Assembly (NCBI GenBank): GCA_944384125.1
Contig: CALWSF010000013.1
Coordinates: 1-64,000, forward strand
DNA: 64,000 bases
Reading direction: 5' to 3'
Source of the DNA: an uncultured Lachnospiraceae bacterium
Lineage (GTDB): Bacteria; Bacillota; Clostridia; Lachnospirales; Lachnospiraceae
Shown piece after piece: positions 1-64,000 of the stretch. The stretch's first letter is position 1; each line of letters opens with the position of its first letter. A program made the position numbers and the translations under genes. The notes under the pieces are model-generated. The model was given only the letters and a program-made list of their open reading frames with translations, was not told where the DNA came from and searched no databases.

Positions 1-8
1 ATAAATTT

Positions 9-52
9 CAGGGGCAGTTGTGACTCAAGCGAGTCACAACTGCCCCTGTTTT
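9..52 (+). terminator. Perfect 18-bp palindromic hairpin
   Basis: Positions 9-26 and 31-48 are exact reverse complements around the tetraloop AAGC, and a short T run (49-52) follows. This is the form of an intrinsic terminator for a plus-strand gene lying before the window. The stem is unusually long and perfect, so a dispersed palindromic repeat is an alternative. Confidence 0.6.
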
Positions 53-143
53 GGACTATCTATTTCCCGACAGCCCCATGCATGGCCGAACTGTTACTTT
101 AAAAATCAAAAGCCGGAACAGGCAGTTTTTCTGCAGTACTGTT

Positions 144-1094
144 CTATTTTCTGTGTTTTGATACCCGGAAAAGAATCCAGTCCCGGATGTCGGCAAAAAT
201 CTCCTCCCGGTTCTGTTCATGCAGAAGTTCATGTCTCGCTCCCGTATAGAGCTTCATCTCCACATCCTCAAAACCCAGATCGCAATAAGAGGAAAACACT
301 CTGTCCACACCGATTCCCCGCTCGCCGACGGGATCCTCAGTCCCCGACATAATAAGCACCGGCTGCCCGGTGGGAATTGCATCAAATCCCTCGCGGCACT
401 CCAGTTTCAGCATTACCGACAGAAATTCATACAGTGATGAATTGGAAAAATAAAACCGGCAGAGCGGATCTTCCTCAAATTTCCTGTTTTCATCTGTCAT
501 GCGGGAAAGCCACTGGTACATTGTCAGATTTTTCTCAAAAGGGCCGTTAAAAATGCGCAGAGCCAGTCTGTGGAGGCGGGCGCTGTCCGCATCCGGTCCC
601 CATTTTCTGATATCCCGCCGGACCAGGCGGCAGGCTGTCTCAAGAAAAAACCGCGGCGGACTTCCCGTTCCCAGAAGGATAATTCCGTCCGCTCCCTTTC
701 CCATATAAACAGCCTGAAAACGCCTGACAAAAAAGGATCCCATGCTGTGTCCCAGAAGTACATGAAATGTGTCCGGATACAGACATTCCGCATAGTCTGA
801 AATGCGTCTTAAATCTTCCAGAACACATTCAGCTCCGCCCCGGCACGCAAATCTTCCCATTTTCCCGGGCTCCGCTATCAACCCATGCCCCGGATGATCA
901 TGACCGATAACGGCAATTCCGGCATCATTCATTGCAGACGCAAATTCCCTGTATCGTCCGATATGCTCAATCATTCCATGAGCAATCTGAATAACGGCAC
1001 CAGTCCGGCCGGCCGGCGCCCAGTGGATACCGTGAATACGTCTCTTTCCGTCTGAGGACGGAATAAAAAAATCAAACCGGCTGCCTGCCGCCAT
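144..1094 (-). CDS. Alpha/beta hydrolase, lysophospholipase/monoacylglycerol lipase type
   Basis: A 316-residue serine hydrolase of the alpha/beta fold, probably acting on a lysophospholipid or monoacylglycerol ester; the substrate is inferred only from family resemblance. The nucleophile elbow GHSMG is near residue 115. An HGMIEH segment near residue 39 and GHDHPGHG near residue 64 fit the oxyanion and cap region of this family. A late ARHELLHE segment supplies the likely catalytic His, and SGTEDP the likely Asp. There is no signal peptide, so the enzyme is probably cytoplasmic. The start is fixed by GGAGGTGGCAGG directly before ATG. It lies 22 bp after the upstream uncharacterised gene on the same strand, so the two may be cotranscribed. 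Confidence 0.85.
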   Translation of the reverse strand: MAAGSRFDFFIPSSDGKRRIHGIHWAPAGRTGAVIQIAHGMIEHIGRYREFASAMNDAGIAVIGHDHPGHGLIAEPGKMGRFACRGGAECVLEDLRRISDYAECLYPDTFHVLLGHSMGSFFVRRFQAVYMGKGADGIILLGTGSPPRFFLETACRLVRRDIRKWGPDADSARLHRLALRIFNGPFEKNLTMYQWLSRMTDENRKFEEDPLCRFYFSNSSLYEFLSVMLKLECREGFDAIPTGQPVLIMSGTEDPVGERGIGVDRVFSSYCDLGFEDVEMKLYTGARHELLHEQNREEIFADIRDWILFRVSKHRK

Positions 1095-1116
1095 CCTGCC
1101 ACCTCCATTTCAAAAA

Positions 1117-1944
1117 TTATTTTTCGGGGAAACGATATCTGCACCGGAACGTACAGTCACTGCATTTTTTCTTCCAGGCAGGCACAGCCGGCTCTCCCTT
1201 AATCGTCTTAATAAGTTCCACCGCCGCTTTTTCCTGCATGGGATCTCCCTCAAGCACCAGACTGACTGCCCCCTCAGAGCCACCCACTCCGCCGGCCCCT
1301 GCAGCCCAGCCCTTTACGCCTGTCAGAAGTTCCAGAGATGCCAGCTCGTGAAGAATAATTCCGTTTGTGACTGTCACATATCCGCATCCACGTCCAAAGG
1401 TAAAAGAATACTCTTCAATCCCCTTCATATGTCTCTGAGCCTCCACGACAGAGGGGATCAGCTTCTCCAGGCCAACGGGAATCAGGAACCTGACGTTCTG
1501 CGCACAGATCTTCGGAAGCATCTTCATGATATTTCCTCCTGTAGGGTGCGCCAGAAAGAAACCCGCATTTCCATCCGGATCGATGGCATTGGCACCCTTC
1601 ACATAGACATCTCCGCTTTTCATTTCATCTATGTAGCCATCCAGTTCTTCATACTCAGAAAGATTTCTGTTTTCAGGCTGCACCTGCCCCTTTTTAATCA
1701 TAAAAGAGCGAATTCTGTCGTCCGGGCTCTGGCACAGAACCCCTTCCGCAGTCACGCCGCAGGCAAAACGGGCAATATCCATTCTGCTGTTAAGAAGTTC
1801 CTCCAGAAAGTATCCGGTTGTTGTTCCGTTGGAAACCAGAATATTTCCTTCTCTAAATGCTTTTTTTATCAGCGGGTGTGCAGCTGCTGCCTTTCCGATC
1901 AGTCTTTTTGACTCTGATGGAGTAAGCGATACAAGAATACTCAT
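1117..1944 (-). CDS. Uncharacterised 275-aa protein with C-terminal Cys cluster
   Basis: I do not recognise a named family with confidence. The N-terminal part (VSNGTTTGYFLEELL, GVTAEGV) and the central GANAIDPDGNAG and HPTGG segments resemble the NagB/RpiA/CoA-transferase-like fold, to which LUD-type proteins also belong; this is inference. The C-terminus has a cysteine group, CSDCTFRC, that could hold a metal or iron-sulfur centre. An in-frame start lies 30 codons upstream, but AAGGAG ends five bases before the second of two adjacent ATGs (1944), so I use that one. The gene follows the nifJ terminator and precedes the hydrolase by 22 bp. Confidence 0.6.
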   Translation of the reverse strand: MSILVSLTPSESKRLIGKAAAAHPLIKKAFREGNILVSNGTTTGYFLEELLNSRMDIARFACGVTAEGVLCQSPDDRIRSFMIKKGQVQPENRNLSEYEELDGYIDEMKSGDVYVKGANAIDPDGNAGFFLAHPTGGNIMKMLPKICAQNVRFLIPVGLEKLIPSVVEAQRHMKGIEEYSFTFGRGCGYVTVTNGIILHELASLELLTGVKGWAAGAGGVGGSEGAVSLVLEGDPMQEKAAVELIKTIKGEPAVPAWKKKCSDCTFRCRYRFPEK

Positions 1945-2014
1945 CATTTCTCCTTTCTCAGATGCAATCGGCCTGGTACCGATATTTTTCATCTCTTCCT
2001 GTTTCACAGTATGC

Positions 2015-2052
2015 CAAAAACGAGACGGCCCCAAAGGGCCCTCCCGTTTTTG
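2015..2052 (-). terminator. Terminator after nifJ
   Basis: CAAAAACG at 2015-2022 pairs with CGTTTTTG at 2045-2052. GA/TC and GGCCC/GGGCC pair inside, separated by two symmetric mismatches. The T-rich outer arm serves both strands. It lies 22 bp beyond the nifJ stop codon. Confidence 0.75.
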
Positions 2053-2073
2053 TATATTCTGGTCTGAATAAAT

Positions 2074-5000
2074 TTATTCGTTTCCGTACAGAGTAACAAG
2101 TTTATTCAGATACTCGTATCTTTCTTTAGCCTCAGACTCGTTCTTCTGGGCCAGAGCATTTGCTCTCTCTGCATTCTTGAGTGCCAGAGATGCGTAACGA
2201 ACCTCTCCCTTTAAGAATGCCTGATAATCTCCTGTCGGAGCCTTGCTGTCGAGAGTAAACTTCTTCTCAGCAGCCGGATTGAAGCGGAAGTTGTGCCAGT
2301 AACCGCACTCAACAGCCAGTTTCTCCTCTGTCTGAGCCTTGTCCATACCCTTCTTGATACCATGGTTAATACACGGAGCATAAGCGATAATCAGAGACGG
2401 ACCCGGATAAGCTTCTGCCTCTGCAATTGCTTTGACAGTCTGTGCATAATCAGCACCCATAGAGATCTGTGCGACATAAACGTAACCATAGCTCATAGCG
2501 ATGGAAGCCAGATCCTTCTTCTTGGTATCCTTACCGCCGGCTGCGAACTGAGCAACCGCACCGGTCGGGGTAGCCTTGGAGGACTGTCCGCCTGTGTTGG
2601 AATAAACCTCTGTATCGTAAACCATGATGTTGATATCCTTGCCGGAAGCAAGTACATGGTCAACACCGCCGAATCCGATATCATAAGCCCATCCGTCTCC
2701 TCCGAATACCCACTGAGACTTCTTAGCCAGGAAATCTTTATTCTTTACAATCTCCTTGCAGTTCGGGCAGTCGATTCCGTCAAGAGCAGCAACCAGTTTG
2801 TCTGTTGCAGCGCCATTCAGTGCACCGATTCCGAAGGTATCAAGCCACTCCTTGCATGCAGCCTTTACTTCCTCGGAAGCCTGCTCTGCAGCCATAACAG
2901 CCTCTACCTTTGTCTTCAGGCCGTCACGGATTGCATTCTGAGCCAGAAGCATACCGTAACCAAACTCTGCGTTGTCTTCGAACAGGGAGTTATCCCATGC
3001 CGGGCCCTTGCCCTCTTTGTTTACGGTATAAGGTGTAGACGGTGAGGAGTTACCCCAGATGGAGGAACAGCCCGTCGCGTTGGAAATATACATACGATCA
3101 CCGAACAGCTGCGTAATCAGCTTTGCGTATGGAGTCTCGCCGCAGCCTGCGCATGCGCCGGAGAACTCGAGAAGCGGCTGCTTGAACTGGCTTCCCTTAA
3201 CCGTTGTCTCTTTGAATTTATCTATTACATCCTGCTTAATCGGAAGTGTCTGGCCATAATCAAAGCCCTTCTGTGCATCCAGGTTCGTCTCAAGACCTAC
3301 CATGGTAAGAGCCTTCTCGCCCTTCTTGCCCGGGCAGACATTTGCACAGGAACCGCATCCCGTACAGTCAAGCGCAGATACAGTCATGGTAAACTTATAC
3401 TGCGGCATGCCTGTCATCGGCAGTATCTTTGTTCCCTCCGGAGCAGCCGAAGCCTCCTCCTCTGTCATGGCAACAGGACGGATAACCGCATGCGGACATA
3501 CATAGGAACAGAAGTTACACTGGATACAGTTATCCGGATTCCACATCGGAACATTAACGGCAATACCGCGTTTCTCATATGCGGAAGAACCGGAAGGTGT
3601 GGTACCGTCCACATAATCCGTAAACGCAGATACAGGCAGGTTGTTTCCTTCCTGAGCGTTCACAGCAGCCTGAACCGTATTTACAAATTTGACAACATCT
3701 GCTCTTCCCTCTGTTGCATGAGTCATGTCAAGTCCCTCATCAGCAGCATTCTTCCAGCTCTCGGGAACCTGAATCTCAACCACGTTATGAGCACCTGCAT
3801 CGATGGCAGCCCAGTTCTTCTTAACAACATCCTCTCCCTTGCGGCCGTAGGTTGCCTTTGCAGCAGCCTTCATGAGCTCAATCGCTCTCTCCTCCGGAAT
3901 GATGTTGGCCAGCTTGAAGAAAGCAGACTGAAGAATCGTGTTGATACGTGTCGGACCCATACCGGTCTCAATACCAAGCTTAACACCGTCGATGGTGTAG
4001 AATTTAATCTTATGATCTGCGATAAATTTCTTTACCTGACCCGGAAGGTGCTTCTCCAGCTCTTCCATGTTCCACGGACAGTTGAGAAGGAATGTACCGC
4101 CGTCTACCAGCTCCTGAACCATGTTGTACTTGCGGATATAAGCCGGGTTGTGGCAGGCAACAAAGTTTGCCTTGTGGATCAGATAGGTTGATTTGATCGG
4201 CTTATGTCCGAAACGCAGATGGGACATGGTAACACCGCCGGACTTCTTGGAATCATAATCAAAGTATGCCTGTGCGTACATATCGGTGTTGTCGCCGATG
4301 ATCTTGATGGAGTTCTTGTTTGCGCCTACTGTACCGTCTGCGCCCAGACCCCAGAACTTGCAGTTAACAGTTCCTTCCGGAGTCGTTACAAGGGGAGCGC
4401 CAAGCTCCAGAGAAAGATTTGTAACATCATCCACGATACCGATAGTAAACTGTTTCTTCTCTGTATTATCATATACGGCAACAATCTGTGCCGGTGTCGT
4501 ATCCTTGGAGCCAAGGCCGTAACGTCCGGTAAAGATCGGAGTCTGATCAAACTTTGTTCCCTTGAGGGCTGCAACAACATCAAGGTAAAGCGGCTCGCCG
4601 AGAGCTCCCGGCTCTTTCGTTCTGTCAAGGACTGAAATCTGTTTTACCGTATCCGGGATTGCATCTACGAGAGCACCGGCTACGAACGGACGGTAAAGAC
4701 GAACTTTTACAACGCCGACTTTTCTTCCCTGAGCTACCAGATAATCAATGGTCTCCTCAATTGTATCGTTTACAGAACCCATTGCGATGATAACATGCTC
4801 TGCATCCGGAGCACCATAGTAGTTGAAGAGCTTGTAATCTGTTCCAATCTTCTCATTTACCTTGTCCATGTACTCCTGAACGATTGCCGGAAGGGCATCG
4901 TAGTAGGGATTGCAGGCCTCTCTTACCTGGAAGAAAATATCCGGGTTCTGAGCAGAACCTCTCTGGCACGGATGGTTGGGATTAAGTGCATTTTTACGGA

Positions 5001-5607
5001 ATGCATCGATGGCGTCCATATCTGCCATCTCTTTCAGATCCTCGTAATCCCATGTCTCGATCTTCTGAATCTCATGGGAGGTACGGAAACCGTCAAAGAA
5101 ATTGATAAACGGAATCTTTCCCTTAATGGCAGCAAGATGAGCGACCGGTGTCAGATCCATAACCTCCTGAACACTGGACTCACAGAGCATTGCACATCCT
5201 GTCTGACGGCACGCATAAATATCAGAGTGATCGCCGAAAATAGAAAGTGCATGGCTTGCCAGCGCACGCGCGGAAACGTTAAATACACCCGGGAGCTGCT
5301 CGCCCGCAATTTTATAAAGATTCGGGATCATAAGAAGAAGACCCTGTGAAGCTGTATAGGTAGTCGTCAGCGCACCGGCTGCAAGAGAACCGTGTACAGC
5401 ACCGGCTGCACCTGCCTCGGACTGCATCTCCGTGATCTGCACTGTGTGACCGAAAATATTGGTTCTTCCGTCAGTTGCCCATTCGTCTGTGGCTTCCGCC
5501 ATAGGAGAAGAAGGGGTAATCGGATAGATAGCCGCAACATCAGTAAACGCATAAGATGCATGTGCTGCTGCGTGGTTTCCATCCATGGTTTTCATCTTTC
5601 TTGCCAT
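2074..5607 (-). CDS. nifJ: Pyruvate:ferredoxin (flavodoxin) oxidoreductase
   Basis: A 1177-residue single-chain enzyme that converts pyruvate and CoA to acetyl-CoA and CO2 while reducing ferredoxin; it is the central pyruvate-oxidising enzyme of anaerobes. All family domains are visible in order: the pyrimidine-binding domain (ITPSSPMAE near residue 37), the middle and gamma-like domains, a 2[4Fe-4S] ferredoxin domain (CIQCNFCSYVCP and CTGCGSCANVCP, about residues 690-760), and the TPP pyrophosphate domain (CAGCGETPYAK, then GDGWAYDIGFGG near residue 970). The length is normal. A TTG start 21 bases upstream is in frame, but AGGAGG sits ten bases before the ATG at 5607, giving the usual MARKMKTMDG start. 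It is transcribed alone from a good promoter and ends at a terminator. Confidence 0.98.
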   Translation of the reverse strand: MARKMKTMDGNHAAAHASYAFTDVAAIYPITPSSPMAEATDEWATDGRTNIFGHTVQITEMQSEAGAAGAVHGSLAAGALTTTYTASQGLLLMIPNLYKIAGEQLPGVFNVSARALASHALSIFGDHSDIYACRQTGCAMLCESSVQEVMDLTPVAHLAAIKGKIPFINFFDGFRTSHEIQKIETWDYEDLKEMADMDAIDAFRKNALNPNHPCQRGSAQNPDIFFQVREACNPYYDALPAIVQEYMDKVNEKIGTDYKLFNYYGAPDAEHVIIAMGSVNDTIEETIDYLVAQGRKVGVVKVRLYRPFVAGALVDAIPDTVKQISVLDRTKEPGALGEPLYLDVVAALKGTKFDQTPIFTGRYGLGSKDTTPAQIVAVYDNTEKKQFTIGIVDDVTNLSLELGAPLVTTPEGTVNCKFWGLGADGTVGANKNSIKIIGDNTDMYAQAYFDYDSKKSGGVTMSHLRFGHKPIKSTYLIHKANFVACHNPAYIRKYNMVQELVDGGTFLLNCPWNMEELEKHLPGQVKKFIADHKIKFYTIDGVKLGIETGMGPTRINTILQSAFFKLANIIPEERAIELMKAAAKATYGRKGEDVVKKNWAAIDAGAHNVVEIQVPESWKNAADEGLDMTHATEGRADVVKFVNTVQAAVNAQEGNNLPVSAFTDYVDGTTPSGSSAYEKRGIAVNVPMWNPDNCIQCNFCSYVCPHAVIRPVAMTEEEASAAPEGTKILPMTGMPQYKFTMTVSALDCTGCGSCANVCPGKKGEKALTMVGLETNLDAQKGFDYGQTLPIKQDVIDKFKETTVKGSQFKQPLLEFSGACAGCGETPYAKLITQLFGDRMYISNATGCSSIWGNSSPSTPYTVNKEGKGPAWDNSLFEDNAEFGYGMLLAQNAIRDGLKTKVEAVMAAEQASEEVKAACKEWLDTFGIGALNGAATDKLVAALDGIDCPNCKEIVKNKDFLAKKSQWVFGGDGWAYDIGFGGVDHVLASGKDINIMVYDTEVYSNTGGQSSKATPTGAVAQFAAGGKDTKKKDLASIAMSYGYVYVAQISMGADYAQTVKAIAEAEAYPGPSLIIAYAPCINHGIKKGMDKAQTEEKLAVECGYWHNFRFNPAAEKKFTLDSKAPTGDYQAFLKGEVRYASLALKNAERANALAQKNESEAKERYEYLNKLVTLYGNE

Positions 5608-5678
5608 AATGAATGTTCCTCCTATCAAAAGTGAATGTACCAGTAAACATATCCCTATCCGGATTTTTACCTGATAAC

Positions 5679-5706
5679 ATTATAACAACTTTTTGTTAAA
5701 ATGCAA
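5679..5706 (-). promoter_or_regulatory. nifJ promoter with internal dyad
   Basis: On the minus strand TTGCAT (5706-5701) lies 16 bases before TATAAT (5684-5679); TTTGCA with 17 bases also fits. A 16-bp inverted repeat, TAACAA-N4-TTGTTA at 5683-5698, fills the spacer and is placed to act as an operator. The leader to the ATG is about 65 bases. Confidence 0.7.
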
Positions 5707-5801
5707 ACAAATTCGGAATGTTCCCGCGTATTATTTTTCAAACAATGACCGATGACTTTCTTTGCTCCGTCAGGTTGTTTTATTTCTTCTATAAATAAAA
5801 A

Positions 5802-5847
5802 AGGATTTCTCTCCCCATGTCCGCAGACATGAATGAAAGAAATCCTC
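5802..5847 (-). terminator. Terminator after the VanW-family gene
   Basis: AGGATTTCT near 5803-5810 pairs with AGAAATCCT at 5838-5846. An inner ATGTC/GACAT pair closes the top, and a T run follows on the minus strand (AAAAAA at 5797-5802 on the plus strand). Confidence 0.8.
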
Positions 5848-5871
5848 TTATCAGATGCTTTTCCTCTGTCT

Positions 5872-7644
5872 TTATGCAGCACCCGGACCTGCCGGTCCCT
5901 GTTCCACAACAGGGTTGGATGGCTGAGGTGCAGGTGTCTCAACGGGGGTCTGCACTGCAGGCGCCGTAGTCTCTTCAGTAACCTGATTTTCCCCGCCGGC
6001 AGAGGTTTCAGTTCCAGGGCCTGCTTCAGCTCCAGGGCCTGCCGGAGCACTCTCCAGTCCCGACGCACTTTCTCCGGGCAGAGACTCAGCCGTTGACTCC
6101 GCAGACGGATCTACCGTGGTAATAACCACACCTGATGTATTGCGCTTGATCGTTGCCGCTTTTCCCCGATAACTGCTGTTATGGAAAAACTCCCGGCTGA
6201 CTTCCTGATCATCTTTATACGTAACGAGATAGGTCGTCCAGCGGGTTCCGGGTGTCGCCGCTTTAACCTCTATCTCCTGATCCAGCGGAACCGTCTGATC
6301 CTCCTCATACACCGGAGCCGGCGGATCAATATCGCCTGTCTTCTCTGATGACATGCGAATCTTAACACCGTCTTCCAGAATCTGAACACCGTATATGGAG
6401 GTTGTCAGCTTCTTGCTGGAAATATCAAAACTGGCCTTGATGGCAATAGGATAATCCGAATTGTTAACAAACTTGAAATCCGGACCGCCATAGCTGACTG
6501 CGGCATCCTCTCCCGGTGTTACATAGGACGGCTCATAGCTGTGCGCGTGGCGCTCCGTACTTTTAAGGCCTGCAAAAATCACAGCGTTATAGAGAGTCGA
6601 GGACACCTGACACACACCGCCGCCCGGTTCCTGAACAACCTCGCCGTTTAAGTAGGCTGTCGCCGGCTTATATCCCTTTTCCTCTGTCCGGGCACCCGTC
6701 GTATCGTTGAATGAAAACTCCTGACCCGGATTCACAATCGTACCGTTTAATGCCTCAACAGCCAGACGTATATTCTCGTTACGGTTGCTGTTGGACGTCG
6801 TCGTTGTGGAATAGGTTCCGATAGTTTTATACTTTTCCCGAAGCTGATCAGCCGTCATTTCCGGAGACACTTCATTTACCTCTGCCTCAATAACAGCTGA
6901 ATAGTTTTTCTCCTGAATGGCAGCTACCATATCCTCTGCAAGCTTGTCCTGGTCAATAACAAGACCATTCGTACCTTCTGTAAATGTAAATTTCCCGGTG
7001 TCTTTATCATAGCCGGAAATACCGCCGTTTTTCGCCACCATGTTCCAGTTTCCGGCCACAAGAGCCGCTTCCGCCTTTGCAGCCTCAATCATGTTGTCGG
7101 TGTTGACCTCATAGGACTCTCCCGGCTTAAGCTCTCCCGCATATATCTCCTCCAGAAGCTCGTCAACCTTGGCCTCCATCAGATTGCTGACAGGTGCTTC
7201 CTTGTCCTCGTACTTGACTTTCATATCCCATCCGTACTGATCAAGAATTGCCTGTCTGGCTTCCTCCTGCGTTTTCCCGGAAATATCAACTCCGTCCACC
7301 GTAATCTGCTCTCCGGCCTCCGCCGTGCTCTCAGTTGATTCTGTGCTTGCCTCGGCTCCGCTGGTTTTTGCACACCCGCGTCCTATAAGAGCGGCACAGA
7401 GAATTACCACCAGTACTCCAATAACAATCAGCAGAATCTGCGTAATGTCAAGTCTTGGTCTCTTTTTTCTTCTGTCGTGGTGGCCTGTCGTCCTGGAAGC
7501 ACTTCTTCCTGCCGTAGTCCTAACCCGACTGAGTCCCTCGTCTCTGGAAGTTCTTGCCGCACTGCTTCTGCGGCTTCCTCCGCGCTGCATTGATGTTTTA
7601 TTTGATTCTCTCCTTCCGGAGATATTGCTCCTGTAATTATCCAT
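5872..7644 (-). CDS. VanW-family membrane-anchored cell-wall protein
   Basis: A 590-residue protein with a basic, Ser/Arg-rich cytoplasmic N-terminus (about 1-65), one membrane segment (about 68-90, ITQILLIVIGVLVVILCAAL) and a large extracytoplasmic part. Residues about 110-260 resemble the putative peptidoglycan-binding domain usually found before VanW domains. The VanW domain lies at about 285-425 (NPGQEFSFNDTTGARTEEKG, then GGGVCQVSSTLYNA). The tail is rich in Pro, Ala, Gly and Glu and looks like a flexible wall spacer. VanW domains occur with glycopeptide-resistance genes in some genomes, but no van genes are here, so a general envelope role is more likely. AGGTG precedes the ATG by about nine bases. 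The gene is divergent from the PHP gene. Confidence 0.85.
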   Translation of the reverse strand: MDNYRSNISGRRESNKTSMQRGGSRRSSAARTSRDEGLSRVRTTAGRSASRTTGHHDRRKKRPRLDITQILLIVIGVLVVILCAALIGRGCAKTSGAEASTESTESTAEAGEQITVDGVDISGKTQEEARQAILDQYGWDMKVKYEDKEAPVSNLMEAKVDELLEEIYAGELKPGESYEVNTDNMIEAAKAEAALVAGNWNMVAKNGGISGYDKDTGKFTFTEGTNGLVIDQDKLAEDMVAAIQEKNYSAVIEAEVNEVSPEMTADQLREKYKTIGTYSTTTTSNSNRNENIRLAVEALNGTIVNPGQEFSFNDTTGARTEEKGYKPATAYLNGEVVQEPGGGVCQVSSTLYNAVIFAGLKSTERHAHSYEPSYVTPGEDAAVSYGGPDFKFVNNSDYPIAIKASFDISSKKLTTSIYGVQILEDGVKIRMSSEKTGDIDPPAPVYEEDQTVPLDQEIEVKAATPGTRWTTYLVTYKDDQEVSREFFHNSSYRGKAATIKRNTSGVVITTVDPSAESTAESLPGESASGLESAPAGPGAEAGPGTETSAGGENQVTEETTAPAVQTPVETPAPQPSNPVVEQGPAGPGAA

Positions 7645-7686
7645 ATTCTTTTCACCTGTCTGTTAAAACTTTCTAATCACTGATTC

Positions 7687-7718
7687 AGTATAACACAATT
7701 CCAAAAAAAGAAAATGAC
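7687..7718 (-). promoter_or_regulatory. Possible VanW-gene promoter
   Basis: TATACT on the minus strand (7692-7687) is a good -10, about 43 bases before the ATG. The -35 region is only T-rich. Together with the plus-strand promoter at 7860 it accounts for the 316-bp gene-free stretch 7645-7960, in which I see nothing else. Confidence 0.35.
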
Positions 7719-7859
7719 TTATTTCTTAAATATTTATTTTTCTATTTTTATTACGTCACAACCGGAAAAAAAGACATATTCATTGGTAATTTCGCTATTT
7801 TTTGCCTGGCAGTTTTTTACACTGCACGCAGAAACGGAACAATAGATCCGGGAATCGAT

Positions 7860-7888
7860 TTGTGATAAAATTATTTATGAAATATTAT
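7860..7888 (+). promoter_or_regulatory. Promoter of PHP/DUF1848 pair
   Basis: TTGTGA (7860-7865), a 17-base spacer and TATTAT (7883-7888). The predicted leader of about 65 bases ends in AAGGAGG before the ATG at 7961. Confidence 0.55.
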
Positions 7889-7960
7889 TCTGCAGTCAGA
7901 ATGAAAAACCAGCTGATTATTCCGCAGAATCTTTCAGAAATTATTAAGGAGGAACTGATC

Positions 7961-8842
7961 ATGGACTGGATTGATCTGCATGTACATTCATCTGCTTCCG
8001 ACGGAACCCTTTCTCCGTCGGAAGTTACCCGTCTGGCATTTCAGACAGGCCTCAGGGCATACGCACTCACGGATCACGATACAATTTCCGGAATTGATGA
8101 GGCTGTAAAAGCCGCAGATGGCTGCAAGCTGGAGGTTATCGCCGGCATTGAGCTGTCCTGCCCATACAGAGAAAAAGAAATTCATATACTCGGTCTGTAC
8201 ATCGACAGTCAGTGTGAAGAACTGAAGGAGGCACTGTCATCCTTACGCGCACAGAGAAGAGAACGCAATGAAGCACTTCTCCTGCACTTTAACCGGGACG
8301 GTTTTCCTATCACAAAAGAAGATCTGATTGGAGATGGCGATGCCGGTGTTATCACAAGAGCCCACTTTGCCAGAGCCCTGCTCAAAAAAGGCTGTGTTTC
8401 TTCCATGGATCAGGCCTTCCGCTCTTACCTCGATCAGGGAAAAAAATACTATCTTCCCAAAAAAACAATTCCTCCCCGGGAGGCTGTCCGCCTGATCCGC
8501 AGAGCCGGCGGTTTTCCGGCCCTGGCGCATCCACTCCAGTATAAACTGGGATGGAAAATGACCGAAGAGCTTATCCTGTCACTGAAAGAACAGGGACTCG
8601 CGGGCGTTGAAGCCTATTATTCTTCTCATACACTGAATGACTGCCTGCGGCTGCGTGACATCTGCCGGCGACACGGTCTTCTTCCCACCGGCGGTTCTGA
8701 TTTTCACGGAGACAATAAACCGGATATAAAACTGGGCAGAGGACGCGGACGGCTCTATGTTCCCATTTCTCTTCTTGAAGATATCAAAATGCACTTAAGA
8801 GAGGAGGTAATTTATGATAATCAGTGCCAGCCGGAGAACTGA
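7961..8842 (+). CDS. PHP-domain metal-dependent phosphoesterase
   Basis: A 293-residue protein of the PHP superfamily, most like the stand-alone YciV/RnaAM type that hydrolyses 3',5'-nucleoside bisphosphates and trims 5' RNA ends; the exact substrate is inferred. The metal-binding motifs are present: DLHVHSSASDGTL at the N-terminus, ALTDHDTISG near residue 40, GIELSC near residue 66, AHP near residue 190 and a late GGSDFHGD. The start follows AAGGAGG by seven bases; a longer in-frame extension lacks such a site. Its 3' end overlaps the next gene by 29 bp in another frame, suggesting coupled translation. Confidence 0.88.
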   Translation: MDWIDLHVHSSASDGTLSPSEVTRLAFQTGLRAYALTDHDTISGIDEAVKAADGCKLEVIAGIELSCPYREKEIHILGLYIDSQCEELKEALSSLRAQRRERNEALLLHFNRDGFPITKEDLIGDGDAGVITRAHFARALLKKGCVSSMDQAFRSYLDQGKKYYLPKKTIPPREAVRLIRRAGGFPALAHPLQYKLGWKMTEELILSLKEQGLAGVEAYYSSHTLNDCLRLRDICRRHGLLPTGGSDFHGDNKPDIKLGRGRGRLYVPISLLEDIKMHLREEVIYDNQCQPEN

Positions 8843-9758
8843 CATACCTGCCCATTACTCAGACTGGTTTTTCAACAGACTGAAGGAGGGATTTGTTCTC
8901 GTTCGAAATCCCATGCGTCCCCGTCAGGTAAGCCGTATTTATCTGAACCCTGAAACTGTGGACGGCATTGTTTTCTGGACAAAAAACCCGGCCCCCATGC
9001 TTGACAGGCTTCATCTTCTGAAACCCTATACCTTCTATTTTCAGTTTACACTTACCCCATACGGATCGGATGTGGAGAGAACACTTCCTTCGAAAGAAAA
9101 ATTTATTATCCCCACATTCAGAAAACTGTCTGAGCTGATTGGGCCTGAGCGGATAATCTGGCGCTATGATCCCATTTTTATTAATGACTCATACACGGCA
9201 GAATATCACATACGCCGTTTTGGGGAACTTGCCGCCGCTCTTTCCCCCTACACAAGGAGATGTACCATCAGCTTTCTGGATTTTTACAGAAACACAAAGA
9301 AAAATTTTGCATCGTGCCCCATTCGCCCTCTTACCCCCAATCTCCAGGATTTTCTTGCCCGAAATCTGGCTGCAACTGCTCACAGCTGTAATCTCCGGAT
9401 CGACGCCTGCGCGGAGGAAAGAGTTTTTTCCCGGTATGGCATTGAAAAGGGACGCTGCATAGACGACCGGCTGTTTGGTCAGCTGACAGGACTTGCCTTC
9501 AGAAGCATTAAAGACAAAAATCAGCGTCCGCAGTGCGGATGTACGGAAAGTATTGATATCGGCGCCTACAACACATGTCAGAACGGATGTCTGTACTGTT
9601 ATGCCAATTACAGTGAAAAAATGATTCCCCGCAATATCATGAAGCATGATCCCACCTCTCCCCTCCTCACAGGAAACATTGAGCCCGATGACCGGATAAC
9701 AGACAGAAAACTGCAGACCAGCATTATCAGTTCCTCTCTTCGGATACCGCAAAAATAA
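8814..9758 (+). CDS. DUF1848 family protein with CX3CX2C radical-SAM-type motif
   Basis: A 314-residue protein that begins MIISASRRTDIPAHYSDW, the signature of the DUF1848 family. The C-terminal part carries CQNGCLYCYANYS, a CX3CX2C cysteine set like that binding the radical-SAM [4Fe-4S] cluster, preceded by CGCTES. The family is uncharacterised biochemically as far as I know; an iron-sulfur radical enzyme with the cluster motif at the C-terminal end is the inference. AGAGGAGG lies just before the start, inside the PHP gene, so both are made from one transcript. Confidence 0.85.
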   Translation: MIISASRRTDIPAHYSDWFFNRLKEGFVLVRNPMRPRQVSRIYLNPETVDGIVFWTKNPAPMLDRLHLLKPYTFYFQFTLTPYGSDVERTLPSKEKFIIPTFRKLSELIGPERIIWRYDPIFINDSYTAEYHIRRFGELAAALSPYTRRCTISFLDFYRNTKKNFASCPIRPLTPNLQDFLARNLAATAHSCNLRIDACAEERVFSRYGIEKGRCIDDRLFGQLTGLAFRSIKDKNQRPQCGCTESIDIGAYNTCQNGCLYCYANYSEKMIPRNIMKHDPTSPLLTGNIEPDDRITDRKLQTSIISSSLRIPQK

Positions 9759-9792
9759 AAGATCGAAGTTATTTTTGGGAAAACTTCCACTG

Positions 9793-9817
9793 CCATCGGG
9801 CCAGCCTGACCCGATGG
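9793..9817 (+). terminator. Hairpin after the DUF1848 gene
   Basis: CCATCGGG (9793-9800) pairs with CCCGATGG (9810-9817) around a 9-base loop, 34 bp after the stop codon. No T run follows, so it is either a weak terminator or a 3' stabilising stem. Confidence 0.4.
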
Positions 9818-9898
9818 AGCCTGCCAGGGAACATATATCATTGAAATATTGAAATGATATACAGTTTATTCTTATACACTTTAAAAGGAGCAATTAAT

Positions 9899-10327
9899 AT
9901 GAACAGACACGAATTACTTATAGAATTAAATAAAGATAACTTCAGTTTTTTTCATATGGGGCAGGATGAATGCCATATAAGGCTGGATGACGATTCGGAA
10001 ATTATAATACAATTATCAGATGGTTCTATTTCTGAGAAACGAATGGATTTGCTGAAAAAGATATTGAAAAATTATGAAAAAGATATAGCAAAGGCTGTTC
10101 GATATCTTAAAAACTTTGATCTTGATATCGGGGATAATTGCTTTCTTTATGGTATATTTGTCGGAGAATTTAATTTTGGTTCACATGGGCGGTATCTGTT
10201 TGATGGATTTACAGTCAGTCTTAAAAGAGAAAATGGAACGATACAGGACCCCCAAAATTCAGGTATTTATACAGTACAGTTTAAAGCGGACGGATGGCCA
10301 TTGGGAATTTCCTTATGGTTTGAATGA
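9899..10327 (+). CDS. AT-rich orphan, uncharacterised 142-aa protein
   Basis: Not recognised. The protein is acidic, cytoplasmic (no signal or membrane segment) and begins MNRHELLIELNKDNF; a GIFVGEFNFGSHGRYLFDGF segment lies in the second half. Its base composition is clearly more AT-rich than the genes on both sides, with many AAA, GAA, ATA and TTT codons, a sign of recent acquisition. Size and composition fit single-gene immunity or SMI1-like cargo, but I see no motif that proves this. AAAAGGAG lies nine bases before ATG 9899, preferred over an in-frame ATG 45 bases earlier. It has no same-strand partner gene. Confidence 0.6.
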   Translation: MNRHELLIELNKDNFSFFHMGQDECHIRLDDDSEIIIQLSDGSISEKRMDLLKKILKNYEKDIAKAVRYLKNFDLDIGDNCFLYGIFVGEFNFGSHGRYLFDGFTVSLKRENGTIQDPQNSGIYTVQFKADGWPLGISLWFE

Positions 10328-10411
10328 TTTGCATTAAAATCCATTAAATTTACTTGTAAAGAAGTAATGGGATATACGAAAGCAGCAGATACAGCCCCCT
10401 TTAAGGACTAA

Positions 10412-10470
10412 GGACCTGCGGGAGAAATTCAAGGCCACCCACCAAGGCGCGGCCGGCAGGTCCGCGCCTT
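10412..10470. repeat. GC-rich nested inverted repeats
   Basis: AAGGCGCGG (10444-10452) and CCGCGCCTT (10462-10470) form a perfect 9-bp stem. GGACCTGC (10412-10419) and GCAGGTCC (10456-10463) form a second, partly competing 8-bp stem. This GC-rich block sits in the 243-bp gap between an AT-rich orphan and the hem operon. It could end transcription from either side, though neither side has a good T run, or it could be a remnant of a mobile repeat or a small structured RNA. Confidence 0.45.
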
Positions 10471-10570
10471 TCCCATGTCCAAAACTGAACAGAAAACCTT
10501 TCTGTGATACGGCAAAGATAGAAGCTTCTGTTAAACAAAGGAGGCCGGTTCTCAATTCATTATTGTATTT

Positions 10571-13015
10571 TCAGCTTTTTGCGGCTGCCCATTTTAAAAT
10601 ACAGGAAACGAGGCTTTCGGCAGACGGTTCGTCTGCCATAATGATTTTTCTGATCCCGGCTTTCCGGGCAGCTTCACGCGTCCGTTCTCCGATACACACA
10701 GCTGTAAAAGAATCCTTTTTGCTGTCGTTTGATCCGGTTAATTCCAGAAATCCTCTGACAGTGGAACCGCTTGTAAATGTTACCAGATTCACACTTCCCT
10801 CTGAAATCATGCTTTCTACCCGTGCCGACACGGCAGAGGGTTCTGGTATCACTGTATCATAAAGCGGAAACTCATCAAAATCAATTCCCGCACTGCTCAG
10901 CGCTTCTGTAAGATCCTGAGAGCCTTCCCTTGCACGCAGAATCAGAATTTTCTCATTTTTTCCCACCAGTTTTGCCAGTTCTTTTCCCAGCTCTGACGAG
11001 TAAAATCTTTCCGGCATATAATCAGGGAAAAAACCTCTTTTTCTCAATTCTTCTCCTGTGGCCTTTCCTATCACGGCAAACCGGATACCGGAAAGGCAGC
11101 GCAGATCACGCTCTCTGTCTTTCATTTCCTCAAAAAAATATTCAACTCCTGTTGGACTTGTAAATACAAGCCAGCTGTAGGAAGAAATTCTTTCCAGATA
11201 ACCATCCGGAAGATCCAGTCCGTGCACGCTGCTCCTCGATGTCCGGACAGTCTTTATGGACGGAAGCTCTATAACTTCTGCCCCTTCAGCCCGCAGGGCG
11301 GCACTCAGACTTCCAGCTCTCTCTCCGGGACGGGTTACCACAATCCGTATCCCTGACAGAGGACGTTTCTGAATCCAGGAACAGCTTTCCTCAAGCCGGC
11401 ACACCTCTCCCACTACCAAAACAGCCGGGGCTTTAATTCCCGCTTTTTTTCCGTCTTCTGCAATCCTGTCAAGCTGTGAAAAAAAAGTTTTCTGAGACGC
11501 CAGTGTTCCTTCCTGAATAAACGCCGCAGGTGTCAGAGGACTCATTCCCGCCTCCATGAGTCCCCTGCAGATCCGTTCTGCCGCAGAAACTCCCATCAGA
11601 AAGCAGAGGGTTCCTCCCGCCTTCGCCAGTGCTTTGTAATTTATCTCCCCGCTGTCTGATCCGTCCTGCCGGTGTCCCGTTATCACATGGACTGATGCGG
11701 AAACGCCTCTCTGTGTAACAGGAATTCCGGCGTAAGCAGCAACCGCAAAAGCGGAGCTGACTCCCGGTATCACTTCAAACGGAATCTGTGCCCGGGAAAG
11801 TGCCTCTGCCTCTTCTCCCCCTCTTCCGAAGACAAACGGATCTCCTCCCTTCAGCCGGACTACTGTACCGCCCCGTTTTCCTTCCTCGATGAGAATCTGA
11901 TTAATTTCTTCCTGCGTTTTTGCATGACGGCCGCTCCGTTTTCCCACATCAATAAATCTGGCATCCGGGCGGGCCATGGAAAGAAGCGCCGCTCCCGCCA
12001 GTGCATCATAAATAACCGTATCAGCTTTTTCCAGAACCTCTTTTCCCCGAATCGTCATAAGGCCCTGATCTCCCGGTCCCGCTCCTGTGAGATAGACTTT
12101 TCCCGGCTGGCTGCAAAACGCCTCCTTCTTCAGTCTGAGTGCCAGGCTCCTTCCCATTTCCCCGGCCTTTTCCGGACTTCCCTCTATCTTCCCGGTGCGG
12201 CTTATTTTCCTGTCTTCATCATAATAGAGGCCTGTTAAAATAAGCCTGCCGTTTTCCAGACGGGATACGGCTGCCGTAGGAGAACTGCATCCCCCGTCAA
12301 GCGTTCTGACAAATTCTCTCTCAGCCTCTGCCATTATCTCTGCCTCCGCCGAGCGAATCTTTGAGACAAATTCCCACCCCGGTTCTCTCCGCCCCTGTAC
12401 TGCAAGAATTCCCTGCCCGGCTGCCGGAATCATTTCCTCCGGTTCAAAATACCGGCTGATCCGGTCAGTAAGCCCCATCCGGATAAGACCTGCTGCTGCC
12501 AGAATCAGCGCATCGTACTCCCCGTCATCAAGCTTTCTTAAACGCGTTGTAATATTTCCCCGTACTCCTTTGAATACTGCTCCCGGAAAAAGTTTCTGAC
12601 CCTGGAGTACTCTGCGCCGGCTGGACGTACCGATTACCGGATTCCCCGGGAGCTCTGTGAGCCCTCTGGCCAGAACAAGGACATCACGGCTGTCTTCTCT
12701 CTCAAGATACGCCAGAACAGGAAGATCTTCCGGGGTCTCCATAGGCATATCCTTAAGAGAATGAACTGTAAGATCACATCTGCCCTGCCGCAGCGCCTGA
12801 TCCAGTTCTTTCACAAAGAGTCCCTTCCCTCCTACCGAATCAAGAGGACGATCAAGTATCCTGTCTCCTGTTGTTTTCATTGTTATCAGCTCTGTCTTTC
12901 CTTCCGGACAGGCTTCCTCTATATGCCGGATTGCGATCTCCGACTGAAGCACCGCCAGAGAACTGTCCCTGCTTCCGATGCGTATTGTCTTTTTGGATAT
13001 TCTATCTGTCTCCAT
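10571..13015 (-). CDS. hemC-cobA-hemD: HemC-CobA-HemD fusion: porphobilinogen deaminase, uroporphyrinogen III methyltransferase and synthase
   Basis: An 814-residue fusion of three consecutive enzymes. Residues about 10-300 are hydroxymethylbilane synthase (RIGSRDSSLAVLQ; LDGGCSSPTAA holds the dipyrromethane-binding Cys). Residues about 310-560 are the SAM-dependent uroporphyrinogen III methyltransferase (VYLTGAGPGDQGLMT, GRGGEEAEAL) that makes precorrin-2. Residues about 570-814 are uroporphyrinogen III synthase (IRIVVTRPGERAGSLSAAL). One chain thus turns porphobilinogen into precorrin-2, the entry to siroheme and B12. An in-frame start 28 codons upstream exists, but AAGGAGAG precedes ATG 13015, whose first codons overlap the end of the precorrin-2 dehydrogenase gene by 14 bp. 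The two form one operon. Confidence 0.95.
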   Translation of the reverse strand: METDRISKKTIRIGSRDSSLAVLQSEIAIRHIEEACPEGKTELITMKTTGDRILDRPLDSVGGKGLFVKELDQALRQGRCDLTVHSLKDMPMETPEDLPVLAYLEREDSRDVLVLARGLTELPGNPVIGTSSRRRVLQGQKLFPGAVFKGVRGNITTRLRKLDDGEYDALILAAAGLIRMGLTDRISRYFEPEEMIPAAGQGILAVQGRREPGWEFVSKIRSAEAEIMAEAEREFVRTLDGGCSSPTAAVSRLENGRLILTGLYYDEDRKISRTGKIEGSPEKAGEMGRSLALRLKKEAFCSQPGKVYLTGAGPGDQGLMTIRGKEVLEKADTVIYDALAGAALLSMARPDARFIDVGKRSGRHAKTQEEINQILIEEGKRGGTVVRLKGGDPFVFGRGGEEAEALSRAQIPFEVIPGVSSAFAVAAYAGIPVTQRGVSASVHVITGHRQDGSDSGEINYKALAKAGGTLCFLMGVSAAERICRGLMEAGMSPLTPAAFIQEGTLASQKTFFSQLDRIAEDGKKAGIKAPAVLVVGEVCRLEESCSWIQKRPLSGIRIVVTRPGERAGSLSAALRAEGAEVIELPSIKTVRTSRSSVHGLDLPDGYLERISSYSWLVFTSPTGVEYFFEEMKDRERDLRCLSGIRFAVIGKATGEELRKRGFFPDYMPERFYSSELGKELAKLVGKNEKILILRAREGSQDLTEALSSAGIDFDEFPLYDTVIPEPSAVSARVESMISEGSVNLVTFTSGSTVRGFLELTGSNDSKKDSFTAVCIGERTREAARKAGIRKIIMADEPSAESLVSCILKWAAAKS

Positions 13016-13490
13016 CTGCTCTCTCCTTTTCCTCAAGACACCGGCGAATCGCTGCGATTGTCTTCTTTGTTTTTCCGTGATCGTCTCCTGTTCCTGCAAT
13101 ACCCACTGTCACTTCCCCCGATGTCACAATTCCCGGAAAATAAAAATCCGAGTGATGCCTGTCTCCGGCCACATTGACAAACGCGCCCGATGCCCGGCCG
13201 TCCGCTTCAGCCATTCCGTCTGCAGCCGCATCTCCTGTTGCAGTCAGAACAAGAAAAAAAGCGGATACCGACCAGATCCGCTCCCTGCACTGTGCATACG
13301 GCTCCCGGATAAGCCGGATTCGGCCTTTTTTTGCCAGCTCCTCTATCTCCGGCAGCACTTTTTCTGAGACGACTGTCAGATCTGCTCCAAACTGTTCCAG
13401 CACCTGAATTCGCCTTGCAGCTACATTCCCCGCCCCTACAACAAGGACAGGATGATTCTCCATATCAAAAAACAAGGGGAAAAAACTCAT
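13002..13490 (-). CDS. Precorrin-2 dehydrogenase (CysG-N/Met8/SirC type)
   Basis: A 162-residue NAD-binding protein (FPLFFDMENHPVLVVGAGNVAARR) matching the N-terminal half of siroheme synthase CysG, with the Rossmann GAGNVA motif near residue 20. It oxidises precorrin-2 to sirohydrochlorin, the compound that receives cobalt in the anaerobic B12 route. It is somewhat shorter than full Met8 or CysG-N proteins (about 200), so the dimerisation/chelatase tail is reduced; ferrochelatase activity should not be assumed. It is first in a two-gene operon with the HemC-CobA-HemD fusion, which supplies its substrate. AGGAGGAGA lies just before the ATG. Confidence 0.88.
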   Translation of the reverse strand: MSFFPLFFDMENHPVLVVGAGNVAARRIQVLEQFGADLTVVSEKVLPEIEELAKKGRIRLIREPYAQCRERIWSVSAFFLVLTATGDAAADGMAEADGRASGAFVNVAGDRHHSDFYFPGIVTSGEVTVGIAGTGDDHGKTKKTIAAIRRCLEEKERADGDR

Positions 13491-13554
13491 ATCTTCTCCT
13501 CCTGAAAGTCATCTTAAACCATTTTCATTACCCATTTCAGCCTTCTGTTTTCCC

Positions 13555-13583
13555 ATTGTAACATCACTCCCCCTGAAATGCAA
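13555..13583 (-). promoter_or_regulatory. Promoter of the precorrin-2 operon
   Basis: On the minus strand TTGCAT (13583-13578), 17 bases, then TACAAT (13560-13555). The leader is about 58 bases, too short for a cobalamin riboswitch. Confidence 0.65.
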
Positions 13584-13626
13584 TCATTCCCAAATCCGGC
13601 CCACACCGTTTTTTTCGACAGTTTGC

Positions 13627-13655
13627 TTGTCATTCCCTGTTTTTTTCTGTATACT
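13627..13655 (+). promoter_or_regulatory. Promoter of the 85-aa protein gene
   Basis: TTGTCA (13627-13632), 17 bases, TATACT (13650-13655). It points away from the minus-strand hem promoter 44 bp to the left. Confidence 0.6.
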
Positions 13656-13705
13656 TGACAAAGTACCATGAAGCAAAACAGATTAAGAGGAGAATCACAT
13701 CAATT

Positions 13706-13963
13706 ATGGAAGAAATATATAGCGCCATTGAAGAAAAAATCAAAGCTTCCGGATATGAAGGATGCATTGACGGAGAGACCATCTACAATACCATCTGTGA
13801 TGAAATTGAAGAAAAGGAAAATGGAACTTATCTTTTCTTTACAAAAGAAGATACCGGAACTGTTTTTGAATATAAGGTAGATGTAATGGATGATTCCTTT
13901 AACCTCTCCTATATCCATATTACCGCAGAATCAGGCATATTTCACATCGATTTTGACAATTAA
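13706..13963 (+). CDS. Uncharacterised 85-aa acidic protein
   Basis: Small, acidic and without signal or membrane segment; it begins MEEIYSAIEEKIKASGYEG and ends HITAESGIFHIDFDN. The pattern of an N-terminal helical part followed by alternating strands (TYLFFTKEDTGTVFEYKVDV) suggests a compact alpha/beta domain. I do not recognise a family. AAGAGGAGA precedes ATG 13706. An in-frame TTG 51 bases earlier lies inside the promoter and is discarded. It has its own promoter and is followed 160 bp later by another small gene on the same strand. Confidence 0.6.
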   Translation: MEEIYSAIEEKIKASGYEGCIDGETIYNTICDEIEEKENGTYLFFTKEDTGTVFEYKVDVMDDSFNLSYIHITAESGIFHIDFDN

Positions 13964-14044
13964 AAACATTCTTTTCCGGGATCATCTCTCGTTTTTTCAC
14001 AGGAAGACAAGCCCGATTCCGGAAATTTTTGGAAATTCTGTTTC

Positions 14045-14073
14045 TTGCCTCTTACCCGCCTGTTTGATATAAT
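14045..14073 (+). promoter_or_regulatory. Promoter of the HPr-like gene
   Basis: TTGCCT (14045-14050), 17 bases, TATAAT (14068-14073); leader about 43 bases ending in CAGGAGGG. Confidence 0.65.
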
Positions 14074-14122
14074 AAGATTGTTAAAATATTAACCCATTCA
14101 TTTTGATTCAGGAGGGTTCAAC

Positions 14123-14359
14123 ATGAAAATTCAGAATATTTCAGATGTAGAAAAGTTTTTCAAAGTAGTCGATGAATGTAAGGGAACCGTAGAACTGGTA
14201 TCCCCTGAAGGCGATCGAATTAATTTGAAATCCAAACTGGCTCAGTATGTCTCCATGGCCAGCATCTTTTCAAACGGATATATTAAAGAGCTGGAGCTGA
14301 TTGCCTACGATAAGGAAGATATAGACCGTCTGATTAAGTTCATGTACCAGGGAGAATAA
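14123..14359 (+). CDS. Small HPr-like protein without the phospho-histidine
   Basis: A 78-residue soluble protein. The stretch RINLKSKLAQYVSMASIFSN, followed by IKELELIAYDKEDIDRLIKFM, follows the pattern of the second half of the PTS phosphocarrier HPr (VNLKS..., then strand, D/E-rich turn and C-terminal helix). The start of the protein lacks the usual G-x-H-A-R-P phosphorylation site, so it cannot be an ordinary HPr. This fold assignment is my inference. It has its own promoter, an excellent ribosome site (AGGAGGGTTCAAC-ATG) and a strong terminator, so it is a monocistronic gene. Confidence 0.6.
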   Translation: MKIQNISDVEKFFKVVDECKGTVELVSPEGDRINLKSKLAQYVSMASIFSNGYIKELELIAYDKEDIDRLIKFMYQGE

Positions 14360-14390
14360 CCGTTCCTCTCATGAACATATCATATCTTAC

Positions 14391-14446
14391 AATAATGGAG
14401 TGCTGCAGGATTATCTGAACTGATAACCGGGCAGCACTCCATTATT
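14391..14446. terminator. Bidirectional terminator
   Basis: AATAATGGAGTGCTGC (14391-14406) pairs perfectly with GCAGCACTCCATTATT (14431-14446), and TTATC/GATAA pair inside the loop. It ends the HPr-like gene on the plus strand (TATTTAT follows) and the permease gene on the minus strand, whose stop codon lies in the stem. Confidence 0.85.
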
Positions 14447-15608
14447 ATTTATCCCGTCTTTTTTTACAGTCCTTTCTGTTCAGTCTGCGGTTCACATCCT
14501 CCCTGAGCAGGGTGTAGAGAACTGAACACAGCGGGATAAAAACAAGCATGCCGATAATTCCCATCATACTGCCGCCGATCGATACTGCCGCCAGCACCCA
14601 GATGGACGGGAGACCCACTGAATTTCCGACAACATGAGGGTATATCAGATTACCCTCTATCTGCTGCAGAACAAAAAACAGAATAGTAAACCAAACCGCC
14701 TGTATCGGGTTCGTCATAAGCATCAGGAAAATACCTACCGCACACCCTATAAATGCTCCGAAAATAGGAATCAGGGCTGTAAAAGCAATCAGAACTCCTA
14801 TGAGAAGAGCATAAGGAAGTCTTAACAGGCTCAGTGAAACAAAAAACATGAAGCCAAGTATAACCGCCTCCATACACTGCCCCGTCAGAAAGCGTGAAAA
14901 TGTCTGTTCCGTCAGACGACTGATGCGAAGAACCTCTTTAACTGTCGATTCAGGCAGATAGGCACGCAGCATTTTTGTGATTTGACGTGCCAGATTTTCT
15001 TTCTGCAGAAGAATATAAATGGCAAAAATAAAAGCGATACTGAACGCCGTAAGGCCGCTGGCAATCGACATGGCAGCTGTCAGCGTGGAGGACAGAACCG
15101 TCCCCGCTCCTGTCGTCACAAAGCCTGCAATTTTTTCCAGTGTCTCTTTCCAGTCAATTTCAAGCTGCATCCCATCAATATAAGAAAAGATCTCCGGATA
15201 CTGTTTAAACTGATGCTCCAGAAAACCGCGAAGGTTAGTAAAAAACTGCGGAATCAGATCCTTGAGTCCCAGAAGTGTATCGGTAATCTGAGGCACAACC
15301 AGAAAAAACACTACCCCCAGAACAAAAATCAGGAGGAGAATGGAGAGAAAAAGACTGACAGGTCTTTTCCATTTTTCTTTCTCCCCGAACCGCCTCCCAC
15401 GGCGCCCGGAGAGAAGTTTTTCAATCCGCCGCATAGGTACATTCAAGATAAATGCGATGGCTGCCCCTGCCAGGAACGGAACAAGAAGGCGAAAAACCCA
15501 TCCCAGAAAATCCAGGACTTTTTCAAAGCGCAGCGCTACTCCCAGAAGCACAATCGTATACAGAACCAGAAGCATAATACGCTTCATTGTTTCTCTGTTC
15601 AGCTCCAC
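14445..15608 (-). CDS. AI-2E family transporter (UPF0118/YtvI-like permease)
   Basis: A 387-residue integral membrane protein of the AI-2E exporter/PerM superfamily. It has the family layout: paired N-terminal membrane helices (IMLLVLYTIVLLGVALRF, LLVPFLAGAAIAFILNVPM), a helix near 90, a long soluble section, then a C-terminal block of about four helices including YPHVVGNSVGLPS. The cargo is unknown; members export AI-2 or act as Na+/H+ exchangers. GGAGG lies seven bases before a GTG start at 15608, which overlaps the end of the AlaX gene by 10 bp. The two are therefore translationally coupled; the pairing has no obvious functional meaning. Confidence 0.82.
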   Translation of the reverse strand: MELNRETMKRIMLLVLYTIVLLGVALRFEKVLDFLGWVFRLLVPFLAGAAIAFILNVPMRRIEKLLSGRRGRRFGEKEKWKRPVSLFLSILLLIFVLGVVFFLVVPQITDTLLGLKDLIPQFFTNLRGFLEHQFKQYPEIFSYIDGMQLEIDWKETLEKIAGFVTTGAGTVLSSTLTAAMSIASGLTAFSIAFIFAIYILLQKENLARQITKMLRAYLPESTVKEVLRISRLTEQTFSRFLTGQCMEAVILGFMFFVSLSLLRLPYALLIGVLIAFTALIPIFGAFIGCAVGIFLMLMTNPIQAVWFTILFFVLQQIEGNLIYPHVVGNSVGLPSIWVLAAVSIGGSMMGIIGMLVFIPLCSVLYTLLREDVNRRLNRKDCKKRRDK

Positions 15609-16783
15609 TTTTTCTCCTCCTCAAATTCTGCACAGATCTTCCCGAAGGTTTCCTCTATATCTCTCTGCGCAGCACGGAAAGTTCCCTGAACCATCTGGCT
15701 GCTTCCGCCTCCGCGCCCCTGCAGTGCAGTATTAAGCGCTTTTCCTGCATCCCGCACATCTGTACTGCGGCTTCCCATGCAGTAAGAATAGCCGCCGGAA
15801 TCGTCCCCGGAACACACGAGAATAATTTTCCCTCTTCCTCTCTCCAGAAGACACTCACACAGCTGTCTTACCTGAACCGGAGCCAGATCCGGTTCAAAAA
15901 CCGCAATTTTTCCGTTTCCCGCCGGAAGCTGCTCTGCCCTGAGCTCAAAAATACGCCGCCAGAGTTCTCCGATACGGGCATCTTTTTCCCCGTTTTCCCC
16001 TTTCAGACGTCTGACGGCATCTGCTGTGGCAAAGGTGCTGGCAGACAGCTGGGAAGAAATATCAAGAAGCTGATCCGTTTTCCTCTCATAGTCATACAGT
16101 GCATCTCTCCCGCACAGAAGGGAGATGCGCACGCCGCCTTTATAATGCATGACAGACAAAAATTTAATCACACCAATTTCTCCGGTAAAGGCCACGTGAG
16201 TACCGCAGCAGGCACAGCTGTCAGCATCAGGAATAACTATAATACGAATCTGCCCCTCCAGCGCCTTTTTGCTCCGGTAAGCCATATTTTTTCTCTCTTC
16301 CTCAGTCGGCAGCAGAACGGAAACCGGCACATTTCTCCACACAATCCGGTTTGCCTCTCTCTCAATTTCCATAAGCTGCTCCCACGTCAGAACCCCGTTT
16401 ATGTCAATGGTCATCCCCTCTTTTCCCATATGAAATCCCACATTGTCATATCCATACCGGCGGGCAATCAGCCCGGAGACAATATGTTCGCCCGAGTGCT
16501 GCTGCATATTGGAAAAGCGTTTGTCCCAGTCTATCACACCTTTTACTGTCATTCCCGGCACAAGCGGTCTGTCCGTATAATGTACGACCATCTCTCCGGC
16601 TTCCTTTACATATGTGACCCGTGTTTCCCCCAGATACCCCGTATCAGAAGGCTGCCCTCCCCCTTCCGGATAAAAGGCTGTCCGATCCAGAAGAACAGCA
16701 TATTTCTCCCCTTCCTGTCTGCAGTCCAGAATTTTTGCCTCAAACTCTCTCTCATACGGAGAGGTATAATATATCTTTTCCAT
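15599..16783 (-). CDS. AlaX-type alanyl-tRNA editing protein with DHHA1 domain
   Basis: A 394-residue homologue of the editing half of alanyl-tRNA synthetase, which removes Ser or Gly from mischarged tRNA-Ala. The N-terminal beta-barrel (about 1-95, AFYPEGGGQPSDTG) and the editing domain with the zinc ligands HSGEH (near 97) and CACCGTH (near 190) are intact. A coiled stretch and a DHHA1-like C-terminal domain (GRGGGSSQMVQGTF) follow, making it the long AlaX form. The catalytic synthetase domain is absent. GGAG precedes ATG 16783 by about eight bases. It heads a two-gene operon with the AI-2E permease. Confidence 0.9.
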   Translation of the reverse strand: MEKIYYTSPYEREFEAKILDCRQEGEKYAVLLDRTAFYPEGGGQPSDTGYLGETRVTYVKEAGEMVVHYTDRPLVPGMTVKGVIDWDKRFSNMQQHSGEHIVSGLIARRYGYDNVGFHMGKEGMTIDINGVLTWEQLMEIEREANRIVWRNVPVSVLLPTEEERKNMAYRSKKALEGQIRIIVIPDADSCACCGTHVAFTGEIGVIKFLSVMHYKGGVRISLLCGRDALYDYERKTDQLLDISSQLSASTFATADAVRRLKGENGEKDARIGELWRRIFELRAEQLPAGNGKIAVFEPDLAPVQVRQLCECLLERGRGKIILVCSGDDSGGYSYCMGSRSTDVRDAGKALNTALQGRGGGSSQMVQGTFRAAQRDIEETFGKICAEFEEEKKWS

Positions 16784-16872
16784 GCCTTATCTCCTTTTTC
16801 TTTCTCAGGCGTTTTTCCTGCGGCCCCGATCAGTTTTTAATACAGAAAAATTAACCTGTGATATATGAGGAC

Positions 16873-16900
16873 ATTTTATCACAACTTTTCCTTTTTGCAA
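16873..16900 (-). promoter_or_regulatory. AlaX promoter
   Basis: On the minus strand TTGCAA (16900-16895), 16 bases, TAAAAT (16878-16873); TTTGCA with 17 bases is equivalent. The leader is about 85 bases. Confidence 0.5.
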
Positions 16901-16928
16901 AAAATAATATAAATAAAAAAATCTGGAA

Positions 16929-16956
16929 ACAGTGGCAAGCAGCCGATCATATGATG
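16929..16956 (+). promoter_or_regulatory. Sigma-K-like promoter of the Cys/Gly-rich protein
   Basis: AC (16929-16930), a 17-base spacer and CATATGATG (16948-16956) match the mother-cell sigma-K pattern AC-N16/17-CATANNNTA except for the last base. No convincing vegetative promoter was found upstream of this gene. The leader would be about 26 bases, ending in GGAGGA. Confidence 0.4.
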
Positions 16957-16988
16957 GAGTGTAAAGAAAATCTCGGAGGAACAAAACT

Positions 16989-17237
16989 ATGAGTGATTTG
17001 GCAGCAACAAACTGCGGATGTGGATGTGAAACCAGCGGGGGCGGCTGCGGCTGCAACATTATCTTCCTGATTCTCATCTTACTTTGCTGCGGCGGTGGAT
17101 GCGGCGGCGGCTGCTTTGAACATAACTGCGGCGGCGGCTGCGGCGGATTTGGAGGCGGATGTGAATGCCTTATCTGGATTCTGCTGCTTTGCTGCTGCTG
17201 CGGCGGCGGTGGAAACGGCGGCGGATTCTGCTGCTGA
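16989..17237 (+). CDS. Cys/Gly-rich microprotein, possible spore-coat structural protein
   Basis: An 82-residue protein with about 19 Cys and 27 Gly, over half its length. Blocks of CGGGC, CGCGC and GGGC alternate with two strongly hydrophobic segments, NIIFLILILLCC (about 23-34) and CLIWILLLCCCC (about 59-71). Only the first eight residues (MSDLAATN) and FEHN in the middle are polar. I know no biochemically studied family; similar high-cysteine ORFs occur in clostridial genomes. The composition suggests a self-crosslinking or metal-loaded structural protein. CTCGGAGGA before ATG is an excellent ribosome site, and a strong terminator follows, so this is a single-gene unit. It is unlikely to be chance, despite overlapping repetitive GGC triplets. 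Confidence 0.7.
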   Translation: MSDLAATNCGCGCETSGGGCGCNIIFLILILLCCGGGCGGGCFEHNCGGGCGGFGGGCECLIWILLLCCCCGGGGNGGGFCC

Positions 17238-17264
17238 TTTTCTCAGAAACCAGCCCAGTGAAAT

Positions 17265-17300
17265 GCGGCCCGGCATTTTTGTGCCGGGCCGCGTCTTTTT
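17265..17300 (+). terminator. Strong terminator of the Cys/Gly-rich gene
   Basis: GCGGCCCGGCA (17265-17275) pairs perfectly with TGCCGGGCCGC (17282-17292), followed by GTCTTTTT. Confidence 0.9.
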
Positions 17301-17311
17301 ACCGGATACAT

Positions 17312-17971
17312 CTATTTTATACGCCCCACCTGGTAAATCAGAGCATTGCAGATGGCCGCCGCCACATTGCTTCCGCCTTTTCGTCCCCTTGCTACAATAC
17401 TGGGAATATCCTTTCTGGACAGAATCAGCTCCTTGGCTGCAACAACATTGACAAACCCAACCGGCACACCTATGACCAGGCTGGGACGGACAATCCCCTT
17501 CTCAATCAGTTCATAGAGACGCACCAGAGCCGTAGGAGCATTCCCGATGGCATAAATTCCGTTTAACCCAAGGGCCGCTGCCTTATCCATGCTGGCTGCC
17601 GCTCTCGTTGTTCCCTGAGACCTGGCGTTCTCTGCCACATCCTCATCCGCCATAAAACAGTACACCTCACTGCCCAGAGCAGTCAGGGATTTACGGTTGA
17701 TTCCCGCTTTTCCCATATTGGTATCTGTTACAACAGGCGCTCCGGATCGGAGAGCTTCCAGAGCTCCCTTTACCGCGCCCGGAGAAAATACAAGCGAGTC
17801 CGCATATTCAAAATCTGCCGTAGTATGAATAACCCGCTTTATAATCGGTTCTTCCTCTTTCGGAAAAGTCCTGCCTCTCAGCTCTTCCGTTATAATTGAA
17901 AAGCTTTTCTCCTCTATCTCAGAGGGAGAAATTCTCATAAGCTTATTTAAAAGTTCCTGTTCTGCACTCAT
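17312..17971 (-). CDS. cbiC: Cobalt-precorrin-8 methylmutase
   Basis: A 219-residue CbiC/CobH enzyme that moves the methyl group from C11 to C12 of cobalt-precorrin-8 to give cobyrinic acid. The family core is present: KRVIHTTADFEYADSL holds the catalytic His, followed by TDTNMGKAGINRK and the substrate-loop segment IGVPVGFVNVVAAKE. The length is normal. It is the last gene of the late cobalamin operon that starts with cobT, lies 57 bp after cbiP, and acts immediately before CbiA, which is encoded in the other cobalamin operon of this window. Confidence 0.95.
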   Translation of the reverse strand: MSAEQELLNKLMRISPSEIEEKSFSIITEELRGRTFPKEEEPIIKRVIHTTADFEYADSLVFSPGAVKGALEALRSGAPVVTDTNMGKAGINRKSLTALGSEVYCFMADEDVAENARSQGTTRAAASMDKAAALGLNGIYAIGNAPTALVRLYELIEKGIVRPSLVIGVPVGFVNVVAAKELILSRKDIPSIVARGRKGGSNVAAAICNALIYQVGRIK

Positions 17972-18028
17972 TTTTCTCTCTCCTCTCCCGGACCGCGTCC
18001 GGATGAACCGGTTAAATTTCTCCTCCCC

Positions 18029-19612
18029 TTACAGTCCTTGGTTCAAAATTTCATATATATGCGGCATATCAAGACTTTCCCGGAGTATACCCGCAAGCCG
18101 GTCATACTGGGATTCCCGGTAAGCCCGATAATCTCTGCCGCACTCCCCCGAAGTCTCAGCCGCAATTCCTTTTCCCGCAAGAAGTGCTTCTATCACACCG
18201 GATGCAATCCCCGGTTCGTCAAATATTCCATGCACGTATGTACCGTACAGATTGCCGGAACAGATCCCATCTGTCTTTCTTCCGTTTCCTGACAGCTGTT
18301 TTTCCCGGAGTTCAAGAAAATAACGGCTCTCCCCCCGTGAATACACTGAAATGTCCTTTGCTCCGCTGTCCCCTTCAGAACATGTTTCTCCCATATGAAT
18401 CTCATATCCGCTTACCTTTTTCCCGGACAGTGCGGAAAAAATACCGGAAACCCGGCCAAACACCCCCGTTACCTGTGTCCGGGTCTTTTCACTGCGAAAC
18501 ACCGTCACGTTGGGGAAAAGCCCCATCCCGGCAATGCAGAAGCCGGCTTTTCCTCCCTCAGTTCCGTCCCGATCCAGAAGCTTTTCTCCCATCATCTGAT
18601 ATCCTCCGCATATTCCCCAGACAGGAAGTCCCGCGGCTGCCTTTTTCTTTATGGCAGACTCCAGACCATTCTGCCGCATCCACAGCATGTCCTCCACCGT
18701 ATTTTTGGTTCCCGGAAGAATAATCAGATCCGGTTTTCCCAGCTCTGAAAGACGGCTCACATAGCGCACACATGCGCGTCCGTCTTTCTCCAGTACATGA
18801 AAATCCGTATAGTTCGATAATCTTGGAAAACGGATTACTGCAATATCCGCCCGGGACAGCGCCGAATCTGTCCTTTCCATTCCGCCCTGAAGCCGGGTAC
18901 TGAGACTGTCCTCCTCTTCCAGATCGATATCCATGTAGGGAACCACCCCCACAGAGGGAATACCGCATAGCTTTTCAAGCATTCTGACTCCCGGTTCCAG
19001 AATAGATCCATCGCCCCGGAATTTATTTACAATGAGTCCCTTTACCATCTGTCTTTCATCCGGTTCAAGAAGCATTACCGTACCATAGAGCTGTGCAAAC
19101 ACACCGCCTCTGTCAATATCCCCGGCCAGAAGCACCGGCGCACCGGCCATTTTGGCCATTCCCATATTGACGATATCATCCGCCTTCAGATTAATCTCCG
19201 CCGGACTTCCCGCTCCCTCTATTACAATAATGTCATATTTTCTGCAAAGACGCTCATACGCTTTCTGTATCACGGGAATAAGCGTCTTCTTATACGCAAA
19301 ATACTCCCGCGCCGGCATGGTTCCCACAGGGATCCCGTTTACTATTACCTGTGAGCCCGTATCACTGGATGGTTTCAGGAGAATGGGATTCATATCACAA
19401 TCAGGCTCCGTACCGGCCGCCTCTGCCTGCACCACCTGGGCCCGTCCCATCTCAAGTCCCCTGTCTGTAATAAAAGAGTTGAGAGCCATGTTCTGAGACT
19501 TAAAAGGTGCGACCCTGTATCCGTCCTGCCTGAAGATACGGCACAGCCCCGCCGTCAGAAGACTTTTCCCCGCATTGGACATTGTACCCTGTATCATAAT
19601 CGCTCTTGTCAT
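18029..19612 (-). CDS. cbiP: Cobyric acid synthase
   Basis: A 527-residue glutamine-dependent amidotransferase (CbiP/CobQ) that amidates side chains b, d, e and g of adenosylcobyrinic acid a,c-diamide. The N-terminal ATP domain begins [18 protein letters not shown] and continues through [13 protein letters not shown]. The C-terminal class-I glutaminase domain has the nucleophile in [11 protein letters not shown] and the His in [12 protein letters not shown]. An in-frame start 13 codons upstream is possible, but GGGAGG lies eight bases before ATG 19612, and that ATG overlaps the cobD stop codon as ATGA. It sits between cobD and cbiC in the late operon. Confidence 0.96.
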
Positions 19613-20772
19613 CTCAGTCCCTCCCTGACACCGAATTGATCTCCTCCGCATACTCTGCTGTCTTCCGGATTGAAAACAGAAGCATCATACTTTCTGCCAA
19701 GGCAGTTCAGAAGTCTTCTGTTCTCTTCCCTGAGCCGGACAGATGTGCGGTAAAAACGTTCATCCAGCCCCTCAAAATTTCCGCAGGAACGGATCAGCAT
19801 CCCCTCCCTCAGACAGCGCATTCTGTAATCAGCCAGGTCATCCTCTGCCCTGCGAAACAGAATATAATTAGTCATAGACGGATATACCTTAAAACCGGCA
19901 CGTTCAAGTTCCCGGCTCATATATTCCCTCTCGGCTTTTACAAAGCCCGCCGTCTCGTCCACAAAATCCATCCGGCTCAGAGCAGCCTCTGCCCCCGCCT
20001 GAGCCGGGGCAGACACTCCCCAGGGCTGCCGGACCGACTCAATCAGCCGGACTGACTCCAAATCCGCACACACAGCAAAACCAAACCTCAGGCCTGCCAT
20101 GGAAAAAATCTTTGTAAAGGCATTCAGAATCATCACATGGCCAAAACGTTTCGGATCACGCTCGAGAAAAGGCATCAGGGAATACGTTTCCCGCTTTTCC
20201 AGAAACCAGTTAAAGCATTCATCCACAATAAGAAATGTGCCGCACTCCCGGCACACATCAGCCAGCATTTTTATCCATACGCCGGAAACCGCATCTCCCG
20301 TAGGATTATTGGGATTTCCTATAATCATAATTGAAGGCTTTTTTTCTCTCAGAAGACTGAAGAGTCTCTTTTCCTCCTCCTTGAGAGAAAAACCTTTTTC
20401 TTCCTGAAGATACACATACTCAACCGCACAGCCGGCCGCAGAGAGTGCCCGCCCATACTCCGAAAAACAGGGGGCCGCAAGAAGCGCCTTCCCGGGCCTG
20501 AGTGCAAACACGGCCGAAAAAAGGAGATCCGATGCTCCGTTTCCAAACAGAAAGCATTCTTCAGAAAGTTCCGTACCGGAAGAGAGAAGTACTTCTGCCA
20601 TTTTTTTTCTGAGAGTTCTGTACAGACAGTCGGGATACCTCTCCCACATATTCCGGGATGCATGTACACACGCTCTCACTTCCTCCGGCATCCCCAGCGG
20701 ATTTGTATTCACAGAAAAATCCAGCCCGATTCCCTCATATCCAAAAATGTCGCCCCCATGTTGTACAGTCAA
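19609..20772 (-). CDS. cobD: Threonine-phosphate decarboxylase (CobD type)
   Basis: A 387-residue PLP enzyme of the histidinol-phosphate aminotransferase fold. It most likely makes (R)-1-amino-2-propanol phosphate, the linker of the B12 nucleotide loop. It starts [19 protein letters not shown] and has [12 protein letters not shown], the DECFNWF Asp segment and [16 protein letters not shown] with the PLP lysine. The start codon is TTG with GGGAGG eight bases ahead. HisC is the nearest alternative, but the HGGD start and the neighbours cbiP and cbiB argue for CobD. Its product is the substrate of CbiB, encoded just upstream. Confidence 0.9.
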
Positions 20773-20819
20773 AACAAGTCCTCCCTGTCAGTATATTTTC
20801 TGATTTCCCGCCAGAATGC

Positions 20820-21788
20820 CTAAATTCCCGACAGAAGAAACCATCTGACTGCCAGTGCAGCGCAGGCCGCCATCGCTGCGGCTGTTCCCATCAGACGGTT
20901 TGCGCGCCTGATATCTTCTGTCTCAACCGGGCGCAGATCGTCTCCAATATATGGTTTCTTCACAAGGCTGCCAAAATACCATGTATCCCCTGCAAGCCGT
21001 ATGCCGAGAGCGCCGGCGCAGGCTGCTTCCGTCTGTGCGGAATTGGGACTTTTGTGATTTCTCCTGTCTCTTTTCCATATGCAAAACGCATTCTTCCCAT
21101 CCATTCTGAGAAGAAATGCCGCTGTAATCATAAAAAGAGCCGACAGGCGCGACGGCAGAAAATTAACCGCATCATCAAGGCGGGCGGCAGCCCGGCCGAA
21201 GAACATATATTTTTCATTTCTGTAGCCTACCATGGAATCCATCGTATTAACCGCTTTGTAAATCCACCCTGCCGCCGGCCCGCCCAGTGCCAGATAAAAA
21301 AGAGGGGCAATCACACCGTCTGATGTATTTTCCGCCACCGTCTCTACGGCCGCCCGTGCAATCCCGGCCCCGTCCAGCCGTTCGGTATCACGTCCCACAA
21401 TCATAGACACGGCCTGCCGTGCTTTTTTTGTATCTCCCTCAGAGAGTGCCCGGTACACTTTCATGCTCTCATCCCGAAGTGATCGGGCCGCCAGAAGATA
21501 ATAAGTAAGAATTGCCTCTGCCGCTGCACCGAGAAACGGCGAAATCCGCCATGATGTCCGGAGAATAAAACACACGGCTGCCCCTGTGATAAACAGAATA
21601 ATACCCGCAAAAAAAATTCCGGCTGCGCTCTCCCCCCGGGCCGAAGCCGGAAAAAGAGGGCGCACCCGATTCTCAGTTTTCTCAATCAGCCATCCTATTG
21701 CTCTTACCGGATGGGGAAAACGATGGGGATCGCCCAGGCAGACATCCAGAATAATCCCTGCCGCCATTGCTGCCAAATATAATTCCAT
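20820..21788 (-). CDS. cbiB: Adenosylcobinamide-phosphate synthase
   Basis: A 322-residue membrane enzyme that joins aminopropanol phosphate to adenosylcobyric acid. The hallmark LGDPHRFPHPVRAIGWLI lies near residue 19, and AENTSDGVIAPLFYLALGG near residue 148. Several hydrophobic helices are spread along the chain (SWRISPFLGAAAEAILTYYL, TAAAMAACAALAV). Length and motifs are normal. It lies 13 bp after the short CobU-like gene and 47 bp before cobD, whose product it uses. Confidence 0.95.
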   Translation of the reverse strand: MELYLAAMAAGIILDVCLGDPHRFPHPVRAIGWLIEKTENRVRPLFPASARGESAAGIFFAGIILFITGAAVCFILRTSWRISPFLGAAAEAILTYYLLAARSLRDESMKVYRALSEGDTKKARQAVSMIVGRDTERLDGAGIARAAVETVAENTSDGVIAPLFYLALGGPAAGWIYKAVNTMDSMVGYRNEKYMFFGRAAARLDDAVNFLPSRLSALFMITAAFLLRMDGKNAFCIWKRDRRNHKSPNSAQTEAACAGALGIRLAGDTWYFGSLVKKPYIGDDLRPVETEDIRRANRLMGTAAAMAACAALAVRWFLLSGI

Positions 21789-21801
21789 GCTGTCCTCTCC
21801 A

Positions 21802-22227
21802 CTACTTTATCCGCACCAGAACGCCGCACACAACCCGGTACACCTCCCGGGAAAATCCGGCAATTTGCTGACAGATGCGGCCTTCCCGCTCCCGGTACTC
21901 CCGTTCAAAAGCATCTGCCGGCACAATCCCGTACCCTATCTCGTCCGCTGTCACAACCGCATTTGGATTTTCTCTTATCAGCTTTCCCGCAAAATCCTCA
22001 GGGCTTTCCCCTTTCTCCATAAGGGTTCTGATTAAACTCTCCAGATGCAGCACAATTTCCGCTCTCAGTGCCGCCTCAGGAGAATCCGTCCTGCCGTCCG
22101 CCACATCAGGCTCACGCTCCGCCAGCTCACAGGACATCATGTTTTCAGGAAAGTCCTTTCTTTCCTTATACAGACTCACGGCTATGCCTGTTTTTCCCTG
22201 TTCTCTTCCGCCGATTACAAATATCAT
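21802..22227 (-). CDS. Short CobU-like P-loop protein
   Basis: A 141-residue paralogue of adenosylcobinamide kinase/guanylyltransferase. The Walker A motif is unusual, GGREQGKT, but fits GXXXXGK(S/T). The C-terminal half follows CobU closely: VVTADEIGYGIVPADAF, then GRICQQIAGFSREVYRVVCG. The middle part is shorter than in full CobU (about 180), including the segment with the guanylylated His. A full CobU lies three genes upstream, so this copy may be a specialised kinase or regulatory subunit. ATG 22227 shares one base with the preceding stop codon (TAATG), and AGGAAG precedes it. Confidence 0.75.
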   Translation of the reverse strand: MIFVIGGREQGKTGIAVSLYKERKDFPENMMSCELAEREPDVADGRTDSPEAALRAEIVLHLESLIRTLMEKGESPEDFAGKLIRENPNAVVTADEIGYGIVPADAFEREYREREGRICQQIAGFSREVYRVVCGVLVRIK

Positions 22228-22877
22228 TATTCTTCCTGCTCCCCGCTGCACCTGATTCCAAGAAGAGCCGTCTGAACCGGTGTGTCTGCCGTAAGTTCAA
22301 GTGTTCCGCCGGGATAGGAAATTACATTGTCAAATTTCTCCAGAAAACGCGCAGGAGTATCCAGAACATCGTATCCAAAATTCTCTCCCCGGTAATGCAT
22401 GGGAATTGCCACACGGGGGCGCAGCTTCTTAATCAGATCAGCCGCCTGCTGCGCATCAATGGTATAATACCCGCCCACAGGCACCATAACAGCGTCAAGT
22501 CCCGTAAGACTCTCCATCTGTTCAGATGAAAGCTCGCCTCCCAAATCTCCCAGATGGGCCACTCGGAGATCTCCGTACTGCAGAATCCGGATGGTGTTCA
22601 TCCCTCTGAGAGCTCCCCTCTTATCATCATGGAAGGATTCCATCTGCGTCACATGGAACGGAGAGGGCTTTCCCTCTAAAAGCTCGACCCCCGATACACC
22701 GGCATGATCCCGGTGTTCATGGCTGCAGAGCACCTCATTGGCCGCCTCACGGATTTTCCCCAGTCCCGGCACATAATAATCCTCATAAGGATCCAGCACT
22801 ATTACATATCCGTCTGCCTCGATCCTGAAGCAGGACTGTCCCAGCCAGGTAATTGTCATTTTCATCTGTTTATCCAT
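22227..22877 (-). CDS. Metallo-beta-lactamase-fold hydrolase (UPF0173-like)
   Basis: A 216-residue MBL-fold protein: ITWLGQSCFRIE at the start, the metal motif SHEHRDHAGV near residue 58, HLGDLGGEL and late PMHYRGENFGY. This resembles the UPF0173 group of metal-dependent hydrolases of unknown substrate. It is placed inside the cobalamin operon, overlapping the short CobU-like gene by one base and 22 bp after cobS. No known step of B12 synthesis needs such an enzyme, so a phosphoester or lactone clean-up role is only a guess. GGAGGG lies six bases before ATG 22877, preferred over a start six codons upstream. Confidence 0.85.
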   Translation of the reverse strand: MDKQMKMTITWLGQSCFRIEADGYVIVLDPYEDYYVPGLGKIREAANEVLCSHEHRDHAGVSGVELLEGKPSPFHVTQMESFHDDKRGALRGMNTIRILQYGDLRVAHLGDLGGELSSEQMESLTGLDAVMVPVGGYYTIDAQQAADLIKKLRPRVAIPMHYRGENFGYDVLDTPARFLEKFDNVISYPGGTLELTADTPVQTALLGIRCSGEQEE

Positions 22878-22899
22878 ATTGTTCCCTCCTGTCATATCA

Positions 22900-23664
22900 T
22901 CAGATTATCAAAGTAAGAAGTGCCAGCACAAGCATCTGATCTCTCTCACACGCCTGAAGGAAATAGCCTGCCAGATCTCCCGTTATTCCGCCAAATTCCC
23001 GGACGGACAGGCGGTAATACCGCCAGAATGAAAAGAATGCTGCTGCCATACAGAAAATTCCGCACATTCCTCCAAAGTAAAAAAGCCATAAAAAAGACAG
23101 GAAAAGATAGACACACGATGTGACCGCAACCGCCTTTTTCGCCGCCGCATGAGAAAATGTCGCCGCCAGACCGCTCTCCTTCGCCAGCGGAAAGAGTGCC
23201 ACAGACAGACCGCTGAGAGCACGCTCCAGAACAAATATGGCGGGAAAAAGTACTGCCTGATCTGCCGACAGCTGTGAAACCGCACCGAGATACAGCAGAA
23301 TATATACCGAAAGGCTGATCAGGGCAAAGGCTCCTGTATGAGGATCTTTCATGATTTCCAGCCGCTTTTCCCGCGAACCATAGGAATGCACCGCATCTGA
23401 TGTATCCAGATATCCGTCCAGATGTATTCCGCCTGTGAGAAGAAGCGGAACAGCCACTGCCACACAGGAACGGAATATACTGCCGGCACCCAGACGACTG
23501 CATAAAAGAAAAAAGAAAAGCTCTGCTGCCCCGATAACCGCCCCTGTCAGAGGAAAAAAACACATTGCATAACGCATTGCCTCATCTGTCCAGGTAACCC
23601 GCGGCATGGGAATCCGGGAATACATGGAGAACGCTATAACAAAGCTGCTTCCTATTCTCCTCAT
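22900..23664 (-). CDS. cobS: Adenosylcobinamide-GDP ribazoletransferase (cobalamin synthase)
   Basis: A 254-residue integral membrane enzyme that joins adenosylcobinamide-GDP to alpha-ribazole (phosphate), the last assembly step of the nucleotide loop. The start FSMYSRIPMPRVTWTDEAMR and the metal/substrate motif GGIHLDGYLDTSDAVHSYGS (near residue 78) are diagnostic. About six hydrophobic helices are visible. Its ATG overlaps the cobU stop by four bases, so CobU, which supplies its substrate, is translationally coupled. Confidence 0.96.
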   Translation of the reverse strand: MRRIGSSFVIAFSMYSRIPMPRVTWTDEAMRYAMCFFPLTGAVIGAAELFFFLLCSRLGAGSIFRSCVAVAVPLLLTGGIHLDGYLDTSDAVHSYGSREKRLEIMKDPHTGAFALISLSVYILLYLGAVSQLSADQAVLFPAIFVLERALSGLSVALFPLAKESGLAATFSHAAAKKAVAVTSCVYLFLSFLWLFYFGGMCGIFCMAAAFFSFWRYYRLSVREFGGITGDLAGYFLQACERDQMLVLALLTLII

Positions 23665-24203
23665 GCCATCTCCCGCCTCTCCTTTATCACAACCGGAATA
23701 CCGCAGACAACCTCTGTCAGAAAATCAGCATTTCTCCCCAGCATACGGTTAATTCTTCCCAGAAGCCGGATATAGCGCTCTGATTCAGGGTCATACGACA
23801 CTCCGTCGGAAAAAATTTCATTTGTTACAATAATAAGATCACAGCACTGTTTTTGCAAGCATTTTATTGCGGCTGCAATGCGCTCAAAAGCGCCCTCCTC
23901 CTGCCGGTAAAACTCATTTGCTGCCAGATTCGACATACATTCTAACAGAATTACACCCGCTCTGTCTCTACCATCTGCCGCAGACTGAAAGTGATATTCC
24001 TCAAGCTCTGTAAAACGCTCCACGGTTTCAAAACCTTTCTGAGCCCGCTGCTTCTTATGCCTCAGAACTCTTTTTTTCCCTTCATCATCCCATATCTGCA
24101 TTGTTGCCAGATAGATCCTTGGCAGTTTACCCATGGATACCGCCAGATCCTCAGCATACTCAGACTTTCCGCTCCCGCTGCCGCCCGTTATCACATAAAG
24201 CAC
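23661..24203 (-). CDS. cobU: Adenosylcobinamide kinase/guanylyltransferase
   Basis: A 180-residue bifunctional enzyme that phosphorylates adenosylcobinamide and then attaches GMP. Walker A is GGSGSGKS at the N-terminus, followed by IYLATMQIWDDEG, RHKKQRAQKGFETVE (the guanylylated His region), LLECMSNLAANEF and VTNEIFSDGVSYD. A longer reading with 21 more residues is possible (ATG 24263), but its ribosome site is poor. GAGGGGGG lies six bases before the GTG at 24203 and gives the usual family N-terminus. It is 31 bp after cobT and overlaps cobS by four bases. Confidence 0.93.
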   Translation of the reverse strand: MLYVITGGSGSGKSEYAEDLAVSMGKLPRIYLATMQIWDDEGKKRVLRHKKQRAQKGFETVERFTELEEYHFQSAADGRDRAGVILLECMSNLAANEFYRQEEGAFERIAAAIKCLQKQCCDLIIVTNEIFSDGVSYDPESERYIRLLGRINRMLGRNADFLTEVVCGIPVVIKERREMA

Positions 24204-24234
24204 TCTGTTCCCCCCTCTGTTCTCTGCTGAAGCT

Positions 24235-25422
24235 TTACTGCATTTTTTCTTTCCCGCCATCATCAAAAGGATGGTACGCTCCTATCTCCATCTCTGTAAA
24301 AGTACACATCTGGCCGTAAACTGCCGCTGCCATATCAAGAAGCGGGAAAATAGTCAGGGCTCCCGTTCCCTCGCCCAGACACAGGCCGGCTGAAACAGCC
24401 GGATGAAGCTTAAGATGCTCCAGAAGAAGAACTGCCGCAGGCTCTTTTGATACATGGGACGCGAGCATAAAGTCCCCGGCTCTTTTATCAATCGCACATG
24501 CTGCAGCGGCCGCAGCCGCACAGATCACACCGTCAATCACAACAGGGAGCCCATATACTGCTCCTCCGAGAAAGACACCGGCCATCGCCGCCAGATCAAG
24601 TCCTCCCACACTCGCCAGAAGACCGACACCGTCATCACAGGACGGATGATGAAGCTTCAGTCCCCGCCTTATGGCATCCACTTTTCTTGACAGACCGTCC
24701 GCTCCCAGCCCTGCTCCGCGTCCTGTCACAGTCAGAGGATCTTTACCGAGAAGCACTGATGCCAGGGCACTGCTGGTTGTAGTATTGCCAATGCCCATTT
24801 CTCCCACTGCCAGTATCCGGTATCCCAGCCCGCTCAAAACACGGACAAGATCCATCCCGGTAAGAACAGCCGCCAGTGCCTCACGGCGCGTCATCGCCGG
24901 CTCTTTTGTAAAATTAGCCGTTCCCTTTCGGATTTTCCGGTCCGTCAGCGGATGGAACATACCTGATTCTCCCAGATCTCCCGCTATTCCCACATCTACC
25001 GGAAATACATCCGCGCCCGCCTTTTCTGCCATCAGGCAGGAACAGCTCATTCCGCGCGTAATACAGGAAGCAACCGCAGCCGTAACCTCCTGCCCCGTCT
25101 GAGTAACCCCCTCTTCTACCACACCATTGTCTGCGCAAAACACAAGGAGCACTCTTTTATTTATATCTATCTTTTCCGTTCCCTGCATTCCGGCAATCCG
25201 GACAATATCTTCCTCCAGAACCCCAAGACTCCCCAACGGTTTTGCCACATTCTGCCATCGCGCCAGAGCCCGCCTTTTTGCCTCACGGTCAGAAGACCTC
25301 ATTTTCTTTTTTAATCCTTCCAGTTTTTCTTCCAGTTTTTCTTCTTCCCACCGGCGAAAATCTTCCAGAAGCTTCTCTATATCCGGGCTTTTTCTCTCTT
25401 CTCTGCTGTCCACGCTGCTCAA
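24235..25422 (-). CDS. cobT: Nicotinate-nucleotide:dimethylbenzimidazole phosphoribosyltransferase
   Basis: A 395-residue enzyme that activates the lower-ligand base to alpha-ribazole phosphate. Family motifs are KPLGSLGVLEE, FCADNGVVEEGVTQTGQEVT, GEMGIGNTTTSSALA and LCLGEGTGA, the last containing the catalytic Glu. The protein is about 40 residues longer than typical CobT because of a charged, helical N-terminal stretch (about 8-45, KLLEDFRRWEEEKLEEKLEG). The start is TTG with AGGAAG eight bases ahead; a GTG four codons later is an alternative. It is the first gene of the late cobalamin operon. Confidence 0.95.
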   Translation of the reverse strand: MSSVDSREERKSPDIEKLLEDFRRWEEEKLEEKLEGLKKKMRSSDREAKRRALARWQNVAKPLGSLGVLEEDIVRIAGMQGTEKIDINKRVLLVFCADNGVVEEGVTQTGQEVTAAVASCITRGMSCSCLMAEKAGADVFPVDVGIAGDLGESGMFHPLTDRKIRKGTANFTKEPAMTRREALAAVLTGMDLVRVLSGLGYRILAVGEMGIGNTTTSSALASVLLGKDPLTVTGRGAGLGADGLSRKVDAIRRGLKLHHPSCDDGVGLLASVGGLDLAAMAGVFLGGAVYGLPVVIDGVICAAAAAAACAIDKRAGDFMLASHVSKEPAAVLLLEHLKLHPAVSAGLCLGEGTGALTIFPLLDMAAAVYGQMCTFTEMEIGAYHPFDDGGKEKMQ

Positions 25423-25490
25423 AATCTTTACTTCCTCTCTGTCCTTTTCTGATAATTTTTGCTTATTTCTGCTTTTAACCTGTCTGCTCT

Positions 25491-25519
25491 ATTCTACCAT
25501 AAATCCCAAAACATGAAAA
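25491..25519 (-). promoter_or_regulatory. Promoter of the late cobalamin operon
   Basis: Minus strand: TTTTCA (25519-25514), 17 bases, TAGAAT (25496-25491), with TGG just before it giving an extended -10. The leader is about 60 bases; no riboswitch fits in it. Confidence 0.5.
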
Positions 25520-25578
25520 TATGCTGCCTTTTTCTGCCCCTTCATAATAACCGAATACTCCCCAATATCTCTTTTTTC

Positions 25579-25637
25579 CAAAAAAATACTCCTTTTCGAT
25601 AAGAATCCCCGATTTCTGATTCTTTCCGAAAAGGAGT
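25579..25637 (-). terminator. Terminator of the RND/TolC-like operon
   Basis: ACTCCTTTTCG (25588-25598) pairs with CGAAAAGGAGT (25627-25637); AAGAATC/GATTCTT pair inside. A T run follows on both strands. It separates the efflux operon from the cobT promoter. Confidence 0.85.
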
Positions 25638-25697
25638 TATTTTTACTGAATCACAAATTAACCTGCTATGCCTTCCGAATCCGAAATAAATTTTTTA

Positions 25698-26930
25698 TTA
25701 TACACCTTTTAACATCCACTGATAAGAATCATATGCTGCGCGAAGGGAGACTTCTGCCGATTCCATATCGGCCTTTTTCTGATAATACTCTGCCTCTCCT
25801 GTCAGGTAATCTCCTTTATTTATGGCACCGGACTGATATTTTATCTGCAGGGCATGATAATCCTTCTCTGCCGCCTCATAAGCCGCCTGCGCTGCATCCC
25901 GTGCAAGGCTTAATGATGCTATTTCCTGATACTGCTCATCGATTGTTATGCTGGCCGTTCCTTTCGCGTCCTCCAGACGATTCTCTCTTGACCGCCGCTC
26001 TGCGTCTCCTGTTGCCGATGAACTCCTGAGAGACTTGACCGTAGAATCGGCGATCACTGCCATAGCGCGGTCAGAGTCAAGATCAAGCGCCTCAAGTTCA
26101 TCCTCTGTAACTGCAGGAATCTCTCCCAGCTCCAGCGATGAGCCATTTTTTCCAATCAGAATTCCCAGCTGCCTTTTTGATGAATCTGCCTGGGACTTTG
26201 TCTGAAGAGCCGCTGTCTGGGCAGCCAGAAGTGTCTCCTCTGCCTCAAGAAGCTCCTCCTCCGTGCAGAGCCCTGCCGCCCTTTCCGCAACTTTTCTGTC
26301 GCAAGCAGCCTGACTTGCCTCCGCCGTTTTTTCAACACTGGCTGTCTGAGCTTCCATCTGTACACATGTTCCGAGAAGCGACTGAGCCATCTTTACCTGC
26401 TCCCAGACAATCCGATCTCTCGAAGCCTGGTTTGAAACAGAATTCAGCGATTCAAGGGAGCGCCGGTACTGTTTTGCAGAAGACGAAAGAATATCCGCAT
26501 TCTGCTCATACACAGCAATCAGCGCCTCATCTCCACCCTCATCCTCCAGCTCATCCGCTTTATAATTCATATCTCCGATTCCGCTTACCATCGTGTTGTA
26601 GGCTTCCTCGTAAACGGCAAGACTGGTCTGGTAACTGTTTTCTGAGTTTAATGCCGTCACATTTCCCCGACGGACCAGTTCTTCCAGTTCCCCGTATTCG
26701 ACCACATTGTCGTTCAGCTGTTCTTCTGTATAAGAGGACTGATTTTCTTCTGTATCTGAGCTTTCTTCTGTTCCCGTATCCACTGCCGGCCCACAGGCCG
26801 GATCCGCATCCGCTTCCGTCTCCGTACCGGAGATGAGGGGAGACTCCGCAGCAGACACGGGAAGTGCCAGATACAGGCAGGCCATGAGTCCGGCTGCAGC
26901 CGTAAAACCTGCTTTACCGAATCTTCTCAT
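25698..26930 (-). CDS. TolC-family-like exported protein 2
   Basis: A 410-residue protein with a Sec-type signal peptide (about 1-27, ending PVSAAES), an acidic linker and long Ala/Glu/Gln-rich helical stretches. The two-part repeat typical of outer-membrane-efflux (TolC) proteins is visible: LEAEETLLAAQTAALQTKSQADSSKRQLGILIGKNGS, then YQSGAINKGDYLTGEAEYYQKKADMESAEVSL at the C-terminus. It lacks clear beta-barrel strands and is shorter than Gram-negative TolC. The organism appears to have a single membrane, so its location, perhaps membrane- or wall-associated, is uncertain. GGAGGG lies five bases before ATG 26930. It is 14 bp after a paralogue. Confidence 0.75.
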   Translation of the reverse strand: MRRFGKAGFTAAAGLMACLYLALPVSAAESPLISGTETEADADPACGPAVDTGTEESSDTEENQSSYTEEQLNDNVVEYGELEELVRRGNVTALNSENSYQTSLAVYEEAYNTMVSGIGDMNYKADELEDEGGDEALIAVYEQNADILSSSAKQYRRSLESLNSVSNQASRDRIVWEQVKMAQSLLGTCVQMEAQTASVEKTAEASQAACDRKVAERAAGLCTEEELLEAEETLLAAQTAALQTKSQADSSKRQLGILIGKNGSSLELGEIPAVTEDELEALDLDSDRAMAVIADSTVKSLRSSSATGDAERRSRENRLEDAKGTASITIDEQYQEIASLSLARDAAQAAYEAAEKDYHALQIKYQSGAINKGDYLTGEAEYYQKKADMESAEVSLRAAYDSYQWMLKGV

Positions 26931-26944
26931 CTTTCTCCCTCCTT

Positions 26945-28114
26945 TTACGTTGCAGAAGCCAGGCCATTGACCGCCCATTCATAAGAAAGCTGCGCCTCCA
27001 GAAGAGACATGGCCGCTGTTCTCTCCTCGCTTACCGCACTGTCATACGAATATTTTTCTGACTGATATGCTGTCTGGCTTATGGTTCCCGCTGCGATTTT
27101 TCTGTCGGCAGACTGCATCTGCTTTTCTGCAAGCTCAAGGCTTTTCTTTGCCTGCTCATACTGATTTTCAGTAAGAAGCAGCGTCTGGTACGCCAGCTTG
27201 ACATTAGACTTTACCGCCTCTGTACCGCTTGAGAGGCTGTTCTGATACTGCTCCTTCAGAGTGCTGGTCATAGCGTTGTGCGCCTCTCTCTCATAAATTT
27301 TCAGCTGATAATTATTTTCCACTGCCTTCGCAATATCCTCTTCCAGATTAACAGAAGCACTCATAGACTCCTGCGGCTTGGGAAGTTCCCCTATCTCTAC
27401 TTCTGAGCCGTAATCCCAGCCCAGCATCAGGCAAAGTGATTCCTTTGTTGTCGTAATAGTATTCTGAGCAGAAACGACTGCTGCCTGAGCTGTCAAAAGA
27501 GATTCCTGCGCGTTCAGAAGATCACTCTGCGTCGCACTTCCGGCCCCTGCTTTCAGGCTTGCTGTCTCATAATCCTTCTGAGCCTTTTCAGCCTGATTCT
27601 GGCTGTTTTTAAGCGTCTCCTGGGCATTCCAGTATTCGATCATCTGCTTCTGGGCAGACTGAACCAGTGATTTTTCTGTCTGTGTATATCCCCACAGCAT
27701 CACATCATCGTCTGTTACATTGTCATCTTCCATCTCACGCATCTGCTGTGCGGATGCCTCACTGTTCTGAGCGGACGCAAGAAGAGAACCGTAATTGGCA
27801 TCATCCGAATCCGGATATTCAATGCTGCTCTCTATCTCATCCGCTGTGTCATAATAGTCCTCAGCAATGTCACTGCTGTCTTTTCCCTTGTAATCCTTAT
27901 ATTCAATCTGGTTCTGTTCAACTGTACTGTTATATTCATGAACCAGATCCGCAATTTCGTCAAATTCAAGCTTATCATCCTGCAGAGTTGCCCATTTTTC
28001 CTCTGTATATGCAAACGGCGGACTGGCCGCCAGAGCGCTTATCGGGGTCAGCGCCCCGAAAGCGGCAGCACAGGCAAAACAGGAAATTCCTCTGATGCAT
28101 TTTCTATATTTCAC
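26945..28114 (-). CDS. TolC-family-like exported protein 1
   Basis: A 389-residue paralogue of the next gene, with a signal peptide (CIRGISCFACAAAFGALTPISALAAS) and the two helical repeats of the TolC family: AGAGSATQSDLLNAQESLLTAQAAV in the middle and KIAAGTISQTAYQSEKYSYDSA near the end. The GLT/GxxxxxD-like turn before each helix is the part conserved with TolC. The charged middle (YPDSDDANYGS) is unlike Gram-negative proteins. It is 41 bp after the RND permease, so pump and both TolC-like proteins form one transcript. They may extend the pump across the wall, or bind substrates. Confidence 0.75.
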   Translation of the reverse strand: MKYRKCIRGISCFACAAAFGALTPISALAASPPFAYTEEKWATLQDDKLEFDEIADLVHEYNSTVEQNQIEYKDYKGKDSSDIAEDYYDTADEIESSIEYPDSDDANYGSLLASAQNSEASAQQMREMEDDNVTDDDVMLWGYTQTEKSLVQSAQKQMIEYWNAQETLKNSQNQAEKAQKDYETASLKAGAGSATQSDLLNAQESLLTAQAAVVSAQNTITTTKESLCLMLGWDYGSEVEIGELPKPQESMSASVNLEEDIAKAVENNYQLKIYEREAHNAMTSTLKEQYQNSLSSGTEAVKSNVKLAYQTLLLTENQYEQAKKSLELAEKQMQSADRKIAAGTISQTAYQSEKYSYDSAVSEERTAAMSLLEAQLSYEWAVNGLASAT

Positions 28115-28155
28115 TGTCCAACACCTCTTTCTGAATTATAATCCGGCATCAAAAC

Positions 28156-31100
28156 CTAATCGATATCCGGAATCTCTTCCTTTTTCCGACGGCTCAGAAG
28201 TGCATAGTAAACCGGCACCATAAAGAGAGCCACAGCTACACCGACGGTAAGTCCGCCTATATCTACGATCGCAAGTCCCTGCGTTGTAGAACCGCTGCTT
28301 CTGATTGCCAGAGCCATGGGAATCATGGAGAGAATCGTCGTAAGGCTGGTCATCAGAATCGGGCGGATACGGGTTGCTCCTGCTTCTATCAGAGCAGTCC
28401 GCAAATCCATTGTCATTCTGTACTGATTTACTGTATCCACATAGAGAATACCGTTATTTACAACCGTTCCGACCAGAATCAGGAATCCCAGAAGGGAGGT
28501 CATACTGATGCTGACGCCCGTCAGCTTCAGAAGTCCGAATGAACCCACCAGACTGAACGGAATGGTTGTCATAACCATGACAGAAAACTTAACTGACTCA
28601 AACTGGGCGGACATTACAACAAAAATCAGAAATACAGCTGTGGCAATCGCCCAGTACAGAGCACTGAATTCTTCCTGCATCATCTGATCCCGGCTGTTCT
28701 GCCCGATGGAAATTGTTCCCGTCAGATTTGGCACAACAACCTCACTGTTAATTACAGAAGCCACATTGCCTCCCGTATAATCCGCCGAAATTGTGATCTC
28801 ATAGGAGCCATCGGTCTTTGAAATAGAAGAAGGACTGTCTTCAAATATAACATCGGCCACATCCGTCAGCGCCACGCGTCTCCCGTCTGATGCTGTCAGG
28901 ACGATATCCTCAATATTGTCTACCGTCTCATATTCTCCCTCCGGGTATTCCACCTGTACACTGATATCCTCTCCGTCAATCTTCAGCGTGGTTGCCTCAA
29001 TTCCGCTGAGCACCTGATTTACTGTGTTGCCGATGCTGGATGCAGTGAATCCATATGCCTTCGCCATCACAGGATCAATTTTAAGGGTAACAATAGGAGC
29101 ATTGTTCTCTATGCTGGAATGAATATTAATTACATCATTCCTCGCCGTCATCTCCTCGACAATTTTGTCACTTACCTCCTTAAGCTCATCATACTGGGCA
29201 CCGTGCAGAATTACTTCATATCCCCTCTGTTTTCCCATAAAACTCATGGAAGTGGATGCCTCTACATCGATAGTAGCGTTTTCGATTTTATCCATATCTT
29301 TCTGCCACAGTTCCGCTACTTCATCCGTGTCCATAGTGCGGTCATCTTTAAGGTAAGCACTGATTGTTCCGCTGTCATCGTTATACCGGAGCATATAGGA
29401 ATCAACCTGATCACTGGCCGCCACAATAGCTTCTGCCTGGGCCAGAGCACCCTCTACCCTTTCCTGCTTTAATCCGGGCCGCGTCTCAATACTGACGCTT
29501 ACTGTTCCCGTATCATCAGCTGTCATAAGCTCCATCTCCATACCGCTGGCCAGAAAAACCGTTGCCGCCATGATTCCCACAGACACCAGCATAACGAGAG
29601 CCTTATGATTTAAGAGCCGATCCATAATAACCCTGTATGCATTCTGCATTCGCTCTATCGGACGCCCCATAAGTGCCTTTTTGGCCTCCGTAGGCTTGTA
29701 AAAGAGATAGCACAGAGGAACAATCGTCATAGCCGAAAGAAGTGATGCCAGCATACAGAACACAACTGTAAATCCCAGGGGCTTGAACATCTGTCCTGTC
29801 ATGCCTTCCAGAAACGCCAATGGCAGGAAAACTACACAGGTTGTAATTGTAGAACCAATGATAGAGTTGATTACGACTCCCGTACCGTTCAGTGCGGCTG
29901 AAAAATATCCGAGAGCGCCTTTATCCTCCTGGTTGGCTGTCGCCCTGAAGCAGCTCTCCAGAACAACGATAGAGTTATCAACCATCATTCCGACACCGAG
30001 AACCAGGGCACTCATTGTAATAACATTCAGTGAAAAACCTACTGAAGTAATAGCAATCAGAGACAGAAGAATTGATGTAGGAATAGAACTTCCGACAATC
30101 AGGGATGCCTTGTAGTCTCCAAAAAACAGGAAGATGATAAACATGGAGATTACTACCGCAAGAACCATTGTCTCCGCCACATCGTAGAGTGAATCCAGAA
30201 TTGACTCTGACGTATCATTTGCAACCTCAATCATCAGATCAGGATCAGCCGCCAGCAGCTCTTCAATAGTCTCATTCACAGCAGAAGATACTTCCATATC
30301 TGTACTGTCCTGCTGCTTCTGGATGGAAATAGAAATTGTTTCCTGCCCGTTATACCTGGAAATTCCGCCTCTGTCTTCTTCTGCTTCATATATATTGGCC
30401 ACGTCAGAGAGGGAAATGATCTGCCCGGTTTGTGTCTCAAAGGGAATATCCTGCAGTTCATCAACTTCTTCTGTCTCCAGAGAGGCTGTGACAGAAAGCT
30501 CCAGATTACCCGCCACTGCCTCGCCGGACGGAGAGGCCAGATTAGCATCGCTGATGGCATTAGCCACATCACTCATGGTAATACCATACTGATCCATTTT
30601 TTCAGACTGAAGTTCTATCTTTACATATTGAGAAGAACCTCCCATTGTCTCAATATTGGCAATGGAACTGATTCTTTCCAGCTCCGGAACGATCTGCTGA
30701 TCCACATAATCATAAAGATTGCTCTGTGTTTTATGACCTATTGAAAGCATCATGCTGGTTCCGGCATTTGAGTTCATCTCCATTACAGTGGGCTCTACAT
30801 CCTCCGGAAGATCCCTCTCTATTCCGTCCAGCTTCTGTTTCAGCTCATCATAAGCCTCATCCATATCTGTTCCATAGTCATACTCCAGCATAACCCGGCT
30901 GGTGCCGTCTCCGGAAGAAGATGTAATACTGTCAACTCCCTCCAGAGTGCTGACCGCATCCTCAATAGGCTCTGTTACCAGTTCATTCATATCCTCCGGA
31001 CCCGCCCCGGAATAGTTAGCCATAATAATCAGCATCGGGGTCTCCATATCCGGCATCTGCTCCAGCTTAGCTGAAAATACAGACGAAATACCGAATACAA

Positions 31101-31164
31101 CCAGGCAGAGCAGCGCCATAACTGTCGTGACCGGATGCTTGAGGACATATTTTGTCATTCCCAT
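28156..31164 (-). CDS. RND-family efflux permease (HAE/SwrC type)
   Basis: A 1002-residue proton-driven exporter with the full RND layout: helix 1 (HPVTTVMALLCLVVFGIS), a large first periplasmic-type loop, helices 2-6 (from ETMVLAVVISMFIIFLFFGD), a second large loop and helices 8-12. The TM4 proton-relay region reads VGMMVDNSIVVLES, so the Asp-Asp pair of AcrB is Asp-Asn, as in several Gram-positive members. No clear frameshift or gap is seen. GGAGG lies ten bases before ATG 31164. The preceding adaptor gene is truncated. A divergent two-component system probably controls the operon. Confidence 0.93.
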   Translation of the reverse strand: MGMTKYVLKHPVTTVMALLCLVVFGISSVFSAKLEQMPDMETPMLIIMANYSGAGPEDMNELVTEPIEDAVSTLEGVDSITSSSGDGTSRVMLEYDYGTDMDEAYDELKQKLDGIERDLPEDVEPTVMEMNSNAGTSMMLSIGHKTQSNLYDYVDQQIVPELERISSIANIETMGGSSQYVKIELQSEKMDQYGITMSDVANAISDANLASPSGEAVAGNLELSVTASLETEEVDELQDIPFETQTGQIISLSDVANIYEAEEDRGGISRYNGQETISISIQKQQDSTDMEVSSAVNETIEELLAADPDLMIEVANDTSESILDSLYDVAETMVLAVVISMFIIFLFFGDYKASLIVGSSIPTSILLSLIAITSVGFSLNVITMSALVLGVGMMVDNSIVVLESCFRATANQEDKGALGYFSAALNGTGVVINSIIGSTITTCVVFLPLAFLEGMTGQMFKPLGFTVVFCMLASLLSAMTIVPLCYLFYKPTEAKKALMGRPIERMQNAYRVIMDRLLNHKALVMLVSVGIMAATVFLASGMEMELMTADDTGTVSVSIETRPGLKQERVEGALAQAEAIVAASDQVDSYMLRYNDDSGTISAYLKDDRTMDTDEVAELWQKDMDKIENATIDVEASTSMSFMGKQRGYEVILHGAQYDELKEVSDKIVEEMTARNDVINIHSSIENNAPIVTLKIDPVMAKAYGFTASSIGNTVNQVLSGIEATTLKIDGEDISVQVEYPEGEYETVDNIEDIVLTASDGRRVALTDVADVIFEDSPSSISKTDGSYEITISADYTGGNVASVINSEVVVPNLTGTISIGQNSRDQMMQEEFSALYWAIATAVFLIFVVMSAQFESVKFSVMVMTTIPFSLVGSFGLLKLTGVSISMTSLLGFLILVGTVVNNGILYVDTVNQYRMTMDLRTALIEAGATRIRPILMTSLTTILSMIPMALAIRSSGSTTQGLAIVDIGGLTVGVAVALFMVPVYYALLSRRKKEEIPDID

Positions 31165-31185
31165 ATTTCGCGTTCCTCCTGTCTT

Positions 31186-31674
31186 TTATGACTCTGCCGA
31201 AGCACCTGCTGCATCGGTTCCATTTTTCTCAGTGCCGTCCGGCTGCGTCGGGATGCCTTCCGGAACAGAGCTTCCGGTCTCTGAATCAGCCGGCTCTGAC
31301 TCCTCTTCCCTCAGATTTACTGTGGATCCTTCATAGAGCTGAGAACTCCACGTGCTCACAACCATCTCATCTCCCGTCAGACCTGATTTGATTTCCGCAA
31401 GCTCTGAATCATAAAGCCCCACTTCAACCTCAACCTTATGTATTGTCCCATCTTCATAGAGGTAAACATTTCCGACACCGCCGTCATAATAAATAGCATC
31501 CACGGGAACAGTCATGACATTTTCAGCGCGATCAGATACAACCGTAACCTTTACAGTTGTACCGGTTGCCAGTGCATTGGCCTCCGGAAGTTCTGCCTTA
31601 ATCTTAAAAAGTCCGCTGTTCTCATCAGCCATTGTACTCACGTCTGTGATAATACCTTCATAGTTAAGGCAGTT
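31186..31674 (-). pseudogene. Truncated RND adaptor (membrane-fusion protein) gene
   Basis: The reading frame opens after an in-frame stop at 31677-31675 and reads NCLNYEGIITDVSTMADENS, then the beta-barrel and membrane-proximal parts of an RND adaptor (GLFKIKAELPEAN, VMTVPVDAIYYDGGVGNVYL, IKSGLTGDEMVVS) and an acidic tail. The signal sequence, lipoyl halves and helical hairpin, roughly the first 200-250 residues, are missing. The only starts are GTG 31641 or ATG 31632, both without a good ribosome site. A 5' deletion is the simplest reading. The remaining stop codon lies 21 bp before the RND start. A short expressed fragment cannot be excluded. Confidence 0.75.
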
Positions 31675-31754
31675 TCAACTAAATATAAACTGAACATTAA
31701 CCAAAGGTGAAAAATCTGTGTCTCTTACTTATTTTTCTTTAATCATACCTGAAC

Positions 31755-31784
31755 GTTTACAATAAGTTTACAATCCTGTAGTAT
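31755..31784 (+). promoter_or_regulatory. Two-component-system promoter with direct repeats
   Basis: TTTACA (31756-31761), 17 bases, TAGTAT (31779-31784). GTTTACAAT occurs twice, at 31755-31763 and 31766-31774, an 11-bp period typical of OmpR-family response-regulator sites. The first copy overlaps the -35 box. Confidence 0.6.
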
Positions 31785-31878
31785 AGTGAGTGACAGATAA
31801 ACTGAAACAGCGGACAGCCGCAGGAGGAAAGCTGTCCGCCGGATACAGGGAAATATGTATTCTGGAGGGTACAAAATT

Positions 31879-32556
31879 ATGTTTCACATTATGGTAGTAG
31901 AAGATGACGCCAAGCTGCGTTCCTTATTTTGTACTGTATTAACTAACAACGGTTATCTGGCTCTCCCCGCAGAGAACGGCGAACAGGCTCTTTGCCTTCT
32001 TGATTCCGAATATGTAGATCTCATCATTTCGGATATCATGATGCCCGGAATGGACGGCTATGAGCTGATCGGACGGCTCAGGGACAGCGGATACACGTTT
32101 CCAATCCTTATCATAACAGCCAAGGAACGGTTTGAAGATAAGCAGAGGGGATTTCAGGCAGGTACAGACGACTATATGGTCAAGCCCATTGATGTCAATG
32201 AGATGGTTCTGCGCGTGGGCGCTCTGCTGAAGCGTGCCAAAATTGCCACGGAACGCCGTATTGTGTGCTGGAACACAATACTCAATTATGATGCGCTCAC
32301 TGTTACGGCAAACGGGCAGGAAACCCTGCTCCCGCAGAAGGAATTTTACCTTCTGTACAAGCTTCTCTCCTACCCAAACAAGATTTTTACAAGGCAGCAG
32401 CTGATGGATGAAATCTGGGGTATCGATTCGACAACAGATGAGCGAACTGTAGATGTTCATATTAACCGGCTCAGGGAACGTTTTAAAGACTGTGATGATT
32501 TTCTTATTATGACAGTCCGGGGCCTGGGATATAAGGCGGTAAGAACAGATTCATGA
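31879..32556 (+). CDS. OmpR/PhoB-family response regulator
   Basis: A 225-residue regulator. The receiver domain has the acidic pair in VVEDDAKL, the phospho-accepting Asp in LIISDIMMPGMDG, the ITAKERF Thr/Ser segment and the KPID lysine. The C-terminal winged-helix DNA-binding domain ends in DVHINRLRERF and VRGLGYK. An ATG 24 bases earlier is in frame, but GGAGGG precedes ATG 31879 by ten bases. Its stop overlaps the kinase start (ATGA). It is divergent from the RND operon, the usual layout for a pump and its regulator. An 8-bp hairpin in the leader (31812-31839) flanks a GGAGG not used for this start. Confidence 0.95.
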   Translation: MFHIMVVEDDAKLRSLFCTVLTNNGYLALPAENGEQALCLLDSEYVDLIISDIMMPGMDGYELIGRLRDSGYTFPILIITAKERFEDKQRGFQAGTDDYMVKPIDVNEMVLRVGALLKRAKIATERRIVCWNTILNYDALTVTANGQETLLPQKEFYLLYKLLSYPNKIFTRQQLMDEIWGIDSTTDERTVDVHINRLRERFKDCDDFLIMTVRGLGYKAVRTDS

Positions 32557-33611
32557 AGCGTAAACATTTTCATATACCACTTTACTGGCTCAGCTTTCTG
32601 ATCCTGTTTTTCCTGATACTATCCGTTACCCCCCTGATGGCCGGATTTTTTGTGGCTTTTGTCACGAACGGCGAAAGCGGCAGAGACGCTTTTATCCGGT
32701 TCCGTCCCTATTTTCCCAGCCTTATATTTTTCTTAAGCAGTCTTTCCTTAAGTATTATACTGGCGCTGGCACTGTGGGCAAAGATCCTCGTCCCCCTGGG
32801 CAACATCAGCCAGGCTGCCAGGCGCGTGGCCAGCGGAGATTTTTCCGCTCAGGTTGCGCCTTCCAGATCCTTAAGGGAAATACGGGATCTGACCGACAAT
32901 TTCAACCGGATGGTACATGATCTGTCAAGCATTGAATCTCTTCGAAATGATTTTGTGACCAACATTTCTCATGAATTTAAAACACCTCTTGCCGCTATTG
33001 AGGGCTATGCCACTCTTTTGCAGGACCCTTCTCTTTCGGAAAAAGACAGGGCCGAATACACAAGAATTATTATTGACAGCACAAGGCAGCTCTCTACAAT
33101 GGCCGGTAATATCCTGCTTCTTTCCAGGCTGGAAAAGCAGGAAATTGTGACAAATCAGGTCGTTTTCAAGCTGGATGAGCAGATCCGCCAGGCAATTCTC
33201 CTTCTGGAACCGCTCTGGGACAAGAAACACTTAAATCTGGATATAGAGCTTCCGTCCGTCAAATATTATGGAAATGCAGAAATGCTTCTTCAGGTATGGA
33301 TGAATCTTCTCCAGAATGCCATTAAGTACACTCCTGCCGGCGGAATTCTCTCCGTTTCTCTCAGCGCCGACAAAAACAGTGTTGCTGTTTCCATCTCAGA
33401 CACGGGAATCGGCATGGATGAAGAAACAATGAAAAGAATTTTTGAAAAATTTTATTCAAAAAGCACACAGACAAAAGAAAAAGGTAACGGACTCGGGCTG
33501 TCCATTACCAAAAGAATTATCGATCTGATGCAGGGTTCCATTGAGGTAAAAAGCCAGGTAGATGGAGGAAGCTGCTTTACTGTCAGACTCCCTGTTAAGC
33601 CATTTTCATAA
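32553..33611 (+). CDS. Membrane sensor histidine kinase
   Basis: A 352-residue kinase. Two membrane segments (about 10-35, LSFLILFFLILSVTPLMAGF, and about 55-80, LIFFLSSLSLSIILALALW) enclose only a short external loop, so it may sense within the membrane, as many envelope-stress kinases do. HAMP follows at about 80-130, then the phospho-His box SHEFKTPLAAIEGYA, N box NLLQNAIKYTP, DTGIGM and GNGLGLSITKR. The family and the four-base overlap with the regulator gene make the pair a complete two-component system. The likely target is the divergent efflux operon. Confidence 0.94.
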   Translation: MKRKHFHIPLYWLSFLILFFLILSVTPLMAGFFVAFVTNGESGRDAFIRFRPYFPSLIFFLSSLSLSIILALALWAKILVPLGNISQAARRVASGDFSAQVAPSRSLREIRDLTDNFNRMVHDLSSIESLRNDFVTNISHEFKTPLAAIEGYATLLQDPSLSEKDRAEYTRIIIDSTRQLSTMAGNILLLSRLEKQEIVTNQVVFKLDEQIRQAILLLEPLWDKKHLNLDIELPSVKYYGNAEMLLQVWMNLLQNAIKYTPAGGILSVSLSADKNSVAVSISDTGIGMDEETMKRIFEKFYSKSTQTKEKGNGLGLSITKRIIDLMQGSIEVKSQVDGGSCFTVRLPVKPFS

Positions 33612-33612
33612 A

Positions 33613-34617
33613 TTACCCGGCAAAAAAACGATCTGCGTCAAACCGGCTGTCTGCCATCAGGCGGGCAGCCGCATCTCTGTAATCTGAAAGCTTCTGGGCT
33701 TTTTTTATACGCTTCATTTCTTTCTCACACCCAGGAAAATGACATCCCAAATAAAACCACAGTTCTTTCATCTTAAAGAGAACATTCCTGTCTCCCGACA
33801 TGATCTCCTCATATCCTTCCAGCAGAAGATCATGAAACCGGATAAACCTGTCTCTTATATCCCCGGCTGAGCAGGGTTTACCGCTCTCATGACAAATCTC
33901 CTCAAAAATCCAGGGAGAAGCCACTGCTCCGCGCCCCAGCATAAATGATTGTTCCATGCCAGGTCTCACTTTCTCCCACTCTTTTGCAACTGCTTTTGCA
34001 TCCGCTGCGGAAAAAAGATTTCCGTTATAGCTTACGGGAGCCGCACTTTCCATAAGCCCTGTCCGGAAATATTCCATTCTCGGAAATCCCTCATAATAAT
34101 CATTGCGGATTCGGGGATGAATAATAAGCTCTGACAGAGGATAGCGGTTGTAAATTGTAAGAAGATCCGGAAACTCTCCCGGATCCTCCATGCCGATCCT
34201 CGTCTTTACAGATACCCGAACCGGCAGTTCCTCTGAGTAAATTCCCTCAAACACACTTTCCAGAAATCGATCCAGCTCCCCGCGAAAGAGAAGAAATCCT
34301 GCGCCCTTTTTCTTTGCAGTTACCGTTCCTGACGGACACCCCAGGTTGAGATTCACTTCTCTGTATCCATAATCTGCCAGAACTCTGCACAGCCACAGAA
34401 AATCCTCGGCACGATTTGTGAGAATCTGCGGAATGAGGCACACATCACGGTTATTTTCCGGAAGAATATCATTTTTTTCCCTAGAACTCAGAACATGACT
34501 TGCCCCGGGCGCAAGAAAAGGGGTAAAATACCGATCCGCTCCTCTGTAAACTGCCCGGTGCGCATTGCGGAACACATATCCCGTTATTCCCTCCATCGGC
34601 GCAAAAGATGTTCTCAT
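33613..34617 (-). CDS. dus: tRNA-dihydrouridine synthase
   Basis: A 334-residue FMN enzyme that reduces uridine to dihydrouridine in tRNA. It starts SFAPMEGITGYVFRN and has the catalytic Cys in NLNLGCPSGTVTAKKKGAG, then VKTRIGMED, IHPRIRNDYYEG, YNGNLFSAADA and the FMN-phosphate motif MLGRGAVASPWIF. It overlaps cbiT by four bases (ATGA), so it is the last gene of the corrin-ring operon although it has no role in B12 synthesis. It converges on the histidine kinase gene with one base between the stop codons and no visible terminator. Confidence 0.92.
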   Translation of the reverse strand: MRTSFAPMEGITGYVFRNAHRAVYRGADRYFTPFLAPGASHVLSSREKNDILPENNRDVCLIPQILTNRAEDFLWLCRVLADYGYREVNLNLGCPSGTVTAKKKGAGFLLFRGELDRFLESVFEGIYSEELPVRVSVKTRIGMEDPGEFPDLLTIYNRYPLSELIIHPRIRNDYYEGFPRMEYFRTGLMESAAPVSYNGNLFSAADAKAVAKEWEKVRPGMEQSFMLGRGAVASPWIFEEICHESGKPCSAGDIRDRFIRFHDLLLEGYEEIMSGDRNVLFKMKELWFYLGCHFPGCEKEMKRIKKAQKLSDYRDAAARLMADSRFDADRFFAG

Positions 34618-35174
34618 ACTCCGCCTCCAAACGATATAATATAAACCGGGTTCTGTCCTTTCATGAGATGAAGACGCCCCGCCTTTTCGCTGCGGGACAC
34701 CTGAAGGGACACTATTTCCGCCTCAATCCCTCTTCCCCGGATAATTTCCAGTATTTCCGCCAGTGATTCCAGCGCGATCACATTGAGCACAATCCTCATT
34801 TTGGGGTTTAATTCCAGAAGTTTATCAAGGATACCTCTCATGCGGCCCGAACTGCCGCCGATAAATGCATGTGACGGTACCCTGTCCGCATATGCAAAGG
34901 TATCCGGCGCCGTTCCCTCCACAATGCGCACACAATCTGTCCCGGCCTTTTCACAGTTGGCCCGTATAAGCGAAACAGCCTCCGGCTTCTGTTCAAAGGC
35001 ATAAATCCGGATCCCCGGATATATCATGGCTGCTTCCACCGACACAGAACCGGTTCCGGCTCCCACATCCCAGAGAACGCATCCCTGCGCAAGCTCCAGT
35101 TTAGACAGAGAAACAGCCCGTACTTCACTCTTTGTCATGGGGATTTCTCCCCGGATAAACCAGTCATCCCTCAT
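34614..35174 (-). CDS. cbiT: Cobalt-precorrin-6B C15-methyltransferase (decarboxylating)
   Basis: A 186-residue SAM methyltransferase (CbiT) that methylates C15 and decarboxylates the C12 acetate of the corrin ring. It begins RDDWFIRGEIPMTKSEVRA, the CbiT signature, and has the SAM motif LWDVGAGTGSVSVEAA near residue 35 and IGGSSGRMRGI near 105. CbiE, its partner in the CobL reaction, is fused to CbiJ two genes upstream. It overlaps cbiA by 11 bp and dus by four bases. Confidence 0.95.
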   Translation of the reverse strand: MRDDWFIRGEIPMTKSEVRAVSLSKLELAQGCVLWDVGAGTGSVSVEAAMIYPGIRIYAFEQKPEAVSLIRANCEKAGTDCVRIVEGTAPDTFAYADRVPSHAFIGGSSGRMRGILDKLLELNPKMRIVLNVIALESLAEILEIIRGRGIEAEIVSLQVSRSEKAGRLHLMKGQNPVYIISFGGGV

Positions 35175-36597
35175 GTTCTCTTCTCTCCTCTCTGTATTCC
35201 CGGCAGCAGGAAAGCCATCTTTCCAGAAATTCCGGACAGGAGGGGTAGTAGAGATGAGGGAATCCTCCTATCTGCGAACCGGAATCATGCATACAGTACC
35301 AGCCCCGCTTTTTTCCTCCGTCAGGCGACGGCTTCTCGGCATACCAGTCACTGCCCGGATTTTCGCTCTCCCAGTAATGAAACTCATGTCCCCGGATTAC
35401 CGGTCTCTCAGAAGAAGTAAGCGTCACATATCCGAATCTCCCAAGCTTTCCCGTACGAAATGCATCAAACGAATACACCCCCGCCACAGGATACATCTGT
35501 CCGTCGCTTCCCTCCAGAGTCCGGTGAAGATACAAAAATCCGCCGCATTCAGCAAGAAAGGGAAGGCCCGATGCCGCTGCCTGCCTCACACTTTCACGCA
35601 TGGATATGTTTTCCGCCAGTTCTTTCCCGTAATTTTCAGGATAACCGCCTCCCAGAATAAGCCCGTCCAGCCCATCCGGCAGTTCCCGATCCCGAAGGGG
35701 ACTGAAGTAAACTGCCGTTCCTCCCAGCCTTTCCAAAAGCTCCAGATTCTCCTGATAATAAAAGCAAAATGCTTCATCCCGCGCCACACCGATGCGCAGT
35801 CTCTTACCCGATTCTGCTCTTTCCGGAACTCTTTTTTCAGCAGATTCACTGTTTTTTCCCAGGCATACATCTTCTGACGAGTGCGACAGACGGAGGAGCC
35901 CCTCCACATTTACTGTTTTTTCCATCTGATCCGCCAGCTTTCCAATTCTCTCCCGCAGTGCATTTATTTCTTCCGGAATAAAGAGACCCAGATGACGGCT
36001 TTCTATGCGGTATTCCTCCGACTCCGGAAGAAAACCCAGAACAGGTATACCCGTCCTCTCCTCAATGGCAGGAGCCAGCCTGGAATAATACATGGAAGAA
36101 ATCCGGTTGAGAATAATACCTCTGATCCCGCTGTTCTCCACAAACCGGCAGAAACCTGATGCCATGGCAGCAGCGGACAGAGAAACTCCCCGGCAGTTTA
36201 AAATCAATACAGCCGGCGTACCTGTCGCTGAAGCGATGTCCCAGCTGCTGGCTTTAAGGGATGTTCCTCCAAGACCGTCATAATATCCCATTACCCCTTC
36301 CAGAACTGCAATATCTGCCTGTTCTCTGTCCATAGCCGAAAAGAGGGAATTCCTGATTTCTTCTGCACCTACAAAGAAACCATCCAGATTTCTTCCCGGT
36401 ATCCCCAGCACATACCGGTGAAACATGGGATCAATATAATCCGGACCGCATTTGCAGGCAACAGGCCTCATCCCTCTGCGTTTTAAAATTTCCAGAAGTC
36501 CGCATGTTATCAGTGTTTTTCCGCTTCCGCTTGAAGGTGCCGCAATAAGCAGCCTGTCATACTGTCTGTTTATTCTGCCGCCGTCTTTTTCTCTCAT
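35164..36597 (-). CDS. cbiA: Cobyrinate a,c-diamide synthase
   Basis: A 477-residue glutamine amidotransferase that amidates carboxylates a and c of cobyrinate. The ATP-binding N-terminus reads LLIAAPSSGSGKTLITCGL, with VLEGVMGYYDGLGG near residue 105. The glutaminase domain has the Cys in PFLAECGGFLYL and the final His segment GHEFHYWE, characteristic of CbiA. There is a somewhat longer linker (about 240-270, Ser/Glu/Lys-rich) between the domains. Its ATG shares a base with the cbiJ-cbiE stop (TAATG). Confidence 0.96.
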   Translation of the reverse strand: MREKDGGRINRQYDRLLIAAPSSGSGKTLITCGLLEILKRRGMRPVACKCGPDYIDPMFHRYVLGIPGRNLDGFFVGAEEIRNSLFSAMDREQADIAVLEGVMGYYDGLGGTSLKASSWDIASATGTPAVLILNCRGVSLSAAAMASGFCRFVENSGIRGIILNRISSMYYSRLAPAIEERTGIPVLGFLPESEEYRIESRHLGLFIPEEINALRERIGKLADQMEKTVNVEGLLRLSHSSEDVCLGKNSESAEKRVPERAESGKRLRIGVARDEAFCFYYQENLELLERLGGTAVYFSPLRDRELPDGLDGLILGGGYPENYGKELAENISMRESVRQAAASGLPFLAECGGFLYLHRTLEGSDGQMYPVAGVYSFDAFRTGKLGRFGYVTLTSSERPVIRGHEFHYWESENPGSDWYAEKPSPDGGKKRGWYCMHDSGSQIGGFPHLYYPSCPEFLERWLSCCREYREERREHEG

Positions 36598-38105
36598 TAC
36601 TCCTCCTTCTCAATCAGAACCAGACTGAGATCCGAAAAATTCCCCCCGGTAAATTCCCTTACCCGTCCTGTTCTGATCCTCTCATCCGGATAAGAAAGTC
36701 TTTCTCCCACCGAAATCATACTGTCTCCCAGTCCGACTGACACAAGTGCTCTGCAAAGCTTGCAGACCCCATTTTTTCCTCCCGCCAGAATGAATATTTT
36801 TTTCTTTTTTTCTTCCCGTATTTCTTCCGCATTCAGATTTCTTCCATGCGCCGAGTAAACAGCCGCATCCTGCCAGGAAACTCCCAGACGGGCTGAAAAA
36901 TAACTGATGCCTGATATCCCCGGCATAACTCTGAATGGAATTTTCTGCTCTCTGAGTCGCCTGGATAACCCTCCGAAACCACTGTAAAAACCTGTGTCGC
37001 CGGAATAAAGTACCACAGCACGGATACCGTTCCCTTTAAGTTCCCCAAGCTTCTGTACTATTTCATCGGGCAGATATGTTTCAATCATCTGTGGTTTTCC
37101 AAAAGTATTTCTGCCATCCAGAACGCACTCAGCCGACTCCAGCATACGCCGGGCACCAAATATTATATCGCCTGAGCAGATTGCATCCTGTACTTCCCGG
37201 GTCATAATCTTCGGATTTCCCATACCGATCCCCGCAAGAATAATGTCAGAAAGGTATCCTTTTCCATTCCCTGGCTTTTCTTCCTGCGCATCTGAACTTC
37301 CCTCTAACGGCCATTTCTCCGTTTTCTCTGCTTTTCCGGGGTCAGTCTCCCTGCAGGCCGCATATTTTTCCAGATAATGGCATACTTTCCTCCACTCTAT
37401 CCCATCCTCAGACGGGCGGCAGATTACCACCACAGATACGCCGGCAGAGTCAGCAGCCAGAAGTTTTTCTCTGAACCCGCCTGCCTGCCCGGAATTTTTT
37501 GTTACAAGCCAGGAAGCCCCTGTTTCTTCAAGCAGAATCCGGTTTGCAGCCTCCGAAAAAGGTCCCTGCGCCGCATAAATGTGGCTTCCCGGTATTCCCA
37601 GTTTTTCACATCTGGCTAAAACCTCAGAAGAAGGAAGAACACGTACATAAACACGCTCTCTGAAATCCGGCAGAACGCAGAATTTGTCCAGCTCTCTGCT
37701 GCCGGTTGTAACCAGGATTTTCCCTTCCTTCTTTTGCAGAAAATCTGCCGCTTCTTCAGCATCCGAAACCCAGAAAACGTTATCAGGTCTCTCCCCGTCT
37801 TCCCTCAGGCACCGAATCAATTCTACATTTTCCATTGCACAGGCTGCACGTATATTTTCAGAAACCTCCCTGGCATAGGGATGCGTCGCATCAACAGCAA
37901 GACGGATTTTTTTCTCCCTCATAAACGCCGCCATCTCATCCCGATCCATCGCCCTTTTTGTCACATGAATCCGGGAACTTTCAGACAGAAGATCTTTTCC
38001 ATAGTCAGACACAACACTTACCCACACCTCTATCCCGCTGTTCTCACAGAATTCTGTCAAAAAGCGCCCTTCCGTTGTTCCTCCGAAAATCAGTATCTCA
38101 GACAT
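36597..38105 (-). CDS. cbiJ-cbiE: CbiJ-CbiE fusion: precorrin-6A reductase and C5-methyltransferase
   Basis: A 502-residue fusion. Residues about 1-250 are CbiJ/CobK (ILIFGGTTEGRFLTEFC, VDATHPYAREVS, VTTGSRELDKF), reducing cobalt-precorrin-6A with NADH or NADPH. Residues about 283-502 are CbiE (DIILAGIGMGNPKIMTREVQ, VLYSGDTGFYSG, VMPGISGISYFSARLG), methylating C5. A charged linker (GKAEKTEKWPLEGSSDAQEE) joins them. The two act consecutively, so the fusion may pass the intermediate. It overlaps cbiH by eight bases. Confidence 0.95.
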   Translation of the reverse strand: MSEILIFGGTTEGRFLTEFCENSGIEVWVSVVSDYGKDLLSESSRIHVTKRAMDRDEMAAFMREKKIRLAVDATHPYAREVSENIRAACAMENVELIRCLREDGERPDNVFWVSDAEEAADFLQKKEGKILVTTGSRELDKFCVLPDFRERVYVRVLPSSEVLARCEKLGIPGSHIYAAQGPFSEAANRILLEETGASWLVTKNSGQAGGFREKLLAADSAGVSVVVICRPSEDGIEWRKVCHYLEKYAACRETDPGKAEKTEKWPLEGSSDAQEEKPGNGKGYLSDIILAGIGMGNPKIMTREVQDAICSGDIIFGARRMLESAECVLDGRNTFGKPQMIETYLPDEIVQKLGELKGNGIRAVVLYSGDTGFYSGFGGLSRRLREQKIPFRVMPGISGISYFSARLGVSWQDAAVYSAHGRNLNAEEIREEKKKKIFILAGGKNGVCKLCRALVSVGLGDSMISVGERLSYPDERIRTGRVREFTGGNFSDLSLVLIEKEE

Positions 38106-38835
38106 TTCTGTATCCCCTGGGTGTAATCATTCTTCTGCCTGAAAAGAAAGTCTCCCTGTTTCCTATAAAAACAGTGGTAAACATATCCGCATCCGCACTT
38201 TCCAGCTCGCCAAGCGTCATAAGCTCCATTGTCTCTTCACTCCTCCCGATATTCTTTACCAGACCGCACCGTGTGCCGGGATCCCTGTGCTTAAGAAGAA
38301 TACGGCAGGCACGCGCCAGATAGTCACTTCGTTTTCTGCTGGCGGGATTGTAAAGACAGATCACAAAATCCGACTCAGCCGCAGACCGCAGGCGCATTTC
38401 TATTACCTCCCACGGCGTAAGCAAATCGCTGAGACTTATAACAGCAAAATCGTGCCCCAGAGGCGCCCCCAGAACAGCTCCGCCGCTCAGTGCCGCCGTA
38501 ATTCCCGGAATGACTTCAATCTCTGTATCAGGAAAATCCTCGGCAAGCTGAAGCGCCAGCCCCGCCATCCCGTAGACACCGCTGTCCCCGCTGCAGATCA
38601 GAGCCGTCTTTTTTCCGGACGCTGCCGACCGGAGAGCCATAATACACCGCTCCTTTTCCTGCCGCATGGGAGTCACAAGAAACTCTGCTTCAGGATAAAA
38701 ATCTTTTACAAGATCAACATATACCGTATATCCAGCTATAACCTGGCATTCTCCCAGTATCCGATCGGCACGGATCGTCATATCCTCCCGCCCTCCGGGA
38801 CCAATTCCTACTATATAAAGTCTTTTTTCTTCCAT
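38098..38835 (-). CDS. cbiH: Cobalt-precorrin-3 C17-methyltransferase
   Basis: A 245-residue SAM-dependent methyltransferase of the corrin family that contracts the ring while methylating C17. Family motifs: LYIVGIGPGGREDMTIRA at the start, CSGDSGVYGMAG near residue 80, VIPGITAALSGGAVLGAPLG near 105, and LYNPASRKRSDYL. Normal length. It overlaps cbiG by 25 bp, and CbiG acts on its product. Confidence 0.95.
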   Translation of the reverse strand: MEEKRLYIVGIGPGGREDMTIRADRILGECQVIAGYTVYVDLVKDFYPEAEFLVTPMRQEKERCIMALRSAASGKKTALICSGDSGVYGMAGLALQLAEDFPDTEIEVIPGITAALSGGAVLGAPLGHDFAVISLSDLLTPWEVIEMRLRSAAESDFVICLYNPASRKRSDYLARACRILLKHRDPGTRCGLVKNIGRSEETMELMTLGELESADADMFTTVFIGNRETFFSGRRMITPRGYRNV

Positions 38836-39923
38836 TGTATTTTCTCCTCTTTCCCCGTTTCAGGAACAGCCAGAGCGGCTGTGACCGCCCCTACCGCTGT
38901 TTTTCCCGCCGCAAGATATACAAAGGATGGGTCTTTATCCGGAAGTTTCTGTGCCGCCGCCAGAACAGCCGCACGTTCACAGACGTTCCCGACCCCCACC
39001 GTTTTTTTAACAAACTCCGACTGCGCAAAGTCCCCCAGAACCTGCTCAAGCATCTCGGCGGGATATGGGCAGAAATCCAGTTTCCACTCTTTCACAAATT
39101 CAAGAAACGCCGGCTCCTCTTTTTTTCTGTCCACAGTCGCAAGCGCAGATACCGCCAGGCGGCTTATACCCGCTTTTTCAAGGACATGCATGGCTGCCGC
39201 AGCAACAGCTTCCCCCGATGCACCGCGGCGGCATCCCATCCCCAGTACCGCCGTTTTCGGAATAAGACGAAGAAGATTCGCCGATTCCGGCTTCTCTCCG
39301 GAAAAAGATGAGGGCTCTCCTCCCTCTCTCTGTGTTATGTAAAGATTCATATTCTGCCAGATCCCCGGAGTCATCTCCCGGGGCATACATCCATCCACCG
39401 CAAAATCACTGAAGAATCCTATTTTTTCCCCCCGCAGAACTGCCGCTGACATCTCCTTTGCAAGCCGCATGTCCTCTATTGCCATTTCATTCTCAGAAGC
39501 AAACACATCAACCGCAAATGCCCGGTTCAGATCGGTCGCCGTTGTAATAACCGGTACAGCTCCCAGAACTTCCGCCGCTTTTCCGGCCAAAGTATTTGCT
39601 CCGCCAATATGGCCGGACAACACCGGAATTACATATGTTCCCCGCTCATCTATAACCAGTACGGCCGGATCCGTACGTTTATCCTTTATAAACGGTGCAA
39701 TCAGCCTTACAGCAATCCCCGCTGCCCCGATAAATATCAGAACATCTGTCTCACCGAAAATTCTTTCAACTACTTTTCCGACCGGTTCCATACAGAACCT
39801 GCAGTCGTACAATGTAAATGTGAACCGCCCGCTCTGCCCCATCCTTTCTCTGAGACGCAGAGCTGTTTTTTTCCCCCGATCCGTAAAATTAAAAACTGCC
39901 AGACTCCGTCTCTCTCTGCTCAT
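38811..39923 (-). CDS. cbiG: Cobalt-precorrin-5A hydrolase
   Basis: A 370-residue protein that opens the delta-lactone of cobalt-precorrin-5A and releases acetaldehyde. The N-terminal part (IFIGAAGIAVRLIAPFIKDK, VLSGHIGGANTLA) and the C-terminal CbiG domain (VLGMGCRRGASGEAV, GVGNVCERAAVLAA) are both present. An open frame runs 31 codons further upstream into cbiF, but AGAGGG lies about nine bases before ATG 39923. It overlaps cbiF by 35 bp and cbiH by 25 bp. Confidence 0.94.
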   Translation of the reverse strand: MSRERRSLAVFNFTDRGKKTALRLRERMGQSGRFTFTLYDCRFCMEPVGKVVERIFGETDVLIFIGAAGIAVRLIAPFIKDKRTDPAVLVIDERGTYVIPVLSGHIGGANTLAGKAAEVLGAVPVITTATDLNRAFAVDVFASENEMAIEDMRLAKEMSAAVLRGEKIGFFSDFAVDGCMPREMTPGIWQNMNLYITQREGGEPSSFSGEKPESANLLRLIPKTAVLGMGCRRGASGEAVAAAAMHVLEKAGISRLAVSALATVDRKKEEPAFLEFVKEWKLDFCPYPAEMLEQVLGDFAQSEFVKKTVGVGNVCERAAVLAAAQKLPDKDPSFVYLAAGKTAVGAVTAALAVPETGKEEKIQWKKKDFI

Positions 39924-40680
39924 CCTCATTTCCCTCTCTGAAACCTGTTGTGAATCCGGGATGATAAAGCTTTGACCTTTCGTAATCCCCGGTTCCTGCC
40001 ACATCTCCCACCACAATAAGAGCTGTCCTGTCTATTCCCTCAGAAAGGGCGACGCTGTCCAGAGTTCCTACTGTACACAAAACCTTTTTTTCATCCGGCC
40101 ATGTGGCTTTATATATAATTGCCGCAGGCGTGTCCTCCCCATAACCGCCCTCAATCAGCTCTGTCTGAAGTTTTTTTATAAGACCGGCACTCAGGAAAAT
40201 AACCATGGTGGCATGATGGGACGCAAACGAAGAAATACTCTCTCCCTCCGGCATAGGTGTCCGGCCGGCCACACGCGTAATAATAACACTCTGGGACACT
40301 CCCGGAAGTGTATATTCTATCCCAAGAGCCGAGGCCGCACCGCACAGGGAACTGACTCCCGGACAGATATCCCAGTCAATTCCAAGTTTTTTCAGTTCAT
40401 CTATCTGCTCTCTTATAGCTCCGTATATACTGGGGTCCCCCGTGTGAAGCCTCACTGTCATTTTCCCCTGTTCCTCCGCCTCGCGAATCCGGCAGACCAC
40501 TTCCTCAAGAGTCATGCGCGAACTGTCGTATATGCAGCACCCGGGTCTGCACATTTTCAAAAGCTCAGGATTAACCAGCGAACCGGCATAAATGACCTGA
40601 TCCGCATTCCGAATAAGCTCTGCCCCCCGCACTGTAATCAAATCCGCCGCGCCGGGACCGGCGCCCACAAAATGTACCAT
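39889..40680 (-). CDS. cbiF: Cobalt-precorrin-4 C11-methyltransferase
   Basis: A 263-residue SAM methyltransferase. It starts VHFVGAGPGAADLITVRGAELI and has YAGSLVNPELL, LHTGDPSIYGAIREQ near residue 80, CPGVSSLCGAASALGIEYTLPG and the TRVAGRTPMPEGE segment of CbiF/CobM. Normal length. It lies 73 bp after cbiD and overlaps cbiG. Confidence 0.96.
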   Translation of the reverse strand: MVHFVGAGPGAADLITVRGAELIRNADQVIYAGSLVNPELLKMCRPGCCIYDSSRMTLEEVVCRIREAEEQGKMTVRLHTGDPSIYGAIREQIDELKKLGIDWDICPGVSSLCGAASALGIEYTLPGVSQSVIITRVAGRTPMPEGESISSFASHHATMVIFLSAGLIKKLQTELIEGGYGEDTPAAIIYKATWPDEKKVLCTVGTLDSVALSEGIDRTALIVVGDVAGTGDYERSKLYHPGFTTGFREGNEDEQRETESGSF

Positions 40681-40753
40681 CTCTTATCCCCTTTCCCCTC
40701 CGAATTTTCCGTGCCGTCAGAAATCCTTTCTTCCGGCAATAAACCATTATTCC

Positions 40754-41941
40754 TCAAACACGTTCTCTTAATTCCGCCGCAAATTTTTCTGCATATTCTG
40801 TCATAGCCAGGCATCCATAAACGGTGGAAAAAAGAATGACTTCCGTCTCAACTCCATACTTTTTTTCCAGAACATACTTTGCCCGATATGCGGCTCTCTT
40901 AAAAACCCGATCCGCACATCCTTCTCTTCGCAGACAGTCAACAGCCTCCTCCGTCGTATTAAGCTTCCGGAGAATGTTCCTGATACCCTCATTCACACCT
41001 TCTTCTCCGGCGCATCTGGCCAGAATCTCCATGCGTCTGTCTCCATACTTTGAATGTGTATTTAAAACACCGCCTGCAACCTTAATCAGTTTTCCGGGGT
41101 GCCCGGCCAGGAGAACACGCTTAACCCCCTCTTCCTTAAGCATCCGGAATGTTTCTCCCACAAAATTGCTGCACTTTACAAACTGTTCTGCAGAAAGACC
41201 TTCTGTTTCCCGGAGAAATCGCTCCCCGTAATTTCCGGGAGCAACTGCCAGAATCCGGTTCCCGTCAGCCACACGAATTCGTATATCAAGCCGTATCGTA
41301 TCAAGAAGAGCTTTTTCGCTCATGGGATTGACGACACCGGTTGTTCCCAGAATCGATATTCCCCCATAAATTCCCAGATTGGGATTAAATGTGTGAAGCG
41401 CCAGCCGTTTCCCATCCGGCACGCATATTTCAATTCTCACGCAGGCTTGCGGATGTCCGGCCGCGCGACGTGCAAGCTCCGCCTCCTGCATTATCATCCG
41501 GCGCGGAACCGGATTAATCGCGTAATAGCCGGGAGGACAGGACAGGCCTTTTTTTGTAACAATCCCGACACCCTCTCCGCCTGTCACAAATATTCCGGGA
41601 TAGGCATCATCCTCATAACAGGGTATCTCCCTCCTGCCTGTCTGCCCGGTGCGGGTTCTTATTCCGTCAGACAGGGATGCTCTCGCCAGAATGATCGTTC
41701 TGTTGGTAACATCAGGGTCATCCCCCGCATCTTTTCTGACGGCACAGACTGCTGAACTCTGCTCCCAGCATGCTTTTTCCAGTTTAAATTCCACTTTTTT
41801 TCCGGATGGCACCGTACACTGTGCCTTTTCTGGTAAGCGGCCGGAAAGCAGCATAAAAACAGCGGCCCCCGCACAGGCCGCCGCACATGTTCCCGTTGTA
41901 AATCCGCTTCGAAGCGTTTTATTTTCATCCACGGCAGACAT
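40754..41941 (-). CDS. cbiD: Cobalt-precorrin-5B C1-methyltransferase
   Basis: A 395-residue CbiD protein, recognised by LRSGFTTGTCAAACAGAA at the start, VRKDAGDDPDVTN near residue 68, GGEGVGIVTKKGL, INPVPRRMI and GTTGVVNPMSEKA. It methylates C1 after ring opening by CbiG. It is the first gene of the corrin-ring operon and has its own consensus promoter. GTGGGAGG precedes the ATG closely. Confidence 0.96.
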   Translation of the reverse strand: MSAVDENKTLRSGFTTGTCAAACAGAAVFMLLSGRLPEKAQCTVPSGKKVEFKLEKACWEQSSAVCAVRKDAGDDPDVTNRTIILARASLSDGIRTRTGQTGRREIPCYEDDAYPGIFVTGGEGVGIVTKKGLSCPPGYYAINPVPRRMIMQEAELARRAAGHPQACVRIEICVPDGKRLALHTFNPNLGIYGGISILGTTGVVNPMSEKALLDTIRLDIRIRVADGNRILAVAPGNYGERFLRETEGLSAEQFVKCSNFVGETFRMLKEEGVKRVLLAGHPGKLIKVAGGVLNTHSKYGDRRMEILARCAGEEGVNEGIRNILRKLNTTEEAVDCLRREGCADRVFKRAAYRAKYVLEKKYGVETEVILFSTVYGCLAMTEYAEKFAAELRERV

Positions 41942-41975
41942 CCTCCCACATCAGGCAGACAGTTCATTCCCGTCC

Positions 41976-42004
41976 ATTATATGGGATTACTGCCGTTCTT
42001 TCAA
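41976..42004 (-). promoter_or_regulatory. Promoter of the corrin-ring operon
   Basis: Minus strand: TTGAAA (42004-41999), 17 bases, TATAAT (41981-41976), near consensus. The leader is only about 28 bases, excluding a riboswitch at this start site. Confidence 0.75.
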
Positions 42005-42013
42005 GAGCACTTT

Positions 42014-42229
42014 TTACTGTGCCGTATTTTCTGCCTTTTTCATTTCCCGTTTTTTCTTTGTCATAAGTCCTCCGATTCGTCCGCTCTCCTTGGCGGTCAG
42101 ACTTCTCCATCCGTTTTCCATCACTTTATCAGCAAGCCCCAGCTCGGATGCAATTTCAAATTTCATTTTTTCCTCAGGACTCCACTTTGCCGGGTCGAAG
42201 GCATCTTCTTTTTTTACTTTTTTACTCAT
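42014..42229 (-). CDS. Alpha/beta-type small acid-soluble spore protein
   Basis: A 71-residue protein that coats and protects spore DNA. KMKFEIASELGLADKVMENG followed by WRSLTAKESGRIGGLMTKKK matches the conserved core of alpha/beta SASPs: FEIASE is the GPR protease site, and GW..LT(A/S)xExGxIGG the DNA-binding part. A long open frame continues upstream, but that is a shadow of the next gene in another frame; ATG 42229 follows AAAGGAG by 12 bases. It shows that the organism makes spores. Confidence 0.85.
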   Translation of the reverse strand: MSKKVKKEDAFDPAKWSPEEKMKFEIASELGLADKVMENGWRSLTAKESGRIGGLMTKKKREMKKAENTAQ

Positions 42230-42235
42230 AAAACA

Positions 42236-42293
42236 GGCATACTCCTTTCCAAAACATGTACTGAGAGTATGCCCATTTTCTGGATTCCTATAC
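42236..42293 (-). promoter_or_regulatory. SASP control region: hairpin over the Shine-Dalgarno and sigma-G-like promoter
   Basis: GGCATACTC (42236-42244) and GAGTATGCC (42265-42273) form a perfect 9-bp stem. On the minus strand its 3' arm covers part of the AGGAG ribosome site and is followed by TGTTTT. A forespore sigma-G-like promoter, GTATA (42293-42289), 17 bases, CATACTC (42271-42265), overlaps the 5' arm. RNA started there lacks that arm. Confidence 0.5.
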
Positions 42294-42833
42294 GTCGATG
42301 CCTTTATCCTGCGGCTCGGGTACCGCATCTTCCTCCGGCTCAGGGCCCTTTTCAGGAGCAGGCACGGCCTTTTTTTCTGCCGCAGGTCCTTTCTCGGCCT
42401 CAGCTCCGGGTCCTTTTTCATCTGCAGGCTTCTTTTCAGCCTCAGGTTTCTTTTCAGCTTCATCCCCAGGCTTTTTTCCGGGACCGGCAGGTCCTGCCGG
42501 CTCCAAATGATGTCCTTCCGGTTCCGCATGGTGCGCACCCGGTTCAGGTTTTCTGGGAGGCACAATATCATCCGGATCAGGATCGTCATCCAGATCAACA
42601 ATATCATCCAGATCAACAATATCATCCAGATCTGCAATATCATCCCATCCGCTTATTCTGTCAAGCCCCAGATGCCCTGTTGCTCCACGTCCGATTTCAT
42701 CCCAGATACGATGAAAAACAAATCTGCCTCCTCCAATCGTACCTCCGCCGGCTGCCGCAACCGCAGTTACCCCGGCTCCGACTACAAACAGCCCTGTTCC
42801 CGCTATCAAAATCGTCTTCAACCATTTCTTCAT
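42288..42833 (-). CDS. Exported low-complexity Asp- and Pro/Glu/Lys-rich protein
   Basis: A 181-residue protein not recognised as a known family. A signal peptide (KTILIAGTGLFVVGAGVTAVAAA) is followed by a short globular-looking piece (FVFHRIWDEIGRGATGHLG), an Asp-rich block with DDIVDL repeated, and a Pro/Glu/Lys/Ala tail (EAEKKPEAEKKPADEKGPG) to the end. It has no LPXTG or lipobox. The Asp repeats come from an 18-nt tandem repeat at 42591-42644 and may bind cations. It is 21 bp after the HAAS membrane protein, in the PadR operon, so an envelope role is likely. Confidence 0.7.
   Translation of the reverse strand: MKKWLKTILIAGTGLFVVGAGVTAVAAAGGGTIGGGRFVFHRIWDEIGRGATGHLGLDRISGWDDIADLDDIVDLDDIVDLDDDPDPDDIVPPRKPEPGAHHAEPEGHHLEPAGPAGPGKKPGDEAEKKPEAEKKPADEKGPGAEAEKGPAAEKKAVPAPEKGPEPEEDAVPEPQDKGIDV
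42591..42644. repeat. Three 18-nt tandem repeats
   Basis: The unit cagatcaacaatatcatc at 42591-42608 and 42609-42626 is identical; the third, 42627-42644, differs at three positions. They encode DDIVDL, DDIVDL and DDIADL in the exported low-complexity protein. Confidence 0.9.
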
Positions 42834-42854
42834 CTCTCTGCCTCCTTACTATCT

Positions 42855-43646
42855 TTATCTGACCTGTCCCGGCAGAGACGCCACTGCCTTCCTGCACACA
42901 CGCCAGATTCCCCGAAACGCCCACGGAAGAAATCTTCCGTAAAACATATAGGAGCAAAAAAACAGCAGAAATCCGCACCCGATGGCAATCATTCCCATAC
43001 CTACCATCATCACACCTGACCAGAACCCTGTAAACAGATGAAGAAATCCGTTTGCCAGAAGAGCTGCACCTCCGACAAAAGCTGTAAGCGTCAGAACCGC
43101 CAGCAGGATCAGACAGCCGACCAGAAGACTGAACACTCCAACCAGACTTCCCATTATACCCAGAAGAATGGAGAAAAGAACAGGCGCTATCACTATAACA
43201 GCTACTCCGGCCAGCAGATATTTCCACCATACATCCTCCGCCCTGCCAGAGAAGAATTCCTTTATCCCCCTGAATCTCTTATCCTCCCTCTTTCCGTGAT
43301 CTGTCCTTCCCCCGTCAGAATGAGAGGCTTCCCCTTTTCCGGCCGCCCCCTGTGTACGCGCCCCCTGCGGCACGGAAACAGCCGGATGAAAGGTCCTGTC
43401 AAATCTCCTGTCTGTATAGCCCTGATCCGTAAATTCTCCGCGCTGGTTTACGTTTCCGGTTAAATTCATCCTGATTTCCGATGCAATTTTTTCAGGACTC
43501 CCGAATCCGGCCAGTACTTCTTCCTCTCTTTCAGGTCCGGCTTCCTCCAGATAATCTCTGTAATACGCAATCGCATCCTTTTTCTCATCATCCGGGATAT
43601 CCTGAAGCAGATATTCCAGCTCTTTCAAAAAATCATCCTTCCTCAT
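42855..43646 (-). CDS. HAAS/DUF1700-family membrane protein
   Basis: A 263-residue protein. The N-terminal 65 residues (FLKELEYLLQDIPDDEKKDA, then YYRDYLEEAG and VLAGFGSPEKIASEI) are the HAAS/DUF1700 signalling domain. A polar linker and a C-terminal block of about four membrane helices follow (YLLAGVAVIVIAPVLFSILL, MVGMGMIAIGCGFLLFFCSY). HAAS proteins are nearly always encoded after a PadR regulator, as here (6 bp gap), and are thought to work with it in envelope-related control; the mechanism is unknown to me. Confidence 0.88.
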   Translation of the reverse strand: MRKDDFLKELEYLLQDIPDDEKKDAIAYYRDYLEEAGPEREEEVLAGFGSPEKIASEIRMNLTGNVNQRGEFTDQGYTDRRFDRTFHPAVSVPQGARTQGAAGKGEASHSDGGRTDHGKREDKRFRGIKEFFSGRAEDVWWKYLLAGVAVIVIAPVLFSILLGIMGSLVGVFSLLVGCLILLAVLTLTAFVGGAALLANGFLHLFTGFWSGVMMVGMGMIAIGCGFLLFFCSYMFYGRFLPWAFRGIWRVCRKAVASLPGQVR

Positions 43647-43652
43647 ATCTCC

Positions 43653-43967
43653 TCATTCCTCCCTGATAATCTCCGAAATTTTCCGTGAGTAATTATTCCA
43701 TTCCCCTCTGTAAAGACGAAGCTGCGCACGCCCTGACTCCGTAATTTTATAATACCTCCTGTTTCGTCCGTCAATGGCCTGATCATATACCTCCAGACAG
43801 TCATCTTTCTGAAGGCGGCGCAGTACCGGATAAAGTGTTGACTCCGATATCTCGATCGCACTGCGAACATCCTGGGTAATTTTATAACCGTATGTCCCCT
43901 GCGCTTCTTTCGACACAACCGCCAGAACGATTGCATCCAGAAGCGCTGATCCTGTATTAAAAACCAT
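43653..43967 (-). CDS. PadR-family transcriptional regulator
   Basis: A 104-residue winged-helix repressor: LLDAIVLAVVSKEAQGTYGYKITQDV, ESTLYPVLRRLQKDDCLE and GRNRRYYKITESGRAQL are the PadR core. AAGGAG lies eight bases before the ATG. It leads the operon with the HAAS protein and the low-complexity exported protein. Its promoter carries an AT-rich inverted repeat suited to autorepression. The ligand is unknown. Confidence 0.92.
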   Translation of the reverse strand: MVFNTGSALLDAIVLAVVSKEAQGTYGYKITQDVRSAIEISESTLYPVLRRLQKDDCLEVYDQAIDGRNRRYYKITESGRAQLRLYRGEWNNYSRKISEIIREE

Positions 43968-44056
43968 TCTGCCACTCCTTTCTTTCCATATTCCGCTCTT
44001 TGTCTGTTAAAACGATCTCTGCGACAAAATCACTTCAAAAATATTATTATGTTTTT

Positions 44057-44093
44057 AATATAGCATAAGCCCCTATATTATACAATATATAAT
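44057..44093 (-). promoter_or_regulatory. padR operon promoter and candidate PadR operator
   Basis: Minus strand: TTGTAT (44085-44080), 17 bases, TATATT (44062-44057). ATTATA-N5-TATAAT (44077-44093) is an inverted repeat overlapping the -35 box. The leader is about 80 bases. The stretch 43968-44261 otherwise holds only the rpsA terminators. Confidence 0.5.
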
Positions 44094-44159
44094 AATATAT
44101 TTTGTGTAAAATTGTAAGGATATGGCTGTGAAGGCCCTGTATATATTCCCATCTAACGC

Positions 44160-44236
44160 AAAAAGCTGATGGTTTTCCTCTTTCCGCAAAACCATCAGCA
44201 ATACAGGCCGTTCCCGGTATCGGAAACGGCCTTTTT
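44160..44236 (-). terminator. Tandem terminator hairpins after rpsA
   Basis: GGCCGTT/AACGGCC (44206-44231) and GCTGATGGTTTT/AAAACCATCAGC (44165-44199) follow the rpsA stop in turn on the minus strand. The second is followed by TTTTTGCG; the first is followed by a T run only on the plus strand. Confidence 0.8.
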
Positions 44237-44261
44237 TACAAATCAATTTTTTAATTCTGTA

Positions 44262-45401
44262 TTATTCAGCATCTTCCTGAGCAGCTACAGCATCAATGTC
44301 CACATCTGCGACATCCTCATCTGCCTGCTGTGCAGCCGGAGCCTCAAGTGCCTTCATGCTGAGGCTGATTTTCCGATCTTCCTCATTGAAGTCTACAACC
44401 TTGGCTGTAATAACCTGACCCGTGCTCAGAACATCAGACGGCTTATCAACATGCTCTCTGGAAATCTGTGAAACATGAAGAAGTGCATCAACACCCGGCT
44501 CAAGCTCTACGAAAGCGCCGAAATCTGTCATACGGGCAACTTTTCCCTCAACAATGTTTCCAACTGCATATTTCTCAGCAGCATTTGCCCACGGATTGGT
44601 CTCCGGGAACTTCAGGCTGAGAGCAATCTTCTCGCCGTTGATATCTTTAATCAGCGCTTTTACCTTGTCGCCAACCTTGAATACTTTCTTCGGATTCTCC
44701 ACTCTTCCCCAGGACATCTCGGAAATATGAAGCAGGCCGTCTGCACCGCCCAGATCGATGAAAGCACCAAAATCCGTCACATTCTTAACAACACCTTCAA
44801 CCGTCTGTCCAACCGCAATTCTTTCAAACAGCTCTTTCTGCATCGCTGCTTTTCTCTCAAGAAGAATCTGCTTGCGGTCACCGATAATTCTGCTTCTTCT
44901 TCCGCCCGGATTGAATTCTGTCACAACAAACTCAATCTCCTGTCCCGCATATTTGGACAGATCCTTGTCATACGTATCGGAAACCATGCTGGCAGGAATA
45001 AATACACGTGTTCCCTCTACTTCTACTACGAGGCCCTTTTCCATAACCTGTGTAACCTTTTCTTTAAGAACCTCTTTATTCTCAAACGCCTCTTTCAGAC
45101 GTTTCAGTCCCTTATCAGCAGCAAGACGTTTGTAGGAAAGAGACGCCATTCCCTCTCCGTCATTTACCTTAAGAACCTTAACCTCAAGCTCGTCTCCAAT
45201 CTGAACCTTGGTTGTCAGATCCACGTTCGGCTCATTGGTAAACTCGCTTCTTGTGATGATTCCCTCAGACTTGCTTCCAGCAATACTCAGAATGATCTCA
45301 TCTTCCTTCACACCGATAACCTGACCGGTAACAGCCTCTCCTGCACGTAATCTCTTAATTGATGATTCTTCAAACATTTGTTCAAAACTTAATTCTGACA
45401 T
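44262..45401 (-). CDS. rpsA: Ribosomal protein S1-like RNA-binding protein
   Basis: A 379-residue protein made of four S1 (OB-fold) repeats, at about 18-88, 104-170, 188-256 and 273-342; the third and fourth show FGAFIDLGGADGLLHISEMS and FGAFVELEPGVDALLHVSQ. This is the shorter S1 of Firmicutes, which helps mRNA bind the 30S subunit; E. coli S1 has six repeats. The C-terminal tail is acidic (ADEDVADVDIDAVAAQEDAE). It overlaps ispH by 20 bp. The ispH-rpsA order is common in clostridia. Confidence 0.93.
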   Translation of the reverse strand: MSELSFEQMFEESSIKRLRAGEAVTGQVIGVKEDEIILSIAGSKSEGIITRSEFTNEPNVDLTTKVQIGDELEVKVLKVNDGEGMASLSYKRLAADKGLKRLKEAFENKEVLKEKVTQVMEKGLVVEVEGTRVFIPASMVSDTYDKDLSKYAGQEIEFVVTEFNPGGRRSRIIGDRKQILLERKAAMQKELFERIAVGQTVEGVVKNVTDFGAFIDLGGADGLLHISEMSWGRVENPKKVFKVGDKVKALIKDINGEKIALSLKFPETNPWANAAEKYAVGNIVEGKVARMTDFGAFVELEPGVDALLHVSQISREHVDKPSDVLSTGQVITAKVVDFNEEDRKISLSMKALEAPAAQQADEDVADVDIDAVAAQEDAE

Positions 45402-46233
45402 TAGTATGAACCTCCTCGATAATTTGATTCGGGGTCGATGCCCCGGCTGTAATACCTACGCTGCGCACAGTACCTGCCTTTTCAGGTTTGAAATCATCCA
45501 GTGTCTGGATATAGTAAGTGTCCTTACATTCTTCCCGGCAAATTTCATACAACTTCTGCGTGTTAGAACTGTTTCTTCCTCCGATAACAATCATAACATC
45601 AACCTGTGAAGCTATCTGCCTTGCTTCCACCTGTCTCTCCTGTGTTGCATTGCAAATCGTATTTAAAACAAGTATATCATAATACGTTTTTGAAATTTTT
45701 TCAACTAAATCTTGAAATTTATTGTAGTTAAATGTCGTCTGAGCCACAATACAGAGTTTTTCCCCCGGAGCAATCCCCAGTTTTTCAAACTCTTCAAAAG
45801 ATGCAATTACTAAAGTATGGTCATTTCCCCAGCCTTTTATTCCTTCCACTTCGGGGTGATGCCCGTTTCCCACAATAATCACACGCCGGCCGGCCGCGCA
45901 CTGTTCCTCAACTATATGATGAATCTTCCTGACAAAGGGGCACGTGGCATCCACAATTTCCAGTCCGTTTTTCCTCAGTACATCATAAACCGCACGTCCC
46001 ACACCATGGGAACGGATGACCACAACGCCTTCACGAAGTTTCCCCAGCTCTTCCTCAGACTCAATTACAGCAACACCCTTTTTCTCCAGATCACTCACAA
46101 CTTCTTCATTGTGAATGATAGGGCCGAAGGTGTAGATAGGCTTTTTCCCCATCTCAATCTGCTCATATACTTTGTCTACCGCACGTTTCACACCAAAGCA
46201 GAATCCTGCTGTCTTTGCTACAATAACTTCCAT
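45382..46233 (-). CDS. ispH: 4-hydroxy-3-methylbut-2-enyl diphosphate reductase
   Basis: A 283-residue iron-sulfur enzyme for the last step of the MEP isoprenoid pathway, giving IPP and DMAPP. The three cluster cysteines lie in AGFCFGVKRAV (near 12), DATCPFVRK (near 96) and NTICNATQERQ (near 193). HHPEVEGIKGW is also conserved. AGGAGAG precedes the ATG. The LysR gene ends eight bases upstream on the same strand, so readthrough from that gene may contribute to ispH-rpsA expression. Confidence 0.96.
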   Translation of the reverse strand: MEVIVAKTAGFCFGVKRAVDKVYEQIEMGKKPIYTFGPIIHNEEVVSDLEKKGVAVIESEEELGKLREGVVVIRSHGVGRAVYDVLRKNGLEIVDATCPFVRKIHHIVEEQCAAGRRVIIVGNGHHPEVEGIKGWGNDHTLVIASFEEFEKLGIAPGEKLCIVAQTTFNYNKFQDLVEKISKTYYDILVLNTICNATQERQVEARQIASQVDVMIVIGGRNSSNTQKLYEICREECKDTYYIQTLDDFKPEKAGTVRSVGITAGASTPNQIIEEVHTNVRIKF

Positions 46234-46241
46234 GTTCTCTC

Positions 46242-47213
46242 CTATCCAATCCCCTCTGTCTCTTTCTGCTTAAGCTTGATCCCCGCCATCCTCATAAATT
46301 CGCGCATGGCATAGGTAACATACCTGCCTTTTTTCAGGGCAAACGACACATTTCTCACAGCAAGAGGATCTCCCAGTTTGTAATATACCAGCCTGTCATC
46401 CGCCGGCAGGCATCTGACAATATCAGACCGGACAAAAACAGCTCCGATCCCGTTAGACGCGATATTAACAGATGTGAGAACCTGATCTACCTGTATGGCC
46501 GCCTTCATGGCAAAGCCGCTGTTAAAGCACATCTTTGTTCCCCTCTTATACATATCATTCCCGGGCTTCATGGCAATAAACGGCGTATTACGAAACTCAC
46601 ACAGAGGCACAGGATCTACTTCCGGGCGAAGAAACGCTTCCGTCACAATATCCTGGCGGGTCAGCCGGTAAGGCTGAAGTTTCAGATTAACCGAAAAATT
46701 TTTTGGCACAACAAGAATTATCCACTCTTTTTTATAAAAATACTTTTCTATGGATATATCCTCCCCGTCAAGAGCCGTCTCTATAATCAAATCAAGAGAC
46801 TCCTTGTCCAGCCCTTCTTTAAGCTCCTTAATATTGGCTTCCAGCAGATCAATCTCTATATTGGGATATTTTGTTCTGAATTTTCCGATGAGCTCCGGAA
46901 ACACAAAAGAACAGAAGTAAGAAGATCCCCCCAGAGAAAGGGAACCGGCCTGCAGCTGCTCAATATCCCGAAAATACGCCTTCATATTCCGCTCCACAAA
47001 TAAAATCTTTTCAATTGATTTTATGTAGTAGGAACCGGCTTTCGTCACAGTGAGGGGAATTGTGCTTCTGTCAAAAATCGGAGCACCCATTTCCTTTTCT
47101 GCTTTTTTTACCATATTGCTCAAGGCCGGCTGGCTGATATAAAGCTTTTTGGCCGCCTTGGAAAAACTTCTCTCCTGATAAACCGCATACACATATTTCA
47201 TCTCATTCAGCAA
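46242..47213 (-). CDS. LysR-family transcriptional regulator
   Basis: A 323-residue regulator with an N-terminal helix-turn-helix (AVYQERSFSKAAKKLYISQ) and a substrate-binding effector domain (about 90-300). It is on the same strand as, and downstream of, the M29-like hydrolase and the DAACS transporter, rather than divergent from its likely targets. It also sits directly before ispH. The effector may be a dicarboxylate, amino acid or dipeptide, judging from these neighbours. Confidence 0.92.
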   Translation of the reverse strand: MLNEMKYVYAVYQERSFSKAAKKLYISQPALSNMVKKAEKEMGAPIFDRSTIPLTVTKAGSYYIKSIEKILFVERNMKAYFRDIEQLQAGSLSLGGSSYFCSFVFPELIGKFRTKYPNIEIDLLEANIKELKEGLDKESLDLIIETALDGEDISIEKYFYKKEWIILVVPKNFSVNLKLQPYRLTRQDIVTEAFLRPEVDPVPLCEFRNTPFIAMKPGNDMYKRGTKMCFNSGFAMKAAIQVDQVLTSVNIASNGIGAVFVRSDIVRCLPADDRLVYYKLGDPLAVRNVSFALKKGRYVTYAMREFMRMAGIKLKQKETEGIG

Positions 47214-47377
47214 GCAAATTCCTCCTATCCGTCCAAGATATGCGCCGAGGGAAGTTGTGTTTTAGTTTACCACGTTTCTTCTGCCTCTGTAAAGCATTAA
47301 GCCTTAAAAAGTGGAAATCTTCAAACACCTCTTTCCTTCCTCCATCTGTATCTGACACCAGATTTATTACAGAACAG

Positions 47378-47462
47378 AAAAAGCAGTCGCCCGGACCCTT
47401 ATCTGCCGCACTGCATCCTTAACAGGAGCCTTTCTGCAGCAGCTTTACCGGTCCGGGCGACT
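47378..47462 (-). terminator. Long-armed structured terminator
   Basis: AGTCGCCCGGACC (47385-47397) and GGTCCGGGCGACT (47450-47462) form a perfect 13-bp stem; CTGCTGC/GCGGCAG can pair within the 52-base loop. On the minus strand GCTTTTTC follows. It lies between the M29-like gene and lysR, in the 314-bp stretch 47214-47527 where I see nothing else. Confidence 0.65.
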
Positions 47463-47527
47463 CTCTGGTTTTATGTGACTGCACTTCTCAGCATTTCATG
47501 CCGGTCCGTCGCAGACATTCTTTCCAT

Positions 47528-48529
47528 TTATTCCTCGCCAAGGCAAACCATCTTTCCATTCTTAACTATTATTTCCCCATCAAATGTAATCGTAGGGTTG
47601 TACTGTACCATATCAATATGTACGGTTGATCGGGCTGGCTGTCCATAGTAGAATCCATTTCCCATCGCAATATGGCAGGTTCCCCGCGCCTTTTTCTCTT
47701 CCTCAAAATCTCCGTTAAAGAGACATGCCGGATTCAGGCCGATTCCGATTTCTGCAATGTTGTCACTGTCTTTAACCTCTGCAATCTGGCGGCGTATTTC
47801 CTTACAGATTTTGGGATCTCCTCCGACTACCTCAACAATCCGTCCCTCTTCTACTCTCAGCTCCACAGGAACTGTGGGGCAGCCATAATAACAGATTGGG
47901 CCATCAATTACAAGCTTTCCACGGGTTGTGCCGATTACCGGACCAAGCGAAACCTCCCCGTCAGACCATGCCATCGCATCTCCCGGATTTCTTGCGATAC
48001 CACACTCGATAATCGGTTCCATCTGGTTCATTTCCATGTACAGATCCGTTCCGGCAGGCGTTGTAATATGGGCATTTTTCTTTCCTCTCCAGATTGCCTG
48101 AAGTCTCTCTCCATCCTTGTAAACCGCCTCATAGTCAGCAAGAGCGCCTCCACGGGTAAAATTGTCAATGCTTCTCAGACAGATGGAAACTTCACGGAGC
48201 TTCTTTTCATTGATAAGTTCCTTTAAATGATTATTGTAGATGGCAGCCCCGGACGCGGTTGTCATACCTACAAACACATCACACGCATCCATGGCAAGTT
48301 CCAGAGTTTTAGGAAAAATCGTCGCTTTGTCCTTGCCGCGAATCGGCATCATGCTCACATTATACTCTGCTCCGCACATAAGAGCTGCTGCTGCAACGGC
48401 ATTGGCCATCCTCATGTCTGTCTGCGGATCAATAGCAATGAGAACCTCCTCTCCCGGTTTAACTGCCATCAGATTAGACAATAAGTAATGTGCTCTCTCA
48501 ATACACTCAATAATTCTGTTGTCTTCCAT
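47528..48529 (-). CDS. M29-aminopeptidase/NicX-like metal hydrolase
   Basis: A 333-residue protein related to the thermophilic-aminopeptidase (M29) and 2,5-dihydroxypyridine dioxygenase (NicX) group. The start (ECIERAHYLLSNLMAVKPGEEVLI), DVFVGMTTASGAAIY and C-terminal AEIGIGLNPACLFNGDFEEE and CHIAMGNGFYYG support this. The metal ligands cannot be named securely by eye, and whether it is a peptidase or a ring-opening enzyme is open. It is 25 bp after the DAACS transporter, which suggests it acts on the imported compound. Confidence 0.75.
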   Translation of the reverse strand: MEDNRIIECIERAHYLLSNLMAVKPGEEVLIAIDPQTDMRMANAVAAAALMCGAEYNVSMMPIRGKDKATIFPKTLELAMDACDVFVGMTTASGAAIYNNHLKELINEKKLREVSICLRSIDNFTRGGALADYEAVYKDGERLQAIWRGKKNAHITTPAGTDLYMEMNQMEPIIECGIARNPGDAMAWSDGEVSLGPVIGTTRGKLVIDGPICYYGCPTVPVELRVEEGRIVEVVGGDPKICKEIRRQIAEVKDSDNIAEIGIGLNPACLFNGDFEEEKKARGTCHIAMGNGFYYGQPARSTVHIDMVQYNPTITFDGEIIVKNGKMVCLGEE

Positions 48530-48554
48530 AATTCTCTCTCCTTTTTAATCATTG

Positions 48555-49853
48555 TCAGGCTGCCGCCTCGGGCGAGTCAGCGCGGTCAAATATTTTGTGA
48601 TCAAGCTCTCCCTCCATTTCGGAGATACAGACTGATGCGACCAGATCTCCTACCGAATTTGTCGCCGTATGAATCTGATCGACTATTCTGTAGATTCCTG
48701 CAACCAGAGCATATGCATCCAGAGGAAGTCCCATCTGTGTCATAAGCGTCAGGCTGATAACCAGGCCAATCTGTGGCGTTGCCGCACACCCGACACTTAA
48801 GAATGTTGCCTGGACTACCAGCATAATCTGCTGCTGAATGCTCAGCTCAATTCCATAAAGCTGTGCGGCAAACAGAACAACAATTCCGAAATAGGCACAT
48901 GTTCCGTTCATCTGAGCTGTACATCCAAGGGGAAGAACGAAACTGGCAATATCTTTTGGCACCCCCATTTTATTAGGAGCCACATCCATGGAAACCGGCA
49001 GAGCCGCTGATGATGTACATGTGCTGAAGGCTATCATCCACGGCTCAAATGCCTTTTTCCAGAACTTAAGCGGATTAACCCTGCCAATCAGTGACAGAAG
49101 AAGACCATATCCGACGGTGCTCATAATGATTCCCGCCAGGTAATCGGTAGCGATGAATTTAAGCACAGGACCGAAAATAGCTGTTCCATATTTGGCCAGC
49201 GCCACTGTCATCAGGCTGAATACGCCATATGGGATAATACCCAGGATCATGTCAATTATCTTGAACATCGTTCTTGAACAGAGACTGATGATGTCCGACA
49301 GCGGCTCAGCCTCTTTTCCTATGGTAATAATGGCGAAACCGACAAACAATGAGAAAACGATGATCTGCATCATTTCTCCGCTGGTAAGGGCCTCAAACGG
49401 ATTAGACGGAATCAGATCCAGAATCGTCTCATATACCCCCGGCAGCTCCGTCACTTCCACATCGGCCTGTGCATTTCCCAGAACAAGTCCGCGTCCCGGC
49501 TGAATCAGATTCGCCAGAATAAGCCCGATGGTCGCTGACACAGCACCGGTTGCAAGAAACCATACAATTGTTTTAACCCCAATACTTCTCAGTTTTTTAA
49601 TATCTCCCAGTGACAGTGCCGCATCAATAATACAGAAAAACACCAGCGGAACGACTATCATCTTAATCAGTTTAATAAAAAGATCCCCGATAAACTGAAA
49701 AAATGGGAGAAGATGATTGTTTATAACCGCATTTTCAACGCCTCCCAGACTGTTCAGAATGTATCCGAACACAATTCCTGAAAAAAGCGCGATAAAAATT
49801 TTTACATACAGCGGCATTTTCTTTTTTTCTCCAAGCGCTTTGATACCTGCCAT
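48555..49853 (-). CDS. Dicarboxylate/amino acid:cation symporter (DAACS family)
   Basis: A 432-residue transporter of the GltP/DctA fold. It has the expected helices and both re-entrant hairpin regions: TCTSSAALPVSMDVAPNKMG (the serine-rich hairpin 1), the TM7-like NGTCAYFG segment and GCAATPQIGLVISL (hairpin 2), with DQIHTATNSVGDLVAS (the TM8 substrate-binding Asp/Asn). Glutamate, aspartate or C4-dicarboxylates are the likely substrates. It is the first gene of the insertion between cmk and ispH and has its own promoter. Confidence 0.93.
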   Translation of the reverse strand: MAGIKALGEKKKMPLYVKIFIALFSGIVFGYILNSLGGVENAVINNHLLPFFQFIGDLFIKLIKMIVVPLVFFCIIDAALSLGDIKKLRSIGVKTIVWFLATGAVSATIGLILANLIQPGRGLVLGNAQADVEVTELPGVYETILDLIPSNPFEALTSGEMMQIIVFSLFVGFAIITIGKEAEPLSDIISLCSRTMFKIIDMILGIIPYGVFSLMTVALAKYGTAIFGPVLKFIATDYLAGIIMSTVGYGLLLSLIGRVNPLKFWKKAFEPWMIAFSTCTSSAALPVSMDVAPNKMGVPKDIASFVLPLGCTAQMNGTCAYFGIVVLFAAQLYGIELSIQQQIMLVVQATFLSVGCAATPQIGLVISLTLMTQMGLPLDAYALVAGIYRIVDQIHTATNSVGDLVASVCISEMEGELDHKIFDRADSPEAAA

Positions 49854-49911
49854 AATTACCCCCTCTGCACATTTAGTAAAAAGCTACATTTTCCTCATGA
49901 GGTTTGTTCAT

Positions 49912-49963
49912 ATTCTATCAAAGGCGCCGACAGTTATAAACGGATATGCATAATTCCGAATAA
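49912..49963 (-). promoter_or_regulatory. DAACS operon promoter with LysR-type site
   Basis: Minus strand: TTTATA (49940-49935), 17 bases, TAGAAT (49917-49912). TAATTCCGAATAA (49951-49963) fits the LysR T-N11-A motif around the dyad ATTCCGAAT, about 50 bases upstream of the start site. Confidence 0.4.
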
Positions 49964-49993
49964 CGTATAATTATTTGATAATATCCCATGTAT

Positions 49994-50022
49994 TAAAAAA
50001 GCTCTGTCCCGCAGGACAGAGC
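49994..50022 (-). terminator. Terminator after cmk
   Basis: GCTCTGTCC (50001-50009) and GGACAGAGC (50014-50022) form a perfect 9-bp stem, followed on the minus strand by TTTTTTTAAT. Confidence 0.9.
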
Positions 50023-50123
50023 CGTTTGTTTTTATCCGAACCTCTCGGCAGTTCAGATACGCCAGACTGTTATTTTCTTTCTAAATATAAACCCGATATC
50101 AGAGAATGTGTTTACCGCAGCCT

Positions 50124-50810
50124 TTAACAGCCACAGCATCCCCTCGTCCCGGCATCTTCCACCAGTTCTTCCAGTTCCCGCACAACCTCCTCAAGCGTCA
50201 TGTCTGAACTGTCCAGTAAAATGGCATCTTCTGCCTGACAAAGCGGTGAAAGTTCCCGGTGCATATCCCGGTAATCCCGATCTATAATGTCTTTTTCTAT
50301 CTCTTCCAGACTGCAGCTTACCCCTTTTTCCTCCAGCTCTTTAAAACGCCGCTCTGCTCTCACACGGCTGCCGGCAGTCAGATAGACCTTAAGCGTTGCG
50401 TCGGGGAGTACAGCCGTACCTATATCACGTCCATCCATCACTACATCCCGTCTCCCGGCCAGTGCCCGCTGCAGCTCTACCAGTTTTTTTCTGACAGGAC
50501 CATAGGCAGAAGTCAGAGATGCCATTCTCCCGACTTCCTCTGCGCGAATCTGACCCGTCACATTCTCGCCATTCAGAAAAATCTGCTGAATCCCATCTTT
50601 ATAATCAAGAGAGATCTCCACATCCCCACAGGCCGCCGCAACCGCCGCCTCATCAGCTCCATCAATCCCTCTCCTCAAAAAATACAGCGCCATCGCACGG
50701 TACATTGCTCCTGTATCCACATAGATATATCCAAAATTCTCAGCCAGCTTTTTTGCCGCCGTACTTTTTCCGGCTCCCGCCGGACCATCAATCGCAATAT
50801 TAATCGGCAT
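50124..50810 (-). CDS. cmk: Cytidylate kinase
   Basis: A 228-residue (d)CMP kinase: INIAIDGPAGAGKSTAAKKL with the P-loop at the start, IYVDTGAMYRAMAL, VMDGRDIGTAVLPDA near residue 130 and IDRDYRDMHRELSPL. The open frame runs 21 codons upstream, but AGAGGAAAG precedes ATG 50810. The tail ends in GCCGC, slightly unusual. cmk, ispH and rpsA commonly adjoin in clostridia; here a transporter module separates cmk from ispH. Confidence 0.96.
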   Translation of the reverse strand: MPINIAIDGPAGAGKSTAAKKLAENFGYIYVDTGAMYRAMALYFLRRGIDGADEAAVAAACGDVEISLDYKDGIQQIFLNGENVTGQIRAEEVGRMASLTSAYGPVRKKLVELQRALAGRRDVVMDGRDIGTAVLPDATLKVYLTAGSRVRAERRFKELEEKGVSCSLEEIEKDIIDRDYRDMHRELSPLCQAEDAILLDSSDMTLEEVVRELEELVEDAGTRGCCGC

Positions 50811-50978
50811 CTTTTCTTTCCTCTCTCCCACAGTTACATTATAGAACCTGTGCCGGGACAAAGTCCCCGGCACACGCTACAGAATCCTATTATACCTGAA
50901 TTAACTGTTTCACGCAATTCCTGTTCTCTTTTTCCCGAAATACTGCAAAAATACCCTTACCTGCTGCAGCATATCTAT

Positions 50979-52742
50979 CTACTGAAACCAGAATTCCTTA
51001 AAATCATGCTTAAATGTACGATATCCCTGCATGGTACAGTCATAGTCAAACTGTCTAATAAGCGCTCCCTCCGCATCATACTCGCCGAATACATTTGCCA
51101 CACCGCTGTTAACCACCCAGTTTCCGTCATTGCCGCTTAAGGCTGCATTTGATACAATGCTGGAATACGGTACAGGAAAACTCTTTTCCAGAGAAAAAGT
51201 TCCGGAATTCTCGTCCACTTTGTATATGTAAACCTGACTTCTGTCCTCCTCAGAGCCATAAAGGCTGCGGCAGACAGAATCATCCAGCACCGGTTCATAA
51301 TCCCGGCTGCTGTTGGCCCAGTAATTATTGTTAAAGAGCGAAAGATAATACACACCCTGTTCATTACCCGCTCCCGCATATTCCACACTGTGCTGGCCAT
51401 ACTGGAAAACAAAATCCCCCTCCGGTGCAAGGCACCGATCCTCATAGGCAGTTCCTTCCCAGAAAGCCGGATCGCCCAGAAGCCATGCGACTTCCGGTTC
51501 ACTGTGTACCTTCTCCGTCTTAATGACAGCAGATGTTTCCCGGGAGGAGATAATAAGGCTGTCCGATTCTTCCAGATATTGAAGTGTGTTGATATGAAGC
51601 CAGTCCCATTTGCCCGCCTGCCAGAAAAACTCACTGGTCAGGGGAACAGGATATGTTTCCGAACGGCAGTAATCACTCATAAGAACAGAATAATCAATCA
51701 GCTCCGACACAGCTCCTGTGTTCAGATCCACTTCAATAACCACATCCTCGATCGTTTCACTTCCATCTTTATTGACAAGAGCCAGGACTGTCCCCTCCGG
51801 TCCGAAACAGATGTCGTGATGAAGTTCATACTCTCCCAGAGGGTACACCCTCTCTGCCATCCCAAGAGGAGAAATTTTCGCCAGCTTTCGGGATGAAACG
51901 CATGTTATCATGTCCCCGTCAGAAAACAGAATCCGATCCAGTCCGAATCCCTCAAGGACCATTTCATAACGCATGATTCCTTCATTGTCAAAGAAAAAAC
52001 CATACCCCAGATAACCGTTTGTCCGCATCAGGACATACAGCCCATCTGAAAGCTCGGATACACTCTGCCCATCTGTATATGAGAGCCTGGTCGGATAGCC
52101 CGAATGCGTTTTGGGCATTTCAATCATAAAGCTGACTTTCTGACGCACATTCCCCCATTTTCCGCGCATTGTCATGGTAACATGGTTCGTATAGCCCGGA
52201 ACCAGACCAATCATCTGAAACTCATGTTTTTTTGTGTATGATTCTCCGCCTGCCTCACGAGCTGTCCGGGTAAAATCCGAAATGGACGGATCTTCCACAT
52301 GAATTGTGTAAGAGACCTGCGTCGCCATGTCCGTCTCAAAATAAAAATATAACCCATTTGCAGCTGTGCCGAAAGGATTCAGAAAAGTCAGCGGAGTCTG
52401 TGCTTTCCACTGTCCCGCTCTGGAATTTTTCATTGATTCCAGGGAAGCAAAAAGCCGCTCCTGAACGCCTTCATCATAATATGTGAAGCCCTCTTCCTCA
52501 ACTTCAAACGGAACCAGCTGCAGCACCGTCAGATCTGATTCAAGTGCCGCATGGCAGACTTCCACCTCATTTGTCTCATCTTTTCCCAAAAGCTCTCCCG
52601 CATCCACTCTCCATGCTGACCGCACTTTTCCTTCCATTCCCACAAAGGCCCTGGAAAGAAAGAAAATAATCGCAGCAGCTACCAGCAGTATACAGACAGC
52701 AATCACAGCAGGCAACATAATTTTTTTCCAGTTTTTTTTCAT
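50979..52742 (-). CDS. Membrane-anchored aryl-sulfate sulfotransferase
   Basis: A 587-residue protein with one N-terminal membrane segment (about 8-30, IMLPAVIAVCILLVAAAIIFF) and an extracytoplasmic aryl-sulfotransferase (ASST) domain. LHHDICFGPEGTVLAL, WDWLHINTLQYLEESDSLII and AWLLGDPAFW follow the family pattern, with a His in DWLHIN as likely catalytic residue. ASST moves sulfate from one phenol to another without PAPS; gut anaerobes use it on phenolic compounds. The N-terminal beta-rich domain (about 120-230) is also typical. GGGGG precedes ATG 52742; the upstream 43-codon extension is discarded. Confidence 0.85.
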   Translation of the reverse strand: MKKNWKKIMLPAVIAVCILLVAAAIIFFLSRAFVGMEGKVRSAWRVDAGELLGKDETNEVEVCHAALESDLTVLQLVPFEVEEEGFTYYDEGVQERLFASLESMKNSRAGQWKAQTPLTFLNPFGTAANGLYFYFETDMATQVSYTIHVEDPSISDFTRTAREAGGESYTKKHEFQMIGLVPGYTNHVTMTMRGKWGNVRQKVSFMIEMPKTHSGYPTRLSYTDGQSVSELSDGLYVLMRTNGYLGYGFFFDNEGIMRYEMVLEGFGLDRILFSDGDMITCVSSRKLAKISPLGMAERVYPLGEYELHHDICFGPEGTVLALVNKDGSETIEDVVIEVDLNTGAVSELIDYSVLMSDYCRSETYPVPLTSEFFWQAGKWDWLHINTLQYLEESDSLIISSRETSAVIKTEKVHSEPEVAWLLGDPAFWEGTAYEDRCLAPEGDFVFQYGQHSVEYAGAGNEQGVYYLSLFNNNYWANSSRDYEPVLDDSVCRSLYGSEEDRSQVYIYKVDENSGTFSLEKSFPVPYSSIVSNAALSGNDGNWVVNSGVANVFGEYDAEGALIRQFDYDCTMQGYRTFKHDFKEFWFQ

Positions 52743-52803
52743 AATGAATTCCCCCTTGGATATCCCTGTTTTGTCTTTGTTCTCAGGGCTTATATCCGCT
52801 TTT

Positions 52804-52832
52804 ATTCTAGAGCAGAATCCATACTTTGTCAC
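52804..52832 (-). promoter_or_regulatory. Aryl-sulfotransferase promoter
   Basis: Minus strand: GTGACA (52832-52827), 17 bases, TAGAAT (52809-52804); leader about 55 bases. Confidence 0.55.
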
Positions 52833-53010
52833 GCACTGCTGTGTAAAGATTTTGTATATTTTAACGAACATTTTACGGGGTCCAACGAAAAAAATATTGC
52901 TTTTTATTTACTTTCTGTCCCGTCCGCTTTTTCAAGAGCCTCCAGCCGTTTATTCTGCCTGAACAGAAAATACAAAGGCAATTACCGAAATCACAAAAGC
53001 GCAGGTTCCG

Positions 53011-53250
53011 CTATTTTTTTCCCATTTTTTTACCCACCAGCCAGATGATCAGAATCAGCAGAATAATCACACCGGCTGCGATAGCTGCAGCTGCAAATCC
53101 TCCCTCCATATGCCCGGATACAAAAATTGATGTCGGACCATCCGCACCTCCTATCACGCCGACTGTGTGATCCGCAATTCCATCTTTGATTCCCACTGCA
53201 ATCAGAAGTACACCGAGCACGCCTGCCAGACATCCTATAATTTTTCCCAT
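53011..53250 (-). CDS. 79-aa two-helix protein with Na+-decarboxylase-like GGADGPTSI motif
   Basis: A small membrane protein: helix 1 (IIGCLAGVLGVLLIAVGI), a short loop with TVGVIGGADGPTSIFVSGH, helix 2 (AAAAIAAGVIILLILIIWLV) and a basic end. The GGADGPTSI segment strongly resembles the conserved motif of the beta subunits (OadB/GcdB/MmdB) of sodium-pumping decarboxylases, where its Asp lies in a re-entrant ion-binding region. Those proteins are about 400 residues; none of their other parts is here, and no decarboxylase genes are nearby. It may be a minimal relic, a small pump accessory or a de novo use of the motif. GGAGAAGG precedes the ATG. Confidence 0.7.
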   Translation of the reverse strand: MGKIIGCLAGVLGVLLIAVGIKDGIADHTVGVIGGADGPTSIFVSGHMEGGFAAAAIAAGVIILLILIIWLVGKKMGKK

Positions 53251-53337
53251 ACCCCTTCTCCTTTCCTGTTATCCTTTTCCAGATGTGTATTTACTGTGTA
53301 ATGCAATTCAATCATTTTTCCTCTATTTGCTTTTTTC

Positions 53338-53346
53338 ATTATACCA
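53338..53346 (-). promoter_or_regulatory. Extended -10 promoter of the 79-aa gene
   Basis: TGGTATAAT on the minus strand (53346-53338) is an extended -10 without a good -35. The leader is about 80 bases. The rest of 53251-53531 shows nothing I can name. Confidence 0.45.
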
Positions 53347-53531
53347 GCCCGCCCATATCCGTTTCTTACTTTCTGATTAAACTTTTTCTAAAACTTTAAC
53401 CGCAAAATATAAACTCTGTATTCTGGGTTTTTACAATACTAAAAGCTGCTTTTTCAAATATTTAAAAATAATGGCACCCGTTAACCACCAGATATTCCCC
53501 TTCTCCAATATACACAAATAATCATCCCCTT

Positions 53532-53981
53532 TTATTTCTGTGCACAAATATGAATGATCCGGTCAATTCCTTCACTTTTTGCCGGTTTCTGAAGGAGAAT
53601 CTTCATGCATATTATCCCGGGGCCGGGTACATGGCGCATGCGGGATAAATTATTTTTCAGTGTGATACGCAGAGGTTTATCAATGAAAATCACAATAATC
53701 TCTGTTCCTTCCGGCGCCAGATTAATCAGGCGTTTCCTTGCATTTCTCGTAATATTGCTGCAGTCTACCACCACATCATCATCCCGACTCAAACTCTGAA
53801 TAATCCGCTCTTCCAGAATCCTGTGTACCCGGCGGTACCCCCTTACTATCTGTTTTTCATTACCATACAGCTCATACCTGACAGCATCAGAGCCAATATA
53901 AACTGCATTTTTCAGTTCATTCAAAGCATATGTTGTCTTTCCGCTTCCCGGAACTCCTACCATAATATATAATTTAGCCAT
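53532..53981 (-). CDS. P-loop kinase (AAA_33/polynucleotide-kinase-like)
   Basis: A 149-residue ATPase/kinase: Walker A GVPGSGKTTYAL near residue 8, YIGSDAVRYELYGNE, then VVVDCSNITRNARKRLINLA, a pattern shared with the kinase half of T4 polynucleotide kinase and with zeta-like kinases. The substrate, RNA end or small molecule, is unknown. It is short for the family, consisting of the core only, with an Arg-rich C-terminal lid (RITLKNNLSRMRH). It appears monocistronic. Confidence 0.82.
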   Translation of the reverse strand: MAKLYIMVGVPGSGKTTYALNELKNAVYIGSDAVRYELYGNEKQIVRGYRRVHRILEERIIQSLSRDDDVVVDCSNITRNARKRLINLAPEGTEIIVIFIDKPLRITLKNNLSRMRHVPGPGIICMKILLQKPAKSEGIDRIIHICAQK

Positions 53982-54211
53982 GATGTCCCTCTCAATGTCA
54001 TATTAATGCATGCTTTTTTATGTATGTGCCCATTATACCACCCAGCATCATACTTTCCAATGTAAACTGATTCTGATAAATTTTCAAAAATTCAAATAAA
54101 AATACATTTATTTAATTATTAATCAATACAGTAAAGAAAAGGTAAAAAAAATCTGTTACAATATATTCAAACACATTAATGATAAAGTAACGAAAAAGGA
54201 GAGTTGTTTTT

Positions 54212-55090
54212 ATGAAAAAGAAAAGACTTCTGCATCTGCGCAGCGCGGCCATTTTATCTCTGGCACTGACACTCGGCGGATGCACCCAGGCCGAAAACAC
54301 ATCAGAAACCGCTGCTGAACCATCTGTTCAGGAGACAACCGTATCTTCACAGGAAGAATCCCAGACTCCGGAAGCACCGACACAGCAAACTGAAGATGAA
54401 ACGTCTGCAGCCAAACAGGAATCGCTGCATCCGGCAATAGAAGAAAATGTTTCCCAGGTCTACGCAGATGACGGTTCCACCCTGCTGTGTGAGGGAAGCT
54501 CCCCGATAATCACACTGGAAGATGATGGATATGACAATCTCAAAAAATCCCTGGAAAAATACAGCAGTGAACGCGCAGACAGTCTCGCGAACGAGGCCGC
54601 CGAACTGAAAGACATGGCACAGGAACAGCTTTCCATGTTTGCCGACAGCTTTTATCCCTACAGCATAAGCTATACAGCCGAAATCTGCCGGGCTGACCCG
54701 CAGTTTTTCTCTTTTACAGAACAGCTGGAAAGCTTTACGGGAGGCGCCCACGGCAATGCGGCAATCATCTGCCACAATTACGACAGCCAGACAGGCGCAG
54801 AGCTTCAGCTGACAGACGCCGTATCAGACCTTGATGCTCTGTATGCATACCTTGTCGATTTCCTTCAGAACGGAGGCTGTGAGGGCCTGTTTGACGGGTG
54901 GGAGGAAACCGTCCGGCAAAGTGTCTATGAAGAAACTGTGGACGGTTACACCCACAAGCTCCAGTGGGTTCTGACATCCGAAGGAATGGATGTGTATTTT
55001 TCTCCTTATGAAATCGGCCCGTGGGCTATGGGAACTATAACTGTCTCCATTCCATATGACCAACCGGAAATCGGCATTATAAATTCCTGA
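54212..55090 (+). CDS. Lipoprotein with DUF3298/RsiV-like domain
   Basis: A 292-residue lipoprotein. The signal peptide ends in the lipobox LGGC (near residue 24), followed by an acidic Ser/Thr/Glu/Gln linker to about residue 75. The mature domain (from about 90) resembles the DUF4163-DUF3298 pair: YSISYTAEICRADPQFFSFT, then ESFTGGAHGNAAIICHNYDS and GAELQLTDAV. These domains occur in RsiV-type anti-sigma factors and lipoproteins that bind lysozyme or saccharides. No sigma factor lies beside it, so it is probably a stand-alone surface lipoprotein. AAAAGGAG precedes the ATG. Confidence 0.8.
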   Translation: MKKKRLLHLRSAAILSLALTLGGCTQAENTSETAAEPSVQETTVSSQEESQTPEAPTQQTEDETSAAKQESLHPAIEENVSQVYADDGSTLLCEGSSPIITLEDDGYDNLKKSLEKYSSERADSLANEAAELKDMAQEQLSMFADSFYPYSISYTAEICRADPQFFSFTEQLESFTGGAHGNAAIICHNYDSQTGAELQLTDAVSDLDALYAYLVDFLQNGGCEGLFDGWEETVRQSVYEETVDGYTHKLQWVLTSEGMDVYFSPYEIGPWAMGTITVSIPYDQPEIGIINS

Positions 55091-55099
55091 TACAGCAGA

Positions 55100-55146
55100 C
55101 TGCAGGCAGGTATTTACAACATTTACACTGTACTTCCCGCCTGCAG
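55100..55146. terminator. Hairpin between the lipoprotein and GNAT genes
   Basis: CTGCAGGC (55100-55107) and GCCTGCAG (55139-55146), with GG/CC inside, lie between two convergent genes. Neither side has a proper T run. Confidence 0.4.
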
Positions 55147-55181
55147 CCCTGCACAAATACTTTTCTCCTCTGCCTCCGGCT

Positions 55182-55760
55182 TTATTCCTTCCTTCTTTTC
55201 ACATAAATCAGATGAGGCATATCCTTTCCATTATAATTTTTTATAAATGAACCGGCTTCTGTCATTCCGAGACGCTCCGCTACCTTGCGGGATGCGGAAT
55301 TTTCGGGGCGTATTTCGGCAATTACCTCATTTTTCCGCAAGACATTAAATGCGTAATTGAACATTGCTCCCGCGCCTTCTGACGCATATCCTTTATGCCA
55401 GAACTTTTTCAGGAGCATATATCCGATCCCCGTATAATGGCATCCGTCAATGCATTCATTAAGAAGGCCTATCTGCCCCACTGTCTCCCCCGTTTTTCTG
55501 TCCTTTGCCAGAAAATAATCATATCCGTACTTTTCATATCCGGCGATCCGCCTGTCAATCCAGTCCTGCACCTCCTCATCAGTGAAAGCATGCTCCCAGG
55601 CATACATTACATCCGGATCCTTAAGCATTTTGCAGAGCTCTGAAAAATCTCCTCTGACTATCCGTCTGAAAACAAGTCTTTCACTTTCCGCCACTGCTGC
55701 AGTTTCTCCCCATTCAAGCACCTGTTCCGCATTTTTACCTGACGTATATTTGACCATCAC
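55182..55760 (-). CDS. GNAT-family acetyltransferase (RimJ/RimL-like)
   Basis: A 192-residue N-acetyltransferase: SERLVFRRIVRGDFSELCKML at the start, DRKTGETVGQIGLLNECIDG, GIGYMLLKKFWHKGYASEGA (acetyl-CoA-binding motif) and ENSASRKVAERLGMTEAGSF. This is the pattern of enzymes that acetylate protein N-termini or small amines; the substrate cannot be told. AGGGATATG precedes the start. It is a single gene convergent with the lipoprotein gene. Confidence 0.9.
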   Translation of the reverse strand: MMVKYTSGKNAEQVLEWGETAAVAESERLVFRRIVRGDFSELCKMLKDPDVMYAWEHAFTDEEVQDWIDRRIAGYEKYGYDYFLAKDRKTGETVGQIGLLNECIDGCHYTGIGYMLLKKFWHKGYASEGAGAMFNYAFNVLRKNEVIAEIRPENSASRKVAERLGMTEAGSFIKNYNGKDMPHLIYVKRRKE

Positions 55761-55870
55761 ATATCCCTCCGATTTCCTGAAACAGCAAAAATGATTATAC
55801 CAGACGCCCCCGGCACCTTCAATTAAAGTTTTTCTTACGCCGCTTTCATGCCTTCTGCAGTGTTATGGGA

Positions 55871-55900
55871 TTGACAACCCGGAACGAATCCCTTTATAAT
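55871..55900 (+). promoter_or_regulatory. Promoter of the cobalt transport operon
   Basis: TTGACA (55871-55876), 18 bases, TATAAT (55895-55900): both boxes are consensus. Transcription would start about ten bases before the riboswitch. Confidence 0.85.
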
Positions 55901-55907
55901 GATAACT

Positions 55908-56092
55908 GCAATTTTATATGGTGCGGTGCCCGCGATTCATTCCGCGGGAGAATAGAGAAACGGGGTGGAATTCCCCTACGGTCACGCCGCTGTGAAAGCC
56001 GAGTTTTTCTTCATTATGCCACTGGGTCCCAACCGGCCGGGGAAGGCGAAGAAAAATGATGACGCTTGAGTCAGAAGAACTGCCCGCCATAG
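55908..56092 (+). promoter_or_regulatory. Cobalamin riboswitch
   Basis: The aptamer has the conserved blocks in order: TATATGGTGCGGTGCC, GGGGTGGAATTCCCC, CACGCCGCTGTGA, ATGCCACTGG, CCGGGAAGGCG and the B12 box GAGTCAGAAGAACTGCCCGCC (56068-56088). It binds adenosylcobalamin or a related corrinoid. An intrinsic terminator follows at 56157-56201, so ligand binding most likely stops transcription before cbiM. Cobalt import is therefore shut down when B12 is plentiful. Confidence 0.93.
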
Positions 56093-56156
56093 GAAATTCG
56101 TGCAGACAGTGCGAAGGACACTTTCTGTACGGGACGGCAACATGCCCTGCCGTCAG

Positions 56157-56201
56157 CGCGCTTTTTCCAGGAGAAATCATGATGGAAAAAGGGCGTTTTT
56201 T
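56157..56201 (+). terminator. Riboswitch-controlled terminator
   Basis: CGCgCTTTTTCC (56157-56168) pairs with GGAAAAAGgGCG (56184-56195), one mismatch, followed by six T. A preceding hairpin (GACGGCA/TGCCGTC, 56134-56154) and CAGA-AGTG stem (56104-56128) may form the alternative fold. Confidence 0.85.
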
Positions 56202-56270
56202 GCGTGTATGGACAGCTTTTGCGCCGGCACGCTGCGTGTGAAACGGGCACACAGAATGAAAGGAGTTATT

Positions 56271-57023
56271 ATGACAAAAAAACAAAAGTTACTGATCGCT
56301 GCAGCTTTCGGATTTTCCGCCACCTTTGGCATTGTCCCGACTGCCTATGCAATGCACATCATGGAGGGAGCTCTGCAGGCATCCTGGTGCGTAGCCTGGG
56401 GACTTCTGGCCCTTCCCTTTCTCATCGCGGGCTTTTTCTCAATCAGAAAAACTGTTGAGAAAAACCGCAGATCTCTTACTCTGCTCGCCATGTCAGGTGC
56501 CTTCATATTTGTTATCTCATCACTTAAAATTCCATCTGTCAGCGGAAGCTGTTCCCACATGACGGGCACCGGTCTCGGAGCCATTTTATTTGGTGCTCTT
56601 CCCGTATCGGTTCTGGGAATTATTGTACTTTTATTTCAGGCACTTCTTCTGGCCCACGGAGGCCTGACGACACTGGGAGCCAACACCTTTTCCATGGCAA
56701 TTGCCGGCCCCTTTGTATCATGGGGGCTGTTTGCACTTTTTAAGAAACTTCATTTAAACCGGCGGGCAGCTGTATTTTTTGCCGCCTTTTTGGGAGATCT
56801 TTTTACCTACTGTGTAACCGCTTTTCAGCTGGCGCTCGCCCATAATTCCGCAACCACACTGGGAACGGCACTCAGGGAGAATCTTATCATTTTTGCCGGA
56901 ACACAGATACCACTGGCTGTTATAGAGGGAATTCTCACTGTGATCATTATAATCGGCCTGGAAACTTACGCGCAGCCGGAACTTCGCACTGTCGGCTATC
57001 TGAAGGGAGGAAATGCAAAATGA
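56271..57023 (+). CDS. cbiM: Cobalt ECF transporter substrate-capture protein CbiM
   Basis: A 250-residue membrane protein. An N-terminal signal-like helix ends at YAMHIMEGALQASWC; the exposed Met-His-Ile pattern binds Co2+ in CbiM/NikM. Further helices include SSLKIPSVSGSCSHMTGTGL and LLLAHGGLTTLGANTFSMA, the family signatures. The open frame extends upstream into the leader, but AAAGGAG lies six bases before ATG 56271. It heads cbiMNQO, controlled by the B12 riboswitch, and overlaps cbiN by four bases. Confidence 0.96.
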   Translation: MTKKQKLLIAAAFGFSATFGIVPTAYAMHIMEGALQASWCVAWGLLALPFLIAGFFSIRKTVEKNRRSLTLLAMSGAFIFVISSLKIPSVSGSCSHMTGTGLGAILFGALPVSVLGIIVLLFQALLLAHGGLTTLGANTFSMAIAGPFVSWGLFALFKKLHLNRRAAVFFAAFLGDLFTYCVTAFQLALAHNSATTLGTALRENLIIFAGTQIPLAVIEGILTVIIIIGLETYAQPELRTVGYLKGGNAK

Positions 57024-57337
57024 AATCCAGTCGTTTTCTTGTAACAGTTCTTCTGATTCTGGCGCTTTTCATCGCCTTCATGCCTCTCTTTACTCTGAGA
57101 GACGCCGAGTTCGGCGGCTCAGATGATCGCGGCAATACACTTATCGAAACTACAGACCCCGGCTATGAGCCATGGGCTTCCCCCGTCCTGGAAGTCATTC
57201 TGGGAGGCGAACTGCCGGGAGAGGTGGAAAGTCTGCTGTTCTGTGTTCAAACAGGAATCGGAGTGGGCATTTTTGCCTTTTTCATGGGGCGTTTCGTGGA
57301 ACGGAAAAAATGGATGAAAGAAGAGCAGACAGAGTAA
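57020..57337 (+). CDS. cbiN: Cobalt transport protein CbiN
   Basis: A 105-residue accessory subunit with two membrane helices (FLVTVLLILALFIAFMPLF and VQTGIGVGIFAFFMGRFV) around an external loop containing AEFGGSDDRG and YEPWASPVLE, the CbiN pattern. It aids insertion of cobalt into CbiM. The start overlaps the cbiM stop (ATGA). Confidence 0.94.
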   Translation: MKSSRFLVTVLLILALFIAFMPLFTLRDAEFGGSDDRGNTLIETTDPGYEPWASPVLEVILGGELPGEVESLLFCVQTGIGVGIFAFFMGRFVERKKWMKEEQTE

Positions 57338-57371
57338 CGCAAAAAGATTAAAAAGATGCGGAGGTATTACA

Positions 57372-58130
57372 GTGCTGATTGATAATCTAAGCTATCAGTC
57401 CCGGCTCCGGTACACAAACACCGGGGAAAAATTTCTTCTTGCGGCCGCCGCTCTGATTTTCTGCGTAGCAGGCCGCTCGGTCCGTCTGGGCCTTTTTGTA
57501 TTTTTTTCCATGAGCCTCTTTACCGTGGCAGCCGGGCGAATCCCCCTGCGCTTCTATCTGCGCCTTCTTAAAGTTCCCCTGCTGTTTCTGGCGGCAAATG
57601 CAGCCATTCTGGGAACTGTCATCGGAAACTTCCCCCTGGAACTGTTTGCCTTTCCCGTCGGCAAATTTTATCTGACAGCCAGCCGTGAAACTGCGCTTTA
57701 TGGTTTCCGTATCTTTATTACCGCACTGGGGGCTGTATCCTGCCTGTATTTTTTATCCCTGAATACTCCTGTAACAGATCTGATAACATTTTTCAGGCGG
57801 CTTCACTGTCCGGCACTTATTGCAGAACTGATGCTTCTCATCTATCGCTTCATTTTTGTTCTGTCAGACTGTGCAGGATCTGTCTCAGTCTCACAGCAGT
57901 CCCGGCTGGGGAACATAAACTTCAGGACGTCTCTGCATTCCTTCGGTGCACTGGCGTCCTGCCTGTTTATTCGATCCATCCGCCGGGCGGAAGCACTTTT
58001 TGACGCCATGGAATCCCGCTGCTATGACGGAGAAATCCGGGTTCTTTCGGAACACCGCCCGGCCCGGCTTTCTGAAACAGCTGCAATCGCCGCCTATATA
58101 GCTTTTCTGGTTTTTCTTGTGCAAAGCTGA
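57372..58130 (+). CDS. cbiQ: Cobalt ECF transporter transmembrane component CbiQ
   Basis: A 252-residue ECF T-component with about five helices. The two coupling motifs that contact the ATPase are present near the C-terminus: SRLGNINFR and IRRAEALFDAMESRCYDGEI (the A-R-G-like pattern, here A-M-E-S-R). GTG start with GGAGG eight bases ahead. It lies 34 bp after cbiN and 42 bp before cbiO. Confidence 0.93.
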   Translation: MLIDNLSYQSRLRYTNTGEKFLLAAAALIFCVAGRSVRLGLFVFFSMSLFTVAAGRIPLRFYLRLLKVPLLFLAANAAILGTVIGNFPLELFAFPVGKFYLTASRETALYGFRIFITALGAVSCLYFLSLNTPVTDLITFFRRLHCPALIAELMLLIYRFIFVLSDCAGSVSVSQQSRLGNINFRTSLHSFGALASCLFIRSIRRAEALFDAMESRCYDGEIRVLSEHRPARLSETAAIAAYIAFLVFLVQS

Positions 58131-58172
58131 CTCTATCCATATTGCTCCCATGGAGAGCAGAAAGGACAGAAA

Positions 58173-59003
58173 ATGGATGATATTATCTTAAAAGCTGACA
58201 ATCTGTATTTTACCTATGATGGGAACCGGACACCGTCTCTTTCCGGACTGTCTCTTGCTGTCCGGCGAGGAAGCAGGGTTGCCCTTATGGGCCCCAACGG
58301 TTCCGGAAAATCCACATTTTTTCTCTGCTGCAACGGGATCCACCGCCCGGATTCCGGAACCATACTGTTTGACGGTCAGCCGGTAAGCTACACAAAAAAA
58401 GGGCTTTTAAATCTGCGGCGAAATGTGGGGATTGTATTTCAGGACCCTGACAGCCAGCTTTTTTCTGCCAGCGTCTTTCAGGAGATTTCCTTTGGTGTCA
58501 TGAACCTTGGCGCATCAGAAAAAGAAGCGCGCCTTGCTGTTGAAAAAGTTATGGAAGAAATGGATATCACAGCCTGCAAAGACAAACCAGTTCACGCTCT
58601 GTCCGGAGGGCAGAAAAAGCTGGTATCCATCGCCGATATCCTGGTAATGAACCCCCGGCTCGTAATCCTGGATGAACCGACAGCAGCGCTGGACCCCGGA
58701 CACGAAGCCCTGGTAACTGCCGCCATCGATCGGATGAGCCAGAAAGGAATTACTGTTATGACCGCGACCCATGACGTGGATTATGCTTTTCAATGGGCCG
58801 ATCAGGTTGTAATTCTTAAGGACGGAAAACTGCTGAGGGAGGGAACTCCGGAAGACGTATTTTCAGATGTGGAAATTCTTCGTATGGCAAACCTGCGCCA
58901 GCCGGCGCCTCTTACTCTCTTTCGCCGGCTCTGTCAGAAAGGCATACTGGACCCTTCTCTTCCCGTTCCGAAAAGCCTTGATGAGCTGGAACAGTATCTG
59001 TAA
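58173..59003 (+). CDS. cbiO: Cobalt ECF transporter ATPase CbiO
   Basis: A 276-residue ABC ATPase: Walker A GPNGSGKSTF near 40, Q loop FQDPDSQLFS, signature LSGGQKK near 143, Walker B LVILDEPTAALDP and the switch His in ATHDVDYAFQ. It completes the CbiMNQO transporter. AGAAAGGACAG precedes the ATG. No terminator is obvious before the next promoter 18 bp on. Confidence 0.96.
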   Translation: MDDIILKADNLYFTYDGNRTPSLSGLSLAVRRGSRVALMGPNGSGKSTFFLCCNGIHRPDSGTILFDGQPVSYTKKGLLNLRRNVGIVFQDPDSQLFSASVFQEISFGVMNLGASEKEARLAVEKVMEEMDITACKDKPVHALSGGQKKLVSIADILVMNPRLVILDEPTAALDPGHEALVTAAIDRMSQKGITVMTATHDVDYAFQWADQVVILKDGKLLREGTPEDVFSDVEILRMANLRQPAPLTLFRRLCQKGILDPSLPVPKSLDELEQYL

Positions 59004-59005
59004 AT

Positions 59006-59075
59006 AAATGTAAAAAACTTTTGACATTTCTCCCACAGACTGGTATACTGAAAATGTAAAAAGAATTTGACATTT
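59006..59075 (+). promoter_or_regulatory. Promoter flanked by twin 24-bp operators
   Basis: TTGACA (59021-59026), 17 bases, TATACT (59044-59049) is a near-consensus promoter. Two 24-bp near-palindromes, AAATGT-N12-ACATTT at 59006-59029 and 59052-59075, agree at 21 of 24 positions. One covers the -35 box, the other the start site. They are very likely sites for the XRE regulator encoded in this operon. Confidence 0.75.
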
Positions 59076-59100
59076 TATATCAGCAGAAAGGAGCATGTTT

Positions 59101-59415
59101 ATGAGTTCTGCAAATCCATCTACTGCCACGACAATCTTATTGCTGGCATTTGTGCTTTTTCTCCTTGTTCTGACACTTCTGGACGTTGCCATGATCGTAT
59201 CACTTCTGCGGACCGGGGATGAAAGAAGACAGCTTATCGTCTGGAAAGCCAGTTCCTTTACCCTTCTTATTGTCGTCCTTACACTGATATTTGACATTGT
59301 GGAGTCAGTCATCCGCTCAGAAGCAATGGAAATCAATCCCTTCATCAAACTCAGCGTCACGGCGATGACCTACTTCCTGACGATTCTTTACTTCAAAAAA
59401 AGGTATGGCGACTGA
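59101..59415 (+). CDS. Three-helix membrane protein partnered with an XRE regulator
   Basis: A 104-residue protein with three hydrophobic segments: TILLLAFVLFLLVLTLLDVAM, ASSFTLLIVVLTLIFDIV and AMTYFLTILYF. No enzymatic motif is seen. Such small membrane proteins are often encoded just before YozG-like regulators in Firmicutes; the function is unknown, perhaps sensing or tethering. AAAGGAG is seven bases before ATG 59101 and only one before ATG 59095, so I choose 59101. Two bases separate it from the regulator. Confidence 0.75.
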   Translation: MSSANPSTATTILLLAFVLFLLVLTLLDVAMIVSLLRTGDERRQLIVWKASSFTLLIVVLTLIFDIVESVIRSEAMEINPFIKLSVTAMTYFLTILYFKKRYGD

Positions 59416-59417
59416 AT

Positions 59418-59609
59418 ATGAAAAATATAATCCGAGCCAGGCGAAAGGAGATGGGCCTGTCCCAGGAAGAGCTGGGGAAAAAGTGCGGGGTAACCCGACA
59501 GACAATAAATGCAATCGAAAACAACAAGTATGACCCTACTCTTTCACTGGCGTTTAATCTTGCAAAAGAACTGGAACTTAAGGTGGATGAGCTGTTCACA
59601 CCGGAATGA
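59418..59609 (+). CDS. XRE-family (YozG-like) helix-turn-helix regulator
   Basis: A 63-residue regulator consisting only of the HTH domain: RARRKEMGLSQEELGKKCGV, then TRQTINAIENNKYDPTLSLA and LELKVDELF. It likely represses its own operon through the twin AAATGT-N12-ACATTT sites. It is co-transcribed with the three-helix membrane protein. Confidence 0.93.
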   Translation: MKNIIRARRKEMGLSQEELGKKCGVTRQTINAIENNKYDPTLSLAFNLAKELELKVDELFTPE

Positions 59610-59643
59610 GCCCTTTATCTGTTTTTCGGCAGATAAAGGGCTC
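59608..59643 (+). terminator. Terminator of the XRE operon
   Basis: GAGCCCTTTATCTG (59608-59621) and CAGATAAAGGGCTC (59630-59643) form a perfect 14-bp stem that starts within the stop codon. Only ACTTTG follows, so the T run is poor. Confidence 0.7.
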
Positions 59644-59686
59644 ACTTTGAATTTATCTGTGCAATTATATCAGTAAACGGGCATCA

Positions 59687-60079
59687 TCAGAGCCTCTCAA
59701 GAATTTCCTTTCTCTTGGCCTCATACTCCTCCCTCGTAATCGTTCCTGTTTCATACAGTTCCTCTGCCGCTTTCAGTCGAAGCTCAATATCTCCCGCAAG
59801 CTGTGCTGTCTCTGAATCCGTTTTCTCATGAGCGACACTCCGATCCCGGATCTCTTCCCCGTCGTCTATAACAATCTCATGTGTGCTGATTCCCTTATCT
59901 GAAAAAGCATTGACACCGTTCATCACTGTTATGACTACTGCCATCAGTGTCCAGAAAATACCGAAAATCCCCGCTGCCGGCATAACGATAAACAGACCTA
60001 TCATACAGAACACAACACCGACAAAAAAACCTGCCATGGACTGGGTCTTCCCGGGTTTAACCCTTATCTTTTTTGACAT
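59687..60079 (-). CDS. SHOCT-domain membrane protein
   Basis: A 130-residue protein with two helices (SMAGFFVGVVFCMIGLFIVM, GIFGIFWTLMAVVITVMNG) and a C-terminal SHOCT motif (LKAAEELYETGTITREEYEA), a short oligomerisation module. Function unknown. AAAGGGAGGG precedes the ATG. It lies 34 bp after the YcxB-like gene and may be cotranscribed with it. Confidence 0.85.
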   Translation of the reverse strand: MSKKIRVKPGKTQSMAGFFVGVVFCMIGLFIVMPAAGIFGIFWTLMAVVITVMNGVNAFSDKGISTHEIVIDDGEEIRDRSVAHEKTDSETAQLAGDIELRLKAAEELYETGTITREEYEAKRKEILERL

Positions 60080-60113
60080 TAATATCCCTCCCTTTAAAAT
60101 CTGCCGGAATACC

Positions 60114-60617
60114 CTATATTTCCTGTACTTTTAAACCCGTATTTTCTTCTATAAAACCACGGAACTGTTCTGCGGTTCCTCCTGTAAGACTGTTCTTGGC
60201 ATAGACCTGAGCATGATTCCGGCCAAATATAAGAATAAAATAATTCTTATCCTCCGCAAGCGTTTCGATTTTATCATAATGCCATTCTGTGGTTCCCATC
60301 TCTGTGGAAGACACATAGCGATCTACATAAAAATCGGATTTCGCATGAGTCATGCCGGGAAGAATTTTTTTCATGGCAAAATGTCCGTTTATCCGATCCT
60401 CAAAGAGAATCGCGCCAAGCACAACAACAACTGCTGCCAGGGTCATAATATTCATCCCTTCTACAAAAAGAAAAATAGTTCCGACACCAACAACTGCCCA
60501 TGCGAAAATATGTGATCTGCGGCTGTGTTTTTTTCTTACTGTTTTTCTCAGTGCTCTCGCCATCGATGAAAAGGCAGCCTTATCATAATCTGTCTCAAAT
60601 GAGAATAAAGGTTCCAC
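60114..60617 (-). CDS. YcxB-like membrane protein
   Basis: A 167-residue protein with two central helices (IFAWAVVGVGTIFLFVEG, IMTLAAVVVVLGAILFE) and a C-terminal soluble domain (STEMGTTEWHYDKIETLAED, then YFILIFGRNHAQVYAKNSL), the layout of the YcxB family of unknown function. GGAGGTGCGGAGTG precedes the start. It precedes the SHOCT gene. Confidence 0.8.
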   Translation of the reverse strand: MEPLFSFETDYDKAAFSSMARALRKTVRKKHSRRSHIFAWAVVGVGTIFLFVEGMNIMTLAAVVVVLGAILFEDRINGHFAMKKILPGMTHAKSDFYVDRYVSSTEMGTTEWHYDKIETLAEDKNYFILIFGRNHAQVYAKNSLTGGTAEQFRGFIEENTGLKVQEI

Positions 60618-60702
60618 TCCGCACCTCCTCTGTTTCGTTTTTGTTCTTTAATCCAATTTACCCAAACCGATCCCCGGCTGCTCTTTTCCCGTTCATGTCC
60701 GG

Positions 60703-61203
60703 TCAGGTGTCCAGTTCACAGTAATAAAGAATATCTGTGTCCGCATCATAAACTCCCAGGGTAAAATTGAATGATGCCCTGTCAGGTATCTCTGTCCTTT
60801 CGGTTTTCCCATCTCCTGCCTGTCTGTCTATAAGAATGTAATACCCGTTTTCAATTTCCGGTACAAGAGGATTCCCCTCATCGTCGGCCACAAACGGTCC
60901 CGTCTTTTTTGTCTCATCACTCAGTCCGTATACAATGGCTGTTGCCGTATCATCCATAGGAAATGACTTCCATCCGGAATCATGTCTGATCTGATTAAGA
61001 ACATTTTCATCCGGACATCTGAGTGTGACAAATTCGATTCCGTCTCCATGAAATCCCCCATGATTGTCAATAGAAGATATCTCCTCACAGCCTGAAACCT
61101 CAATTCCCAGTCCCTGCGACACTAAAGCCTGCTCACTTTGTTTGGCGCAGGCACTCATTAAAAACAAAGCTGTTATGGCTAAAACAAAAAATACCCTTTT
61201 CAC
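60703..61203 (-). CDS. Uncharacterised lipoprotein
   Basis: A 166-residue lipoprotein with signal peptide VKRVFFVLAITALFLMSACA (lipobox MSAC near residue 19). The mature part is acidic (EVSGCEEISSIDNHGGFHGD, YCELDT at the end) and not recognised. A longer frame exists upstream, but GGAGGAGAAGGC lies directly before the GTG at 61203, and this start creates the signal peptide. Confidence 0.7.
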   Translation of the reverse strand: MKRVFFVLAITALFLMSACAKQSEQALVSQGLGIEVSGCEEISSIDNHGGFHGDGIEFVTLRCPDENVLNQIRHDSGWKSFPMDDTATAIVYGLSDETKKTGPFVADDEGNPLVPEIENGYYILIDRQAGDGKTERTEIPDRASFNFTLGVYDADTDILYYCELDT

Positions 61204-61342
61204 GCCTTCTCCTCCAATCTGTTTTCTGACTTCTGAACCGCCTGCCGTCTGCATTTTTATTTCTTTAATTATATCAGACAATCTGAGGACTCTACAAATA
61301 AAGTTTTCCTTACATTGCCCTTGAGAAAATTTAAAAAATTTC

Positions 61343-61391
61343 ATAAAAAAACAGGAATCCCAGACAAATCATCTGAAAACGGATTCCTGTT
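61343..61391 (-). terminator. Terminator of the isopropylmalate-dehydrogenase-family gene
   Basis: AACAGGAATCC (61350-61360) pairs with GGATTCCTGTT (61381-61391); a T run follows on the minus strand. Confidence 0.85.
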
Positions 61392-61406
61392 TTTTACTTA
61401 TCAGCG

Positions 61407-62483
61407 TCAACCTCCCAGTCGTCTGGCAAGATGCCTGCAGACAGCATCTCCTGTCTGAGAAGTTGTGGCACAGCCGCCCATCTCCGCCGTAAGCTCTTTC
61501 CCTTCCATCAGCGTATCCTGAATGGACTCAATCATCTGCGCTCCATACTCCTCATAGCCCAGATGATCCAGAAGCTGGCTGGCTGACCAGATGGCCGCCA
61601 TGGGATTTGCCTTCCCCTGTCCTGCAATATCCGGAGCAGAACCGTGAATGGGCTCGAACATGGACGGAAATGCGCCCTCCGGATTGACATTTGCCCCTGC
61701 GGCCAGTCCCATTCCCCCTGCAATGGCAGCTCCCAAATCAGTAAGGATATCGCCAAACAGGTTGGAAGTTACCACAACCTGAAAGCGGCCTGGATCCTGA
61801 ACCATATGGCAGGCAGCCGCATCCACCAGATATTCATGCGCAGGAATATCCGGGTATCTGGCAGCCGTCTCATGAAAAATTTTATCCCAGAACACCATGG
61901 AATAGTTAAGAGCATTTCCCTTGCTCACACTGGTTACACTCCATCCCTTTTTCTTTGCCAGTTCAAAAGCATACGTCATAATCCGCTCACACCCTTTGCG
62001 GGTAAACACACCTGTCTGGTGGACGTATTCCTCCGGCGTACCCTCATTATACCAGCCGCCCTCGCCGGAATATTCTCCTTCACTGTTCTCCCGGATAAAA
62101 ATCATATTTATATCTTCCCGGTTCACATTTTTAAGCGGACAGGGCGCTCCTTTAAGAAGTCTTACCGGGCGCACATTTACGTACTGATCAAAGCCCTTTC
62201 GGATTTTAAGCAGAAGCTCCCGCAGCGATATGTGATCCGGCACGCCGGGATAGCCCACAGCCCCCAGAAAGATGGCATCAAAATCTTTCAGTATCTCCAG
62301 ACCGTCTTCCGGCATCATCCTTCCCTCCCGGAGATAATACTCACATCCCCAGGGAAAATACGTATATTCAAACCTGAATCCGCCGTCAGAATCTGCCACG
62401 CAGTCCAGAGTTTTGATACCCTCGGCAACCACATCAGGACCGATGCCGTCTCCGGCTATAACGGCGATTTTATATATTTTCAT
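61407..62483 (-). CDS. Tartrate/D-malate dehydrogenase-type beta-decarboxylating dehydrogenase
   Basis: A 358-residue NAD-dependent enzyme of the isocitrate/isopropylmalate dehydrogenase family: IAVIAGDGIGPDVVAEG at the start, VNVRPVRLL (substrate arginines), the catalytic YSGEGG and GNALNYSMVFW (Lys replaced in this reading by the KGNALN segment), TSNLFGDILTDLGAAIAGG and EPIHGSAPDIAGQGKANP. Sequence flavour is that of tartrate dehydrogenase/D-malate dehydrogenase rather than LeuB, and there are no leu genes nearby. AGGAGG precedes ATG. It is a single gene with its own promoter and terminator. Confidence 0.85.
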   Translation of the reverse strand: MKIYKIAVIAGDGIGPDVVAEGIKTLDCVADSDGGFRFEYTYFPWGCEYYLREGRMMPEDGLEILKDFDAIFLGAVGYPGVPDHISLRELLLKIRKGFDQYVNVRPVRLLKGAPCPLKNVNREDINMIFIRENSEGEYSGEGGWYNEGTPEEYVHQTGVFTRKGCERIMTYAFELAKKKGWSVTSVSKGNALNYSMVFWDKIFHETAARYPDIPAHEYLVDAAACHMVQDPGRFQVVVTSNLFGDILTDLGAAIAGGMGLAAGANVNPEGAFPSMFEPIHGSAPDIAGQGKANPMAAIWSASQLLDHLGYEEYGAQMIESIQDTLMEGKELTAEMGGCATTSQTGDAVCRHLARRLGG

Positions 62484-62530
62484 CAGAATACCTCCTATTT
62501 CGCTTTTACCTCTGCTATCTTGCTGCTTCC

Positions 62531-62560
62531 ATTATATCTCACGGGCTGTCCCCGTTACAA
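62531..62560 (-). promoter_or_regulatory. Promoter of the dehydrogenase gene
   Basis: Minus strand: TTGTAA (62560-62555), 18 bases, TATAAT (62536-62531); leader about 40 bases. Confidence 0.6.
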
Positions 62561-62648
62561 CCTCCGTTTGTGAAAAAGAGAGAATCCGACACTGCCAAAT
62601 GAGTCTCTTTCTAAAGCCTGGCCGGAAAAAGAAAGCTTAAAAGACAAG

Positions 62649-62677
62649 TTGTTAAACCGGTCTGCTGCTGTTATAAT
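62649..62677 (+). promoter_or_regulatory. Promoter of the SGNH/rhodanese pair
   Basis: TTGTTA (62649-62654), 17 bases, TATAAT (62672-62677); leader about 24 bases with GGGGAGG before the ATG. Confidence 0.75.
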
Positions 62678-62707
62678 AATCATGATTTCAGTCGGGGAGG
62701 TAAAAAC

Positions 62708-63250
62708 ATGAAAATTATCTGTTTTGGCGATTCCAACACCTATGGATACAACCCTTATTCCCTTTTTGGAGGCCGTTATGAAAAAGACAGCCGCTGGACG
62801 GATATCCTGGCGGACAAAACCGGCTGGGAGGTCTCCAATCAGGGCGAAAACGGCCGTTCTGTTCCCCCTTCCGGAACGCTTCTCTCCTTTCCGGAAGGCA
62901 CCGATCTTCTGATCGTCATGCTCGGCACCAACGATATTCTGCAGGGGCAAAGCTGTGGTCAGACTGCAGAGCACATGGAGCGCTTTCTTCTGGATATCCT
63001 GCCAAAGACGGAAAAAATTCTTTTGATTGCCCCTCCGCCTCTGGCACCCGGCAAGTGGGTTTCCAGTCAGGAACTGACTGACCGGTCCAAAAACCTTTCC
63101 CGGCATTACCGTTCTGTCGCTGCCCGGCTGCATATCCGCTTTGCAGATGCCGGAAACTGGAATATTGAATTGTCCTGTGATGGCGTACATTTTACCCCGA
63201 AGGGACACCGCACATTTGCGGATAAAATTTACAAGGAGATTACAAAATGA
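62708..63250 (+). CDS. SGNH/GDSL-family esterase
   Basis: A 180-residue hydrolase: IICFGDSNTYGYNP with the catalytic Ser in block I, NQGENGRSVP (block II Gly), VMLGTNDIL (block III Asn) and DGVHFTPKGHRTFADKI (block V Asp and His). All four SGNH residues are present. It lacks a signal peptide and so acts in the cytoplasm, probably as an arylesterase or acetylesterase. Its stop overlaps the rhodanese gene by four bases. Confidence 0.92.
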   Translation: MKIICFGDSNTYGYNPYSLFGGRYEKDSRWTDILADKTGWEVSNQGENGRSVPPSGTLLSFPEGTDLLIVMLGTNDILQGQSCGQTAEHMERFLLDILPKTEKILLIAPPPLAPGKWVSSQELTDRSKNLSRHYRSVAARLHIRFADAGNWNIELSCDGVHFTPKGHRTFADKIYKEITK

Positions 63251-63636
63251 GACAAATACTGATACGATCTGTAATACTGGCAATTCCACTTCTTCTGGCA
63301 GGCTGCAGCAAATCATCCTCAGAAAACACCTACCATCAGATCAGCCAGGAAGAAGCAAAAGAAATGATGGATTCACAGGAAGTCCTGATCCTGGATGTAC
63401 GGGAGCAGGACGAGTATGACAGCGGACACATTCCCGGCGCCGTTCTTCTTCCGGTGGGAAATATTGCGGAAGATACTGCCGCCTCTGTCATTCCGGAAAA
63501 AGACACAACTGTGCTTGTTTACTGCCGAAGCGGAAACCGGAGCAAAAAGGCCTCCGGAGCTCTGGCTGAACTGGGATATACGAATATCTATGAATTCGGC
63601 GGTATTTCCACATGGCCATACGAGACAGAAAAATAA
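63247..63636 (+). CDS. Rhodanese-domain lipoprotein
   Basis: A 129-residue protein with lipobox LLAGC (near residue 19) and a single rhodanese domain: LILDVREQDEYDSGHIPGAV, then the active-site loop VYCRSGNRSKKA with its Cys, and FGGISTWPY. It is thus an exported, membrane-tethered sulfurtransferase or persulfide handler. The start overlaps the esterase gene (ATGA). Confidence 0.92.
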   Translation: MRQILIRSVILAIPLLLAGCSKSSSENTYHQISQEEAKEMMDSQEVLILDVREQDEYDSGHIPGAVLLPVGNIAEDTAASVIPEKDTTVLVYCRSGNRSKKASGALAELGYTNIYEFGGISTWPYETEK

Positions 63637-63682
63637 GAAAACAATTCTGTCATTTTAAAACATTTTGATTTCACTTTACGCA

Positions 63683-63717
63683 GAGGGAGTCTCATCAGAT
63701 TGATGACAGGCTCCCTC
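63683..63717. terminator. Convergent terminator
   Basis: GAGGGAG (63683-63689) and CTCCCTC (63711-63717) with TCA/TGA pairs inside; TTTAC follows on the plus strand. It separates the rhodanese gene from the incomplete minus-strand gene. Confidence 0.65.
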
Positions 63718-63760
63718 TTTACAGATATTCTTTCTGAATTTTAAATTAAAACCATCTTTC

Positions 63761-64000
63761 TCACTGTGCTCCCGACATCCCGTCCGCTTCAACCGGAGGC
63801 CAGGAAGGATTTTCCACCGCATACCATTTATTCTCCAAAACAATATAGCAGTCATCAATCCATACATACGAAAAGGATGCCTCCCCTCCGTTAATTTCAA
63901 AGCTGCAGGATTCTCCTCCCGCATAAACTTCATTTGGCGCCTCCCCTTCAGCATAGTCTTCATATCTGAGATCAAGTCCTGCCGCCCAGTCCATGACACT
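63761..64000 (-). CDS. Incomplete gene: C-terminal part of an uncharacterised acidic protein
   Basis: The frame is open to the window edge, so the start is probably outside, although an internal ATG at 63994 could serve. The visible 79 residues are acidic and beta-rich (YEDYAEGEAPNEVYAGGESC, SFSYVWIDDCYIVLENKWYA) and end PPVEADGMSGAQ. I do not recognise a family. An overlapping open frame (63676-63999) is basic and disordered-looking and is probably a shadow. Confidence 0.5.
   Translation of the reverse strand, partial: SVMDWAAGLDLRYEDYAEGEAPNEVYAGGESCSFEINGGEASFSYVWIDDCYIVLENKWYAVENPSWPPVEADGMSGAQ

Follow-up and report, generated by a model that had tools for sequence, protein, structure and literature searches.

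The question raised by this locus is what a very small, free-standing gene for a cysteine- and glycine-rich protein does in an uncultured member of the Lachnospiraceae. The gene lies in a window of 64,000 nucleotides, the whole stretch of DNA analysed here, on one (C13) of the 141 contigs of a 3.4-Mb genome, and has a single match in that genome. Its open reading frame of 82 codons begins with ATG and occupies positions 16989–17237 of the forward strand, stop codon included. It is preceded on the same strand by the Shine–Dalgarno sequence CGGAGGA (16974–16980) and followed by an intrinsic terminator (17263–17294), a 14-pair stem-loop with a folding energy of −30.0 kcal/mol and then a T-run. 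The encoded protein contains 19 Cys and 27 Gly and lacks Lys, Arg, Pro and Tyr; its charged residues are four acidic ones and one His. A conserved N-terminal signature, MSDLAATNCGCGC (16989–17027, forward strand), is followed by two hydrophobic modules of the same strand, NIIFLILILLCC (residues 23–34, 17055–17090) and CLIWILLLCCCC (residues 60–71, 17166–17201), in which the hydrophobic segments NIIFLILILL and LIWILLL are flanked by Cys/Gly blocks. The first-pass annotation had described a product of this size and composition, its two hydrophobic segments, a good ribosome site and a terminator, and all of these are present. The span it assigned, 16929–17300, does reach from the −35 element to the end of the terminator, but only 16989–17237 is coding.

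As a single query, the protein finds matches in 122 of 299 genomes of the same bacterial family, a sample spanning 298 genera; a profile of 38 rows (A1) finds them in 188. Pfam and NCBIfam assign no family to the protein and no common family to 38 members, which gave scattered weak single-member matches only, and none of their models for metallothioneins or other named Cys-rich families was matched. We collected 110 loci (L001–L110), labelled Lachnospiraceae for the most part: one from the genome itself, 29 from a whole-protein search and 80 from a seeded search. All 110 proteins start with MS[DE][LV]xAT[NQ]CG, a count biased towards that motif at the 80 seeded loci, whose seeds held part of it, but not at the 29 others. 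Merging identical proteins leaves 103 distinct ones, and Ala6 and Cys9 are fixed in all 103 with varied codons (GCA 53, GCT 42, GCG 7 and GCC 1 for Ala6; TGT 67 and TGC 36 for Cys9). Because residues are fixed under varied codons, and because the promoter is conserved at loci chosen by their protein, the gene goes beyond chance. The comparison indicates that selection acts on the family at the protein level and that the gene is real and conserved. The reading frame, the conservation of which had been proposed as a check, is thus kept across the bacterial family; the Cys spacing, proposed for the same purpose, is kept in the N-terminal CGCGC and varies elsewhere in the 38-member alignment.

The 103 proteins are 51–89 amino acids long, with 8–21 Cys (median 15) and a net charge of −2 to −5. 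Lys occurs in none of them and Arg in 20, both being absent from 83. Two hydrophobic-Cys modules, of which CLWIILLLFCCGG is an example, are found in most of the 38 aligned representatives; one member (L099) has a single module, and another (L019) carries a near-perfect internal duplication.

The loci were picked by their proteins, so that the upstream DNA serves as a separate witness. Upstream of the 82-codon gene, on the forward strand, AC at 16929–16930 forms a −35 element of the sigma-K type; a 17-nt spacer (16931–16947) contains GGCAAGC, a block common to many relatives; the −10 element CATATGATG (CATANNNTR) occupies 16948–16956, and a TGTAA block, close to where transcription probably starts, occupies 16960–16964. 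The stretch from the −10 element through the TGTAA block (16948–16964) reads CATATGATGGAGTGTAA. The C of CATA lies 41 nt, and the last base of the −10 element 33 nt, before the ATG. The promoter, AC-N17-CATATGATG, is the sigma-K-like one of the earlier description, with a final G where the sigma-K −10 of the CATANNNTA type has A. In the genome itself CATANNATRNNNTGTAA has two sites, one of them at this gene, against one site for the reversed control, and is therefore not a common motif there.

The same arrangement recurs in relatives, the first-pass annotation having named promoter conservation as a check. AC-N16/17-CATANNNTR, with final A or G, is found in 91 of the 103 distinct upstream regions, whereas 50 shuffles gave a mean of 0.5 and a maximum of 3. 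CATANNNTR by itself occurs in 99/103 (7.0 in shuffles), AC at a spacer of 16 or 17 in 94/103, TGTAA in 95/103 (12.1 in shuffles), [AG]CAAGC in 45/103 (4.5 in shuffles) and GGAGG in 103/103, and the chosen CATANNNT lies 37–46 nt before the ATG in 102/103. In the per-column upstream profile CATA and the −10 T are fixed by the anchor, so that only the other columns are informative. AC at 16 or 17 was also present at all of five further loci of the bacterial family (L111 and L113–L116). In Clostridioides difficile, sigma-E and sigma-K are reported to have the same −10 element and to differ at −35, ATA against AC, and cotA and cotE are given as sigma-K-dependent (PMC3789822). The sigma-E-type ATA occurs at spacers 14–17 in 2 of the 103 upstream regions. 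Promoters for sigma-E, sigma-F, sigma-G or sigma-A were rejected as candidates, strict patterns for these factors matching 0/103. The assignment to the sigma-K type is well supported by these counts. The conservation of [AG]CAAGC and TGTAA exceeds what sigma-K needs, and these blocks might be a site for SpoIIID or another regulator; GGCAAGC in the spacer presumably resembles a SpoIIID-like core.

The distribution of the family follows that of sporulation. When the same 299 genomes were scanned with TIGR02846, a sigma-K model, 203 matches reached E ≤ 1e-20; five of these, with E near 1e-21, were set aside as probable paralogues, and the curated cut-off is passed by 46 of the 299 only. Both a strong match and the protein are found in 186 genomes, the protein only in 2, the sigma match only in 12 and neither in 99 (Fisher p=1.3e-62, kinship ignored, and whole-clade loss of sporulation can inflate such an association). 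With the five matches kept, the counts are 187, 1, 16 and 95 (p=9.7e-60). Flagellin, another patchy trait used as a control, shows no association with the family (96, 92, 60 and 51 in the same order, p=0.63). The family is restricted to spore formers: 186 of the 188 genomes that carry it have a strong sigma-K/sigma-E match, and the other two (G042 and G174) have SpoIVA, which is absent from all eight genomes tested among those with neither.

The genome under study has a full-length TIGR02846 match at 2.0e-87 and a next match at 1.8e-74, which is probably sigma-E, as the weaker of the strong matches elsewhere probably are. We rechecked 26 genomes with a best match of about 1e-76 or weaker, with G000 and G099 as yardsticks. 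In 21 of the 26 we found a second strong match of the sigma-K/E type (E below 1e-37), in many cases split in two, and in five none (G006, G130, G214, G286 and G295), among which G130, G214 and G286 have the protein. Since TIGR02846 also catches sigma-E, the safe claim is that the family goes with the mother-cell sigma factors of sporulation; this tie is well supported across the genomes, and sigma-K itself can be seen in nearly all cases. Three of the 12 genomes with the sigma match only (G107, G127 and G263) have a family member below the threshold, and among the other nine G006, G018, G064 and G146 are at most 78% complete. The remaining five (G021, G037, G115, G273 and G295) are at least 92% complete and show no member; the gene is therefore no general requirement for sporulation.

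Of the 26 rechecked genomes, 11 have the TIGR02846 match split into two halves on one contig, with a break near model position 109–129 and about 3.5–25 kb between the halves, as in G222 (C1:659043–659399 and 679202–679486). The others are G024, G030, G032, G033, G067, G172, G194, G202, G217 and G247, and the split genomes include a species of the host's own genus. It looks from these matches as if sigK were interrupted by skin-like elements, of the kind described for B. subtilis and C. difficile.

Beyond the bacterial family, a search of the order matched 32 of 146 genomes, 25 of them outside the family. All four out-of-family loci that were fetched (L117–L120) keep the two-module body and differ at the N-terminus. 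CATA[AG]GATA and TGTAA are present at L118–L120, AC at 16 or 17 at none of these three. ATA stands at spacer 15 instead of AC at the sister-family loci L118 and L120 and at the divergent L132; L119 has neither, and at L117 and L126 no CATANNNT is found within 110 nt. This suggests promoters of the sigma-E type at L118, L120 and L132. The sister families thus keep the −10 element and TGTAA, with a sigma-E-like −35 at two of the three loci, and a switch of sigma factor between them and the members considered above is possible. At the level of the phylum, profile A1 matched 3 of 298 other genomes, all weakly. Some sigma-positive genomes also contain small ORFs that start with MNC..LLLLL (L129 and L136) or MNNQWIIII (L130) and continue with Cys and charged residues; these are possibly other Cys-rich spore families.

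The surroundings of the gene vary. In the window both neighbours lie on the opposite strand: upstream is an AlaXM-like gene for alanyl-tRNA editing and downstream one resembling precorrin-8X methylmutase, each scoring below the curated cut-off of its model; the gene therefore looks like a single-gene unit, in agreement with its earlier description as isolated. Five of six nearby ORFs scanned have model matches, including a YtvI/AI-2E-like permease, the AlaXM-like gene and cobalamin genes, and the sixth has none. The permease (14445–15608, reverse strand) scores 93.9 bits with the sporulation protein YtvI model, below the cut-off of 198.15, and similar permeases also precede the family gene at some other loci. 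The commonest neighbours in relatives are small genes without a name. One such gene lies downstream at 78 of the 110 loci and a second at 68 of those, counts obtained by clustering that include some spurious ORFs. The first encodes about 150 amino acids ('..HLQMLKAALPY..') and the second about 95 ('..WKxDPRLKxMDPKKL..'), as seen at L002, L018 and others. In the genome under study the pair lies away from the 82-codon gene, on contig C18 (L142:3410–4311, reverse strand). We rejected it as a guide to function: absent beside this gene and belonging to no named family, it says little. In 44 upstream regions of the first gene that were examined, CATANNNT occurs in 40, a sigma-E-like pattern in 7 and a sigma-K-like one in 2, figures that carry no shuffle control. 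Between the family gene and the pair lies a short ORF of the opposite strand (at L002, L016–L018, L031 and elsewhere) which repeatedly begins M..RL[IV]I[DE]GN[AS]VYEIDE[ED]C; in the genome under study the same ORF accompanies the pair, inside a forward-strand ORF (L142:4347–4697).

What, then, does the gene encode? Because the product is small and very Cys-rich and its promoter is of the mother cell's sigma-K type, a component of the coat or exosporium is the simplest reading. The first-pass annotation had arrived at the same reading, to which the comparison of relatives lends strong support. We consider it likely that the gene specifies a small structural protein of the spore envelope, transcribed by sigma-K in the mother cell, self-assembling and cross-linked by disulfides. 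From these features we infer the timing, the location on the spore, the self-assembly, the cross-linking and what the N-terminus does. Sigma-K RNA polymerase would transcribe the gene in the mother cell at a late stage of sporulation, and the product would gather on the surface of the forespore. The two short hydrophobic modules would pack together or onto other coat layers, and the cysteines (19 here, a median of 15 in the family) would lock the assembly through disulfides once the lattice aligns them, a mechanism already put forward for CsxA and ExsY/CotY. The invariant start of the protein, MSDLxATNCGCGC, probably serves in docking or recruitment.

Unrelated Cys-rich proteins are described as self-assembling into robust, probably disulfide-linked arrays around spores, and many more Cys-rich spore proteins have been proposed to do likewise (PMC7333573). 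CsxA of the exosporium of Clostridium sporogenes and C. botulinum group I is Cys-rich, located at the spore surface, self-assembling and probably locked by disulfides (PMC7333573), a likeness that for the present family is drawn from sequence. CsxA differs in having 25 Cys and a crystalline hexagonal array established by experiment, against Lys-free proteins of 51–89 amino acids here, and its gene, unlike the 82-codon one, often lies beside collagen-like and glycosyltransferase genes (PMC7333573). CdeC and CdeM of the C. difficile exosporium are likewise Cys-rich proteins of the outer spore layer (PMC7677010, PMC6101409), and CdeC is reported to form organised inclusion bodies in E. coli from which it is released by DTT (PMC7677010). 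The three weak phylum-level matches of profile A1 set the family apart from them, within a sample of 298 genomes among which C. difficile is not known to be. In size and architecture CdeC and CdeM differ from the present family. CotY and ExsY of the Bacillus cereus group are Cys-rich as well and belong to the basal layer of the exosporium (PMC5434927, PMC8546674). No Pfam or NCBIfam match links the family to them, a separation made by model searches alone; for homology with CsxA, CdeC or CotY/ExsY in general, model searches rather than pairwise ones gave no common family across 38 members. A profile search of PDB sequences gave no good match, the best being a transmembrane protein at E=0.089, and a search of Rfam gave nothing useful. 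Similar Lachnospiraceae proteins carry, we assume, the automatic RefSeq product label 'chorion class high-cysteine HCB protein 13'. This label refers to insect eggshell proteins, and a full-text literature search for it gave a silkworm context only among the matches listed.

Three alternatives remain, in the order of a membrane peptide, a metal-binding protein and a RiPP. The first, which we hold to be unlikely, is a small membrane-active or membrane-anchored peptide of the mother cell that would reside in the outer forespore membrane or aid mother-cell lysis, rather than a building block of the coat. Bacilli make tiny hydrophobic sporulation peptides, and their tiny proteins of the YjcZ type resemble the family in their tie to sporulation, their Gly-rich N-terminus and a short hydrophobic run; they differ in having one such run and few Cys, and the family has no NCBIfam match that would link it to them. 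The two very hydrophobic segments fit such a peptide, and so does the weak phylum-level match L122, a product of 42 amino acids, about 14 of which form a single hydrophobic stretch. A low-confidence AlphaFold model of the 82-amino-acid protein with 23 relatives renders both segments as short helices; with a mean pLDDT of 43.5 it is uninformative and so leaves room for this reading. The segments, however, run for only about 7–10 residues before CC or GG, which is short for a bilayer, anchoring charges are few given the scarcity of Lys and Arg, and a median of 15 cysteines would be left unexplained.

The second alternative, somewhat more doubtful still, is a metallothionein-like spore protein or thiol buffer, which would load Zn, Cu or Fe or scavenge oxidants at the spore surface. 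Disulfide formation and metal binding are indistinguishable from sequence, and the abundant cysteines, with CxC and CCC runs, together with the four acidic residues and the His, are consistent with a metal ligand. The Cys clusters, on the other hand, are broken up by hydrophobic runs, their spacing is variable outside the N-terminal CGCGC, and no metal-handling gene was found among the six neighbouring ORFs scanned, nor was a metal transporter or regulator recognised by eye among 22 flanking ORF groups of relatives. A RiPP precursor or secreted antimicrobial, which the short Cys/Gly-rich product with an invariant N-terminus as a potential leader might recall, is very improbable given the promoter of sporulation type, the permease, AlaXM-like and cobalamin genes around it, the nameless small genes of its relatives and, as noted in the first-pass annotation, the lack of RiPP modification genes, to which we add export genes, among the six ORFs scanned.

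For the structural spore protein, a literature search, mostly of titles and abstracts, returned analogues only and nothing that could be tied to the family. The idea of spores tiled with Cys-rich proteins is not new; the compact, Lys-free and mostly two-module family appears to be a new version of it. The literature searched yielded, among the matches listed, no spore proteome from this bacterial family, and little seems to have been described of the outer spore layers of commensal gut spore formers. Most members would escape tryptic proteomics, since Lys is absent from all 103 and Arg from 83 as well. A gut small-protein study of 2026, as described in PMC13376575, used trypsin digestion and searched fully tryptic peptides only. 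It is plausible that missing trypsin sites, in those 83 members, explain the absence of the family from proteomes. More speculatively, and with the balance against it, the family may be a major block of the spore surface widely shared among the dominant gut spore formers: a hydrophobic, disulfide-locked film of short repeated modules, a Lys-free minimal material like silk or eggshell, overlooked for want of a Pfam or NCBIfam model and, mostly, of a trypsin site.

The Lys-free and mostly Arg-free members expose a blind spot of proteomics. The spore envelope enables strict anaerobes to survive outside the gut, and a family that accompanies the sigma factors of sporulation in many genera would be a concrete, testable component of that envelope.
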